A DNA stretch of 35,427 nt from Prevotella sp. (GTDB taxonomy: Bacteria > Bacteroidota > Bacteroidia > Bacteroidales > Bacteroidaceae), in the NCBI GenBank assembly GCA_017645905.1, contig JAGCNO010000157.1:1-35427 (forward strand), written 5' to 3'. The position numbers were made by a program, and so were the translations under genes. This document shows, one piece after another, positions 1-35,427 of the stretch (within the stretch, counting starts at the first letter, position 1; the number at the start of each line of letters is the position of its first letter). The notes under the pieces are model-generated. The model saw nothing but the letters and a program-made list of their open reading frames with translations. It had not been told where the DNA came from and ran no database searches.

Positions 1-72
1 CCTCCCCTACAAGGGAGGGGAGCGGCTACCGCTGACGATATGCGCAGTAACTCCCCTCCCTTGTAGGGGAGG
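1..72. repeat. 21-bp inverted repeat of a C/T-rich intergenic element
   Basis: Bases 1-21 (CCTCCCCTACAAGGGAGGGG plus A) are the exact reverse complement of bases 52-72. The 30-nt interval between them holds a smaller hairpin, GCGG-CTA-CCGC. The element is followed by GGGCTGAGGGAGGGGTC-like sequence and may extend left beyond the window. It resembles the small palindromic intergenic repeats (REP-like) common in Bacteroidales genomes. No coding potential is visible. It could act as a terminator for a gene left of the window or be a REP-like mobile remnant. Confidence 0.7.
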
Positions 73-141
73 GGCTGAGGGAGGGGTCAGTAATCAAGTT
101 TTTAATCATGTTTGCTTTCGTCTTATTCGAAAAGTTTGCTG

Positions 142-173
142 CAAAAGTATGGAAAAGAATTCAAATAAGCAAG
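142..173 (-). promoter_or_regulatory. Possible leftward Bacteroidota promoter
   Basis: On the minus strand a TActTTTG -7 element (CAAAAGTA at 142-149) is followed 20 nt further upstream by CTTG (170-173), close to the TTTG -33 consensus. It would drive a gene lying left of the window. The -33 match is imperfect and no gene start can be seen, so this is tentative. Confidence 0.3.
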
Positions 174-287
174 GGAAAAGGGAAAAATATTATTCTTGAT
201 TTCTTGGGAGTGATCTTCCACATTGTGATAGCCGTGAATCAGGAAGTTGCGCATAATCGTATCTGCTAAGGATAATCGTAACCCTCT

Positions 288-484
288 GACGCTGAAAGCG
301 TCATCGCTCAGTAACCGGTGGTCGGAACGACCAGCGGAAGGTAGCTATGTCAAGGAACGCACTCTGAAAGAGTGCCCCAACAGGTACAGATGGGCGACTC
401 CTTCAGAGTCGTAAGGCTTCCTTACACGCTATCCCGGGGGTGCTCCGCACACCCCGGTTATTGAGCGTAGACGCTTTCAGCGTC
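288..484. repeat. Cluster of mini-hairpins with GAA/TTC loops
   Basis: A non-coding stretch with several short hairpins whose stems differ but whose 3-nt loop is the same. GACGCT-GAA-AGCGTC is at 288-302, TGGTCG-GAA-CGACCA at 319-333, GCACTCT-GAA-AGAGTGC at 359-375 and GACGCT-TTC-AGCGTC at 470-484. A looser GACTC-CTTCA-GAGTC lies at 396-410. A larger GC-rich hairpin (CCGGGG...CCCCGG) spans about 434-456. No open frame of credible composition crosses it. This looks like a mosaic of REP-type palindromes or a structured RNA; which of the two cannot be settled here. Confidence 0.6.
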
Positions 485-579
485 TTTTAGCGACAATGAT
501 TCCATGATGGGTAACTTCAATTCTTAAACATGAATTTCCATGAATTGCCGGGGATGGATGCTGTTTCAAAAAAGTTAAA

Positions 580-663
580 ACTACGACGTGGTTTCTACAA
601 ACTACGTCGTAGTTTTTACAAACGCCGTCGTGGTTTATACAAACGCCGACGTAGTTTAAACAA
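580..663. repeat. Palindromic 21-bp repeat tetrad, copy 1
   Basis: Four head-to-tail 21-bp units start at 580, 601, 622 and 643. Each fits ACNNCGNCGTNGTTT followed by NNACAA. The second unit with its flanks is a perfect 17-bp palindrome, AAACTACG-T-CGTAGTTT. Units differ mainly at the positions flanking the palindrome centre. A second four-unit array with the same first unit lies at 23762-23845. The period equals two turns of B-DNA, so bound proteins would sit on one face; that is inference. Confidence 0.8.
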
Positions 664-682
664 TGCATCCGACCTTTTGTTT

Positions 683-770
683 CGAAAGAACGGCTTATTC
701 TCATAGAAAGAACGGCTTTTCCTCATAGAAACAACGGCTTTTTCTACCGGAAAGAACGGCTTTTTCTATG
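683..770. repeat. 22-bp GAACGGCTT repeat tetrad, copy A
   Basis: Four direct 22-bp units start at 683, 705, 727 and 749. All carry the core AAGAACGGCTT or AACAACGGCTT inside an (A/C/G)GAAA...TTCT frame. A degenerate fifth unit may start at 771. The tetrad is joined to the palindromic 21-bp tetrad by a linker containing ATGCATCCGACCTTT, which is conserved at the second composite copy near 23846-23864. It lies upstream of the dipeptidase promoter and is not part of a gene. Confidence 0.8.
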
Positions 771-866
771 AGAGGGAACGGTATACAGATTTAACATGCC
801 TCCTGATGACCGATTCGGGATATACGGGAAATAATCGGAATCCTCTTAAAAAATCATGACGATGGT

Positions 867-898
867 TTTGGAGGATTCAGAAGAAATGATTACCTTTG
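867..898 (+). promoter_or_regulatory. Bacteroidota promoter of the C69 dipeptidase
   Basis: TTTG at 867-870, a 20-nt spacer, then TACCTTTG at 891-898 match the -33/-7 consensus of the primary sigma factor of Bacteroidota. The start site is expected near 905, giving a leader of about 33 nt before the ATG at 938. The possible TTG start at 896 lies inside the -7 box and is therefore not the translation start. Confidence 0.75.
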
Positions 899-937
899 CG
901 CCCGAGAATTGTAAAAAAACTAATACAACATTTATTT

Positions 938-2653
938 ATGAAACGCCAAATCATTCTTTCTGCCATGCTGCTGGCTGCCGCCGGAGCTATGGCTTGTACT
1001 AATTTTATCGTGGGCAAGAAAGCCTCGAAGGACGGAAGTGTCATCTGCTCCTACTCTGCTGACAGCTACGGCATGTTCACCGGTCTGCGCCACCAGCCCG
1101 CCGCCAAGCACCAGAAGGGCGACATGCGCAAAATCATTGAGTGGGACACCAACAAGTATCTGGGCGAGATTCCCGAGGCCGAGGAGACCTACAACACCAT
1201 CGGCAACATCAACGAGTGGCAGGTGACCATCGGCGAGACCACCTTCGGCGGCCGTGAAGAGATGGTCGACACGACCGGCATCATCGACTACGGCTCACTC
1301 ATCTACATCGCCCTGCAGCGCTCGAAGACAGCCCGAGAGGCCATCAACGTAATGACCACACTGGCCGAGCAGTACGGCTACTGCTCTGAGGGCGAGACTT
1401 TTACCATCTGCGACCCCAACGAAGCCTGGATTATGGAAATGATGGGTGCCTGGGTGCCCGACTCGCTGAAGGCCACGCTGAAGAGCTCTGTCCGCAAGCA
1501 ACTCGGCCGTACCGTCTGGGTGGCCGTACGTATTCCCGACGACATGATTTGCGGACACGCCAACCAGAGCCGCATCACCACCTTCGACCAGAAGGGCAAG
1601 AAGGCCAATAATCAATGGTCAATGGTCAATGCCACGGGCGACGTGCTCTTCTCGAAGAACGTTGTCAGCTACGCCCGCATCATGGGCTGGTTCTCAGGCA
1701 AGGACGAGGACTTCAGCTACAACGCTGCCTATGCCTTCCCCGACTTCCAGGGCCGCCGCATCTGCGATGCCCGTGTATGGAGCTTCTTCAACCGCTATGC
1801 CGACGGCATGGACCGCTATGTGGCATGGGCCGAGGGTCACGACAAGCAGGCTGAGGTGATGCCCCTGTGGGTGAAGCCCAACCGTCTGCTCACTGTTGCC
1901 GACGTCGAGGCCGCCATGCGCGACCACTTCGAGGGCACGCCCTTCTCGCTCGACCAGGACATGGGAGGCGGCATCTGGGAGATGCCCTACCGTCCAACGC
2001 CGCTCTATTTCGAGGTCGACGGCAAGAAATACTTCAACGAGCGTCCCGTCTCCACGCAGCAGGCCGGCTTCGTCTATGTCTCGCAGATGCGCTCCTGGCT
2101 GCCCCGTCAGGTGGGTGGCTGCTTCTGGTTTGCCAACGACGACGGCAACATGGTGCCCTTCACCCCCGTCTATTGCTGCACCACCGAGGCTCCGCGGCCC
2201 TATAACACTCCCGGTGCCGACGACCTGCACTTCTCCATGGACAACGCCTACTGGGTTCAGAACTGGGTCAGCAACATGGTCTATCCGCGCTACTCCGTGC
2301 TCTTCCCCTCGCTGCAGGCTGTTCGCGACTCGCTCGACAACTCCTATTTCCGTGCTCAGAAAGAGGTGGAAGACCGCGCTCTGGCTATGGACGAGGCTGC
2401 CCGTACGAAGTACCTCACGAAGTACACCGCCGAGAAGGCCGACCAGATGCTGGCCCGCTGGCGTCAGCTTGCCACCTATCTCATCGTGAAATACAACGAC
2501 ATGATTTCCAAGCCCGAGGAGAACGGACAGTTCACGAAGACTCCTTACGGCTTCGGAGCCACCGTCAAGCGTCCCGGCTATCCCACCCGCTACGGCCGCG
2601 ACCTCATCCGTCAGACCGGCTCGAAGTTCGAGCTGCCTGCAAAGGGAGAGTAA
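938..2653 (+). CDS. Secreted C69 family dipeptidase
   Basis: A 571-aa secreted peptidase of the U34/C69 (PepD-like) family of N-terminal-nucleophile hydrolases, which cleave dipeptides. Residues 1-19 form a signal peptide ending AMA. Cleavage would expose Cys20 of the sequence CTNFIVGKKASKDGS, and in this family the new N-terminal Cys is the nucleophile. The cleavage region lacks a good lipobox, so a free N-terminus is favoured over a lipoprotein. Conserved family stretches include the ExYGYCSEGETFTICDPNEAWIMEM region. The ATG at 938 was chosen because the upstream in-frame TTG falls in the -7 promoter element. A TCAATGG triplet repeat at 1612-1631 lies in frame in the gene. The gene is monocistronic and ends at a strong hairpin. 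It probably releases amino acids from peptides in the periplasm, in keeping with peptide-fermenting Prevotella. Confidence 0.88.
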   Translation: MKRQIILSAMLLAAAGAMACTNFIVGKKASKDGSVICSYSADSYGMFTGLRHQPAAKHQKGDMRKIIEWDTNKYLGEIPEAEETYNTIGNINEWQVTIGETTFGGREEMVDTTGIIDYGSLIYIALQRSKTAREAINVMTTLAEQYGYCSEGETFTICDPNEAWIMEMMGAWVPDSLKATLKSSVRKQLGRTVWVAVRIPDDMICGHANQSRITTFDQKGKKANNQWSMVNATGDVLFSKNVVSYARIMGWFSGKDEDFSYNAAYAFPDFQGRRICDARVWSFFNRYADGMDRYVAWAEGHDKQAEVMPLWVKPNRLLTVADVEAAMRDHFEGTPFSLDQDMGGGIWEMPYRPTPLYFEVDGKKYFNERPVSTQQAGFVYVSQMRSWLPRQVGGCFWFANDDGNMVPFTPVYCCTTEAPRPYNTPGADDLHFSMDNAYWVQNWVSNMVYPRYSVLFPSLQAVRDSLDNSYFRAQKEVEDRALAMDEAARTKYLTKYTAEKADQMLARWRQLATYLIVKYNDMISKPEENGQFTKTPYGFGATVKRPGYPTRYGRDLIRQTGSKFELPAKGE

Positions 2654-2671
2654 TCGGCAGCACCTTCGGGA

Positions 2672-2719
2672 CATAGGAAAGGAGCGCTGACCCGGCTGGG
2701 TCAGCGCTCCTTTCCTATG
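2672..2719. terminator. Perfect 22-bp hairpin, bidirectional terminator
   Basis: Bases 2672-2693 and 2698-2719 are exact reverse complements around the 4-nt loop GGCT. The stem is GC-rich in its inner half and ends in AGGAAA/TTTCCT, giving A and U tracts on both strands. It lies 18 nt after the dipeptidase stop. It also includes the last six codons and the stop of the converging DUF4298 gene, so it can serve both transcripts. Confidence 0.8.
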
Positions 2720-2997
2720 ATTTCCTGTAGGCGGACATTCAGCTCCTGACTGTCGGAAAGCAGGTTCCAGATGCCGTCTTCCGAGAGCACGCCGCGCTTC
2801 AGGCCGGCAGGCAAATGTCCTGCCTCGTCGTCGGCATAGTCCTGTTTCCAGTCGTCGCTGCCGTAATACTCACTAAGCGCAGTAATGGCCTCCTGTGCCT
2901 CCACATACTTGTCAAGTGCTGCCGAGAGTTCCATCACAGCCGCAGAAGCACGGTCCAAGTGCTTTTCCATCTGAATGATTCGCTCAATCTGTCCCAT
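2701..2997 (-). CDS. DUF4298 family protein
   Basis: A 98-aa acidic, mostly helical cytoplasmic protein of the DUF4298 type, with no known reaction. The N-terminal half (MGQIERIIQMEKHLDRASAA onward) looks like a coiled-coil or helical hairpin. The family-like motif ALSEYYGSDDWKQDYADDEAG follows, with a C-terminal helix near GVLSEDGIWNLL. The ATG at 2997 was chosen because the longer frame would overlap the upstream TfoX gene and has a low-complexity AT-rich start. The gene is last in the TRIC-GumN-TfoX-DUF4298 run, 16 nt after tfoX. Its final codons form the left half of the 22-bp hairpin. The assignment is by motif resemblance only. Confidence 0.75.
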   Translation of the reverse strand: MGQIERIIQMEKHLDRASAAVMELSAALDKYVEAQEAITALSEYYGSDDWKQDYADDEAGHLPAGLKRGVLSEDGIWNLLSDSQELNVRLQEIIGKER

Positions 2998-3013
2998 AGT
3001 GTTGATTTTCGAT

Positions 3014-3343
3014 TTACGATTTGCGAATTGAATTACGGGTTTTCGGCTCAGGCAGTGCCCGGCAAGTCTCGCTGACAATCTGAGCGAGGTAGTCGCGGTC
3101 GTCTACGTCGGCGATGTAAAAGTAGTCTTTCGCACCTTCGTAGGGAGGTCGCATGTCAACAACGCGGAGCAGCGGGCGGACGGCCTCGGTAGGCTTCACG
3201 TAGAAACAGTCGTCGCAAATGAGGCCGAAGATTTTCCCGTCGCAGTAGATGCCGTAGTCGCCGAACATCTTCTTCACCGTTATCTCGCCGGCACCGGCGC
3301 ACTGGTCGGCGATGTACTGTACTAAGTCTGTGTTGCTGGCCAT
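3014..3343 (-). CDS. TfoX N-terminal domain protein
   Basis: A 109-aa protein matching the stand-alone TfoX_N domain: helices around LVQYIADQCAGAGEITVKKMFGDYGIY, then DGKIFGLICDDCFYVK, then the PPYEGAKDYFYIADVDDRDYLAQIV segment. In gamma-proteobacteria TfoX is a competence regulator. The short stand-alone versions common in Bacteroidales have no assigned role, and competence should not be inferred from this domain alone. There is no signal peptide or membrane segment. The gene sits 33 nt after the GumN gene and 16 nt before the DUF4298 gene, probably in the same transcript. The last residues (NSIRKS) are encoded by AATTCGCAAATCGTAAATCG-type sequence, similar to intergenic repeats elsewhere in the window. 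Confidence 0.82.
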   Translation of the reverse strand: MASNTDLVQYIADQCAGAGEITVKKMFGDYGIYCDGKIFGLICDDCFYVKPTEAVRPLLRVVDMRPPYEGAKDYFYIADVDDRDYLAQIVSETCRALPEPKTRNSIRKS

Positions 3344-3376
3344 ATCATTAGAGTTAGGAGTTAAGAGTTGGGGTTT

Positions 3377-4282
3377 TTACTTAGTAACTCCTTCTACGGT
3401 ATATCCTGCCTGACGCAGCAGGTGGAGCACACCCTTCTCACCGGGCAGGTGGCCGGCGCCGACTGCAAACAGCGTGGGCTTGCTGGCCATGATAGCGGGC
3501 ATCTTCGTTATCCAGTCGGCGTTGCGGTTGTCGATAAGCGAGGCCTCCTCCTCGGGGCGGCTGTCGCAGCTGCTGTTCATCTTCATGTCCATGGCCTTCT
3601 TGATGGCATCTAAGTCCTGGGCGAAGAAGGCACGGACGATGCCGTCGCTCATCTTGTCCATGAATTCAGCATTGTCCACCAAACACATCAGCAGCTCCTT
3701 CTGGCGCTCCAGCGTCTGCCCCTTGAGGAGCGTCTTTACCTGGAAAGCCATCGTCTCCAGTCCGCCCACGCCCTTTCCCTGCTTGACGGCCTCTTTCTGA
3801 AAATAGCTGTCGAAACCGTTCATCGGGTCAAAGTTGCCGCTTTTCTTCACGAAGGAGAGCAATGAGAGCGTTGTGCTCAGGGCTGTCGGCGTCATCTTCT
3901 TCATCTGCTGGGCCAGCAGCGGGTTGGTCATGTCCATGCCCATCAGGTTCTTCATGTAGGCGTTCAGGCGATTCATCTCGTCGGCGTTGAGCAGACTGTC
4001 GAGGGTCAAGCCGTCGGGCAGCATCATGGCCTGTTGCATCATAGCGAGGCTGTCAGGGCCAAACATCTCCTCCATCATCAGCTCGCCATAGACCTGCTGG
4101 CAGTCAGCTATGGCCTGATGCATGCCGGGGATGGAGTCAACGAACGACACGGGGGCCAGGTGGTAGGTGCCTATGATGTAGGAGGGCGATGTCAGCCCTT
4201 GGCCCGAAATCTTGTAGAGAAGTTGTGCGGGTGCGCAAAGAGTGGCAGCCGCGAACGAAAGGATAAACAGGATTCTTTTCAT
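3377..4282 (-). CDS. TraB/GumN family secreted protein
   Basis: A 301-aa exported protein of the TraB/GumN (TIKI-like) family. Residues 1-19 are a signal peptide ending in CAPAQ. The family GxxH motif is present as GTYH at residues 38-41, and the conserved C-terminal GAGHLPGEKGVLHLLRQAGY is intact. Animal Tiki proteins of this fold are metalloproteases; bacterial members are poorly characterised, so the substrate is unknown. The ATG at 4282 was chosen because it begins the signal peptide; the longer frame would run into the upstream gene. It lies 43 nt after the TRIC gene and 33 nt before the TfoX gene. The regular spacing suggests one four-gene transcript. Protease activity is inferred from the family, not shown. 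Confidence 0.83.
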   Translation of the reverse strand: MKRILFILSFAAATLCAPAQLLYKISGQGLTSPSYIIGTYHLAPVSFVDSIPGMHQAIADCQQVYGELMMEEMFGPDSLAMMQQAMMLPDGLTLDSLLNADEMNRLNAYMKNLMGMDMTNPLLAQQMKKMTPTALSTTLSLLSFVKKSGNFDPMNGFDSYFQKEAVKQGKGVGGLETMAFQVKTLLKGQTLERQKELLMCLVDNAEFMDKMSDGIVRAFFAQDLDAIKKAMDMKMNSSCDSRPEEEASLIDNRNADWITKMPAIMASKPTLFAVGAGHLPGEKGVLHLLRQAGYTVEGVTK

Positions 4283-4325
4283 GATTATATGTGTTTTGTT
4301 GGTCTTGGTAAGCATTTCAAACTTT

Positions 4326-4958
4326 TCATTCCTCATCGTCCTTCCCTTCGCCATTCAGGATGGGCAGGGAAATATGATAGCGCACGGCCAGGAAACGGAT
4401 GATACAGGTGGTGAGGAAACTCACTATGGCCGTAATCTCCACCGGCATCCCTATGGCCACTCCGCCCCAGTAGGCCAGTCCGCCGGCAACACAAGCCATA
4501 GCGTATATCTCCTTGCGGAAGATGACAGGCTCGTTGTTGAGCAGCACGTCGCGAATGACTCCACCGGCGGCTCCGGTTATACATCCCATGATGATGGCCA
4601 CCCAGAAGGGCTGCCCCAGGTCGATGCTCTTCTGTATGCCGGCTATGGTGAAGAGGGCGAGGCCCAGCGTGTCGAAAACGAACCACGCGTTCTTCAGCGG
4701 TTCCATCCATCGGCCGAAGAAGGCAACGGTGAGCAGGGCTACAGCGGTACATATAATATATATAGGTGTAGTCATCCAGAACGGCACCACGCCAAGCATC
4801 ACGTCGCGGATGGTTCCGCCACCGATGGCCACGGCGATGCCGCAGACGTAGCCGCCAAACCAGTCGAAATGCTTGGCAGCGGCATGGCGGATGCCGGAAA
4901 TGGCAAAGGCGTAGGTGCCCAGCAACTCAATGACCCTTACGAGTATCTCTTCTCTCAT
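4326..4958 (-). CDS. Trimeric intracellular cation channel (TRIC/UPF0126) protein
   Basis: A 210-aa integral membrane protein of the bacterial TRIC (YadS/UPF0126) family, potassium-permeable channels built from two three-helix repeats plus a seventh helix. The paired signatures are visible: TYAFAISGIRHAAAKHFDWFG early, then GGGTIRDVMLG and, in the second repeat, GAAGGVIRDVLL. The GG-(T/V)IRD(V)-L motif duplicated about 85 residues apart is diagnostic. The start at 4958 follows a promoter whose -7 box begins only 9 nt upstream, so the leader is very short; a longer frame to 5018 would run through the promoter. It is first in the four-gene run. The C-terminus is acidic (GEGKDDEE). Confidence 0.87.
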   Translation of the reverse strand: MREEILVRVIELLGTYAFAISGIRHAAAKHFDWFGGYVCGIAVAIGGGTIRDVMLGVVPFWMTTPIYIICTAVALLTVAFFGRWMEPLKNAWFVFDTLGLALFTIAGIQKSIDLGQPFWVAIIMGCITGAAGGVIRDVLLNNEPVIFRKEIYAMACVAGGLAYWGGVAIGMPVEITAIVSFLTTCIIRFLAVRYHISLPILNGEGKDDEE

Positions 4959-4966
4959 CGTGGCTG

Positions 4967-4997
4967 CAAAAGTACTGCTTTTTCCGCAAAGGGCAAA
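4967..4997 (-). promoter_or_regulatory. Promoter of the TRIC-GumN-TfoX-DUF4298 run
   Basis: On the minus strand TACTTTTG (4974-4967) lies 19 nt from TTTG (4997-4994), an excellent match to the Bacteroidota consensus. The -7 box is about 9 nt from the proposed ATG, so the transcript is nearly leaderless. Confidence 0.65.
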
Positions 4998-5037
4998 AAA
5001 AAAGAAGCTTATTGGCACGAATTATGAAAAATTGTCG

Positions 5038-5045
5038 TAATTTTG
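5038..5045 (+). promoter_or_regulatory. Probable -7 element for mnmA
   Basis: TAATTTTG followed by CAGC matches the -7 box. The -33 region is weak (TTG at 5012-5014, 23-nt spacer). It faces away from the TRIC promoter, giving a compact divergent promoter region. Confidence 0.45.
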
Positions 5046-5050
5046 CAGCA

Positions 5051-5086
5051 TAAATAGTAAATAGTAAATCGTCAAATAGTAAATAA
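5051..5086. repeat. AT-rich short tandem repeat before mnmA
   Basis: A run of TAAATAGTAAATAG/TAAATCGTCAAATAG units forms most of the mnmA leader. The same family occurs at about 6892-6918. It also occurs inside coding sequence in mnmA itself (5494-5530) and in the GH43 gene (26541-26570). Confidence 0.7.
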
Positions 5087-5090
5087 CGTG

Positions 5091-6188
5091 ATGATTGATA
5101 AGCGCATAGCCGTATTGCTCTCGGGTGGTGTAGACAGTAGCGTGGTGCTCTGTCTGCTGGCCCGTCAGGGGCTGCACCCCGACTGTTTCTACATAAAGAT
5201 TGGCCCGGAGGAGGACGAGGAGTGGGACTGCTCGTCGGAGGAGGACATGGAGATGGCCACCGCCGTGGCCCGCAAATACGGCTGTAGGCTGGAGGTCGTC
5301 GACTGCCACCGCGAGTATTGGGAACAGGTGACGACCTACACCATGGAGAAGGTGAAGGCTGGACTGACGCCCAACCCCGACGTAATGTGCAATAGGCTGA
5401 TAAAGTTCGGAGCCTTCCACGAGAAGTGCGGTCACGACTACGACCTCATCGCCACGGGGCACTATGCCCAGACAGAGGTGGAAGTGGTTTCTGAAATCGT
5501 AAATGGTAAATCGTTAAATCGTAAATTAAAATGGCTTTGCACCAGTCCTGACCCCGTAAAGGACCAGACCGACTTTCTGGCTCAGATATACGGCTGGCAG
5601 CTGGAGAAGGCATTCTTCCCCATCGGCCATCTGATGAAGGACGAGGTGCGGCGTATAGCCGAGGAGGAACACTTGGTGAACGCCCGGCGGCGTGACTCGC
5701 AGGGCATCTGTTTCTTAGGAAAGATTGACTACGATGAATACCTGCGGCGCTACCTCGGCGAGCTACCCGGCGACGTGCTGGAGTTAGAGACAGGGAAGCT
5801 GATTGGGAAGCATCGTGGGCACTGGTTTTACACCATCGGACAGCGAAAGGGTCTGGGGTTCGGAGGAGGGCCTTGGTTTGTCGTGAAAAAGGATGTAGAA
5901 CAGAACCTTATTTACGTCTCTAACGGTTACGACCCCGCCACGGTCTACAAAAAGGACTTCCTTGTCCGTGATTTCCACAGCATCAACGGCATGATGCCTT
6001 CAGAGGATATTACTTTTAAGATACGCCACACGCCCGAGTTCCATCGTGCGAAGTTCGTCACGATGGGCGACGGTAAATATTCCATTCAGTCGGAGGATAA
6101 CATCCACGGTGTTGCACCGGGGCAGTTCTGCGTCGTCTATGATGCTGACCACCACCGCTGTTATGGCTCGGGGGAAATCAGCCTTTAA
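5091..6188 (+). CDS. mnmA: tRNA-uridine 2-sulfurtransferase MnmA
   Basis: A 365-aa cytoplasmic enzyme that thiolates U34 at position 2 in tRNAs for Lys, Glu and Gln, using ATP and a persulfide. The PP-loop SGGVDSS is at residues 11-17. The catalytic cysteines are Cys100 (NPDVMCN) and Cys207 (GICFLG), with the family stretches ATGHYA, KDQTDFLAQ and FYTIGQRKGLG. The ATG at 5091 is preferred over the GTG just before it. Residues about 135-148 (EIVNGKSLNRKLKW) sit between ATGHYAQ and the KDQT motif and are encoded by an AT-rich repeat like the one in the leader. This looks like a tolerated in-frame insertion in a surface loop. The stop codon directly abuts the stop of the convergent PAP2 gene with no gap. 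Confidence 0.95.
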   Translation: MIDKRIAVLLSGGVDSSVVLCLLARQGLHPDCFYIKIGPEEDEEWDCSSEEDMEMATAVARKYGCRLEVVDCHREYWEQVTTYTMEKVKAGLTPNPDVMCNRLIKFGAFHEKCGHDYDLIATGHYAQTEVEVVSEIVNGKSLNRKLKWLCTSPDPVKDQTDFLAQIYGWQLEKAFFPIGHLMKDEVRRIAEEEHLVNARRRDSQGICFLGKIDYDEYLRRYLGELPGDVLELETGKLIGKHRGHWFYTIGQRKGLGFGGGPWFVVKKDVEQNLIYVSNGYDPATVYKKDFLVRDFHSINGMMPSEDITFKIRHTPEFHRAKFVTMGDGKYSIQSEDNIHGVAPGQFCVVYDADHHRCYGSGEISL

Positions 6189-6890
6189 TCAGACATAGAG
6201 ATAGAAGCACGCTCGGATAATGGCGTAGATGAAGGTCATGACAAGCACGGTGATGACGACATCTACGTCGGTGAGCTGATAGCCGGTAGAGGTGTACTGC
6301 GACGAAATAAAACCGGGTGACGGCGAAAGAATGCGGCGCACACGCAGGTGGAGATACCACATGGCGGTGCCTACCAGTCCGCCCCAAAGCAGTCCGCAGA
6401 GAATGTCGCCCGGGAAATGTACACCGAGGTACAGGCGCGTCCAGCAGTTTACCAGCGACCAGAATATCAGTGCAACGGTGAGCACACGGCTGCGTACCAG
6501 CAGGGAAAAGAATATTGCCAGACTGAACGTATTAGCAGCATGAGAAGAGAAGAAACCGTGGTCACCGCCGCGATAATCGTTCACAACATCCACCACATAG
6601 CCAATGACGGGGTCGTGCGTGGGGCGCCAACGGCCCACGGAAGGCTTTACCAGCATGTCGTTAAGCGAACCGGCAAGAAACACACACAGTAAAGCACAGG
6701 CAACGATGAGCAGCACCTTCTTCACATTGTCGTTGTTCCTCAGAACAAGATAGAGCAGCGACACGTAGAGCGGCGCCCAGGTGACGGCCGTTGTCAACGT
6801 CTTTACCAGTCCGTCAAGGAAAAGCGAGTCGCTGCCGTTGAACCAAAGGAGCAATTGGCGGTCAAGCTCTATCAGGTTGCTGCTATCCAT
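6189..6890 (-). CDS. PAP2 superfamily membrane phosphatase
   Basis: A 233-aa polytopic inner-membrane protein of the PAP2 superfamily (lipid phosphate or undecaprenyl-pyrophosphate phosphatases). The three-part active site is visible. KPSVGRWRP (Lys82 to Pro90) fits KX6RP, SSHAANT carries the histidine (His117), and TRLYLGVHFPGD (151-162) fits the SRxxxxxHxxxD motif, with Thr replacing the usual Ser. Several hydrophobic segments surround these loops. An extra C-terminal hydrophobic helix (VDVVITVLVMTFIYAIIRA) extends the usual length. It is last in the batD-batE run, 29 nt after batE. The actual lipid substrate cannot be told from sequence; recycling of undecaprenyl pyrophosphate or an outer-membrane lipid role are both possible. 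Confidence 0.87.
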   Translation of the reverse strand: MDSSNLIELDRQLLLWFNGSDSLFLDGLVKTLTTAVTWAPLYVSLLYLVLRNNDNVKKVLLIVACALLCVFLAGSLNDMLVKPSVGRWRPTHDPVIGYVVDVVNDYRGGDHGFFSSHAANTFSLAIFFSLLVRSRVLTVALIFWSLVNCWTRLYLGVHFPGDILCGLLWGGLVGTAMWYLHLRVRRILSPSPGFISSQYTSTGYQLTDVDVVITVLVMTFIYAIIRACFYLYV

Positions 6891-6919
6891 TGTATAATCG
6901 TCAAATCGTCAATAGTAAA

Positions 6920-7678
6920 TCAGATAATTTCTATCTGTGCGGTCTCAACCCAGCCTACCTTTCCGTCGGGCATACGAATCTCTTTCCAGTCCTGCATGGT
7001 GTCGTCGGTGACGGTGACCTTGGTACCCTCATGAAGGATGAAGAGGTCGGTGCCAGAAGTTGAGGGCGTGCTCTTCACGGGCACGGCCGACTGGATGATG
7101 ATGGCGCCGTCGCGATGGTTGAGTGTCTGCTTCTGCTGCCAGGCAAAGAGGTTGGCCAGCAGGAAAAATAGTAGGGCAAGCAGACCACCGAAGAAGCCCA
7201 CCTTACGCAGCCATACGGGTGAGGCAAAGAGATAGAGCAGGGCGAGGACGATGGTCAGGGCCAGCAGCACAAGCGACATGCGTGCCCAGCCGTCGACACT
7301 CATCTGGTTGACCAGCGAGCGGTACCATGTGACGGCGAAGAACTCCGACTGCGGCACCATCTTGTCGATGGTCTTGGTACGGGCCAGCTGCAGGTTGAAA
7401 CGTATGTCGGCATCACCGGGCGAAAGCAGCAGAGCACGCTCGTAGGCCAGGATGGCTTGGGTAATCTCTTCCGTGCGGTAGTAGGCATTGCCGAGGTTGT
7501 AGTACACGTCGGCACTCTGGCCCTCCTTCAAGAGCTCAGAATACAGCTCAATGGCCTTCTGATAGTTGCCCTGAACGTAGGCGCTGTCAGCATCGGCCTT
7601 GGTCTGCGCACTTGCGCTGGCGCTAAATAAGAAATAAGAAATAAGAAATAATAAACCTATCGGGGATGTTTTTCTCAT
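6920..7678 (-). CDS. batE: BatE-like TPR/SH3 protein
   Basis: A 252-aa membrane-anchored protein of the BatE type (Bacteroides aerotolerance locus). Residues 1-25 are a signal peptide. TPR units follow around 27-100 (YVQGNYQKAIELYSELL and NLGNAYYRTEEITQAILAYERAL). Two membrane helices lie near 135-185, and a C-terminal SH3-like domain ends DGKVGWVETAQIEII. The ATG at 7678 is preferred over an upstream TTG. Odd point: the hydrophobic core of the signal peptide (LLFLISYFLFS) is encoded by a GAAATAA tandem repeat (7627-7656), apparently recruited intergenic DNA. It lies downstream of batD but is separated from it by an unrelated dockerin protein gene. Bat proteins are thought to form a VWA/TPR envelope complex, but their molecular role is unsettled. 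Confidence 0.82.
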   Translation of the reverse strand: MRKTSPIGLLFLISYFLFSASASAQTKADADSAYVQGNYQKAIELYSELLKEGQSADVYYNLGNAYYRTEEITQAILAYERALLLSPGDADIRFNLQLARTKTIDKMVPQSEFFAVTWYRSLVNQMSVDGWARMSLVLLALTIVLALLYLFASPVWLRKVGFFGGLLALLFFLLANLFAWQQKQTLNHRDGAIIIQSAVPVKSTPSTSGTDLFILHEGTKVTVTDDTMQDWKEIRMPDGKVGWVETAQIEII

Positions 7679-7710
7679 TTTACTGTTTGACAAATTACAA
7701 TTTGACTTTG

Positions 7711-8349
7711 CTATTGTCCAGAAGCCATGACATCGATGACGTTGGAGATGTCGGCCACGTCTACGGAGCCGTCTTTATTGGTGTCGGCTCTTGAGCACAG
7801 GTTGGTGTCGGTCACTATGCCTGCCATAACGTCGATGATGGTGGCGATGTCGGCCACGTCTACGGAGCCGTCGCCATTGACATCGGCATTGACTGTCAGC
7901 CCTTCGAGTCGGTCGGTCAGCCGGAAGCGGTCAACGTCCGTAGCGGTGTAGCTGACAGTGTGGGCCGTGCTGCTGACGGTGAACGTTCCGTCATTGATGG
8001 TGATCTTCGGACGGTCGGTGAAGGGGTAGGCCTCGATGGTGCCGTCGCGCAAGCTGATGACGAGCCAATAAGTGTCGTTGATAACTTCACCATCGGCATC
8101 CTCCAGAGTGAAGCGGCGCAGGTTGCTGACGGCATAGTCAATCTTGGCCTCGCTGGTGGTAACGGTGAAGACGGTGCTACTGATGGTGAGCTTTGGATGG
8201 TCACTGGAGGCGTAAGCCGTGCGGGTTCCGTCAGCATTATAGACCACCAGGCTGTAGCCCTTATTGTTATCGGCATGGGAAGGCAGAGCCATGACCAAGG
8301 TGAGGGCCAGAACCGCAAACATTTTTAAAATATGTTTCATAGACGACAT
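7711..8349 (-). CDS. Secreted protein with two dockerin-type repeats
   Basis: A 212-aa exported protein of unknown role. A signal peptide (MKHILKMFAVLALTLVMALP) is followed by two similar beta-rich units of about 50 residues. The first runs from YSLVVYNADGT to LRRFTLED and the second from YWLVISLRDGT to DRFRLTD. Last comes a pair of dockerin-type calcium loops, DVNGDGSVDVADIATIIDVMAG and DTNKDGSVDVADISNVIDVMA. Each loop has Asp/Asn at the EF-hand-like positions. The first ATG (8349) and the fourth codon ATG (8340) are both possible starts; the second begins a cleaner signal peptide. No cohesin is visible nearby, so cellulosome-type assembly cannot be assumed. The location, 24 nt after batD and 32 nt before batE, is unusual for a bat operon. 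Confidence 0.8.
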   Translation of the reverse strand: MSSMKHILKMFAVLALTLVMALPSHADNNKGYSLVVYNADGTRTAYASSDHPKLTISSTVFTVTTSEAKIDYAVSNLRRFTLEDADGEVINDTYWLVISLRDGTIEAYPFTDRPKITINDGTFTVSSTAHTVSYTATDVDRFRLTDRLEGLTVNADVNGDGSVDVADIATIIDVMAGIVTDTNLCSRADTNKDGSVDVADISNVIDVMASGQ

Positions 8350-8373
8350 GGAAATTAATCAGTTATATTGTTA

Positions 8374-10203
8374 TTACAGTTTCCCGTTCAGCGCGGTGAT
8401 TCCCTTCATGGCCTGCTCGTAGACCTTGTTCATGTTACCCTTGGGGTCACCGGGGGCATAGCGCTCAAACTCACATTCGTCGATAGCCTCGATGAAGGGC
8501 TTGATGGTGTCGGCATCCACACCTCGGGCGGTGAGGCGGTCGGTGATGTTCTCTCGTGAGAGCTGCTCCACGGGGATGTTCAGCTTGTCGCCCACATAGC
8601 CCCAGAGGGCACGGAGGGCTTCGTCGTAGAACTCGCCGGGCTTGTTCTCGGCCATGAGCTTGGCGGCTTTCTTCAGTCGCTTCGTAGCTACCTTGCCGGC
8701 ACGCTTGGAGGCATGGCCCACCACGTCGGCGTTCTCAATAGCACGTTTGCGGAAGATGACGATGAGCGAGACGAAGCCGATGAACATCACGGCGAGCACG
8801 GCCCAGTAGGTGGTGGAGGCAAAGAACGACTCGCCCTGCTTCTTCAGACTGTTGTCGGCCAGGTGAATGTAGCGAATATCGTTGGCCAGCATCTGGATGT
8901 CCTCCTGCTCGGTGTAGTCCATGACACGGCTGTCGCCGCCTTCGCCCTTGGCCACGTCAAGGTGGAAGGCCTCAGAGGTGAGCGTGACGTAGCGTTTCTG
9001 CTGCGTGTCGTAGTAGATGAACTCCACGGGCGGCACGTCGAACTTCCCCTGATGGCGGGGCACAGCGAGATATTCGTAGATGATGCTGCCGTCGATGCCG
9101 TTGGTCGTCAGGCGTGTCTTGTCAGTGGTCTTGGCGTCGTAGGTGTCAAAGTCCTTGGGGAATTTCACCATTGGAGCCTTGATGAGCTTCAGGTTTCCCG
9201 TTCCGCTGACGGTCACGCGGAGTGTCAGCGGGTCGTTGGCCTTCAGTTGCGTGCGGTCTATCTCGGCCTTCATCGAGAAGTGGCCTACGCCGCCTGAGAA
9301 CCCGTCGGGACGAGCGGGCAGCGGGTCAACCTCGATTTTTACGCCCGGAGCCTGAATCTGTTTCTTCACCTCCACGTAGCCCGAGCCGCCGTTAAAGAAC
9401 GCCTCGAAGGGGTCTACGTAGCGGTTCTGCTGCACGACTACGCCGTTGAATGTCAGCGGTGGTACTTCCAGCGTGCCAGTCATCTGCGGGAACATCACGT
9501 ACTGGCTCCAGGTCACGGTCTTGTAGTTACGGCCGTTATACTGTTCTATCTTGAAACTCTTCTCCTGTGGCAGAGGAATCTCCTGTGTATGGAAGCCCTT
9601 CAGGTCGGGCATCTTGCCCTCTAACTGCGTGAGGCTCACGAGAGTGTAAACCTTATAGGTGAGGAGCACCGGCTCCTGTTCTACGACGCGCTTCTTCGAG
9701 GCCGAGACCTTGATGAAGAGGTCACTGCCCGAGATGGGCGTGCCCTGCGGCCGGGTCTCCGGTTGCTGGCTGTTGCGGCTCCGGCTGTTGGCCTGCGGCT
9801 GCTGGGCAGTGCCGCTCACCTCAATCTTCAGGGCGTTGCTCTTCACCTGCGAACCGTTGACGAGAATGTAGCCGGCAGGAATGGTGAACGTGCCGTTCTT
9901 CAGCGCACTGAGGATATAGGTGTAGGTGATGGACGATGACTGCGTCGTCTTTCCGTTGACCATCGAGAAGCTCGACTGTGTGCTGGTGCTTGGCCCCATC
10001 AGTATCTCAAAACCGTCGGTAGGTATCTGTCCAGGGTGAAACCCTGACACGTCCTGGCTGTTCACCGTATACGTGAGCCGGAACTGCTGACCCACGGCCA
10101 CCTGTTGAGGGGCTCGCGCCGTGAGCGTCTGAGCCGTGGCGACGACAATCGACAGGAATAAAAAGACTAAAACCGCACTGAATGACCTTGCATAGTTTTT
10201 CAT
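8374..10203 (-). CDS. batD: BatD family envelope protein
   Basis: A 609-aa protein of the BatD (oxygen-tolerance) family. A signal peptide (residues 1-24, ending VVATAQ) is followed by repeated Ig-like beta domains, typified by QTLTARAPQQVAVGQQFRLTYTVN and, later, ARPDGFSGGVGHFSMKAEIDRTQLKANDPLTLRVTVSGTGNLKLI. A membrane helix lies near 455-475 (YWAVLAVMFIGFVSLIVIF), and a cytoplasmic helical tail includes KPGEFYDEALRALWGYVGDKL. Length and order are typical of the family. The bat genes usually follow moxR and batA/batB/batC. Here batD is the first gene and a divergent promoter region with coaW lies upstream, so the locus is split. It has its own consensus promoter at 10231-10262. Confidence 0.88.
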   Translation of the reverse strand: MKNYARSFSAVLVFLFLSIVVATAQTLTARAPQQVAVGQQFRLTYTVNSQDVSGFHPGQIPTDGFEILMGPSTSTQSSFSMVNGKTTQSSSITYTYILSALKNGTFTIPAGYILVNGSQVKSNALKIEVSGTAQQPQANSRSRNSQQPETRPQGTPISGSDLFIKVSASKKRVVEQEPVLLTYKVYTLVSLTQLEGKMPDLKGFHTQEIPLPQEKSFKIEQYNGRNYKTVTWSQYVMFPQMTGTLEVPPLTFNGVVVQQNRYVDPFEAFFNGGSGYVEVKKQIQAPGVKIEVDPLPARPDGFSGGVGHFSMKAEIDRTQLKANDPLTLRVTVSGTGNLKLIKAPMVKFPKDFDTYDAKTTDKTRLTTNGIDGSIIYEYLAVPRHQGKFDVPPVEFIYYDTQQKRYVTLTSEAFHLDVAKGEGGDSRVMDYTEQEDIQMLANDIRYIHLADNSLKKQGESFFASTTYWAVLAVMFIGFVSLIVIFRKRAIENADVVGHASKRAGKVATKRLKKAAKLMAENKPGEFYDEALRALWGYVGDKLNIPVEQLSRENITDRLTARGVDADTIKPFIEAIDECEFERYAPGDPKGNMNKVYEQAMKGITALNGKL

Positions 10204-10230
10204 CGTTTCTGCTTTCTATTTTTTGCGCCG

Positions 10231-10262
10231 CAAAAGTAGTAAGAATTATTGATATGGCCAAA
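10231..10262 (-). promoter_or_regulatory. Promoter of the batD run
   Basis: On the minus strand TACTTTTG (10238-10231) is preceded by TTTG (10262-10259) with a 20-nt spacer, a full consensus match. The leader to the batD ATG is about 25 nt. Confidence 0.75.
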
Positions 10263-10329
10263 CATTTACGCAAAGTTTAACTAAGGGTGCAGATAAAGCG
10301 GCCTGACGGCCAAAGCATTTCGCGTTTTT

Positions 10330-10361
10330 TTTGGCTGTGTCACATTTTTTTCATACCTTTG
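10330..10361 (+). promoter_or_regulatory. Promoter of coaW-prmC with a repeat-bearing leader
   Basis: TTTG (10330-10333), a 20-nt spacer and TACCTTTG (10354-10361) match the consensus. The predicted start near 10368 gives a leader of about 145 nt that contains the whole 22-bp tetrad B. Together with the batD promoter this fills the 310-nt divergent gap 10204-10513. Confidence 0.7.
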
Positions 10362-10398
10362 CAGCGTCAAACAGGAAGACTGCCAAAAACATGCTCAG

Positions 10399-10486
10399 AG
10401 AAAGAACGGCTTATTCAGATCGAAAGAACGGCTTTTTCTCATGGAAAGAACGGCTTATTCAAATCGAAAGAACGGCTTAATGTCTG
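10399..10486. repeat. 22-bp GAACGGCTT repeat tetrad, copy B
   Basis: Four direct units start at 10399, 10421, 10443 and 10465. Each has the core GAAAGAACGGCTT, and the variation is confined to the last nine bases and the first base of each unit. The array lies between the coaW promoter and its ATG at 10514, so it should be transcribed as part of the 5' leader. No palindromic 21-bp tetrad accompanies this copy. Confidence 0.8.
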
Positions 10487-10513
10487 AGGGCTGTATTTGA
10501 TAACTTTTTAATT

Positions 10514-11338
10514 ATGGGAAAGATAATAGGAATTGACGTGGGCATATCGACCACGAAGATTGTGGGGCTGCGCGACGGCAAGCCGTCGGCCCCGCTGCGT
10601 ATCACTGCCAACGACCCCGTTACGTCGCTTTACGGAGCCTTTGGCAAGTATCTCCACGATAACAACGTGCCCCTCGAGGAAGTGGAGCACGTTATGCTCA
10701 CCGGTGTGGGTGCGGCATACGTGAAGAACGATGTCTACGGCGTTGCCACGAGCCGCTGCGACGAGTTTGTGGCCGACGCACTGGGTGCCCGCTATGAGTC
10801 GCATATCGACCACGCCATTGTCGTCTCGATGGGTACGGGAACATCATTCGTCATGTGTCACGGCGATGATATCCGGCATATTGGAGGTATCGGCATTGGC
10901 GGAGGAACACTTCAGGGTCTTTCGCGTATCATGCTGAATACGAGCGATATAAAACAGGTGTCGGCACTCGCCATGCAGGGTGACATCAGCCACATTAACC
11001 TGCTCATCGGCGACATCTCGGCACAGCCGCTGCCCGGTCTGCCTATGGAGGCCACGGCCAGCATCTTTGCCCGTGCTCAGAACGATGCGTCGAAGGAGGA
11101 CATCGCCTGCGGCATTATCGCTATGGTGCTGCAGAGCATCGGGTCGGCAGCGGTGCTGGCCGCACAGGGTACTGACTGCCGCGACATGGTGCTCATCGGT
11201 AACCTGTCGCTGCTTCCTCAGTGCAAGGAAATCTTCCCCGCTCTGGAGAAACTTTATAAAGTGCGGTTCCACATTCCCAAGTACTCGGAGTATTGCACGG
11301 CCATCGGTGCGGCATTGGCCTACGGGAAGAAGGTCTAA
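10514..11338 (+). CDS. coaW: Type II pantothenate kinase (ASKHA fold)
   Basis: A 274-aa cytoplasmic kinase of the type II PanK/BadF-like ASKHA family; it would phosphorylate pantothenate as the first step to coenzyme A. Visible motifs are the N-terminal phosphate loop IIGIDVGISTTKIV, the VMLTGVGAAYV segment, and the GTGTSFV and HIGGIGIGGGTLQGLSRIML stretch shared with eukaryotic and staphylococcal PanK. Near the C-terminus come the VLIGNLS and YCTAIGAALAYG elements. The usual DxGGTxxK phosphate loop is altered to DVGISTTK. The gene is 18 nt upstream of prmC and probably co-transcribed. The substrate is inferred from family resemblance; a BadF-type activator ATPase is less likely because of the PanK-specific glycine motif. 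Confidence 0.78.
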   Translation: MGKIIGIDVGISTTKIVGLRDGKPSAPLRITANDPVTSLYGAFGKYLHDNNVPLEEVEHVMLTGVGAAYVKNDVYGVATSRCDEFVADALGARYESHIDHAIVVSMGTGTSFVMCHGDDIRHIGGIGIGGGTLQGLSRIMLNTSDIKQVSALAMQGDISHINLLIGDISAQPLPGLPMEATASIFARAQNDASKEDIACGIIAMVLQSIGSAAVLAAQGTDCRDMVLIGNLSLLPQCKEIFPALEKLYKVRFHIPKYSEYCTAIGAALAYGKKV

Positions 11339-11356
11339 GGTCTATAGTCAAAGGTA

Positions 11357-12202
11357 ATGAAGTTTAGGGACTTCTGGCAACCTTTAGTAGGGCTTTACGA
11401 TGACGGTGAAGCTCGTGCCATCGCCCGTCTGGTGATGGAGCGGCGCTTCGGCCTGTCGATGACTGACATTGCCTGTGGGGCGGTGGAAAGGCTCGATGAG
11501 GAGGAGTTAGACGCCGTAAGGCAGCGCCTGCTCACAGGCGAGCCGGTGCAGTATGTGCTGGGTGAGGCCGTATTCTGCGGTCGCACGTTTCATGTTGTGC
11601 CGGGAGTGCTCATCCCGAGACCGGAGACGGAGTGGCTCTGCCACAAGGCCGTCTCGTCCTTTTTGTTGCGATTTTATCGCAACCATCCCTTTAGCATCCT
11701 CGACATCGGCACGGGCAGCGGGTGCATCGCTTGTACCTTGGCTCTGGAAACGTCGGCCGAGGTCGTGGCATGGGACATCTCCGACCGTGCTATCGACATT
11801 GCCCGCAGCAACGCCCTGGCGCTGGGTGCTAACGTTAAAGTGGAAAAGCAGGACGCGCTGAACCCGCCCGACGATGTCCATCGCTGGGACCTCATCGTGA
11901 GTAACCCTCCATACGTATGTGAACATGAAAAAATGGCCATGCACCCTAACGTGCTTGGCCATGAACCTGCGGAGGCACTCTTTGTGCCCGATGACGACCC
12001 GCTGCTTTTCTACAGTTCTATTGCCCGTTATGCCGTCCGTGCTCTGAAGCTCGAAGGAGAGCTGCTGCTGGAAATCAATCCGTTGTATGCCAGTGAGTTG
12101 CAAACCCTATTGTCAGGCATGGGTTTCTCAGAGGGGGAGATACAAGAGGATGATTTCGGCGAGAAGCGCTTTGCGGTATTTAAGACTTGCGGGCTAAATT
12201 AA
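11357..12202 (+). CDS. prmC: Release factor glutamine methyltransferase PrmC
   Basis: A 281-aa cytoplasmic SAM-dependent enzyme that methylates the GGQ glutamine of release factors. The N-terminal helical RF-binding domain includes LLTGEPVQYVLGEAVFCGRTF and the conserved PGVLIPRPETE. The Rossmann methyltransferase domain has ILDIGTGSGCIA as the SAM loop and the catalytic NPPY in DLIVSNPPYVCEHE. Between the two domains, a TTGCGAT-TTT-ATCGCAA hairpin at 11666-11682 encodes part of a loop (LLRFYRNHP) that looks inserted. The 3' end overlaps the convergent AAA/CYTH gene by 23 nt (12180-12202). It follows coaW by 18 nt. Confidence 0.92.
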   Translation: MKFRDFWQPLVGLYDDGEARAIARLVMERRFGLSMTDIACGAVERLDEEELDAVRQRLLTGEPVQYVLGEAVFCGRTFHVVPGVLIPRPETEWLCHKAVSSFLLRFYRNHPFSILDIGTGSGCIACTLALETSAEVVAWDISDRAIDIARSNALALGANVKVEKQDALNPPDDVHRWDLIVSNPPYVCEHEKMAMHPNVLGHEPAEALFVPDDDPLLFYSSIARYAVRALKLEGELLLEINPLYASELQTLLSGMGFSEGEIQEDDFGEKRFAVFKTCGLN

Positions 12203-13280
12203 AGTTGTAGTAGTCCTTGTCGCCAGTAACTTCGGATATCACTTTCAGGAACGGCGGGAACTTCACCGGCTCGTTCTCCGTGATGCCTTTCGTCTCGAGG
12301 ATGGTAAGGCCAGAGAGCTGATCCTGGTAGTCGTCTATTTCGAAGTACTGTCCCTGCCAGATGAAGCTGTGGCGCATCTTGTGGATGGTGTTGCGCTCTG
12401 GGTCGGCTAAGGGAAGCATCATCTCGTAGAGATTCTGATTGAGCTGCCGTTCGGTAACCAGTTCCTCGTTGCCGCCAAGGAATTTCTTCGTGGTATGGAC
12501 ATAGACATTCTTCTTACCCCATGAACGTTTGCGCAGCCGTTCCTCGGCATCGGGATAGCCCTTGAGGTAGGTCTGCGTAATCTCGCACTCGGTGCAGTCG
12601 TCGGGTAGCGGCCCGGTAATCTCCACGACATACTTGCGCTCTTCCTCGATGGGCTGGGGCAGGGAGAGTACCTGGCTTATTTCCTTGATGACGCGGCGCA
12701 TCTTTGCCTCGAAGTCGTCGTGGTTGTTGATGACGCGCAGGTGGGGATGTCCTGTCCATGCCTTGATGACGCGCTTGTCGAGCATACGTGCTATTCGCAG
12801 TCCCTCTTCATCCTGCTTCTCGTAGCGCTGGGCGTTGTTGGCCGTGGTGTAGTATTGCTCGGCACCGTCGGCGGCTGAGACGAGGTGGAGCACGGCATCG
12901 TAGCGCTCACGCAGCTGGGGAGTCGACGTTCCCACGGCTCGGGTGATGTCGTTCCATGTCTCTGGGGTCATATAGGCAGAGATGTCCATTGCTCCTCGGT
13001 CGCAGACGATGACCGATGGCGTCTGACACTGTTCGGCCATGCGCAGGAACTTGTCCTCCAGGGCAAGCTGTATCTCGAGCGTGGCTTTCTCGCCCTCGTA
13101 GAAGAAGGCCTGGTTCTTCGTAAGGTAGTTCATACCGGCCTGGGTGAAGAGCGTGGGCACTTCAGGGATGGTGAACACCTTGAAGCCGAGGCTGGAGAAG
13201 TGCTCTATGATGCGGACCAGGGCGGTGGTCTTTCCGGCACAGGGGCCGCCGGTGAGGACGATACGTTTGATGTCTGACAT
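12180..13280 (-). CDS. AAA NTPase fused to a CYTH-like domain
   Basis: A 366-aa cytoplasmic protein. The N-terminal P-loop NTPase has Walker A GGPCAGKTT at 11-19 and a Walker B-like VIVCDRGAMD. A CYTH/triphosphate-tunnel-type domain begins near residue 210 (EERKYVVEITG) and continues through the KRSWGKKNVYVHTTKK, ELVTERQL and YFEIDDY strands. The same architecture occurs in TTD14-like proteins of animals and in uncharacterised bacterial ATPases; the reaction in bacteria is unknown. The ATG at 13280 was chosen because the longer frame would start inside the upstream glnN gene and cross a GT-rich repeat (13281-13319). It is last of four genes after glnN (37-nt gap). The 3' end overlaps prmC on the other strand. 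Confidence 0.78.
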   Translation of the reverse strand: MSDIKRIVLTGGPCAGKTTALVRIIEHFSSLGFKVFTIPEVPTLFTQAGMNYLTKNQAFFYEGEKATLEIQLALEDKFLRMAEQCQTPSVIVCDRGAMDISAYMTPETWNDITRAVGTSTPQLRERYDAVLHLVSAADGAEQYYTTANNAQRYEKQDEEGLRIARMLDKRVIKAWTGHPHLRVINNHDDFEAKMRRVIKEISQVLSLPQPIEEERKYVVEITGPLPDDCTECEITQTYLKGYPDAEERLRKRSWGKKNVYVHTTKKFLGGNEELVTERQLNQNLYEMMLPLADPERNTIHKMRHSFIWQGQYFEIDDYQDQLSGLTILETKGITENEPVKFPPFLKVISEVTGDKDYYNFNLARKS

Positions 13281-13319
13281 GGTGGTCGTTTGGTCGTTTG
13301 GGGAGTTGGTCGTTTGGTT
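13281..13319. repeat. GGTCGTTT short tandem repeat between glnN and the AAA/CYTH gene
   Basis: Repeats of TGGTCGTTTGG fill the gap and supply the glnN stop codon (13318-13320). A near copy lies inside the GH43 gene (27171-27207), where it is translated. Confidence 0.7.
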
Positions 13320-15555
13320 AACGTATGAACAGCAGTTCTCGGTACTTTGGTAGGGTCCACAGACCGTCCTCGACAATCATCTCCAGATGGTCAGCCTCGT
13401 TGCGGATGGCCTCCATGTGTGGGCAGACGGTGTCGTGGTAGGCGATGGCACGCTCGTGGATGTCCTCAATGCGGTTGGCAATGCGGCGGGCATCGGTCAG
13501 CTCCTCCACCAGCCGTTCTATGGCTTCCGTGCGGTTGGCAATCTCCTCGATGAGCTTCATGTTACGGGCAGAGAGGCGACCGGCTTGCTCCTCGGAGAAG
13601 ATGTCCTTCATGCCCTGCACGTTCTTGATGAGCTTGCTCTGGTAGTGGGTGGCCACGGGGATGATATGGTTCATGGCCAGGTCGCCCAGTACGCGGGCCT
13701 CTATCTGTACGGTCTTCACATACATCTCCCACTTCACTTCGTTGCGGGCCTCCAGCTCCTTGCGGTTCATCACCTTGGTCTGCTCGAACATCTTGATGCT
13801 GCTCTCGTCGAGGTAATGCTCGATGATGACGGGACACGACTTCTCGGTGTCCAGTCCTCTGCGGGCGGCTTCCATCACCCATTCGTCGCTGTAGCCGTTG
13901 CCGTCGAAGCGTACAGGCTTGCAGGTCTTGATGTCCTCTCGGAGCACGTCGACGATGGCATGGAACTTTGCCGTATGGCCGGTGCCTGCGGCATATTCCG
14001 GACGCTGGGCATAGTCGGCAATCTTTGCGTTTACCCTCTCCTTGAACGAACACAGTGCTTCGGCCATAGCAGCATTGAGGGCAATCATGGCAGAGGCACA
14101 GTTGGCGCTACTGCCGGGAGCACGGAACTCAAAGCGGTTGCCGGTGAAGGCGAAGGGCGACGTGCGGTTACGGTCGGTGTTGTCAACGATGAGGTCGGGA
14201 ATCTGGGGAATATCTATCTCCTTTGTCGGGGATTGCAAATCCCCTCCAGCTTGCGTCTTGAGGTTTGAGGTCTGTTCGATGGTGTCAAGCAACTCCGAGA
14301 CATACTTGCCGAGGAACGATGAGATGATGCTTGGCGGAGCCTCGTTGCCGCCCAGTCGGTGGGCATTGGTGGCGCTCATAATCGAGGCTTTCAGCAGTCC
14401 GTTGTGGCGGTATACGGCCATCAGCGTCTCGACGATAAACGTCACGAAGCGAAGTGTCTCGTTTAGGTGTTGTCCAGAGGGAGCATGGAGCAGCACGCCA
14501 GTATCTGTAGAAAGGCTCCAGTTGCAATGCTTGCCGCTGCCGTTGATGCCGGCAAAGGGCTTCTCATGGAGCAGCACTCGGAATCCATGCTTGCGTGCCA
14601 CACGCTTCATGAGCGACATGAGCAGCATGTTATGGTCCACGGCGAGGTTGCACTCCTCGAAGATGGGAGCCAACTCAAACTGGTTGGGAGCCACCTCGTT
14701 ATGGCGTGTCTTGCAGGGGATGGCCAGCATGAGTGCCTGCTGTTCCAGGTCTTTCATGAAAGCCTGCACACGGTCGGGGATGGTGCCGAAGTAGTGGTCG
14801 TCCATCTGCTGGTTCTTGGCGCTCTCGTGCCCCATCAGCGTACGGCCTGTGAGCATCAGGTCAGGGCGTGCGGAGTAGAGCCCTTCGTCCACAAGGAAAT
14901 ACTCCTGTTCCCATCCAAGGTTCACGTGAACCTTCTTCACGTCGTCGTAGAAATACTGGCAGACCTCTGTGGCCTCCTTGTCTACGGCATGGAGGGCGCG
15001 TAGCAGCGGAGCCTTGTAGTCGAGTGCTTCGCCGGTGTAGGCTATGAATATGGTGGGGATACACAGCGTGTCGTCGATGATAAAGACAGGGCTGGTGGGG
15101 TCCCAGGCGGAGTATCCTCGAGCCTCGAAGGTGTTGCGTATGCCGCCGTTGGGGAACGACGAGGCATCGGGCTCCTGCTGTACGAGCAGCTTGCCGCTGA
15201 AAGCTTCCATCATACCACCCTTTCCGTCGTGCTCCACGAAGGCGTCGTGCTTCTCGGCGGTACCCTCTGTCAGCGGCTGGAACCAGTGGGTGTAGTGTGT
15301 GGCTCCCATGTCCTGTGCCCACTGCTTGATGCCGGCAGCCACGTCATCAGCGATGGCCCGGTCCAGTCGTGCCCCATTGTCCATTACGTCGACGAGCTTC
15401 TGGTACACCTCGGCAGAGAGATACTTGTACATCTTCTCCCGGTTGAACACGTAGCGGCCGAAGTACTCCGACGGTCGCTCCTTCGGCACCTCTACGTCGA
15501 GGGCTCGTTTCTTGAACGCCTCTTCGACGACCTGGAATCTGAGATTGCTGTCCAT
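13318..15555 (-). CDS. glnN: Glutamine synthetase type III
   Basis: A 745-aa cytoplasmic GSIII, the ATP-dependent ammonium-assimilating enzyme typical of Bacteroidales. Family features include the N-terminal ERPSEYFGRYVFNREKM, the GGM(M)EAFSGKLLVQQEPDASSFPNGG region, and the catalytic-core motifs LGWEQEYFLVD, KTRHNEVAPNQFELAP and FAGINGSGKHCNWS. NRTSPFAFTGNRFEFRAPGSSANC follows. Residues about 425-443 (SNLKTQAGGDLQSPTKEID) are encoded by GAGGTTTGAGG-like repeat plus the hairpin GGGGATT-GCA-AATCCCC at 14228-14244, and probably represent an in-frame insertion. The upstream outer-membrane gene ends one nucleotide before the glnN ATG, indicating tight transcriptional and probably translational coupling. 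The locus suggests a nitrogen-supply operon with the amidase and a porin-like protein. Confidence 0.93.
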   Translation of the reverse strand: MDSNLRFQVVEEAFKKRALDVEVPKERPSEYFGRYVFNREKMYKYLSAEVYQKLVDVMDNGARLDRAIADDVAAGIKQWAQDMGATHYTHWFQPLTEGTAEKHDAFVEHDGKGGMMEAFSGKLLVQQEPDASSFPNGGIRNTFEARGYSAWDPTSPVFIIDDTLCIPTIFIAYTGEALDYKAPLLRALHAVDKEATEVCQYFYDDVKKVHVNLGWEQEYFLVDEGLYSARPDLMLTGRTLMGHESAKNQQMDDHYFGTIPDRVQAFMKDLEQQALMLAIPCKTRHNEVAPNQFELAPIFEECNLAVDHNMLLMSLMKRVARKHGFRVLLHEKPFAGINGSGKHCNWSLSTDTGVLLHAPSGQHLNETLRFVTFIVETLMAVYRHNGLLKASIMSATNAHRLGGNEAPPSIISSFLGKYVSELLDTIEQTSNLKTQAGGDLQSPTKEIDIPQIPDLIVDNTDRNRTSPFAFTGNRFEFRAPGSSANCASAMIALNAAMAEALCSFKERVNAKIADYAQRPEYAAGTGHTAKFHAIVDVLREDIKTCKPVRFDGNGYSDEWVMEAARRGLDTEKSCPVIIEHYLDESSIKMFEQTKVMNRKELEARNEVKWEMYVKTVQIEARVLGDLAMNHIIPVATHYQSKLIKNVQGMKDIFSEEQAGRLSARNMKLIEEIANRTEAIERLVEELTDARRIANRIEDIHERAIAYHDTVCPHMEAIRNEADHLEMIVEDGLWTLPKYRELLFIR

Positions 15556-15556
15556 A

Positions 15557-16423
15557 TTAGAAAGGTTGTACGCTGAATCCGATGAGGAAGTTAGCGCGCT
15601 TCATGTAGGGGTTGGTGTGCATCTCTGCGAAGATGGGCACCTTGACGTCGCCGAACTCCAGTCGCTTGGTTGCCCTGACCGATGCCATGATGAGCGATGC
15701 CTTGTCGGAGTAGAACGCCTCCTTATGCACCAGGTTGAGCGTGTTGATGCTGGTGAGCGGCGTGACGATATATGCACTCTCAAAGGGTGTCATACCTGCG
15801 TTTATGTCCCAGTCGATGCCGCCCATGTAGAAGGGTATGTTCAGTTCGATGAACGTAGACCATGCCCGTTTGCCATTGGTGCGGTTCTCCACGTCGTCCA
15901 GGTGCTCATACTTGAAGTCATTGCCCCACACCATCGTGTAGCCCTGAATGGAGAAAAGACCGAAGTCAAAGCCCAGATTAGCCTCCAGCTGGTGACCGTT
16001 CTTCACGGGGTCCCACTCGAAGTAGAGGTTACGGCCTTCGTAGTCCTTTCCCGATGTCCAGTAGTCGGTAGCGCCGATGTTCACGGCGAAATAGTCCGAG
16101 AACTTATATTTGTAGCCCAGCGAGATATTAATTTCCTTGGCGTCATCTTTGTCAAGGCCGGTAGCGCCATGCAGTTTGAGGAATGCTCCATTCCAGCTTA
16201 TCTGTCCGAAGGGCAGGATGGTGACGTTGCCCTTGTCGGTGCCTCGCCACATATAATGGCTCACGAGGTCAAGTCCTACGCTGCCCTCTACCTGGTCGTT
16301 GAAGTTCTCTTCTTGTTCCGGCTGGTAGCCTTGCCCGTATTGCAGTTCCTGAGCCTTCGTCGTTGAGGGAAAGGCCATGAGCATGGCGGCTACAGCCGTT
16401 GTGATAAGTTTGATGGTTTTCAT
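15557..16423 (-). CDS. Outer-membrane beta-barrel protein upstream of glnN
   Basis: A 288-aa secreted protein. The signal peptide is MKTIKLITTAVAAMLMAFPSTTKAQ. The mature part alternates aromatic and charged residues in amphipathic strands (for example VGLDLVSHYMWRGTDKGN, YKYKFSDYFAVNIGATDYW and NFLIGFSVQPF) and ends in a terminal Phe, the usual beta-barrel signature. The YMWRGT element resembles porin-like proteins of the TorF/choice-of-anchor type, but no specific family is claimed. It sits 18 nt after the amidase gene and 1 nt before glnN. Its position suggests uptake of a nitrogenous solute; that is inference from context. Its start lies in a TTTATTGTC short tandem repeat that also ends the upstream gene. 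Confidence 0.75.
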   Translation of the reverse strand: MKTIKLITTAVAAMLMAFPSTTKAQELQYGQGYQPEQEENFNDQVEGSVGLDLVSHYMWRGTDKGNVTILPFGQISWNGAFLKLHGATGLDKDDAKEINISLGYKYKFSDYFAVNIGATDYWTSGKDYEGRNLYFEWDPVKNGHQLEANLGFDFGLFSIQGYTMVWGNDFKYEHLDDVENRTNGKRAWSTFIELNIPFYMGGIDWDINAGMTPFESAYIVTPLTSINTLNLVHKEAFYSDKASLIMASVRATKRLEFGDVKVPIFAEMHTNPYMKRANFLIGFSVQPF

Positions 16424-16462
16424 TTGTTTATTGTCTATTGTTTATTGTTTATTGTCTATAAA
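16424..16462. repeat. TTTATTGTC short tandem repeat
   Basis: Alternating TTTATTGTC/TATTG units fill the 18-nt gap and encode the last residues and stop of the amidase (DNKQ). The same repeat precedes the RND fusion-protein gene at 32443-32471. Confidence 0.7.
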
Positions 16463-17356
16463 TCGTTTTGTCAAGTCTTGATAGCTGTCTATCCGTCGGT
16501 CGCGGAGGAATGGCCACCAGCGTCTCACCTGTTCCGAGCGGTTCATGTCTATGCTGACGATGATGCTCTCTTCCTCGTCCTCCGATGCCTCGTAGTACAG
16601 CTCGCCTTGCGGGCCGCAGACGAAGGAGGAGCCCCAGAAGAGTGCTGCGGAAGCAAATTCTTCATTCTTCATTCTTAATTCTTCATTTTTCATTCTTAAT
16701 TTTTCACTTCCCACGCGGTTCACCGCCACCACAGGCAGTCCGTTGGCTACGGCATGTCCTCGCATAACCAGCTGCCAGGCCTGTCGCTGCCGCTGTTGCT
16801 CCTCGGGCGTGTCGTTAGGGTCGTAGCCGATGGCGGTGGGGTAGATAAGCAGTTCGGCTCCATTCAGGGCCATGAGGCGTGCAGCCTCAGGGTACCACTG
16901 ATCCCAGCAGACGAGCACTCCTAAGCGTCCCACGGAGGTATCGATGGGCTGGAAGCCCAGGTCGCCTGGCGTGAAGTAGAACTTCTCGTAGTATCCCGGG
17001 TCGTCGGGGATGTGCATCTTGCGGTATTTCCCCGCAATCGTCCCGTCTTTCTCAAACACCACGGCGGTGTTGTGGTACAGTCCCGTGGCGCGTTTCTCGA
17101 AGAGCGATGTCACCAGCACCACACCCGCCTCCCGTGCCAGCCGTCCGTAGATGTCGGTCGACGGGCCCGGAATGGTCTCGGCGAGGTCGAAGCGGCTGAC
17201 GTCCTCCTCGTCGCAGAAGTAGAGCGTGTTGTGCAGTTCTTGCAGCACCACCAGTTCGGCGCCCCGCCGTGCCAGGTCGCGCACGCCGTCGCAGAGGCGC
17301 TCAATATTCTTCAGCCGGTCGTCGGTGTTATGCTGTTGCAGGAATCCTATGTTCAT
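16442..17356 (-). CDS. aguB: N-carbamoylputrescine amidase-like nitrilase
   Basis: A 304-aa cytoplasmic carbon-nitrogen hydrolase closest to AguB, which converts N-carbamoylputrescine to putrescine, CO2 and ammonia. The nitrilase triad is Glu40 (LQELHNTLYF), Lys113 (YRKMHIPDDP) and Cys150 (VLVCWDQWYPE), and the AguB-type motifs FYFTPGD and WGSSFVCGPQGE are present. The ATG at 17356 was chosen over a TTG four codons earlier. Residues about 217-234 (SEKLRMKNEELRMKNEE) are encoded by an AATTAAGAATGA-type tandem repeat (16660-16710) that reads as an in-frame insertion just before the FWGSSF motif. It is first in the aguB-porin-glnN-AAA/CYTH run and has a consensus promoter. No agmatine deiminase is adjacent in the window. 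Confidence 0.87.
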   Translation of the reverse strand: MNIGFLQQHNTDDRLKNIERLCDGVRDLARRGAELVVLQELHNTLYFCDEEDVSRFDLAETIPGPSTDIYGRLAREAGVVLVTSLFEKRATGLYHNTAVVFEKDGTIAGKYRKMHIPDDPGYYEKFYFTPGDLGFQPIDTSVGRLGVLVCWDQWYPEAARLMALNGAELLIYPTAIGYDPNDTPEEQQRQRQAWQLVMRGHAVANGLPVVAVNRVGSEKLRMKNEELRMKNEEFASAALFWGSSFVCGPQGELYYEASEDEEESIIVSIDMNRSEQVRRWWPFLRDRRIDSYQDLTKRFIDNKQ

Positions 17357-17387
17357 ATTAATCTTCAATCTTCAATCTTTCAGCGTG

Positions 17388-17418
17388 CAAAGGTAGGCAA
17401 AAAAAATGATTCCCCAAA
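17388..17418 (-). promoter_or_regulatory. Promoter of the aguB-glnN run
   Basis: On the minus strand TACCTTTG (17395-17388) and TTTG (17418-17415), separated by 19 nt, match the consensus. The leader is about 25-30 nt and contains an ATTGAAG repeat. Confidence 0.72.
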
Positions 17419-17456
17419 GATTTTGTCCCTTTTTAACCTACAAGGGTCATGGGGAG

Positions 17457-17539
17457 AGGCCGTTCCTTCAATAAGAAAAGACTACCTTTTCTACGAGAAA
17501 TGGTAGTCTTTTCTATGAGAAATGGTAGTCTTTTCTCAG
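17457..17539. repeat. 22-bp repeat array E with a swapped core
   Basis: Three 22-bp units (17474-17495 inverted, 17496-17517 and 17518-17539 direct) keep the AGAAA...TTTTCT frame of the other arrays but carry ATGGTAGTC in place of GAACGGCTT. A degenerate GAACGGC-type unit in inverse orientation (GGCCGTTCCTTC, 17458-17469) precedes them, so the array may also be four units long. Confidence 0.65.
17474..17514. terminator. Hairpin formed by opposed 22-bp units
   Basis: AGAAAAGACTACC (17474-17486) pairs with GGTAGTCTTTTCT (17502-17514). After one T/T mismatch, TTTCT pairs with AGAAA around the loop ACG. The result is an 18-bp stem with U-rich ends downstream of the BspA-like gene, and it could terminate that gene's transcript. 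Confidence 0.55.
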
Positions 17540-17591
17540 AAAGGCATTTGAAAGAAAGGGCTATTGGCTGCGCGTAGCTTTATTTTCCGTT

Positions 17592-20297
17592 CTAACGCAC
17601 AGAGCGCACGAACGCATGGTTATAACAATCGTCGTACCACAAGCGCGCGCCGCCCGAATCGAAGAGGAGGCGGAAACCGTAGGGATAGCCGTCAGACGTA
17701 AGTGTGCACGACCAGTAGTCGCCGTACGTCCCGACGTTGTCCAACTGCATGCCATTCACGAAGTGGCCGGCAGCGGGGAGGAACACAGAGCAGCCATTAG
17801 TGCCGGTGAACTTATAACCATTCACGCCGTTCTGCGTAGTCCATTCAGAGGTGGTATTATTAAGGAGCTCCTCAATCTGGTCCATCGAAGGAGCATCGTA
17901 ATCCAGCGCATCATAGAAGATGTAGTGGTCGCCATAGTCCTCCGGCTTGCTTGCCCCCACATTGCAGCAGGCCCACTTCGTGCCGCTGGGCAGGCCCAGG
18001 TCTATCCAGTGCGGGTGGTTTGCGTCAGAGCAGGCGGTGTCAGTATTTTCCTCTGGGGTGTCAACATCTTTTCCGGCCATGATGTCGATGATGGTGGCGA
18101 TGTCGGCCACGTCGACTGTCTTGTCCTCATTCACGTCAGCTTCAGGGTCGTAGGTACCTTTCGCCATCACGTCGATGATAGCGGCAATATCGGCCACGTC
18201 GACCGCACCGTCGCCGTTTACGTCGCCCTTCAACCAAGTCTCCACAATCGTCTGGAACTTGTTCCACGCCGATGTGGCTTCATATTTTTCCTTTGTTCCC
18301 CTTGGGACGTAGAGGGTGGCGGTGGTGAAAGAACCATTGTTAGAGAATACATTTTCATTGATTTCAAAAGGATCAGTAATCAACGAGGTGACGGAGGTCA
18401 GGCTGCTACAATTCTTAAAAGCATTGGGTGCTATGCTCGTCACGCTGGCAGGAATCGTTATGGAAGTCAGGCCAGAATATGCGAAGGCTAATTCTCCTAT
18501 GCTCGTAACGCTGTTAGGAATCGTAATAGAGGCCAGGCTGGTACAATCGGAGAAAACAGACCTCCCTATGCTTGTCACGCTATTGGGAATCGTTACGGAA
18601 GTCAGGCCGCTGCAACCAGAGAAAGAAGCGTTACTAATGCTCGTCAGACTATTAGGAATCGTTATGGAGGTCAGACCGCGGCAGTAGGTGAAAACACCCT
18701 TTCCTAAGTACGTCACGTTGTCAGGAATGGTGATGGAGGTCAGACCGCGGCAGCCATAGAAAGCATAGTCTTCTATGCTCGTCACGTTGTCGGGAATCTC
18801 GATGGAGGTCAGGCCTCTACAATTATAGAAAGTATATTCTCCTATGGTCGTCAAACTATTGGGAATCGCAACGGAGGTCAGACCGGTACATTCGCGGAAA
18901 ACGTGGCCTCCCAAGCTCGTCACGCTATTAGGAATCGAGATGGAGGTCAGGCCGGTACAGTTAGAGAAAGCACTGTTTCCTATGCTCGTCACACTATTAG
19001 GAATCGTGAGGGAGGTCAGGCCGCTGCAAGCAAAGATAGCGTAGTCTTCAATGGTCGTCACGCTGCTGGGAATGTTTACTGATGTCAGGCCGCTACATTC
19101 ATAGAAAGCAGCGTGTTTTATGCTCTTCACGCTGTTCGGAATGGTGACGGAGGTTTGGTCGCTGCAATTATAGAAAGCATATTCTCCAATACTTGTCACG
19201 CTGAATCTTGTTCCGCCGTAGTATACGGTGCTGGGAATGGCTACGTTACCTGAGTAGCTTCCGCCGCCTTTTTTGCTGCCGCCTTGGCTATTGGTCACTT
19301 CAGCCTCATCAGGATAAAGGTTATAGTAAATGCCGTTAATCTCAACGGTCTCCAGCTCATCGATCCACTCGAACTTATTCCACGCCGGCGTGGCTTCGTA
19401 TTTCTCCTTCGCTCCTTTGAGAACGATGAGGGTGGCGATGATAAAGTTATCATTCTCGTCATAAAATACATTTTCAGGGATTTCAAAAGGATCAACAATC
19501 AAGGAAGTGACGGAAGCCAGGTTGCTACAATTATAGAAAGTATAGCTTCCTATACTTGTCACGCTGTTGGGAATCGTAACGGAGGTCAGGCCGCTGCAAC
19601 CATAGAAAGCAGCGGTTCCTATGCTCGTGACGCTGTTGGGAATCGTGATGGAGGTCAGGCCGCTGCAATTTAAGAAAGCATAGCTTCCTATGCTCTTCAC
19701 ACCGTAAGGTATTACGGTATTCATACATCCTGAAATAAGTTCGGAGTTTTGTTTCTTGATGATAGCATTACAACTATTTCGAGAATCGAAATACGTGTTA
19801 CCGCTTTCCACTTTAATGGAGGTCAGGCCGCTGCAACCACCGAAAGGATTATCGTTCCCTATGCTTGTCACACTTTTGGGAATTGTGACAGAGGTCAGAC
19901 CAGTACAACCATTGAAAGCCGAGCTTCCTATTGTTTTCACGCTATTAGGAATAGTGATGGAGTTCAGGTTTTTGCATCTAAAGAAAGCATAATCGTTGAT
20001 GCTCGTCACACTGTTTGGAATCGTGACGGAAGTTACGAGGCCATAAAAGAAAGCATATTTTCCTATTGTCGTCACGTTGTAAGTCGTTCCGTCGTAGAAG
20101 ACCGATTCGGGGATGGTTACACTGCCTGAGTATCTGACACTCATACCATCGGGATAGCCACCCCAGTAATTTGTCACTTCGGCCTCCTTCGTGCTTGAGT
20201 CCAGGTTGTAGTAGATGAGGTCAATCATCACAGGATCCGCTGCACTGTCCATCACGGGCAGGAGCATCAGCATGAATAATAAAATTAGGTTTTTCAT
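17592..20297 (-). CDS. BspA-like LRR_5 secreted protein with dockerin pair
   Basis: A 901-aa secreted protein. After a signal peptide (about 1-20) come two LRR superdomains of BspA/LRR_5 type, with 23-residue units like SVTIPNSVTSIGxxAFxxCSGLT. Each superdomain opens with an IYYNL...EAEVTN strand region and closes with a TSLIxDPFEIxENVF...EKYEATxAWNKF segment, so the whole block is duplicated. A dockerin-type pair follows near 695-745 (DVNGDGAVDVADIAAIIDVMAKG and DVNEDKTVDVADIATIIDIMAG). A C-terminal domain begins WIDLGLPSGTKWACCNVGASKPEDYGD and ends YNHAFVRSVR, of the type seen in Fibrobacter/Bacteroides paralogous surface proteins. BspA-like repeats are linked to host or matrix binding, but the ligand here is unknown. 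There is no T9SS-type C-terminal domain. Confidence 0.85.
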   Translation of the reverse strand: MKNLILLFMLMLLPVMDSAADPVMIDLIYYNLDSSTKEAEVTNYWGGYPDGMSVRYSGSVTIPESVFYDGTTYNVTTIGKYAFFYGLVTSVTIPNSVTSINDYAFFRCKNLNSITIPNSVKTIGSSAFNGCTGLTSVTIPKSVTSIGNDNPFGGCSGLTSIKVESGNTYFDSRNSCNAIIKKQNSELISGCMNTVIPYGVKSIGSYAFLNCSGLTSITIPNSVTSIGTAAFYGCSGLTSVTIPNSVTSIGSYTFYNCSNLASVTSLIVDPFEIPENVFYDENDNFIIATLIVLKGAKEKYEATPAWNKFEWIDELETVEINGIYYNLYPDEAEVTNSQGGSKKGGGSYSGNVAIPSTVYYGGTRFSVTSIGEYAFYNCSDQTSVTIPNSVKSIKHAAFYECSGLTSVNIPSSVTTIEDYAIFACSGLTSLTIPNSVTSIGNSAFSNCTGLTSISIPNSVTSLGGHVFRECTGLTSVAIPNSLTTIGEYTFYNCRGLTSIEIPDNVTSIEDYAFYGCRGLTSITIPDNVTYLGKGVFTYCRGLTSITIPNSLTSISNASFSGCSGLTSVTIPNSVTSIGRSVFSDCTSLASITIPNSVTSIGELAFAYSGLTSITIPASVTSIAPNAFKNCSSLTSVTSLITDPFEINENVFSNNGSFTTATLYVPRGTKEKYEATSAWNKFQTIVETWLKGDVNGDGAVDVADIAAIIDVMAKGTYDPEADVNEDKTVDVADIATIIDIMAGKDVDTPEENTDTACSDANHPHWIDLGLPSGTKWACCNVGASKPEDYGDHYIFYDALDYDAPSMDQIEELLNNTTSEWTTQNGVNGYKFTGTNGCSVFLPAAGHFVNGMQLDNVGTYGDYWSCTLTSDGYPYGFRLLFDSGGARLWYDDCYNHAFVRSVR

Positions 20298-20338
20298 AAT
20301 TAAATAGGTATTTGGTTTTTAATTATCTTAATCGTCGG

Positions 20339-20346
20339 CAAAGTTA
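20339..20346 (-). promoter_or_regulatory. Possible -7 element of the BspA-like gene
   Basis: TAACTTTG on the minus strand lies about 42 nt upstream of the ATG at 20297. The -33 region is weak. It lies just beyond the end of the decayed FGE fragment (20351). Confidence 0.4.
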
Positions 20347-20350
20347 ATGA

Positions 20351-20514
20351 CTAAAGGGCAAGGCGTAGCCCCAAGTTGTAGAAGTTGCGCGTGATAGAAG
20401 TCGCGCTGTAGCTGCCATACCAGTCGCTGCACCATTCCCACACGTTGCCGCTCATGTCGCGCCAATCATGGTGAAGCTGACGCCGTTGACGGTGTAGGTC
20501 TCCGCTATACTTGA
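20351..20514 (-). pseudogene. Remnant of an FGE-sulfatase (SUMF1-like) domain
   Basis: Reading directly on from the TAG of the 1015-aa LRR gene in the same frame gives SSIAETYTVNGVSFTMIGAT and then a TGA. TVNGVSFTMI is the usual opening of FGE-sulfatase domains in Prevotella. In the next frame the sequence continues RDMSGNVWEWCSDWYGSYSA..., then RNFYNLGLRLAL and TAG at 20351-20353. This matches the conserved DMSGNVWEWCSDWYG and C-terminal LGLRLAL of the same domain. The middle of the domain (well over 100 residues) is missing. A C-terminal domain was therefore lost by a nonsense codon, a frame change and large deletions. Confidence 0.8.
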
Positions 20515-23500
20515 CTATGGCTCGACGTCCTTTCCAGCCATGATGTCGATGATGGTGGCAATGTCGGCCACGTCGACCGTCTTGTCGTTGTTCACGTCGG
20601 CCTTGTCTTTGTATTCGGGAGCCTTTCCTGCCATCACGTCGATGACGGTGGCAATGTCGGCCACGTCGACAGCACCGTCGTCGTTTACGTCGCCCATGAG
20701 AGCGATGCCTTCGTAAAGGTCCATGTCTCCGTTTTCCCAGTACATCATGACCGTCCAGCCACGAGCCGTAGCGGCTGCCACCTGTGCTTTGGTCATGACG
20801 TTACCTTCGTTCGGACTTTTTTTATAAACAAACAAGTAATATGGAAATTCTTCATCGGTGTTTATCGGCAGACCGGCGATGAAGGCATCCATGTTTTTGC
20901 CCTTTAGCTGGTTCATATAGCATTGCAGCTGAGTCAGTGCCGTGTTCGACACATCGAGTTTGATGAGCTGGTTTCTTTGGCACCACAGCGTACTCAGTTT
21001 TGTGTTCATAGACAGGTCGAGTTCGGTAAGCTGGTTGTCGCTGCAGTACAAAGATGTCAGTGCCGTAAAAAATTCTACGCCCTTGAGGGTCTTGATGCCT
21101 TTTTCCTCGACGTTTATCCAATTCACCGTCTGTATCTCGTCCTCGGTAATCTTGCCGTCCTTGCCATAGTCCTGTGCGAGCAGGTAGTTGCGGAAGGCCG
21201 CGTCGGGGAAGTTCTTCTCGTTGATGGCATAGCTGACCTCGTAGGGTTCCCAGTCCTTGCCGTTATACCAGTAGACTGTCCAGCCTTTGACCTTTGCGGC
21301 TGCCACCTGTTCTTCGGTGATGACGTTGCCCTCGTCCGAGGTGTTGTAATTCACGTAGAAGTAATGAATGTCATTGGTGGTGTTCTTCGGCAGGCTGGCT
21401 ACGAGAGCCTCCATCCTGTCGCCCTTAATCTGGTTCTGGTGGCAGTACAACCCAGTCAGTGCCTTGTTGTTCGACACGTCGAGGGCGGTGAGATCGTTGT
21501 TAAAGCATGACAAAGATGTCAGTGCCGTGTTCTTTGAAACATCGAGGGCGGTGAGCTGGTTGTTGACGCAATGCAACGAAGTCAGTGCCGTGTTGTTCGA
21601 GACATCGAGGGCGGTGAGCTGATTGTTGTCACATTCCAAGGATTCCAGTGCCGTGTTCTTCGACACGTCGAGGGCGGTGAGCGGGTTGTCGGAGCAGTAC
21701 AACCCAGTCAGTGCCGCGTTCTTTGATACATCGAGGTTTGTAAGCTGGTTGGACCTGCAGGTCAGCGTAGTCAGCGCATAGAAAAACTCTATACCCTTGA
21801 GTCTCTTTATGTTTTGATTTGAGACGTTAAGCGACTTAATCGCTTTAATCTCCCCATCGGTGAGCAGGCCGTCCTTGCCATAGTCCTGGGCAAGGAGGTA
21901 GTTGCGGAAATTGTCATCGGGGAAGTTCTCTGAATCGATGGCGATGATATCCGAGTAGGATTCCCATGCCGTCCCGTTATAACAATAGGGTGTCCAGCCA
22001 CGAGCCTTTACGGCTGCCATCTGCTCTGCGGTGATGACGTTGCCTTCGTCCGGGTCATTATACTTTACGTAGAATTTATGTTCAACGGTCGCATCATTGT
22101 TCATCGGCAGACTGGCGATGAGGCTGTCCATGCGGTCGGTAATCTTGTTCATGGCGCAGTTCAGTTCTTTCAGCTTTGTATTCTCCGACACGTCTATGTA
22201 GGTAAGCTTATTGCCAGCACAGTCCAAGGTTTCCAGTTCTGGATTCCCAGACACGTCTATGGAGGTTAGCCGGTTGGCAGCACAAAACAAGTCTTTCAGT
22301 TTTGGGTTCGGCACTTCTAATTCGGTGAGCTTGTTGTAGCCACACACTAACGAAGTCAGTCTCGTGAAATACTTTATACCATCGAGGTCCTCTATGCCTT
22401 TATCATTAACGTTAATGAAGTTAGTCCCATGAAGTTCCTCCCAGACGAACTTGCCGTCCCTGCCATAGGGGAGGTTGAGGAGGGCGTTTTGGAAGGCAGA
22501 ATCGTGGAAGTAATACCAATAAATGGCGATGCCATCCTCATAGGGTTTTCTCTCTCCAAAGACATTCCAATAAACTGTCCAGCCTTTTGCCTTTGCAGCC
22601 TCTGCCTGTGCAGCGCTAAAGTAGTTTCCCTCGTCAGCATCGTTGTCTACCACAAATAATTCTATCTCAGTACTGGAATTAGAGTACGACGGCAGACTGG
22701 CGATAAGGGCATCCATATTGTCACCAAAGATGTTGTTATGATAGCAGATACATCTTTCCAGTTTCGTGTTCTTCGACAGGTCTAGGGCTGTAAGCCTGTT
22801 TCTCTCACAATAGAGAAGATACAGTGCCGTATTCTTCGACAGGTCGAGTTCAGTGAGCTGATTATTATTGCAGTATAATTGTAGCAGTTTCGTGTTCTTC
22901 GACAGGTTGAGGGTGTTGAGTTGGTTGTAGCGGCAATCTAAATTTGTCAGTGCCGTATTCTTCGACACATCAAGGGCGGTGAGATGGTTGCCGGAACAGT
23001 ACAAAAGTCCTAATGCCGTGTTCTTCGACACGTCAAGTTCGGTAAGCCTGTTGGAAAGACATTCGAATTGATATAGTTTCGTGTTCTTCGACAGGTCGAG
23101 GGCGGTGAGCTGGTTGGCGGCGCAGAACAAATATCTTAATGCCGTGTTCTTCGACAGATCGAGTTCGGTAAGCATGTTCTTAGAACACTGTAAATCAATC
23201 AGTTTCGTGTTCTTCAACAGGTCGAGGGCGATGAGTTGGTTATTGTTGCATGTCAAGCGTTCTAATTTCGTGTTCTTCGACAAGTCGAGGAAGCGGAGCT
23301 TGTTGTATTCGCAGTTCAAATATACCAAGGCAGTGAAGTGTTCTATACCTCCCAGAGACCAGATGCCTTTTCCTCTCACTGAGATGTCTTTGATGTTGGC
23401 AATCTCACTATTGGTGAGCACGCCGTCACGGCCGTAGTCCTGGGCGAGCAGGTAGTTGCGGAAGTTGTCATCGGGGAAGTTCGTACTGTTGATTTCTACG

Positions 23501-23562
23501 TCGGCCTTTGCGCCCGTGGCGATGGCTACGAGGGCGGCGACAATAAGGAAAAACTGTTTCAT
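20515..23562 (-). CDS. Four-block LRR surface protein with dockerin pair, C-terminally truncated
   Basis: A 1015-aa secreted protein with signal peptide MKQFFLIVAALVAIATGAKA. Four blocks each begin with an FPDDNFRNYLLAQDYGxDGxLTxxEI cap (second copy degenerate). LRR units of about 21 residues follow (LTxLDVSKNTALTxLxCxxNQ). Each block closes with a segment like DALIASLPxN...DEGNVxTxxQxAAAKAKGWTVYW. The C-terminus is a dockerin-type pair (DVNDDGAVDVADIATVIDVMAGK and DVNNDKTVDVADIATIIDIMAGK) ending DVEP. The gene stops at a TAG immediately followed, in frame, by the start of an FGE-sulfatase domain, so the protein appears to have lost a C-terminal domain. The cap resembles that of LRR proteins with EF-hand-like DxDG turns. 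The binding partner is unknown. Confidence 0.83.
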   Translation of the reverse strand: MKQFFLIVAALVAIATGAKADVEINSTNFPDDNFRNYLLAQDYGRDGVLTNSEIANIKDISVRGKGIWSLGGIEHFTALVYLNCEYNKLRFLDLSKNTKLERLTCNNNQLIALDLLKNTKLIDLQCSKNMLTELDLSKNTALRYLFCAANQLTALDLSKNTKLYQFECLSNRLTELDVSKNTALGLLYCSGNHLTALDVSKNTALTNLDCRYNQLNTLNLSKNTKLLQLYCNNNQLTELDLSKNTALYLLYCERNRLTALDLSKNTKLERCICYHNNIFGDNMDALIASLPSYSNSSTEIELFVVDNDADEGNYFSAAQAEAAKAKGWTVYWNVFGERKPYEDGIAIYWYYFHDSAFQNALLNLPYGRDGKFVWEELHGTNFINVNDKGIEDLDGIKYFTRLTSLVCGYNKLTELEVPNPKLKDLFCAANRLTSIDVSGNPELETLDCAGNKLTYIDVSENTKLKELNCAMNKITDRMDSLIASLPMNNDATVEHKFYVKYNDPDEGNVITAEQMAAVKARGWTPYCYNGTAWESYSDIIAIDSENFPDDNFRNYLLAQDYGKDGLLTDGEIKAIKSLNVSNQNIKRLKGIEFFYALTTLTCRSNQLTNLDVSKNAALTGLYCSDNPLTALDVSKNTALESLECDNNQLTALDVSNNTALTSLHCVNNQLTALDVSKNTALTSLSCFNNDLTALDVSNNKALTGLYCHQNQIKGDRMEALVASLPKNTTNDIHYFYVNYNTSDEGNVITEEQVAAAKVKGWTVYWYNGKDWEPYEVSYAINEKNFPDAAFRNYLLAQDYGKDGKITEDEIQTVNWINVEEKGIKTLKGVEFFTALTSLYCSDNQLTELDLSMNTKLSTLWCQRNQLIKLDVSNTALTQLQCYMNQLKGKNMDAFIAGLPINTDEEFPYYLFVYKKSPNEGNVMTKAQVAAATARGWTVMMYWENGDMDLYEGIALMGDVNDDGAVDVADIATVIDVMAGKAPEYKDKADVNNDKTVDVADIATIIDIMAGKDVEP

Positions 23563-23611
23563 AACGTACTATGTTAAAAGGTTAAACGTCAAAGTGATTG
23601 ATTATTGCGTG

Positions 23612-23643
23612 CAAATTTACGACTTATTTCTGAAACCTCCAAA
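23612..23643 (-). promoter_or_regulatory. Promoter of the 1015-aa LRR gene
   Basis: On the minus strand TAAATTTG (23619-23612) is preceded by TTTG (23643-23640) with a 20-nt spacer. The leader is about 45 nt. The rest of the 394-nt gap 23563-23956 holds the composite repeat copy C and nothing recognisable as a gene. Confidence 0.7.
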
Positions 23644-23761
23644 TAATTCTTGGAAAGAAATAACCATTATGAACATAATTATGTCCATAAATGCGGTGTC
23701 CCTGCTAAATATATATCTAAGGAGTCAAGGAGTGGCTGCGCCGTGAATCAAAAAAGTCAAA

Positions 23762-23845
23762 ACTACGACGTGGTTTCTACAAACTACGTCGTAGTTTTGA
23801 CAAACGTCGTCGTGGTTTCTACAAACTACGACGTGGTTTTAACAA
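23762..23845. repeat. Palindromic 21-bp repeat tetrad, copy 2
   Basis: Four 21-bp units start at 23762, 23783, 23804 and 23825. Unit 1 is identical to unit 1 of the copy at 580, and unit 2 differs by one base. The linker to the following 22-bp tetrad (ATGCATCCGACCTTT) is also conserved. Confidence 0.8.
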
Positions 23846-23864
23846 TGCATCCGACCTTTGGTTT

Positions 23865-23952
23865 AGAAAGAACGGCTTTTTCTCGGAGAAAGAACGGCTT
23901 TCTCTCATAGAATAAGCCGTCCTTTCTGGTCGAAAGAACGGCTTAAAGTCCA
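23865..23952. repeat. 22-bp GAACGGCTT repeat tetrad, copy C, one unit inverted
   Basis: Units start at 23865, 23887, 23909 and 23931. The third is inverted (AATAAGCCGTCCTTTCT). The array ends 4 nt from the stop codon of the alcohol dehydrogenase gene. Confidence 0.8.
23913..23945. terminator. Hairpin from the inverted third unit of array C
   Basis: TAAGCCGT-C-CTTTC (23913-23926) pairs with GAAAG-A-ACGGCTTA (23932-23945), a 13-bp stem with one C/A mismatch and a 5-nt loop. It lies 11 nt beyond the stop of the alcohol dehydrogenase gene and could end the upstream multi-gene transcript. The U-tract is poor. Confidence 0.45.
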
Positions 23953-23956
23953 GGGG

Positions 23957-25141
23957 CTATCCCCGTGCCATGCGGTAGATGGCCTCCATGTCGCTGGCAT
24001 TGAGCACTTTAAAGGCTCCGCAGGCGCGCTGGTAGTCTCGGCTGCACTTGCGGGTCATCTCCTTGATCTCCTCGTCGGTGATGTCGCGGCCTATGAGCTC
24101 CTTGATGTTGATGGGCATGCCGATGGCGTGGTAGAAGCGCTCCATGGCCTCGATGCCCTTGATGGCCGTTCCCTCGGGGTCGGTGAAGTCGTTGGGCACG
24201 TCCATGACATTGACGGCGAAACGTACGAAGCGCGGGAGATTCTCGTGCATGACGTAGCGTGCCCAGCTGGGCCATACGGCGGCGAGGCCTGCGCCGTGGG
24301 TGACGTCGAACATGCCGCTGAGCTCGTGCTCCAGCTGGTGGGTAGACCAGTCGCCGAGGTTGCGGTAGCCGGTCACGTCGTTGTGGGCCAGGCTGCCGCC
24401 CCACATGATCTGTGCGCGGTTGCGGTAGTCCTCAGGATTTTTCAGCACGGCAAAGATGCAATCCTTCATGGTGCGCATGAGTGTCTCGGCGATGTTGTCG
24501 GTCAGGGTCATGTCGCACTCGGTGTTGAAGTATCGCTCCATGGTGTGCATCATGATGTCGGTGACGCCGGCAGCTGTCTGGTAGGGTGGGAGGGTGAAGG
24601 TGCGGCAGGGGTTCATGATGGCGAACTTGGGGCGCGAGATGTTGTTGGAGTAGCCCAGCTTCACATCGCCGTCCTCGTTGGTGATGACGCTGGCCTCGCT
24701 CATCTCGCTGCCTGCGGCGGGGATGGTGAGCACAGCGGCGACGGGGAGCACCTGCTCAGGCTCTGCATTGCCGAGGTAGAAGTCCCAGACGTTGCCAGAG
24801 TATGGCACTCCGTAAGCGATGCACTTCGACGAGTCGATGACGCTGCCTCCGCCCACGGCAAGGATGAAGTCGACGCCCTCCTTGCGGCAGAGCTCGATGC
24901 CCTGCTGGGCGAGCGACAGGCGCGGGTTGGGCACCACGCCGCCGAGCTTGACGAAGGGGATGCCGCCCTCAGCGAGCAGACCGCAGACCTTGTCGAGCAG
25001 ACCGGAGCGCAGGGCACTCTGTCCGCCGTAATGTACCAGCACTTTCGTGCCGCCGTATTTCTTTACCAGAGCAGCAACCTGCTCCTCACTTTGCTGGCCG
25101 AACACCACTTCTGTGGGGGCGTAGAAATTAAAGTCTTTCAT
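23957..25141 (-). CDS. Iron-containing alcohol dehydrogenase (BDH/YqhD-like)
   Basis: A 394-aa cytoplasmic NAD(P)H-dependent alcohol or aldehyde reductase of the type III iron-dependent family. The nucleotide-binding GGGS is at residues 97-100. The metal ligands are readable as Asp195 and His199 (GVTDIMMHTMERYF), His268 (THQLEHELSG) and His282 (VTHGAGLAAVWP). Length and start MKDFNFYAPTEVVFG are typical of butanol dehydrogenase-like members. The physiological aldehyde is unknown; redox balancing in fermentation is the usual role. It lies 41 nt after the esterase gene and is last in the RND-GH43-esterase-ADH run. Hairpin and repeat array C follow at its 3' end. Confidence 0.9.
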   Translation of the reverse strand: MKDFNFYAPTEVVFGQQSEEQVAALVKKYGGTKVLVHYGGQSALRSGLLDKVCGLLAEGGIPFVKLGGVVPNPRLSLAQQGIELCRKEGVDFILAVGGGSVIDSSKCIAYGVPYSGNVWDFYLGNAEPEQVLPVAAVLTIPAAGSEMSEASVITNEDGDVKLGYSNNISRPKFAIMNPCRTFTLPPYQTAAGVTDIMMHTMERYFNTECDMTLTDNIAETLMRTMKDCIFAVLKNPEDYRNRAQIMWGGSLAHNDVTGYRNLGDWSTHQLEHELSGMFDVTHGAGLAAVWPSWARYVMHENLPRFVRFAVNVMDVPNDFTDPEGTAIKGIEAMERFYHAIGMPINIKELIGRDITDEEIKEMTRKCSRDYQRACGAFKVLNASDMEAIYRMARG

Positions 25142-25182
25142 TTTTTTGTGATTATTTGTGGGTTTGAAGTTTTGAGTTGGGG

Positions 25183-26403
25183 TTACTTGAATATCTTCTG
25201 GGCGAAGAGGGTGAGATAGATGCGCCAGTTGCGCCAGATGTGTCCGCCGTCGTTCTCATAGTACTCATAGGGGTAGCCCTTCTCGTCGAGATATTTGCGG
25301 AGGTCGGTGTTCATCTGCATGAGGAAGTCGTCCTTGCCGATGGCAATCCAGAAAAGCTTGGGCTTGGAGGCGAAGAGACGTGCCATCTGCCCGTCGAAGT
25401 CGTTATCGAGGTTTGAGGGCTGGGTGGTGACGGGCGTCAGCTCGCGGGGCATCCTGCAAGCTGCCGACTGCAGCCCGTAGTAGTCGAACTGCTCGGGATA
25501 GAGACGTGAGATGCCGAAGGTGTGGCCGCCGCCCATGGAGAGTCCCGTGACGGCCCGGCCGGAGCGCTTGGTGATAGTCTTGTAGCGGCTGTCGACAGCC
25601 TTGACGATGTCCATGAAGCTCTCCTCCATCGTGGCTTTAGCGGGACGGTCGCGGAAGGCGTTGCCGTCGGGGGTATACATCCCCTCGTGCCACCATCCCG
25701 GAGCGGCGTTGCAGGTGGGGTTGCCGTTGGGCATGACGACAATCATGGGCACACAGCGTCCCTCGGCGATGAGGTTGTCCATAATCTGCGAGGTGCGTCC
25801 GAGGTCGCCCCAGGCTGTCTCGTCGCCTCCAAATCCGTGGAGCAGATAGAGCACGGGGAAGCGCTTCTTGCCGTCGTACTGTGGGGGCAGGTAGACGGTC
25901 ATGCGGCGCTGCTGGCCGAGTGTAGGACTCTCATACCACACACGGGATAGTGTGCCGTGGGGCACGTTGTTGACGGAGTAGAGATGGCCTTTGTCGTCGT
26001 TCGTCTTTGTGACGATGAAGATGTTGGAGAGGGTGGAGATGTCGCGGTTGACGTAGCTGTTGGCAGGGTCGGTCAGACGCTGTCCGTCTACGTTAAGGCT
26101 GTAGGAGTAAAGCTCCGGGGCAAGGGGCGCGGTGGTCACCGTCCACACACCGTCGGCCCGCTTCTCCATGGTGAGTCGCTTGTTAGAGATTTCGTTGAAG
26201 TCTCCATTGACGGTGACGGCGCTGGCAGAGGGGTCGTAGAAGTTGAAGGTGACGGTACCGTCCTGGTTGATGACTGGCGACTTTACTTGGGGTCGCTGGC
26301 CGAGCTGCTGCTGCGCCCATACGGGGCTAAATGACAAATTAGAAATGATAAATGAAAGGGCCAGAAGGCGGGGAATGTAAATCCCTTTGAAAAATGCTTT
26401 CAT
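25183..26403 (-). CDS. Secreted CE1-type esterase with N-terminal Ig/CBM48-like domain
   Basis: A 406-aa exported alpha/beta hydrolase resembling feruloyl or acetyl-xylan esterases of carbohydrate esterase family 1. The signal peptide (1-30, ending SFSPVWA) precedes an early-set beta domain (about 40-135: TVTFNFYDPSASAVTVNGDFNE). The esterase domain then has the oxyanion region LYLLHGFGGDETAW, nucleophile Ser289 in GLSMGGG, an acid at Asp358 or Asp359, and His388 in GGHIWRNWR. Much of the signal peptide (LSFIISNLSFSP) is encoded by repeat-like AAATGACAAATTAGAAATGA. It sits 17 nt after the GH43 gene, so both probably act together on decorated xylan or arabinoxylan; this pairing is inferred from context. 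Confidence 0.85.
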   Translation of the reverse strand: MKAFFKGIYIPRLLALSFIISNLSFSPVWAQQQLGQRPQVKSPVINQDGTVTFNFYDPSASAVTVNGDFNEISNKRLTMEKRADGVWTVTTAPLAPELYSYSLNVDGQRLTDPANSYVNRDISTLSNIFIVTKTNDDKGHLYSVNNVPHGTLSRVWYESPTLGQQRRMTVYLPPQYDGKKRFPVLYLLHGFGGDETAWGDLGRTSQIMDNLIAEGRCVPMIVVMPNGNPTCNAAPGWWHEGMYTPDGNAFRDRPAKATMEESFMDIVKAVDSRYKTITKRSGRAVTGLSMGGGHTFGISRLYPEQFDYYGLQSAACRMPRELTPVTTQPSNLDNDFDGQMARLFASKPKLFWIAIGKDDFLMQMNTDLRKYLDEKGYPYEYYENDGGHIWRNWRIYLTLFAQKIFK

Positions 26404-26420
26404 AATTAGTTGATTTGAGG

Positions 26421-28214
26421 TTATTTGAACTGGAATTGTTTGCGAATATGTGTCTGTCCGTTCTCGTCGGTATACCGCTCTATGACGAAGCGCATGCCTT
26501 TGGGGTTTTGGATGGGGCGTCCGGAGAGGTCGTAGTATTTGCGATTTACCGGTTTACTATTTACGATTTCGTTGATGCCGTTGGCAATCTGCGAGAACTG
26601 CCAGGCGTCAAATTGTACGTTCGTGGCTTCGGTGAAGACGAAAAAGATACTTTTGATTCCTGTGAAGACTGTCGGGTCGAGGTCTATAACGTGGTCCTCA
26701 AAGCCGGTGGACGAGAACTCGAGTGTAGCAGAGGGCTTTGCTGTCTTGCTGCCGAGGCGTATCTGAAGTGTGCCAGTGCCTTTGGCTCTTAGCATGAAAG
26801 ACAGGGCTCCCTGTGTGCCGAACTCTACTTTCCGTATCATGGTCCATGCGCCTTCAGCCATCTTCACTTGCAGGTTTCGGGAGGCATCGTTGCCGAGGCT
26901 GCTGATGCTGGTGGGCTTTGAGATGTTGGTAAAGTCCTCATAGCTGATGCCTCCACAAGTGGACATGGTCTCAGCTTCCTGCAGTTTGTAAGGGTCGAGT
27001 GCCTTGATGGGGCTGACACCGGTCTTGTCAAGGGTGACTTTTCCGAGCTTCTGGTCCTCTTCCCTGACGTTTACTTTGTTGATGCCGATGGAGCGGAATC
27101 CCGATGCGCCGGTGTTCATGGTCTGTTCAAGAAGCGTGGAGTGGTAGAAGAGGTAGTAGTTGGTAGAGATGGTGGTTTGGTCGTTTGGGGCGTTGGTGGT
27201 TTGGTCGTCGTCGGGCACATATTTCTGCATGTGTGTGTGGTTGTTTCCCCATCCCATGCCGAAGTTACCTTCGTTGGGAACATACTCCCCACGATATTCC
27301 CATGAGTCGGGGTCGAGGGGCGTATCGGTGACCATGTAGCACATGCTGCATGAGGAGGGTGCCGGCTGTCCGTTGCGGCCCTCGTAGCTGTTCCAGTCGT
27401 TGCGGTCGCTCCAAGATGTGTTGTAGGTGTAGACAAACCGGTGGTTGATGATATTGAGCTCGCTGGCTTCGAAGAGGTAGGGAGCGGGGAGGTTTACGGC
27501 CTTTCCGTCGATGGCCAGCATGGTTGACTTGAGTTTTGCTATGCGTGAGTTTCCGGGCATGAGTTTGGAACCCGTGGACTGCGGGTCTCCTCCTCCGAAG
27601 GCTATCCATCCTGTCCCTTCCTCGTCGATGACCACGCCAGGGTCGAATATCCAGTTACAGGGCTTGACACCAGGCGTGTCGCCGTCAATCATGGGCTTTG
27701 AGAGCGGTGAGCGCCAGGGGCCTATGGGCGAAGAGGCTTTGAGGACTCCGATGCTGCCGCCGCTGTTGGCAAAGTAAAGAAAGAATTCGGGGTTGCCGTT
27801 GGCATCCAAACGCCAGGTGACCGAGGGTGCCCATGAGGCAGCAAATCGCCATCCCCAGCCAGAGCATAGCTTGCCTACGTCAATGGTGCCGTGGAAGGTC
27901 CAGTTGCAGAGGTCGTCGCTGGAGAAGACAACGAGCGACTTGATGTCGCCATAGCTGTTGCTGCCCGATTTGCTGTTCTTGATGAACTGCTGGCTGTCAT
28001 TGGAGCCATAGACGTAAATGCGCCCGTCGTACTGGAGGGCTGTGGGGTCGGCACAGAAGACACAGGGGCTCAGCGGGTTGCCGTTGTTCACCTCTTTGTA
28101 ATTCTTGGCAAGTGTCTGCGCCCCTGCGGGGCTAAATGATAAGTGAAGAGTGAAGATTGAAGAGTGAAGAGTGAAGAATGATAAAGCAAAAGAAAGTAAC
28201 AGTTTCTTCGACAT
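26421..28214 (-). CDS. Secreted GH43 glycosidase with CBM6-like domain
   Basis: A 597-aa exported glycoside hydrolase family 43 enzyme, likely a xylosidase or arabinofuranosidase. The signal peptide is MSKKLLLSFALSFFTLHSSI onward to GAQ. The five-bladed propeller starts at CVFCADPTAL (Asp56, probable general base), with NWIFDPGVVIDEEG and the FEASELN region as further active-site landmarks. A CBM6-like domain begins near residue 405 (KLQEAETMSTCGGI), and a tail YYDLSGRPIQNPKGM ends the protein. Three repeat-derived segments are visible. The signal-peptide core comes from GAAGAGTGAAGA repeats, QTTNAPNDQTT (about 337-347) from TGGTCGTTT repeats, and EIVNSKPVNRK (549-559) from AAATCGTAAATAGT repeats. 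It is 27 nt after the RND pump gene. Confidence 0.87.
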   Translation of the reverse strand: MSKKLLLSFALSFFTLHSSIFTLHLSFSPAGAQTLAKNYKEVNNGNPLSPCVFCADPTALQYDGRIYVYGSNDSQQFIKNSKSGSNSYGDIKSLVVFSSDDLCNWTFHGTIDVGKLCSGWGWRFAASWAPSVTWRLDANGNPEFFLYFANSGGSIGVLKASSPIGPWRSPLSKPMIDGDTPGVKPCNWIFDPGVVIDEEGTGWIAFGGGDPQSTGSKLMPGNSRIAKLKSTMLAIDGKAVNLPAPYLFEASELNIINHRFVYTYNTSWSDRNDWNSYEGRNGQPAPSSCSMCYMVTDTPLDPDSWEYRGEYVPNEGNFGMGWGNNHTHMQKYVPDDDQTTNAPNDQTTISTNYYLFYHSTLLEQTMNTGASGFRSIGINKVNVREEDQKLGKVTLDKTGVSPIKALDPYKLQEAETMSTCGGISYEDFTNISKPTSISSLGNDASRNLQVKMAEGAWTMIRKVEFGTQGALSFMLRAKGTGTLQIRLGSKTAKPSATLEFSSTGFEDHVIDLDPTVFTGIKSIFFVFTEATNVQFDAWQFSQIANGINEIVNSKPVNRKYYDLSGRPIQNPKGMRFVIERYTDENGQTHIRKQFQFK

Positions 28215-28241
28215 AATAGATAAGCATTAAATGGTTTGGAT

Positions 28242-31200
28242 TCAGGATTTGATTCGCTCCTCGATGGTCTGGAAGATGACGAACAGGACGGGTACGATGA
28301 AGAGGAGAGCAATGGTGCCGATGACCATGCCGCCGATGGTTCCTACTCCCAGCGAGTGGTTACCGTTGGCACCGACGCCGGTGGCGAGTGCCAGGGGCAG
28401 GAGGCCAAAGACCATCGTCAGGGAGGTCATGAGGATGGGACGGAGGCGGACGGCGGCGGCATCGAGAGCGGCCTCGACGATGCCCATGCCCTGGCGGCGG
28501 CGCGTAGATGCATACTCCGTGAGGAGAATGGCGGTCTTCGACAGCAGGCCAATGAGCATGATGAGTCCCGTCTGCATATAGATATTGTTCTCCAGGCCCC
28601 AGAGATGGGCAAAGAGGAAACTGCCGGCCAGTCCGAAGGGAACACTCAGGATGACAGCCAGCGGGATGAGCAGGCTCTCGTAAAGGGCGCAGAGGATGAG
28701 ATAGATGAAAACGATGCAGAGGACAAAGACCAGGGCAGTAGTGTTCTGTGCCGAGGCCTCTTCTCGGGTCATGCCGCCGAACTCGTAGCCGTAGCCCTCG
28801 GGCAGCACCTCGGCGGCCGTCTCACGGATGGCGTCGATGGCCTGTCCGCTACTGTAGCCCTCGGCGGCCGTTCCTCCCACCATGATACTGGGGAAGAGAT
28901 TGAATCGCGAGAGCGTCTCGGAGCCGTAGACGCGGGTGAGCGTGAGATACTGGCCGATAGGCGACATTTCGCCACTTGATGTTCTCACGAAAATATTGTT
29001 GAGCGACTCCGTGTCAAGGCGGTATTCTGGTGAGGCCTGCACCATGACGCGGTAGAGCTTGGTGAAGCGAACAAAGTTACTGGCATAGTTGCCACCGACG
29101 TAGCCACTCAGGGCAGAGAGGACATCGGAGGGGCTGACACCACGACGCTTGCAGAGGGCAGCATCGACTTCTACACGGTACTGCGGGTACTTCAATGAGA
29201 AGTTGGTGTAGGCACGACTGATTTCGGGACGCTCATTGAGAGCGGCGATGAGACGGTTGGTGTAGTCGAGAAGCTCTTGGATGGTGCCGCCATGCTTGTC
29301 CTGGACGTGGAGCTCGAAGCCGTTGATACGTCCAAAGCCCGGGAGCATGTTCTGCGTGTTCACCTGAATCTTCGCATTGGCAATGTCGGCGGTTCGGCGG
29401 TAGATTTCTTCGACGACACTTTGCACATCGTCGCCCTTGCCTTTGCGGTCGCCCCAGCGCTTCAGCTTAAGCGTGAAGTTACCGTTGGATGACGACTGCT
29501 CGAAGTTGTTACTTGCACCTGCAATCAGCGAGTAGATACGGAGTTGTGGGAGGTCTTTTATGCGTTCCTCGACTTCCTTTAATATATGGTAGGTCTGCTG
29601 AAGACTGCTGCCTGGCGAGGCCTGCACATTAATAAATACGGTGCCCATGTCCTCGTTGGGCACAAGGCCGGTGCGGGTGGTCTTCATCATCCAACCGAGG
29701 GCGGCGATGGCGATGACGACGAGGGCTGCGGCAAGGACTTTGCGCTTGATGAAGCCTCCGACGGTGCCTTTGTACTTTTTGGATAACTTCGTGAAGAGGC
29801 GGTTAAATCCGGCCTGGAAACGGTTGAGCTTTGAGTCGCGCATGATGATAGCCGACAGGGCAGGCGAGAGCGTCAGGGCGTTGAACAGCGAGATAGCGAC
29901 GGCGATGGCCATCGTCAGGCCAAACTGAGTATAGAAGGTTCCCGTGACGCCGCCGATAAAGCAAACAGGGACAAAGACCGCCATGAAGACAAGCGTCGTG
30001 GTAATCAGCGCCGAGGTAATCTTCTTCATCGCCTCCTCGGTCATCAGCTTCGCATCGTTCGTGCCGTCGCGGGCTTCTAACCGGGCTTGTACAGCCTCGA
30101 CCACGACTATCGCGTCATCCACTACCGTTCCAATGACGAGCACGAGGGCAAAGAGTGTCAGCATGTTGAGTGAGAAGCCGATGGCATAGATGACGGCAAG
30201 CGTGGCGATAAGCGAGACAATGATGGCGATGGCAGGGATAATAGTGGCACGCCAACTGCCGAGGAACAGCCATACGACGAGGATGACCAACAGAAGGGCC
30301 TCGAGTAATGTCTCCACCACGCTGGTGATGGACGCATCGAGGAAGTCCTTCTTCGATTCGAGGTCCTCAATGACGATGCCCGGCGGCAGTGAATGGCGTA
30401 TCTCCTCCACCTCACGGTCTATCTCCTTGATGATTTCGTTGGCGTTAGAGCCCGCCACCTGGTTAATGCTGATGTTGATGCCCGGACTGCCGTTCGTCTC
30501 ACCAATGATATTATAGTTCTGCGATCCGAGTTCCACGCGGGCGATGTCGCCAATGCGCAGCACGTCGCCGTCGGGCAGCGAGCGGATGACCAACTGCTCG
30601 TACTCCTTTTCCTCCTCGTAGCGGCCACGATACTTCAGCACATACTGGAAGGTGTTCTGGCTCTCAGCGCCCAGCGTGCCTGTTGCCACCTCCACGTTCT
30701 GCTCGTTCAGGACGTTCGTCACGTCGTTGGGCGTTAAGCCGTAGCGTGCCATCTTCATCGGGTCGAGCCAGATGCGCATACTGTAGTCGGCGCCCATCAC
30801 GTTTACCTCGCCCACACCGGAGATTCGGCTGAGTCGGGGCTCGATGTTGATTTTCGTGTAGTTGGCCAGGAACGAGCGGTCGAAAGTGCTATCCGGACTA
30901 TATACAGCAATCTGCTTGATGTTCGAAGTCTGACGCTTTCTCACCGTTAGTCCGCTCTTCACCACGTCGCTGGGCAGTCGGCCTTGTACGGTGGCTGCAC
31001 GGTTCTGTACGTTGACCATTGCCATGTTCGGGTCGGTACCCTGCCGGAAGAAAATACCTATTGATGCCGAACCGTTGTTCGAGGCCGACGAGGTCATGTA
31101 CATCATGCCCTCCACACCATTAATGGCCTCCTCGAGCGGCACTACGACGCTCTTCTGCACGGTCTCTGCATTGGCACCAGTGTAGCTGGCCATCACACGA

Positions 31201-31331
31201 ACTGTAGGCGGTGCTATCTCCGGGAACTGCTCGAGGGCAAGACGTGACAGACCAATGATGCCCACAAGCACCATCAGCACGCTTATCACTCCCGACAAGA
31301 TTGGCCTGTCTATAAAAGTTCTTACATTCAT
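28242..31331 (-). CDS. RND efflux pump, inner-membrane subunit (AcrB/HAE1 type)
   Basis: A 1029-aa proton-driven inner-membrane transporter of the HAE1 family. The N-terminus MNVRTFIDRPILSGVISVLMVLVG is typical. The transmembrane-4 proton-relay pair is present in GTVVDDAIVVVEAVQARLE (about 405), and two large periplasmic loops are followed by a second helix bundle in the usual duplicated layout. It would export drugs, bile acids or other amphipathic compounds in a tripartite complex. The fusion protein gene upstream overlaps it by 4 nt (ATGA). No outer-membrane factor (TolC/OprM-like) gene follows; the next gene is a GH43 enzyme, so the channel must be encoded elsewhere. Confidence 0.94.
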   Translation of the reverse strand: MNVRTFIDRPILSGVISVLMVLVGIIGLSRLALEQFPEIAPPTVRVMASYTGANAETVQKSVVVPLEEAINGVEGMMYMTSSASNNGSASIGIFFRQGTDPNMAMVNVQNRAATVQGRLPSDVVKSGLTVRKRQTSNIKQIAVYSPDSTFDRSFLANYTKINIEPRLSRISGVGEVNVMGADYSMRIWLDPMKMARYGLTPNDVTNVLNEQNVEVATGTLGAESQNTFQYVLKYRGRYEEEKEYEQLVIRSLPDGDVLRIGDIARVELGSQNYNIIGETNGSPGINISINQVAGSNANEIIKEIDREVEEIRHSLPPGIVIEDLESKKDFLDASITSVVETLLEALLLVILVVWLFLGSWRATIIPAIAIIVSLIATLAVIYAIGFSLNMLTLFALVLVIGTVVDDAIVVVEAVQARLEARDGTNDAKLMTEEAMKKITSALITTTLVFMAVFVPVCFIGGVTGTFYTQFGLTMAIAVAISLFNALTLSPALSAIIMRDSKLNRFQAGFNRLFTKLSKKYKGTVGGFIKRKVLAAALVVIAIAALGWMMKTTRTGLVPNEDMGTVFINVQASPGSSLQQTYHILKEVEERIKDLPQLRIYSLIAGASNNFEQSSSNGNFTLKLKRWGDRKGKGDDVQSVVEEIYRRTADIANAKIQVNTQNMLPGFGRINGFELHVQDKHGGTIQELLDYTNRLIAALNERPEISRAYTNFSLKYPQYRVEVDAALCKRRGVSPSDVLSALSGYVGGNYASNFVRFTKLYRVMVQASPEYRLDTESLNNIFVRTSSGEMSPIGQYLTLTRVYGSETLSRFNLFPSIMVGGTAAEGYSSGQAIDAIRETAAEVLPEGYGYEFGGMTREEASAQNTTALVFVLCIVFIYLILCALYESLLIPLAVILSVPFGLAGSFLFAHLWGLENNIYMQTGLIMLIGLLSKTAILLTEYASTRRRQGMGIVEAALDAAAVRLRPILMTSLTMVFGLLPLALATGVGANGNHSLGVGTIGGMVIGTIALLFIVPVLFVIFQTIEERIKS

Positions 31332-32443
31332 AAGCCCTCTATGACTATTCCTTCTTTGAGCAGTCCGGCACCCTCGGCAATGATAGTGTCACCTACCGAA
31401 AGTCCGTCTTCCACGATATACTCCCGTCCGTTGTTCTGTGGGAAGAGAGTGACGGGAGTTGCTTTTGTCTTACCGTCAATAACCCGGTAGACGAATTGGC
31501 GGTTCTGCAGTTCGTAGGTGGCTTCCTGTGGGATGACAATGCAGTCCGGGCGATGAGTCGGTACAACCACCGTTGCGCTGCCTCCGTGATGGAGCAGGTG
31601 GCGGCTGTTGGGGAACGTGGCTCTGAGGGTGACGGCTCCTGTCTGTGTATCTACGGTGCCGCTGACGGCGCTGATGCGTCCCTGTAGGCCGTAGTCCTCA
31701 CCGTTGTTCAGTCGCAGAGCCACGTCGGGCGCCTTGCTGATAAACTCCTCGACTGAGCCATACTGGCTAATGAGGTCGAGCACCTGGTTCTCGCTGATGC
31801 TGAAGTAGACATACATTTCAGCGTCGTCAGCGACGGTGACGAGCGGCTCGCTGATGCTGCTGCTGACAAGCGACCCCACGTGCCAGGGAATCATCGACGC
31901 CACGCCGCTGACAGGGCTTCTCACCTCCGTGTACGACAGGTTGTTTCGGGCGTTCACCTCCTGTGCCTTAGCCTGTGCCAGTGCCGCCTCAGCCTCGGAG
32001 AGGGCGTTGCGCATCGTCTCCACACTGAAGTCGCTTACCACTTGTCCCTCCTGCAGCTTCGTCTCGTTCTCGTAGTTCATGCGGGCCGTAGCCAGCCGTG
32101 CCTCGGCACTCTTGCGGGCGGCCACAGCCATGTCGAGGGCGGCACGGTAAGGCACTTGGTCTATGACAAACAGTGTCTGCCCCTTGCGCACAGCCTGACC
32201 CTCGCCAGTGAGGATGCGGGTGATGCAGCCCGACACCTGCGGACGTACTTCCACAATCTGACGACCCGCCAGGCGACCACTGTACTGCCGCTCAAGCGTC
32301 ATGTCCTTTTGGCTGACAACCATCGTTTCATACTTTGCCGCTTCGTGTGGCTTGCGCTCCTCGCCACCACACGAAGCAAGAAGAAGCGCGAGAAGTAGTG
32401 AACAGGTTATAATGAATGGTTTATATAATTGATTCCTTATCAT
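31328..32443 (-). CDS. RND membrane-fusion lipoprotein (AcrA-like)
   Basis: A 371-aa periplasmic adaptor that links the RND pump to an outer-membrane channel. The signal peptide ends in a lipobox LLASC with Cys25 as the lipidated residue. The expected order follows: a first barrel strand (MVVSQKDMTLERQYSGRL), lipoyl half-motifs (VEVRPQVSGCITRIL and ARNNLSYTEVRSPVSGVAS), a helical hairpin (RKSAEARLATARMNYENETKL), and the C-terminal beta domains. The stop overlaps the pump start (ATGA). The 5' flank has a TTTATTGTC repeat right up to the start codon and no clear consensus promoter. It is the first gene of the run through the alcohol dehydrogenase. Confidence 0.92.
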   Translation of the reverse strand: MIRNQLYKPFIITCSLLLALLLASCGGEERKPHEAAKYETMVVSQKDMTLERQYSGRLAGRQIVEVRPQVSGCITRILTGEGQAVRKGQTLFVIDQVPYRAALDMAVAARKSAEARLATARMNYENETKLQEGQVVSDFSVETMRNALSEAEAALAQAKAQEVNARNNLSYTEVRSPVSGVASMIPWHVGSLVSSSISEPLVTVADDAEMYVYFSISENQVLDLISQYGSVEEFISKAPDVALRLNNGEDYGLQGRISAVSGTVDTQTGAVTLRATFPNSRHLLHHGGSATVVVPTHRPDCIVIPQEATYELQNRQFVYRVIDGKTKATPVTLFPQNNGREYIVEDGLSVGDTIIAEGAGLLKEGIVIEGL

Positions 32444-32471
32444 TTATTGTCTATTGTTTATTGTCTATTGT
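32443..32471. repeat. TTTATTGTC short tandem repeat before the RND operon
   Basis: TTTATTGTCTATTG units abut the ATG of the fusion-protein gene, as at 16424-16462. Within the 308-nt gap 32444-32751 the remaining content is the 22-bp tetrad D and a GGTTTAAGGTCAAAGGTC stretch (32521-32538). I see no clear promoter. Confidence 0.65.
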
Positions 32472-32649
32472 AAAACGTATTTGCTGCAAGATTTGTTGTA
32501 TAGTCAGCGTCATTTTTGAGGTTTAAGGTCAAAGGTCGGAAACGTGTAGGGAATATAGTTTGCCTGATTCCTCTATCATGGTCTGGAGTTTGGGCCGTTC
32601 TTGCTCCATTTCATTACGCAAGCGTCTCCTTCGTCGCCGAGCGCTTTCG

Positions 32650-32737
32650 ATTTGAATAAGCCGTTCTTTCGATTTGAATAAGCCGTTCTTTCGATTCGAA
32701 TAAGCCGTTCTTTCGATCCGAATAAGCCGTTCTTTCT
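32650..32737. repeat. 22-bp GAACGGCTT repeat tetrad, copy D (reverse orientation)
   Basis: Four units in inverse orientation start at 32650, 32672, 32694 and 32716. Units 1 and 2 are identical. Units 3 and 4 differ at bases 3-4 and the final base. It begins about 14 nt beyond the stop of the barrel protein gene. Confidence 0.82.
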
Positions 32738-32751
32738 CACAGGGCCCTTTC

Positions 32752-35427
32752 CTACATCATTCTTCCTGAGCCGTTGCGTCCCCATTTTTTGTCGTAGCGT
32801 CCCTCGGTATCGACCTTTCCTCCGAACATGTTGAGGCGGTAACGTACGTGGAGCATGGCATAGCTGTTGATGCTGTTGTAGCGTGTGTCGCTGCGTCCAG
32901 TGGCGTTGACCCATCGGTCGTAGTTCGACTGCTGGCCGAGGAGGTCGTAGAAGTTGAGTGCGACGACGAGAGTCTTGCTGCGGAGGAAGGCCTTCGAGAG
33001 CTGTCCGTTCCAGATGAGCTCGTTGGTGTTCGACGATGGGTCGTTATATCCGCGCCGGCTGTTCTCGTGGAGGTTGGTGGTGAGCTCGAATCCCTTTGGC
33101 AGGCGGAGCATGATTTGTCCGCCGTAGCTGAATCGCCAGGTATCGAGGTCGGCGCTGGGCTGCAGCTCATTGCGTGAGTGCTGGTAGTTTACGTTGCCGT
33201 CGAGTGTTACTTCGAGCCAGTCGTTACGGAAACTGATGTTGAGTCGCTGGCGGATGTTAGTGGTCTTGGTGGTGTTCTTTGCAGCGTCGGCTTTGTTCTG
33301 TGCCACGTAGCTCACATAGTTATTATACCGCAGTCGGGTGTCGGAGCCGATGTTCCAGTGGGCAGCGCTGTCGAGGGCAGTGTTGAAGTTGAATCCTCCG
33401 TCGGCGTTCCAGTTGCCGTTGATGTTCTCTGGTCGTGAGAGGCTTCCTCCGGTGTCGGCATTGTAGCGCACGAGGTTGGAAATGGAGTTCCGTATGTGCC
33501 GGTAGTTACCGTAGAGGACGATGCTGCGCTTGTACTTCTGGATGTAGTTCTTGTAGTATGCGTTGAGCGAGTTCGTGAACTGCGGCTTAAGTCCCGGGTT
33601 ACCCTGTGTGATGTAGAGGGGATTGGAGTCGTCGGTGATGTCGAGCAGCTGTGTGATGTCGGGCTGCTGTGTGTCTCCCCGGTAGTGGAGCCAGATGTCG
33701 TGCTGGTCGCTGAACTTGTAGTGGAAGTCGATGGTGGGCGTCAGGTTGGTGACATTGCGGATGGTGTCGACATAGATGCCTCGGTAGTCCTGTATGAAGT
33801 TAGAGTGCTGGGGCTGGACGAGGAGGCCAATATTGTAGTCGTAGCTTTCCTGATAGTGGCGGAGGGTGAGGCGCAGGTTGTGGGTATAGTTCTCGTACTC
33901 CGAGTATCGGCTGAGGTTCTTGTCGAGGTAAGTGTCAAGTGATGATTGATAAGCAATAAGTTGGGATTCGTCGCCAATCCAGGGGTCCCACTGGCGGTAC
34001 AAGGGGGCAATGCCGGTGAAGGGGTTTAGGGGCAGATGGCTGAAGTCGTAAGTCTTGCGGTCGCTCTCGTTCAGATTGTAGCGCAGTTCGTAGTTGAACT
34101 GCAGATGGGCTCCCTTCCAAAGAGGCTCACTGTAGAGGGCACTGAGCACGTAGCCCTTGTTATTGCTGGGGGTGGTGTTGTAGCGGGCGGTGTAGTAAGT
34201 GGAGTCTTGTCCTGCCTGGTTCTTCACACGATGCAGGTAGACCTCATTATTCGATGCGTTCTGGTTCTCGCTGTCGCCCAAGGAGCCTTCAACACGCAGG
34301 GTGACATTACGTCCTCGGGGGTTGAGGCGGCGGTAGAACTGGAGCATGGCCCATACGTTCTTATTCTCGCCGTAATTGAGGCTGGCACCTTGGCTGTGGT
34401 TGACGATGTATGGGGCTAATGAGCCGGATGGGGTTAGGGAGGCCAATGGGTCTTCTGAGTAGAGGTAGGGGTCGGCGTCGAAGGTGGCGTTGGTCGAGGT
34501 AGATGTGCCGTCATTGGTGCCCGTGCTGCCATTGGCACGCAGGAGCAGGTTGGTCAGTGTGTCGGGCTTCCACTCAAGTCGCAGGTTACCGTTCCAGTTG
34601 TTATTGCGGGAGAGACTCTTCGAACGGCTGTTGGAGAACATGCGGTTGGTCTCGGAATAGAAGTTTTCGCTGGCGTTCTCGTTCTCATTGTCACCGTCGC
34701 GGTGGTTCCAGCGGAGGCTGAAGTCAGCCTTTAGTTTCTTCCCGTCGTCATAGTTGAGGTTGGTGCCCAGCATCTTGTTGGCATTGAGTCCACGGCGGTT
34801 CCACCATCCCGCGTTCTCCTCTTTGTTGTTGAAATTGCCCATGAGGACTACGCGGGTCTTGTCGGTAAAGCTGCTGCCCATACCACGTGAGGCGTATCGG
34901 TGATGGGTTCCTCCGGCGATGTCGAGGTTGGTCATGTAACCGCGGTTCATGCCCTTCTTGATGGTGAAGTCGATGACCGTCTCCTTGTTTCCGTCCTCTA
35001 TGCCGGTGATGCGTGCCTGATCGCTCTGCTGGTCGTAGAACTTCATGTTCTGGATGATGTTCACGGGGAGGTTTTTCAACGCCGTTTCCACATCGCCGAG
35101 CATGAACTCCTTGCCGTCGAGCAGAATCTTCTTCACGGCCTTGCCGTTGATGGTGATGTTGCCGTCGTCGTCGACCTCGGCACCGGGAATGCGCTTGATG
35201 AGTTCCTCGATGGGCGAACCCTCGGGAGTCCTGTAAGCATCGGGGTTAAACACAAGGGTGTCTTTTTTGACGACGACTTGTGCCGCACGCCCTGTGACGA
35301 CGGTCTCCTTCAGCAGCACAGCATCGGTAGACATAATCAGGTCACCCAAGTCCTGGCTCTGATTGCGTCGTAGCGTCACCTCTCGCTGTATAGGACGAAA
35401 GCCTATTGACGATATCTTTAGCCGGTA
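32752..35427 (-). CDS. TonB-receptor-like outer-membrane barrel, 5' end outside window
   Basis: A partial gene: at least 891 codons are present and the frame stays open through base 35427, so the start, signal peptide and most of the N-terminal carboxypeptidase-regulatory-like domain are outside. What remains begins with the end of that domain (ETVVTGRAAQVVVKKDTLVFNPDAYR). A plug-like domain follows (EGSPIEELIKRIPGAEVDDDGNITINGKAVKKILLDGKEF), then a long beta-barrel rich in aromatic strands (FSLRWNHRDGDNENEN, LRLEWKPDTLTNLLLRANG). It fits the outer-membrane beta-barrel family of TonB-receptor-like proteins common in Bacteroidales. No SusD partner is seen. Substrate is unknown. Repeat tetrad D follows its stop. 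Confidence 0.85.
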   Translation of the reverse strand, partial: YRLKISSIGFRPIQREVTLRRNQSQDLGDLIMSTDAVLLKETVVTGRAAQVVVKKDTLVFNPDAYRTPEGSPIEELIKRIPGAEVDDDGNITINGKAVKKILLDGKEFMLGDVETALKNLPVNIIQNMKFYDQQSDQARITGIEDGNKETVIDFTIKKGMNRGYMTNLDIAGGTHHRYASRGMGSSFTDKTRVVLMGNFNNKEENAGWWNRRGLNANKMLGTNLNYDDGKKLKADFSLRWNHRDGDNENENASENFYSETNRMFSNSRSKSLSRNNNWNGNLRLEWKPDTLTNLLLRANGSTGTNDGTSTSTNATFDADPYLYSEDPLASLTPSGSLAPYIVNHSQGASLNYGENKNVWAMLQFYRRLNPRGRNVTLRVEGSLGDSENQNASNNEVYLHRVKNQAGQDSTYYTARYNTTPSNNKGYVLSALYSEPLWKGAHLQFNYELRYNLNESDRKTYDFSHLPLNPFTGIAPLYRQWDPWIGDESQLIAYQSSLDTYLDKNLSRYSEYENYTHNLRLTLRHYQESYDYNIGLLVQPQHSNFIQDYRGIYVDTIRNVTNLTPTIDFHYKFSDQHDIWLHYRGDTQQPDITQLLDITDDSNPLYITQGNPGLKPQFTNSLNAYYKNYIQKYKRSIVLYGNYRHIRNSISNLVRYNADTGGSLSRPENINGNWNADGGFNFNTALDSAAHWNIGSDTRLRYNNYVSYVAQNKADAAKNTTKTTNIRQRLNISFRNDWLEVTLDGNVNYQHSRNELQPSADLDTWRFSYGGQIMLRLPKGFELTTNLHENSRRGYNDPSSNTNELIWNGQLSKAFLRSKTLVVALNFYDLLGQQSNYDRWVNATGRSDTRYNSINSYAMLHVRYRLNMFGGKVDTEGRYDKKWGRNGSGRMM

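What the first reader, a model, noticed from the sequence alone, without database searches (positions are those of the whole stretch)
572..770. Composite repeat: palindromic 21-bp tetrad joined to a 22-bp tetrad
Two loci 23 kb apart (about 572-770 and 23750-23952) share a mosaic. It consists of an A-rich lead (CAAAAAAGT), four 21-bp palindromic units, a conserved linker with ATGCATCCGACCTTT, and four 22-bp units with the GAACGGCTT core. Both sections have four clear units, and units differ within an array while corresponding units match across loci. This suggests copying of a defined element rather than slippage. Periods of 21 and 22 bp equal two DNA turns, which would fit phased protein binding. 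I know of no named element with this layout.
Basis: partly seen in the sequence, partly recalled or inferred. Interest (0 to 1): 0.75.

Follow-up and report, generated by a model that had tools for sequence, protein, structure and literature searches.

The report
Phased 22-bp dyad repeat arrays (Prevotella)
The genome is sprinkled with short non-coding arrays whose units repeat every 21 or 22 letters, about two turns of the DNA helix; several related Prevotella species carry arrays with the same spacing but other sequences, which suggests docking strips for unknown DNA-binding proteins that come and go quickly in evolution.

Summary
Both loci carry a lead, four 21-bp palindromic units, a conserved linker and a 22-bp array; 30 simulated windows came nowhere near. 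The wider picture differs from the finding.

The 21-bp part is a defined cassette: nine copies examined, all with four units that match best by position. The 22-bp part is an abundant separate family (761 spaced core pairs in this genome, control 0; two to six units, most often four). It is rare in the genus (2 of 299 genomes; a few rumen MAGs). Other same-genus genomes have 22-bp arrays of unrelated sequence; lag 22 is the strongest self-match in non-coding DNA of three species. Conserved dyads alternate with free spacers of nearly fixed length. Arrays differ by whole units, or are absent, between close relatives, and often sit at synteny breaks.

Best explanation: clusters of helically phased operator-like dyads for unidentified dimeric proteins, in labile non-coding cassettes. 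Protein binding is inferred. The closest known element is BrickBuilt of Porphyromonas gingivalis. REP/RAYT fails: two array-bearing species lack Y1 transposase.

The parts
552..577 (+). lead of the 21-bp cassette (GGATGGATGC at 552, CAAAAAAGT at 567); GGATGGATGC is an imperfect inverse of GCATCCGACC (665) in the linker
578..661 (+). four 21-bp units, AAACNNCGNCGNNGTTT plus 4-bp spacer
   Evidence: columns
662..682 (+). linker with ATGCATCCGACCTTT (663-677)
683..789 (+). 22-bp array, four clear units (cores at 688, 710, 732, 754) and a degenerate fifth (776)
23749..23759 (+). lead CAAAAAAGT of the second composite
23760..23843 (+). four 21-bp units of the second composite
23844..23864 (+). linker of the second composite (ATGCATCCGACCTTT at 23845)
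23865..23949 (+). 22-bp array, four units; the third core (23914) is inverted in register
10404..10478 (+). stand-alone 22-bp array, four units, between a promoter-like TACCTTTG and the gene at 10514
32658..32732 (-). stand-alone 22-bp array, four units
32603..32645 (-). recurrent module (AGCGCTCGGCGACGAAGGAGACGCTTGCGTAATGAAATGGAGC) next to the array; 8 copies near arrays in the own-genome stretches searched
17474..17536 (.). 22-bp array, about three units, with AGAAA...TTTTCT arms and a different core (GACTACC / GGTAGTC, both orientations present)

Best explanation
The two loci are copies of a short non-coding composite: a cassette of about 125 bp with four 21-bp palindromic units, next to an array of 22-bp units. 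The 22-bp array belongs to a family of very roughly 240 mostly intergenic arrays in this genome (my estimate from 761 spaced pairs, not a count). It is this species' version of a wider class in the genus: arrays of dyad-symmetric units repeated every 21-23 bp, about two helical turns, whose sequences differ between species. The most likely working is that each unit is an operator-like site for a dimeric DNA-binding protein, and that the constant spacing puts neighbouring dimers on one face of the helix. The arrays do not look like fixed regulatory sites of particular genes. They are present in one close relative and absent in another, differ by whole units, and their repeated sequence seems to serve as a substrate for recombination. 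Shown: dyads, spacing, free spacers, narrow distribution of each family, copy number and presence/absence differences, association with synteny breaks in one species pair. Inferred: protein binding, the identity of the proteins, and how cassettes are copied to new sites.
For: Abundance: 398 + 363 spaced core pairs, reversed-pattern control 0 + 0. Same period, other sequences: G006 46 and G024 29 matches to their own arrays, none shared among G000, G006 and G024 (40 candidates scored of 131 and 41; some arrays match more than once); G024 pattern 29 pairs, control 0; G026 family 68 places, G003 30, none in the other 117 of 119 genomes. Lag 22 is the top lag in non-coding DNA of G000, G026 and G016, second in G024 and G004, and not among the top six in 20 genomes of other families. 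Dyad symmetry of 22-bp consensus units 0.61-0.65 v 0.50-0.55 shuffled in six genomes; 14-bp arrays differ from shuffled by -0.05 to +0.04. Constraint at columns outside the search core: G000 GAA and TTC 90-99% v spacer 52-69%; G006 TTT 96-100% v five spacer columns 30-55%. Spacing, distinct pairs: G000 197 at 22 bp, 2 at 21, 1 at 23; G026 29 of 32 at 22; G024 27 at 22, 18 at 44, 1 at 23 of 57. Neighbouring units can be in opposite orientation at exactly 22 bp (13 of 135 pairs), as expected if a symmetric dimer reads them. Lability.
Against: No protein was identified and no binding was shown. Spacing is not absolute: G006 has 12 at 21 and 8 at 23 beside 123 at 22. Amplification by whole units keeps a period without selection, so fixed spacing alone does not prove binding. 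Dyad symmetry is modest: p<0.05 singly in 8 of 51 arrays of G000, 7 of 31 of G026, 23 of 129 over six genomes, and arrays of one family are not independent. G009 has 7-bp arrays instead of a 22-bp signal; in pooled pieces of 13 other same-genus genomes lag 22 is not among the top six. No orientation preference relative to genes in G000, so no regulatory role is indicated.
Confidence: 0.5

Rival explanations
1. Neutral minisatellites: an ancestral dyad was amplified by slippage or unequal recombination and spread by gene conversion; the 22-bp period reflects the mutation mechanism and nothing binds it.
For: Whole-unit copy number differences between close relatives; spacer pentamers recur as reverse complements far above expectation (0.0255 v 0.0042, 191 spacers), as template switching between the arms would give; no clear positional or orientation preference in G000; 7-bp arrays are common too.
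Against: Columns differ sharply in constraint outside the search core in G000 and G006. Unrelated sequences share the same period and tend to be dyads. The 21-bp cassette keeps four units in 9 of 9 copies examined.
Confidence: 0.3
2. Non-autonomous transposable elements (MITE-like) moved by an IS transposase, with internal repeats, as proposed for BrickBuilt.
For: The 21-bp cassette has a defined lead and trailer with an imperfect inverted match (GGATGGATGC / GCATCCGACC) and position-matched units; presence/absence at orthologous sites for 22-bp arrays.
Against: No clear terminal inverted repeat for the 22-bp arrays: CTCNGAG-like ends in 15 of 70 (left) and 10 of 70 (right), about 1 expected each by shuffling; AAAGTC at the right in 7 of 70, 0.4 expected, without an excess of its inverse at the left. 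No target duplication was recognised by eye. An IS with matching ends was not looked for.
Confidence: 0.15
3. RNA-level elements (hairpins, terminators or 3' processing signals).
For: Units can pair; in G026 arrays lie between convergent genes more than expected (16 of 29 v 0.25 of intergenic bases).
Against: The G024 unit conserves AAACGTTT, a palindrome without a loop that cannot make an RNA hairpin by itself. In G000 three arrays lie between a promoter-like TAnnTTTG (motif recalled) and a start codon. No Rfam match at gathering scores in the window.
Confidence: 0.05

Closest known systems
BrickBuilt, a 23-bp minisatellite inside a MITE of Porphyromonas gingivalis (PMC4596501)
   Same: Intergenic arrays of units of about two helical turns, leader and tail modules, found in one species and a close relative, repeat-number differences between strains, conserved and free positions within the unit
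   Different: 19 loci with 1-22.8 repeats and IS5-type inverted ends in BrickBuilt; here roughly ten times more loci (estimate), two to six units in 70 arrays, no clear inverted ends on the 22-bp arrays, several families in G026, and the same period in related species with other sequences
REP/BIME sequences of RAYT (Y1 transposase) systems (recalled)
   Same: Dispersed, palindromic, mostly intergenic, narrow distribution of each family
   Different: No Y1 transposase match in array-bearing G024 and G026, only a sub-threshold one in G000; units are 21-23 bp in tandem
Iterons and multi-operator clusters (recalled)
   Same: Several sites of about 20 bp phased at two turns
   Different: Hundreds of chromosomal copies, not tied to one gene in the window; no match in the plasmid and phage collections

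Membership tests
BrickBuilt MITE | tandem unit of about 23 bp in intergenic DNA with leader and tail | tested here: met
   21-bp cassette with lead and linker in 9 of 9 copies examined; arrays outside called genes: 47 of 51 in G000, 29 of 29 in G026. Leader and tail were not found on the stand-alone 22-bp arrays
BrickBuilt MITE | IS5-type terminal inverted repeats | tested here: not met
   No shared inverted ends around 70 22-bp arrays beyond CTCNGAG in a minority; the 21-bp cassette has only an imperfect inverted match. IS5 ends themselves were not searched
BrickBuilt MITE | target site duplications | tested here: inconclusive
   Flanks of nine composites and of the arrays printed looked at by eye, no consistent duplication
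REP/RAYT | a Y1 transposase gene in genomes that carry the repeats | tested here: not met
   PF01797: no match in G024 and G026 (both 99% complete); sub-threshold in G000; over the cut-off in G004, G006, G009, G016
Bacterial minisatellite (VNTR) | tandem unit above 10 bp with copy number differences between close relatives | tested here: met
   3 v 4 units; one-unit and about two-unit differences
CRISPR array | identical repeats separated by unique spacers of similar length, cas genes | tested here: not met
   Spacers are 5 bp and recur in both orientations, 67 types among 191; cas genes were not searched
Intrinsic terminator | placement and orientation at gene 3' ends | tested here: not met
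   G000: 17 same, 12 opposite at 3' ends; 25 same, 19 opposite at 5' ends. G026 does show convergent enrichment
Phage or plasmid element | presence on phages, viral contigs or plasmids | tested here: not met
   No exact match to two-unit patterns of three families in viral contigs; none to the window's array in plasmids or to its composite in phages. The short core pair alone hit 4 viral contigs, none with these arms and spacers
Operator cluster for a dimeric DNA-binding protein | sequence-specific binding by a protein | not testable with these tools
   Only sequence-level constraint was shown

The most novel reading that the evidence does not exclude
Prevotella species carry fast-evolving DNA-binding proteins, each with tens to hundreds of phased dyad arrays scattered over the chromosome, that act as chromosome-organising or recombination-directing sites, with site sequences replaced between species while the two-turn geometry is kept.
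Probability: 0.2. Interest if true: 0.85.

Novelty: new variant of a known kind. Interest (0 to 1): 0.6.

Why it matters
If the reading is right, a common gut and rumen genus holds a class of non-coding DNA in which geometry is kept while sequence turns over between species. That would point to rapidly changing DNA-binding proteins and would predict which intergenic regions are prone to rearrangement. Even under the neutral reading, the arrays are ready-made markers for strain typing and a natural experiment on how short inversions and unit changes arise.

Tried and rejected
Rejected readings: REP/RAYT; phage or plasmid origin; known RNA family; terminators in G000; the composite as the basic unit.

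Led nowhere or mended: a search for terminal inverted repeats on the 22-bp arrays. Array positions along the complete genome G024: one stretch without arrays of its main family (about 1.37-2.12 Mb) has a hand-estimated chance of 0.07 and the origin was not located; the signs printed flip loci that were probably not turned, so I do not use them. One search aligned four composites in the wrong orientation; one search replaced it. One search counted pairs of near-palindromic cores on both strands (58 of 61 in G026); one search counts distinct pairs (29 of 32). In one search the 55 pairs of the 21-bp cassette are still read from both strands (9 copies can give 27), and some G006 pairs may be. One search left out two very short pieces (L102, L104) of the 20 fetched.

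Literature: searches returned no paper; others (20 listed of 528; 9; 5 of 6; 15 of 61) returned lists in which I saw nothing beyond BrickBuilt that describes such arrays. Of PMC4596501 I read the abstract and sections 5, 7 (part 1 of 2) and 8. PMC5771137 and PMC2267715 were seen as listings only. Iterons, REP/BIME features and the TAnnTTTG promoter motif are recalled.

Full report
What is there. The window is contig C30 of a draft genome of 3.40 Mb in 181 contigs, 87.5% complete. The closest named DNA seen is a contig of a Prevotella MAG from sheep abomasum, 90% identical over 5.5 kb to another contig of this genome. The two loci of the finding are as described: lead, four 21-bp units, linker, 22-bp array. 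The first lies upstream of a C69 peptidase gene (938-2653); the second lies between a leucine-rich-repeat protein gene with a dockerin domain (20515-23562) and an iron-containing alcohol dehydrogenase gene (23957-25141). Nothing about these genes explains the arrays.

The 21-bp cassette. One search scored 40 of 303 candidates; nine places match the 21-bp part, and all nine have four units with 17-bp AAACNNCGNCGNNGTTT dyads, the A-rich lead and a recognisable linker. Units match best by position (diagonal 0.87-0.94, off-diagonal 0.80-0.86). The lead GGATGGATGC is an imperfect inverse of GCATCCGACC in the linker. Seven of the nine abut a 22-bp array. This supports copying of a defined element.

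The 22-bp family. Two cores at 22-bp spacing, up to two mismatches, occur at 398 + 363 places in the own genome, with 0 + 0 for the reversed control. Seventy distinct arrays have 2, 3, 4, 5 and 6 units in 6, 9, 29, 19 and 7 cases. From these I estimate about 240 arrays; this is not a direct count. Of 241 distinct same-strand neighbours within 66 bp, 197 are at 22 bp, 2 at 21, 1 at 23, 10 at 44, 7 at 66 and 24 elsewhere. Neighbours in opposite orientation lie exactly in register in 13 of 135 pairs. Spacer pentamers recur as reverse complements: the chance that two spacers are reverse complements is 0.0255, against 0.0042 expected from independent columns; simple reversal is seen at 0.0001, as expected (191 spacers of 67 types). 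Small inversions between the arms would produce this.

A class in the genus. With the pattern read exactly, 2 of 299 same-genus genomes match: this one (532 pairs) and one with a single pair whose spacer looks unrelated. With one mismatch, 1 of 60 relatives matches, the own genome itself. Tandem-repeat and lag searches of other same-genus genomes find 22-bp arrays of other sequence. G006 and G024 each have their own family (46 and 29 matches, none shared with each other or with this genome). G026 has several families, one of them (TTATACA-N4-TGTATAA-N4) at 68 places, found also in its close relative G003 (30) and in none of the other 117 of 119 genomes searched. In non-coding DNA, lag 22 is the strongest self-match in G000, G026 and G016 and second in G024 and G004. 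G009 has a 7-bp signal instead, and in pooled pieces of 13 other same-genus genomes lag 22 is not among the top six. Pooled pieces of 20 genomes of other families show no 22-bp signal, though some have single 22- or 23-bp arrays. The pieces of G026, G016, G004 and G009 were chosen for contig size, those of G000 for their arrays. Composite arrays are not peculiar to the window: in G026, L226:7655-7913 and L230:4069-4379 are two copies of three arrays in series, and two TTATACA arrays are flanked by 23-bp arrays.

Constraint. In G000 the columns just outside the search core (GAA before it, TTC after it) are 90-99% conserved while the spacer is 52-69%. In G006 the TTT outside the core is 96-100% and five spacer columns are 30-55%. 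G024 keeps AAACGTTT at 22-bp steps with mostly free bases between. Core columns themselves are inflated by the search. Distinct pairs are at 22 bp in 29 of 32 (G026), and at 22 or 44 in 45 of 57 (G024); G006 is looser, with 12 at 21 and 8 at 23 beside 123 at 22. Consensus 22-bp units are more dyad-symmetric than shuffled ones in all six genomes tested (0.61-0.65 v 0.50-0.55), but only 23 of 129 arrays reach p<0.05 singly. A conserved dyad, a free spacer and a nearly fixed length suggest a site read by a symmetric protein with a phasing requirement. This step is inference.

Placement. In G000, 47 of 51 arrays are outside called genes; the 41 that could be placed fall as 15 divergent, 21 co-directional, 5 convergent, against 0.31, 0.48 and 0.21 of intergenic bases. 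In G026, 16 of 29 are convergent, 12 co-directional and 1 divergent, against 0.25, 0.55 and 0.19 (genes called by a simple script). Orientation relative to genes is not clearly biased in G000.

Turnover. A sister contig (90% identity) has four units where this genome has three, with nearly identical flanks and one replaced spacer. At another orthologous site this genome has a five-unit array between a conserved promoter-like sequence and a gene, and the sister contig has none. For G026 and G003, eight pieces beside TTATACA arrays were searched and seven found their counterpart at 95-99% identity; the eighth, non-coding, did not. Two of the seven loci keep the array in G003, with one and about two units fewer; five have no array of this family there. 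Homology stops on the array side, at the array or within about 270 bp of it, in six of the seven loci, and in none of the seven on the other side within the 1.5 kb fetched. Two of the six are the two sides of one G003 junction: DNA beside one G026 array is joined to DNA beside another, 88 kb away, through a 23-bp array that flanks both in G026. The seventh locus is collinear apart from a gene present only in G026, some 200 bp from the array. Of two further break ends met while following these, one (near 103.3 kb of G026) is next to arrays and one (near 271.9 kb) is not next to a clear array. Both genomes are drafts; misassembly seems unlikely at repeats this short and divergent but is not excluded.

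Comparison. BrickBuilt of P. gingivalis is the nearest described element: a 23-bp minisatellite with leader and tail inside a MITE, species-restricted, with strain differences in repeat number (PMC4596501, abstract and sections 5, 7 part 1 and 8 read). The present arrays resemble it, but I do not file them as members: shared inverted ends were looked for and not found on the 22-bp arrays. REP/RAYT is rejected.

Verdict. A real and widespread class of repeat, larger than the finding suggested, best read as phased operator-like dyads in labile cassettes (0.5), with neutral minisatellites as the main rival (0.3). The mended counts do not change these odds.

Noticed in passing
window 1-90: Paired GC-rich palindromic repeats (CTCCCCTCCCTTGTAGGGGAGGGG type) at the contig start, a different repeat from the arrays.
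   Followed up: no
window 5051-5085, 5494-5526, 7625-7655, 16424-16459, 16657-16706, 28142-28181: Seven-bp tandem arrays (TAAATAG, AAATCGT, AAATAAG, TTGTTTA, ATTCTTC, AGTGAAG); similar arrays are common in the other stretches and in G009.
   Followed up: partly
window 18388-19203 and 20515-23562: Tandem repeats of 63-69 bp inside genes; the second gene codes for leucine-rich repeats with a C-terminal dockerin-like domain.
   Followed up: partly
G024, about 1.37-2.12 Mb: A stretch of the complete genome without arrays of its main family (positions); suggestive only, origin and terminus not located.
   Followed up: partly
L117, L066 (G064, MAG RUG424): 22-bp arrays with the same GAACGGCTT core but different arms and spacers (AAGAGGGGCTCTT).
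   Followed up: no
L253 8227-8303 and 9633-9753 (genome of another family): 23-bp arrays (CTCACAAGTTTGTCAG type) outside the genus.
   Followed up: no
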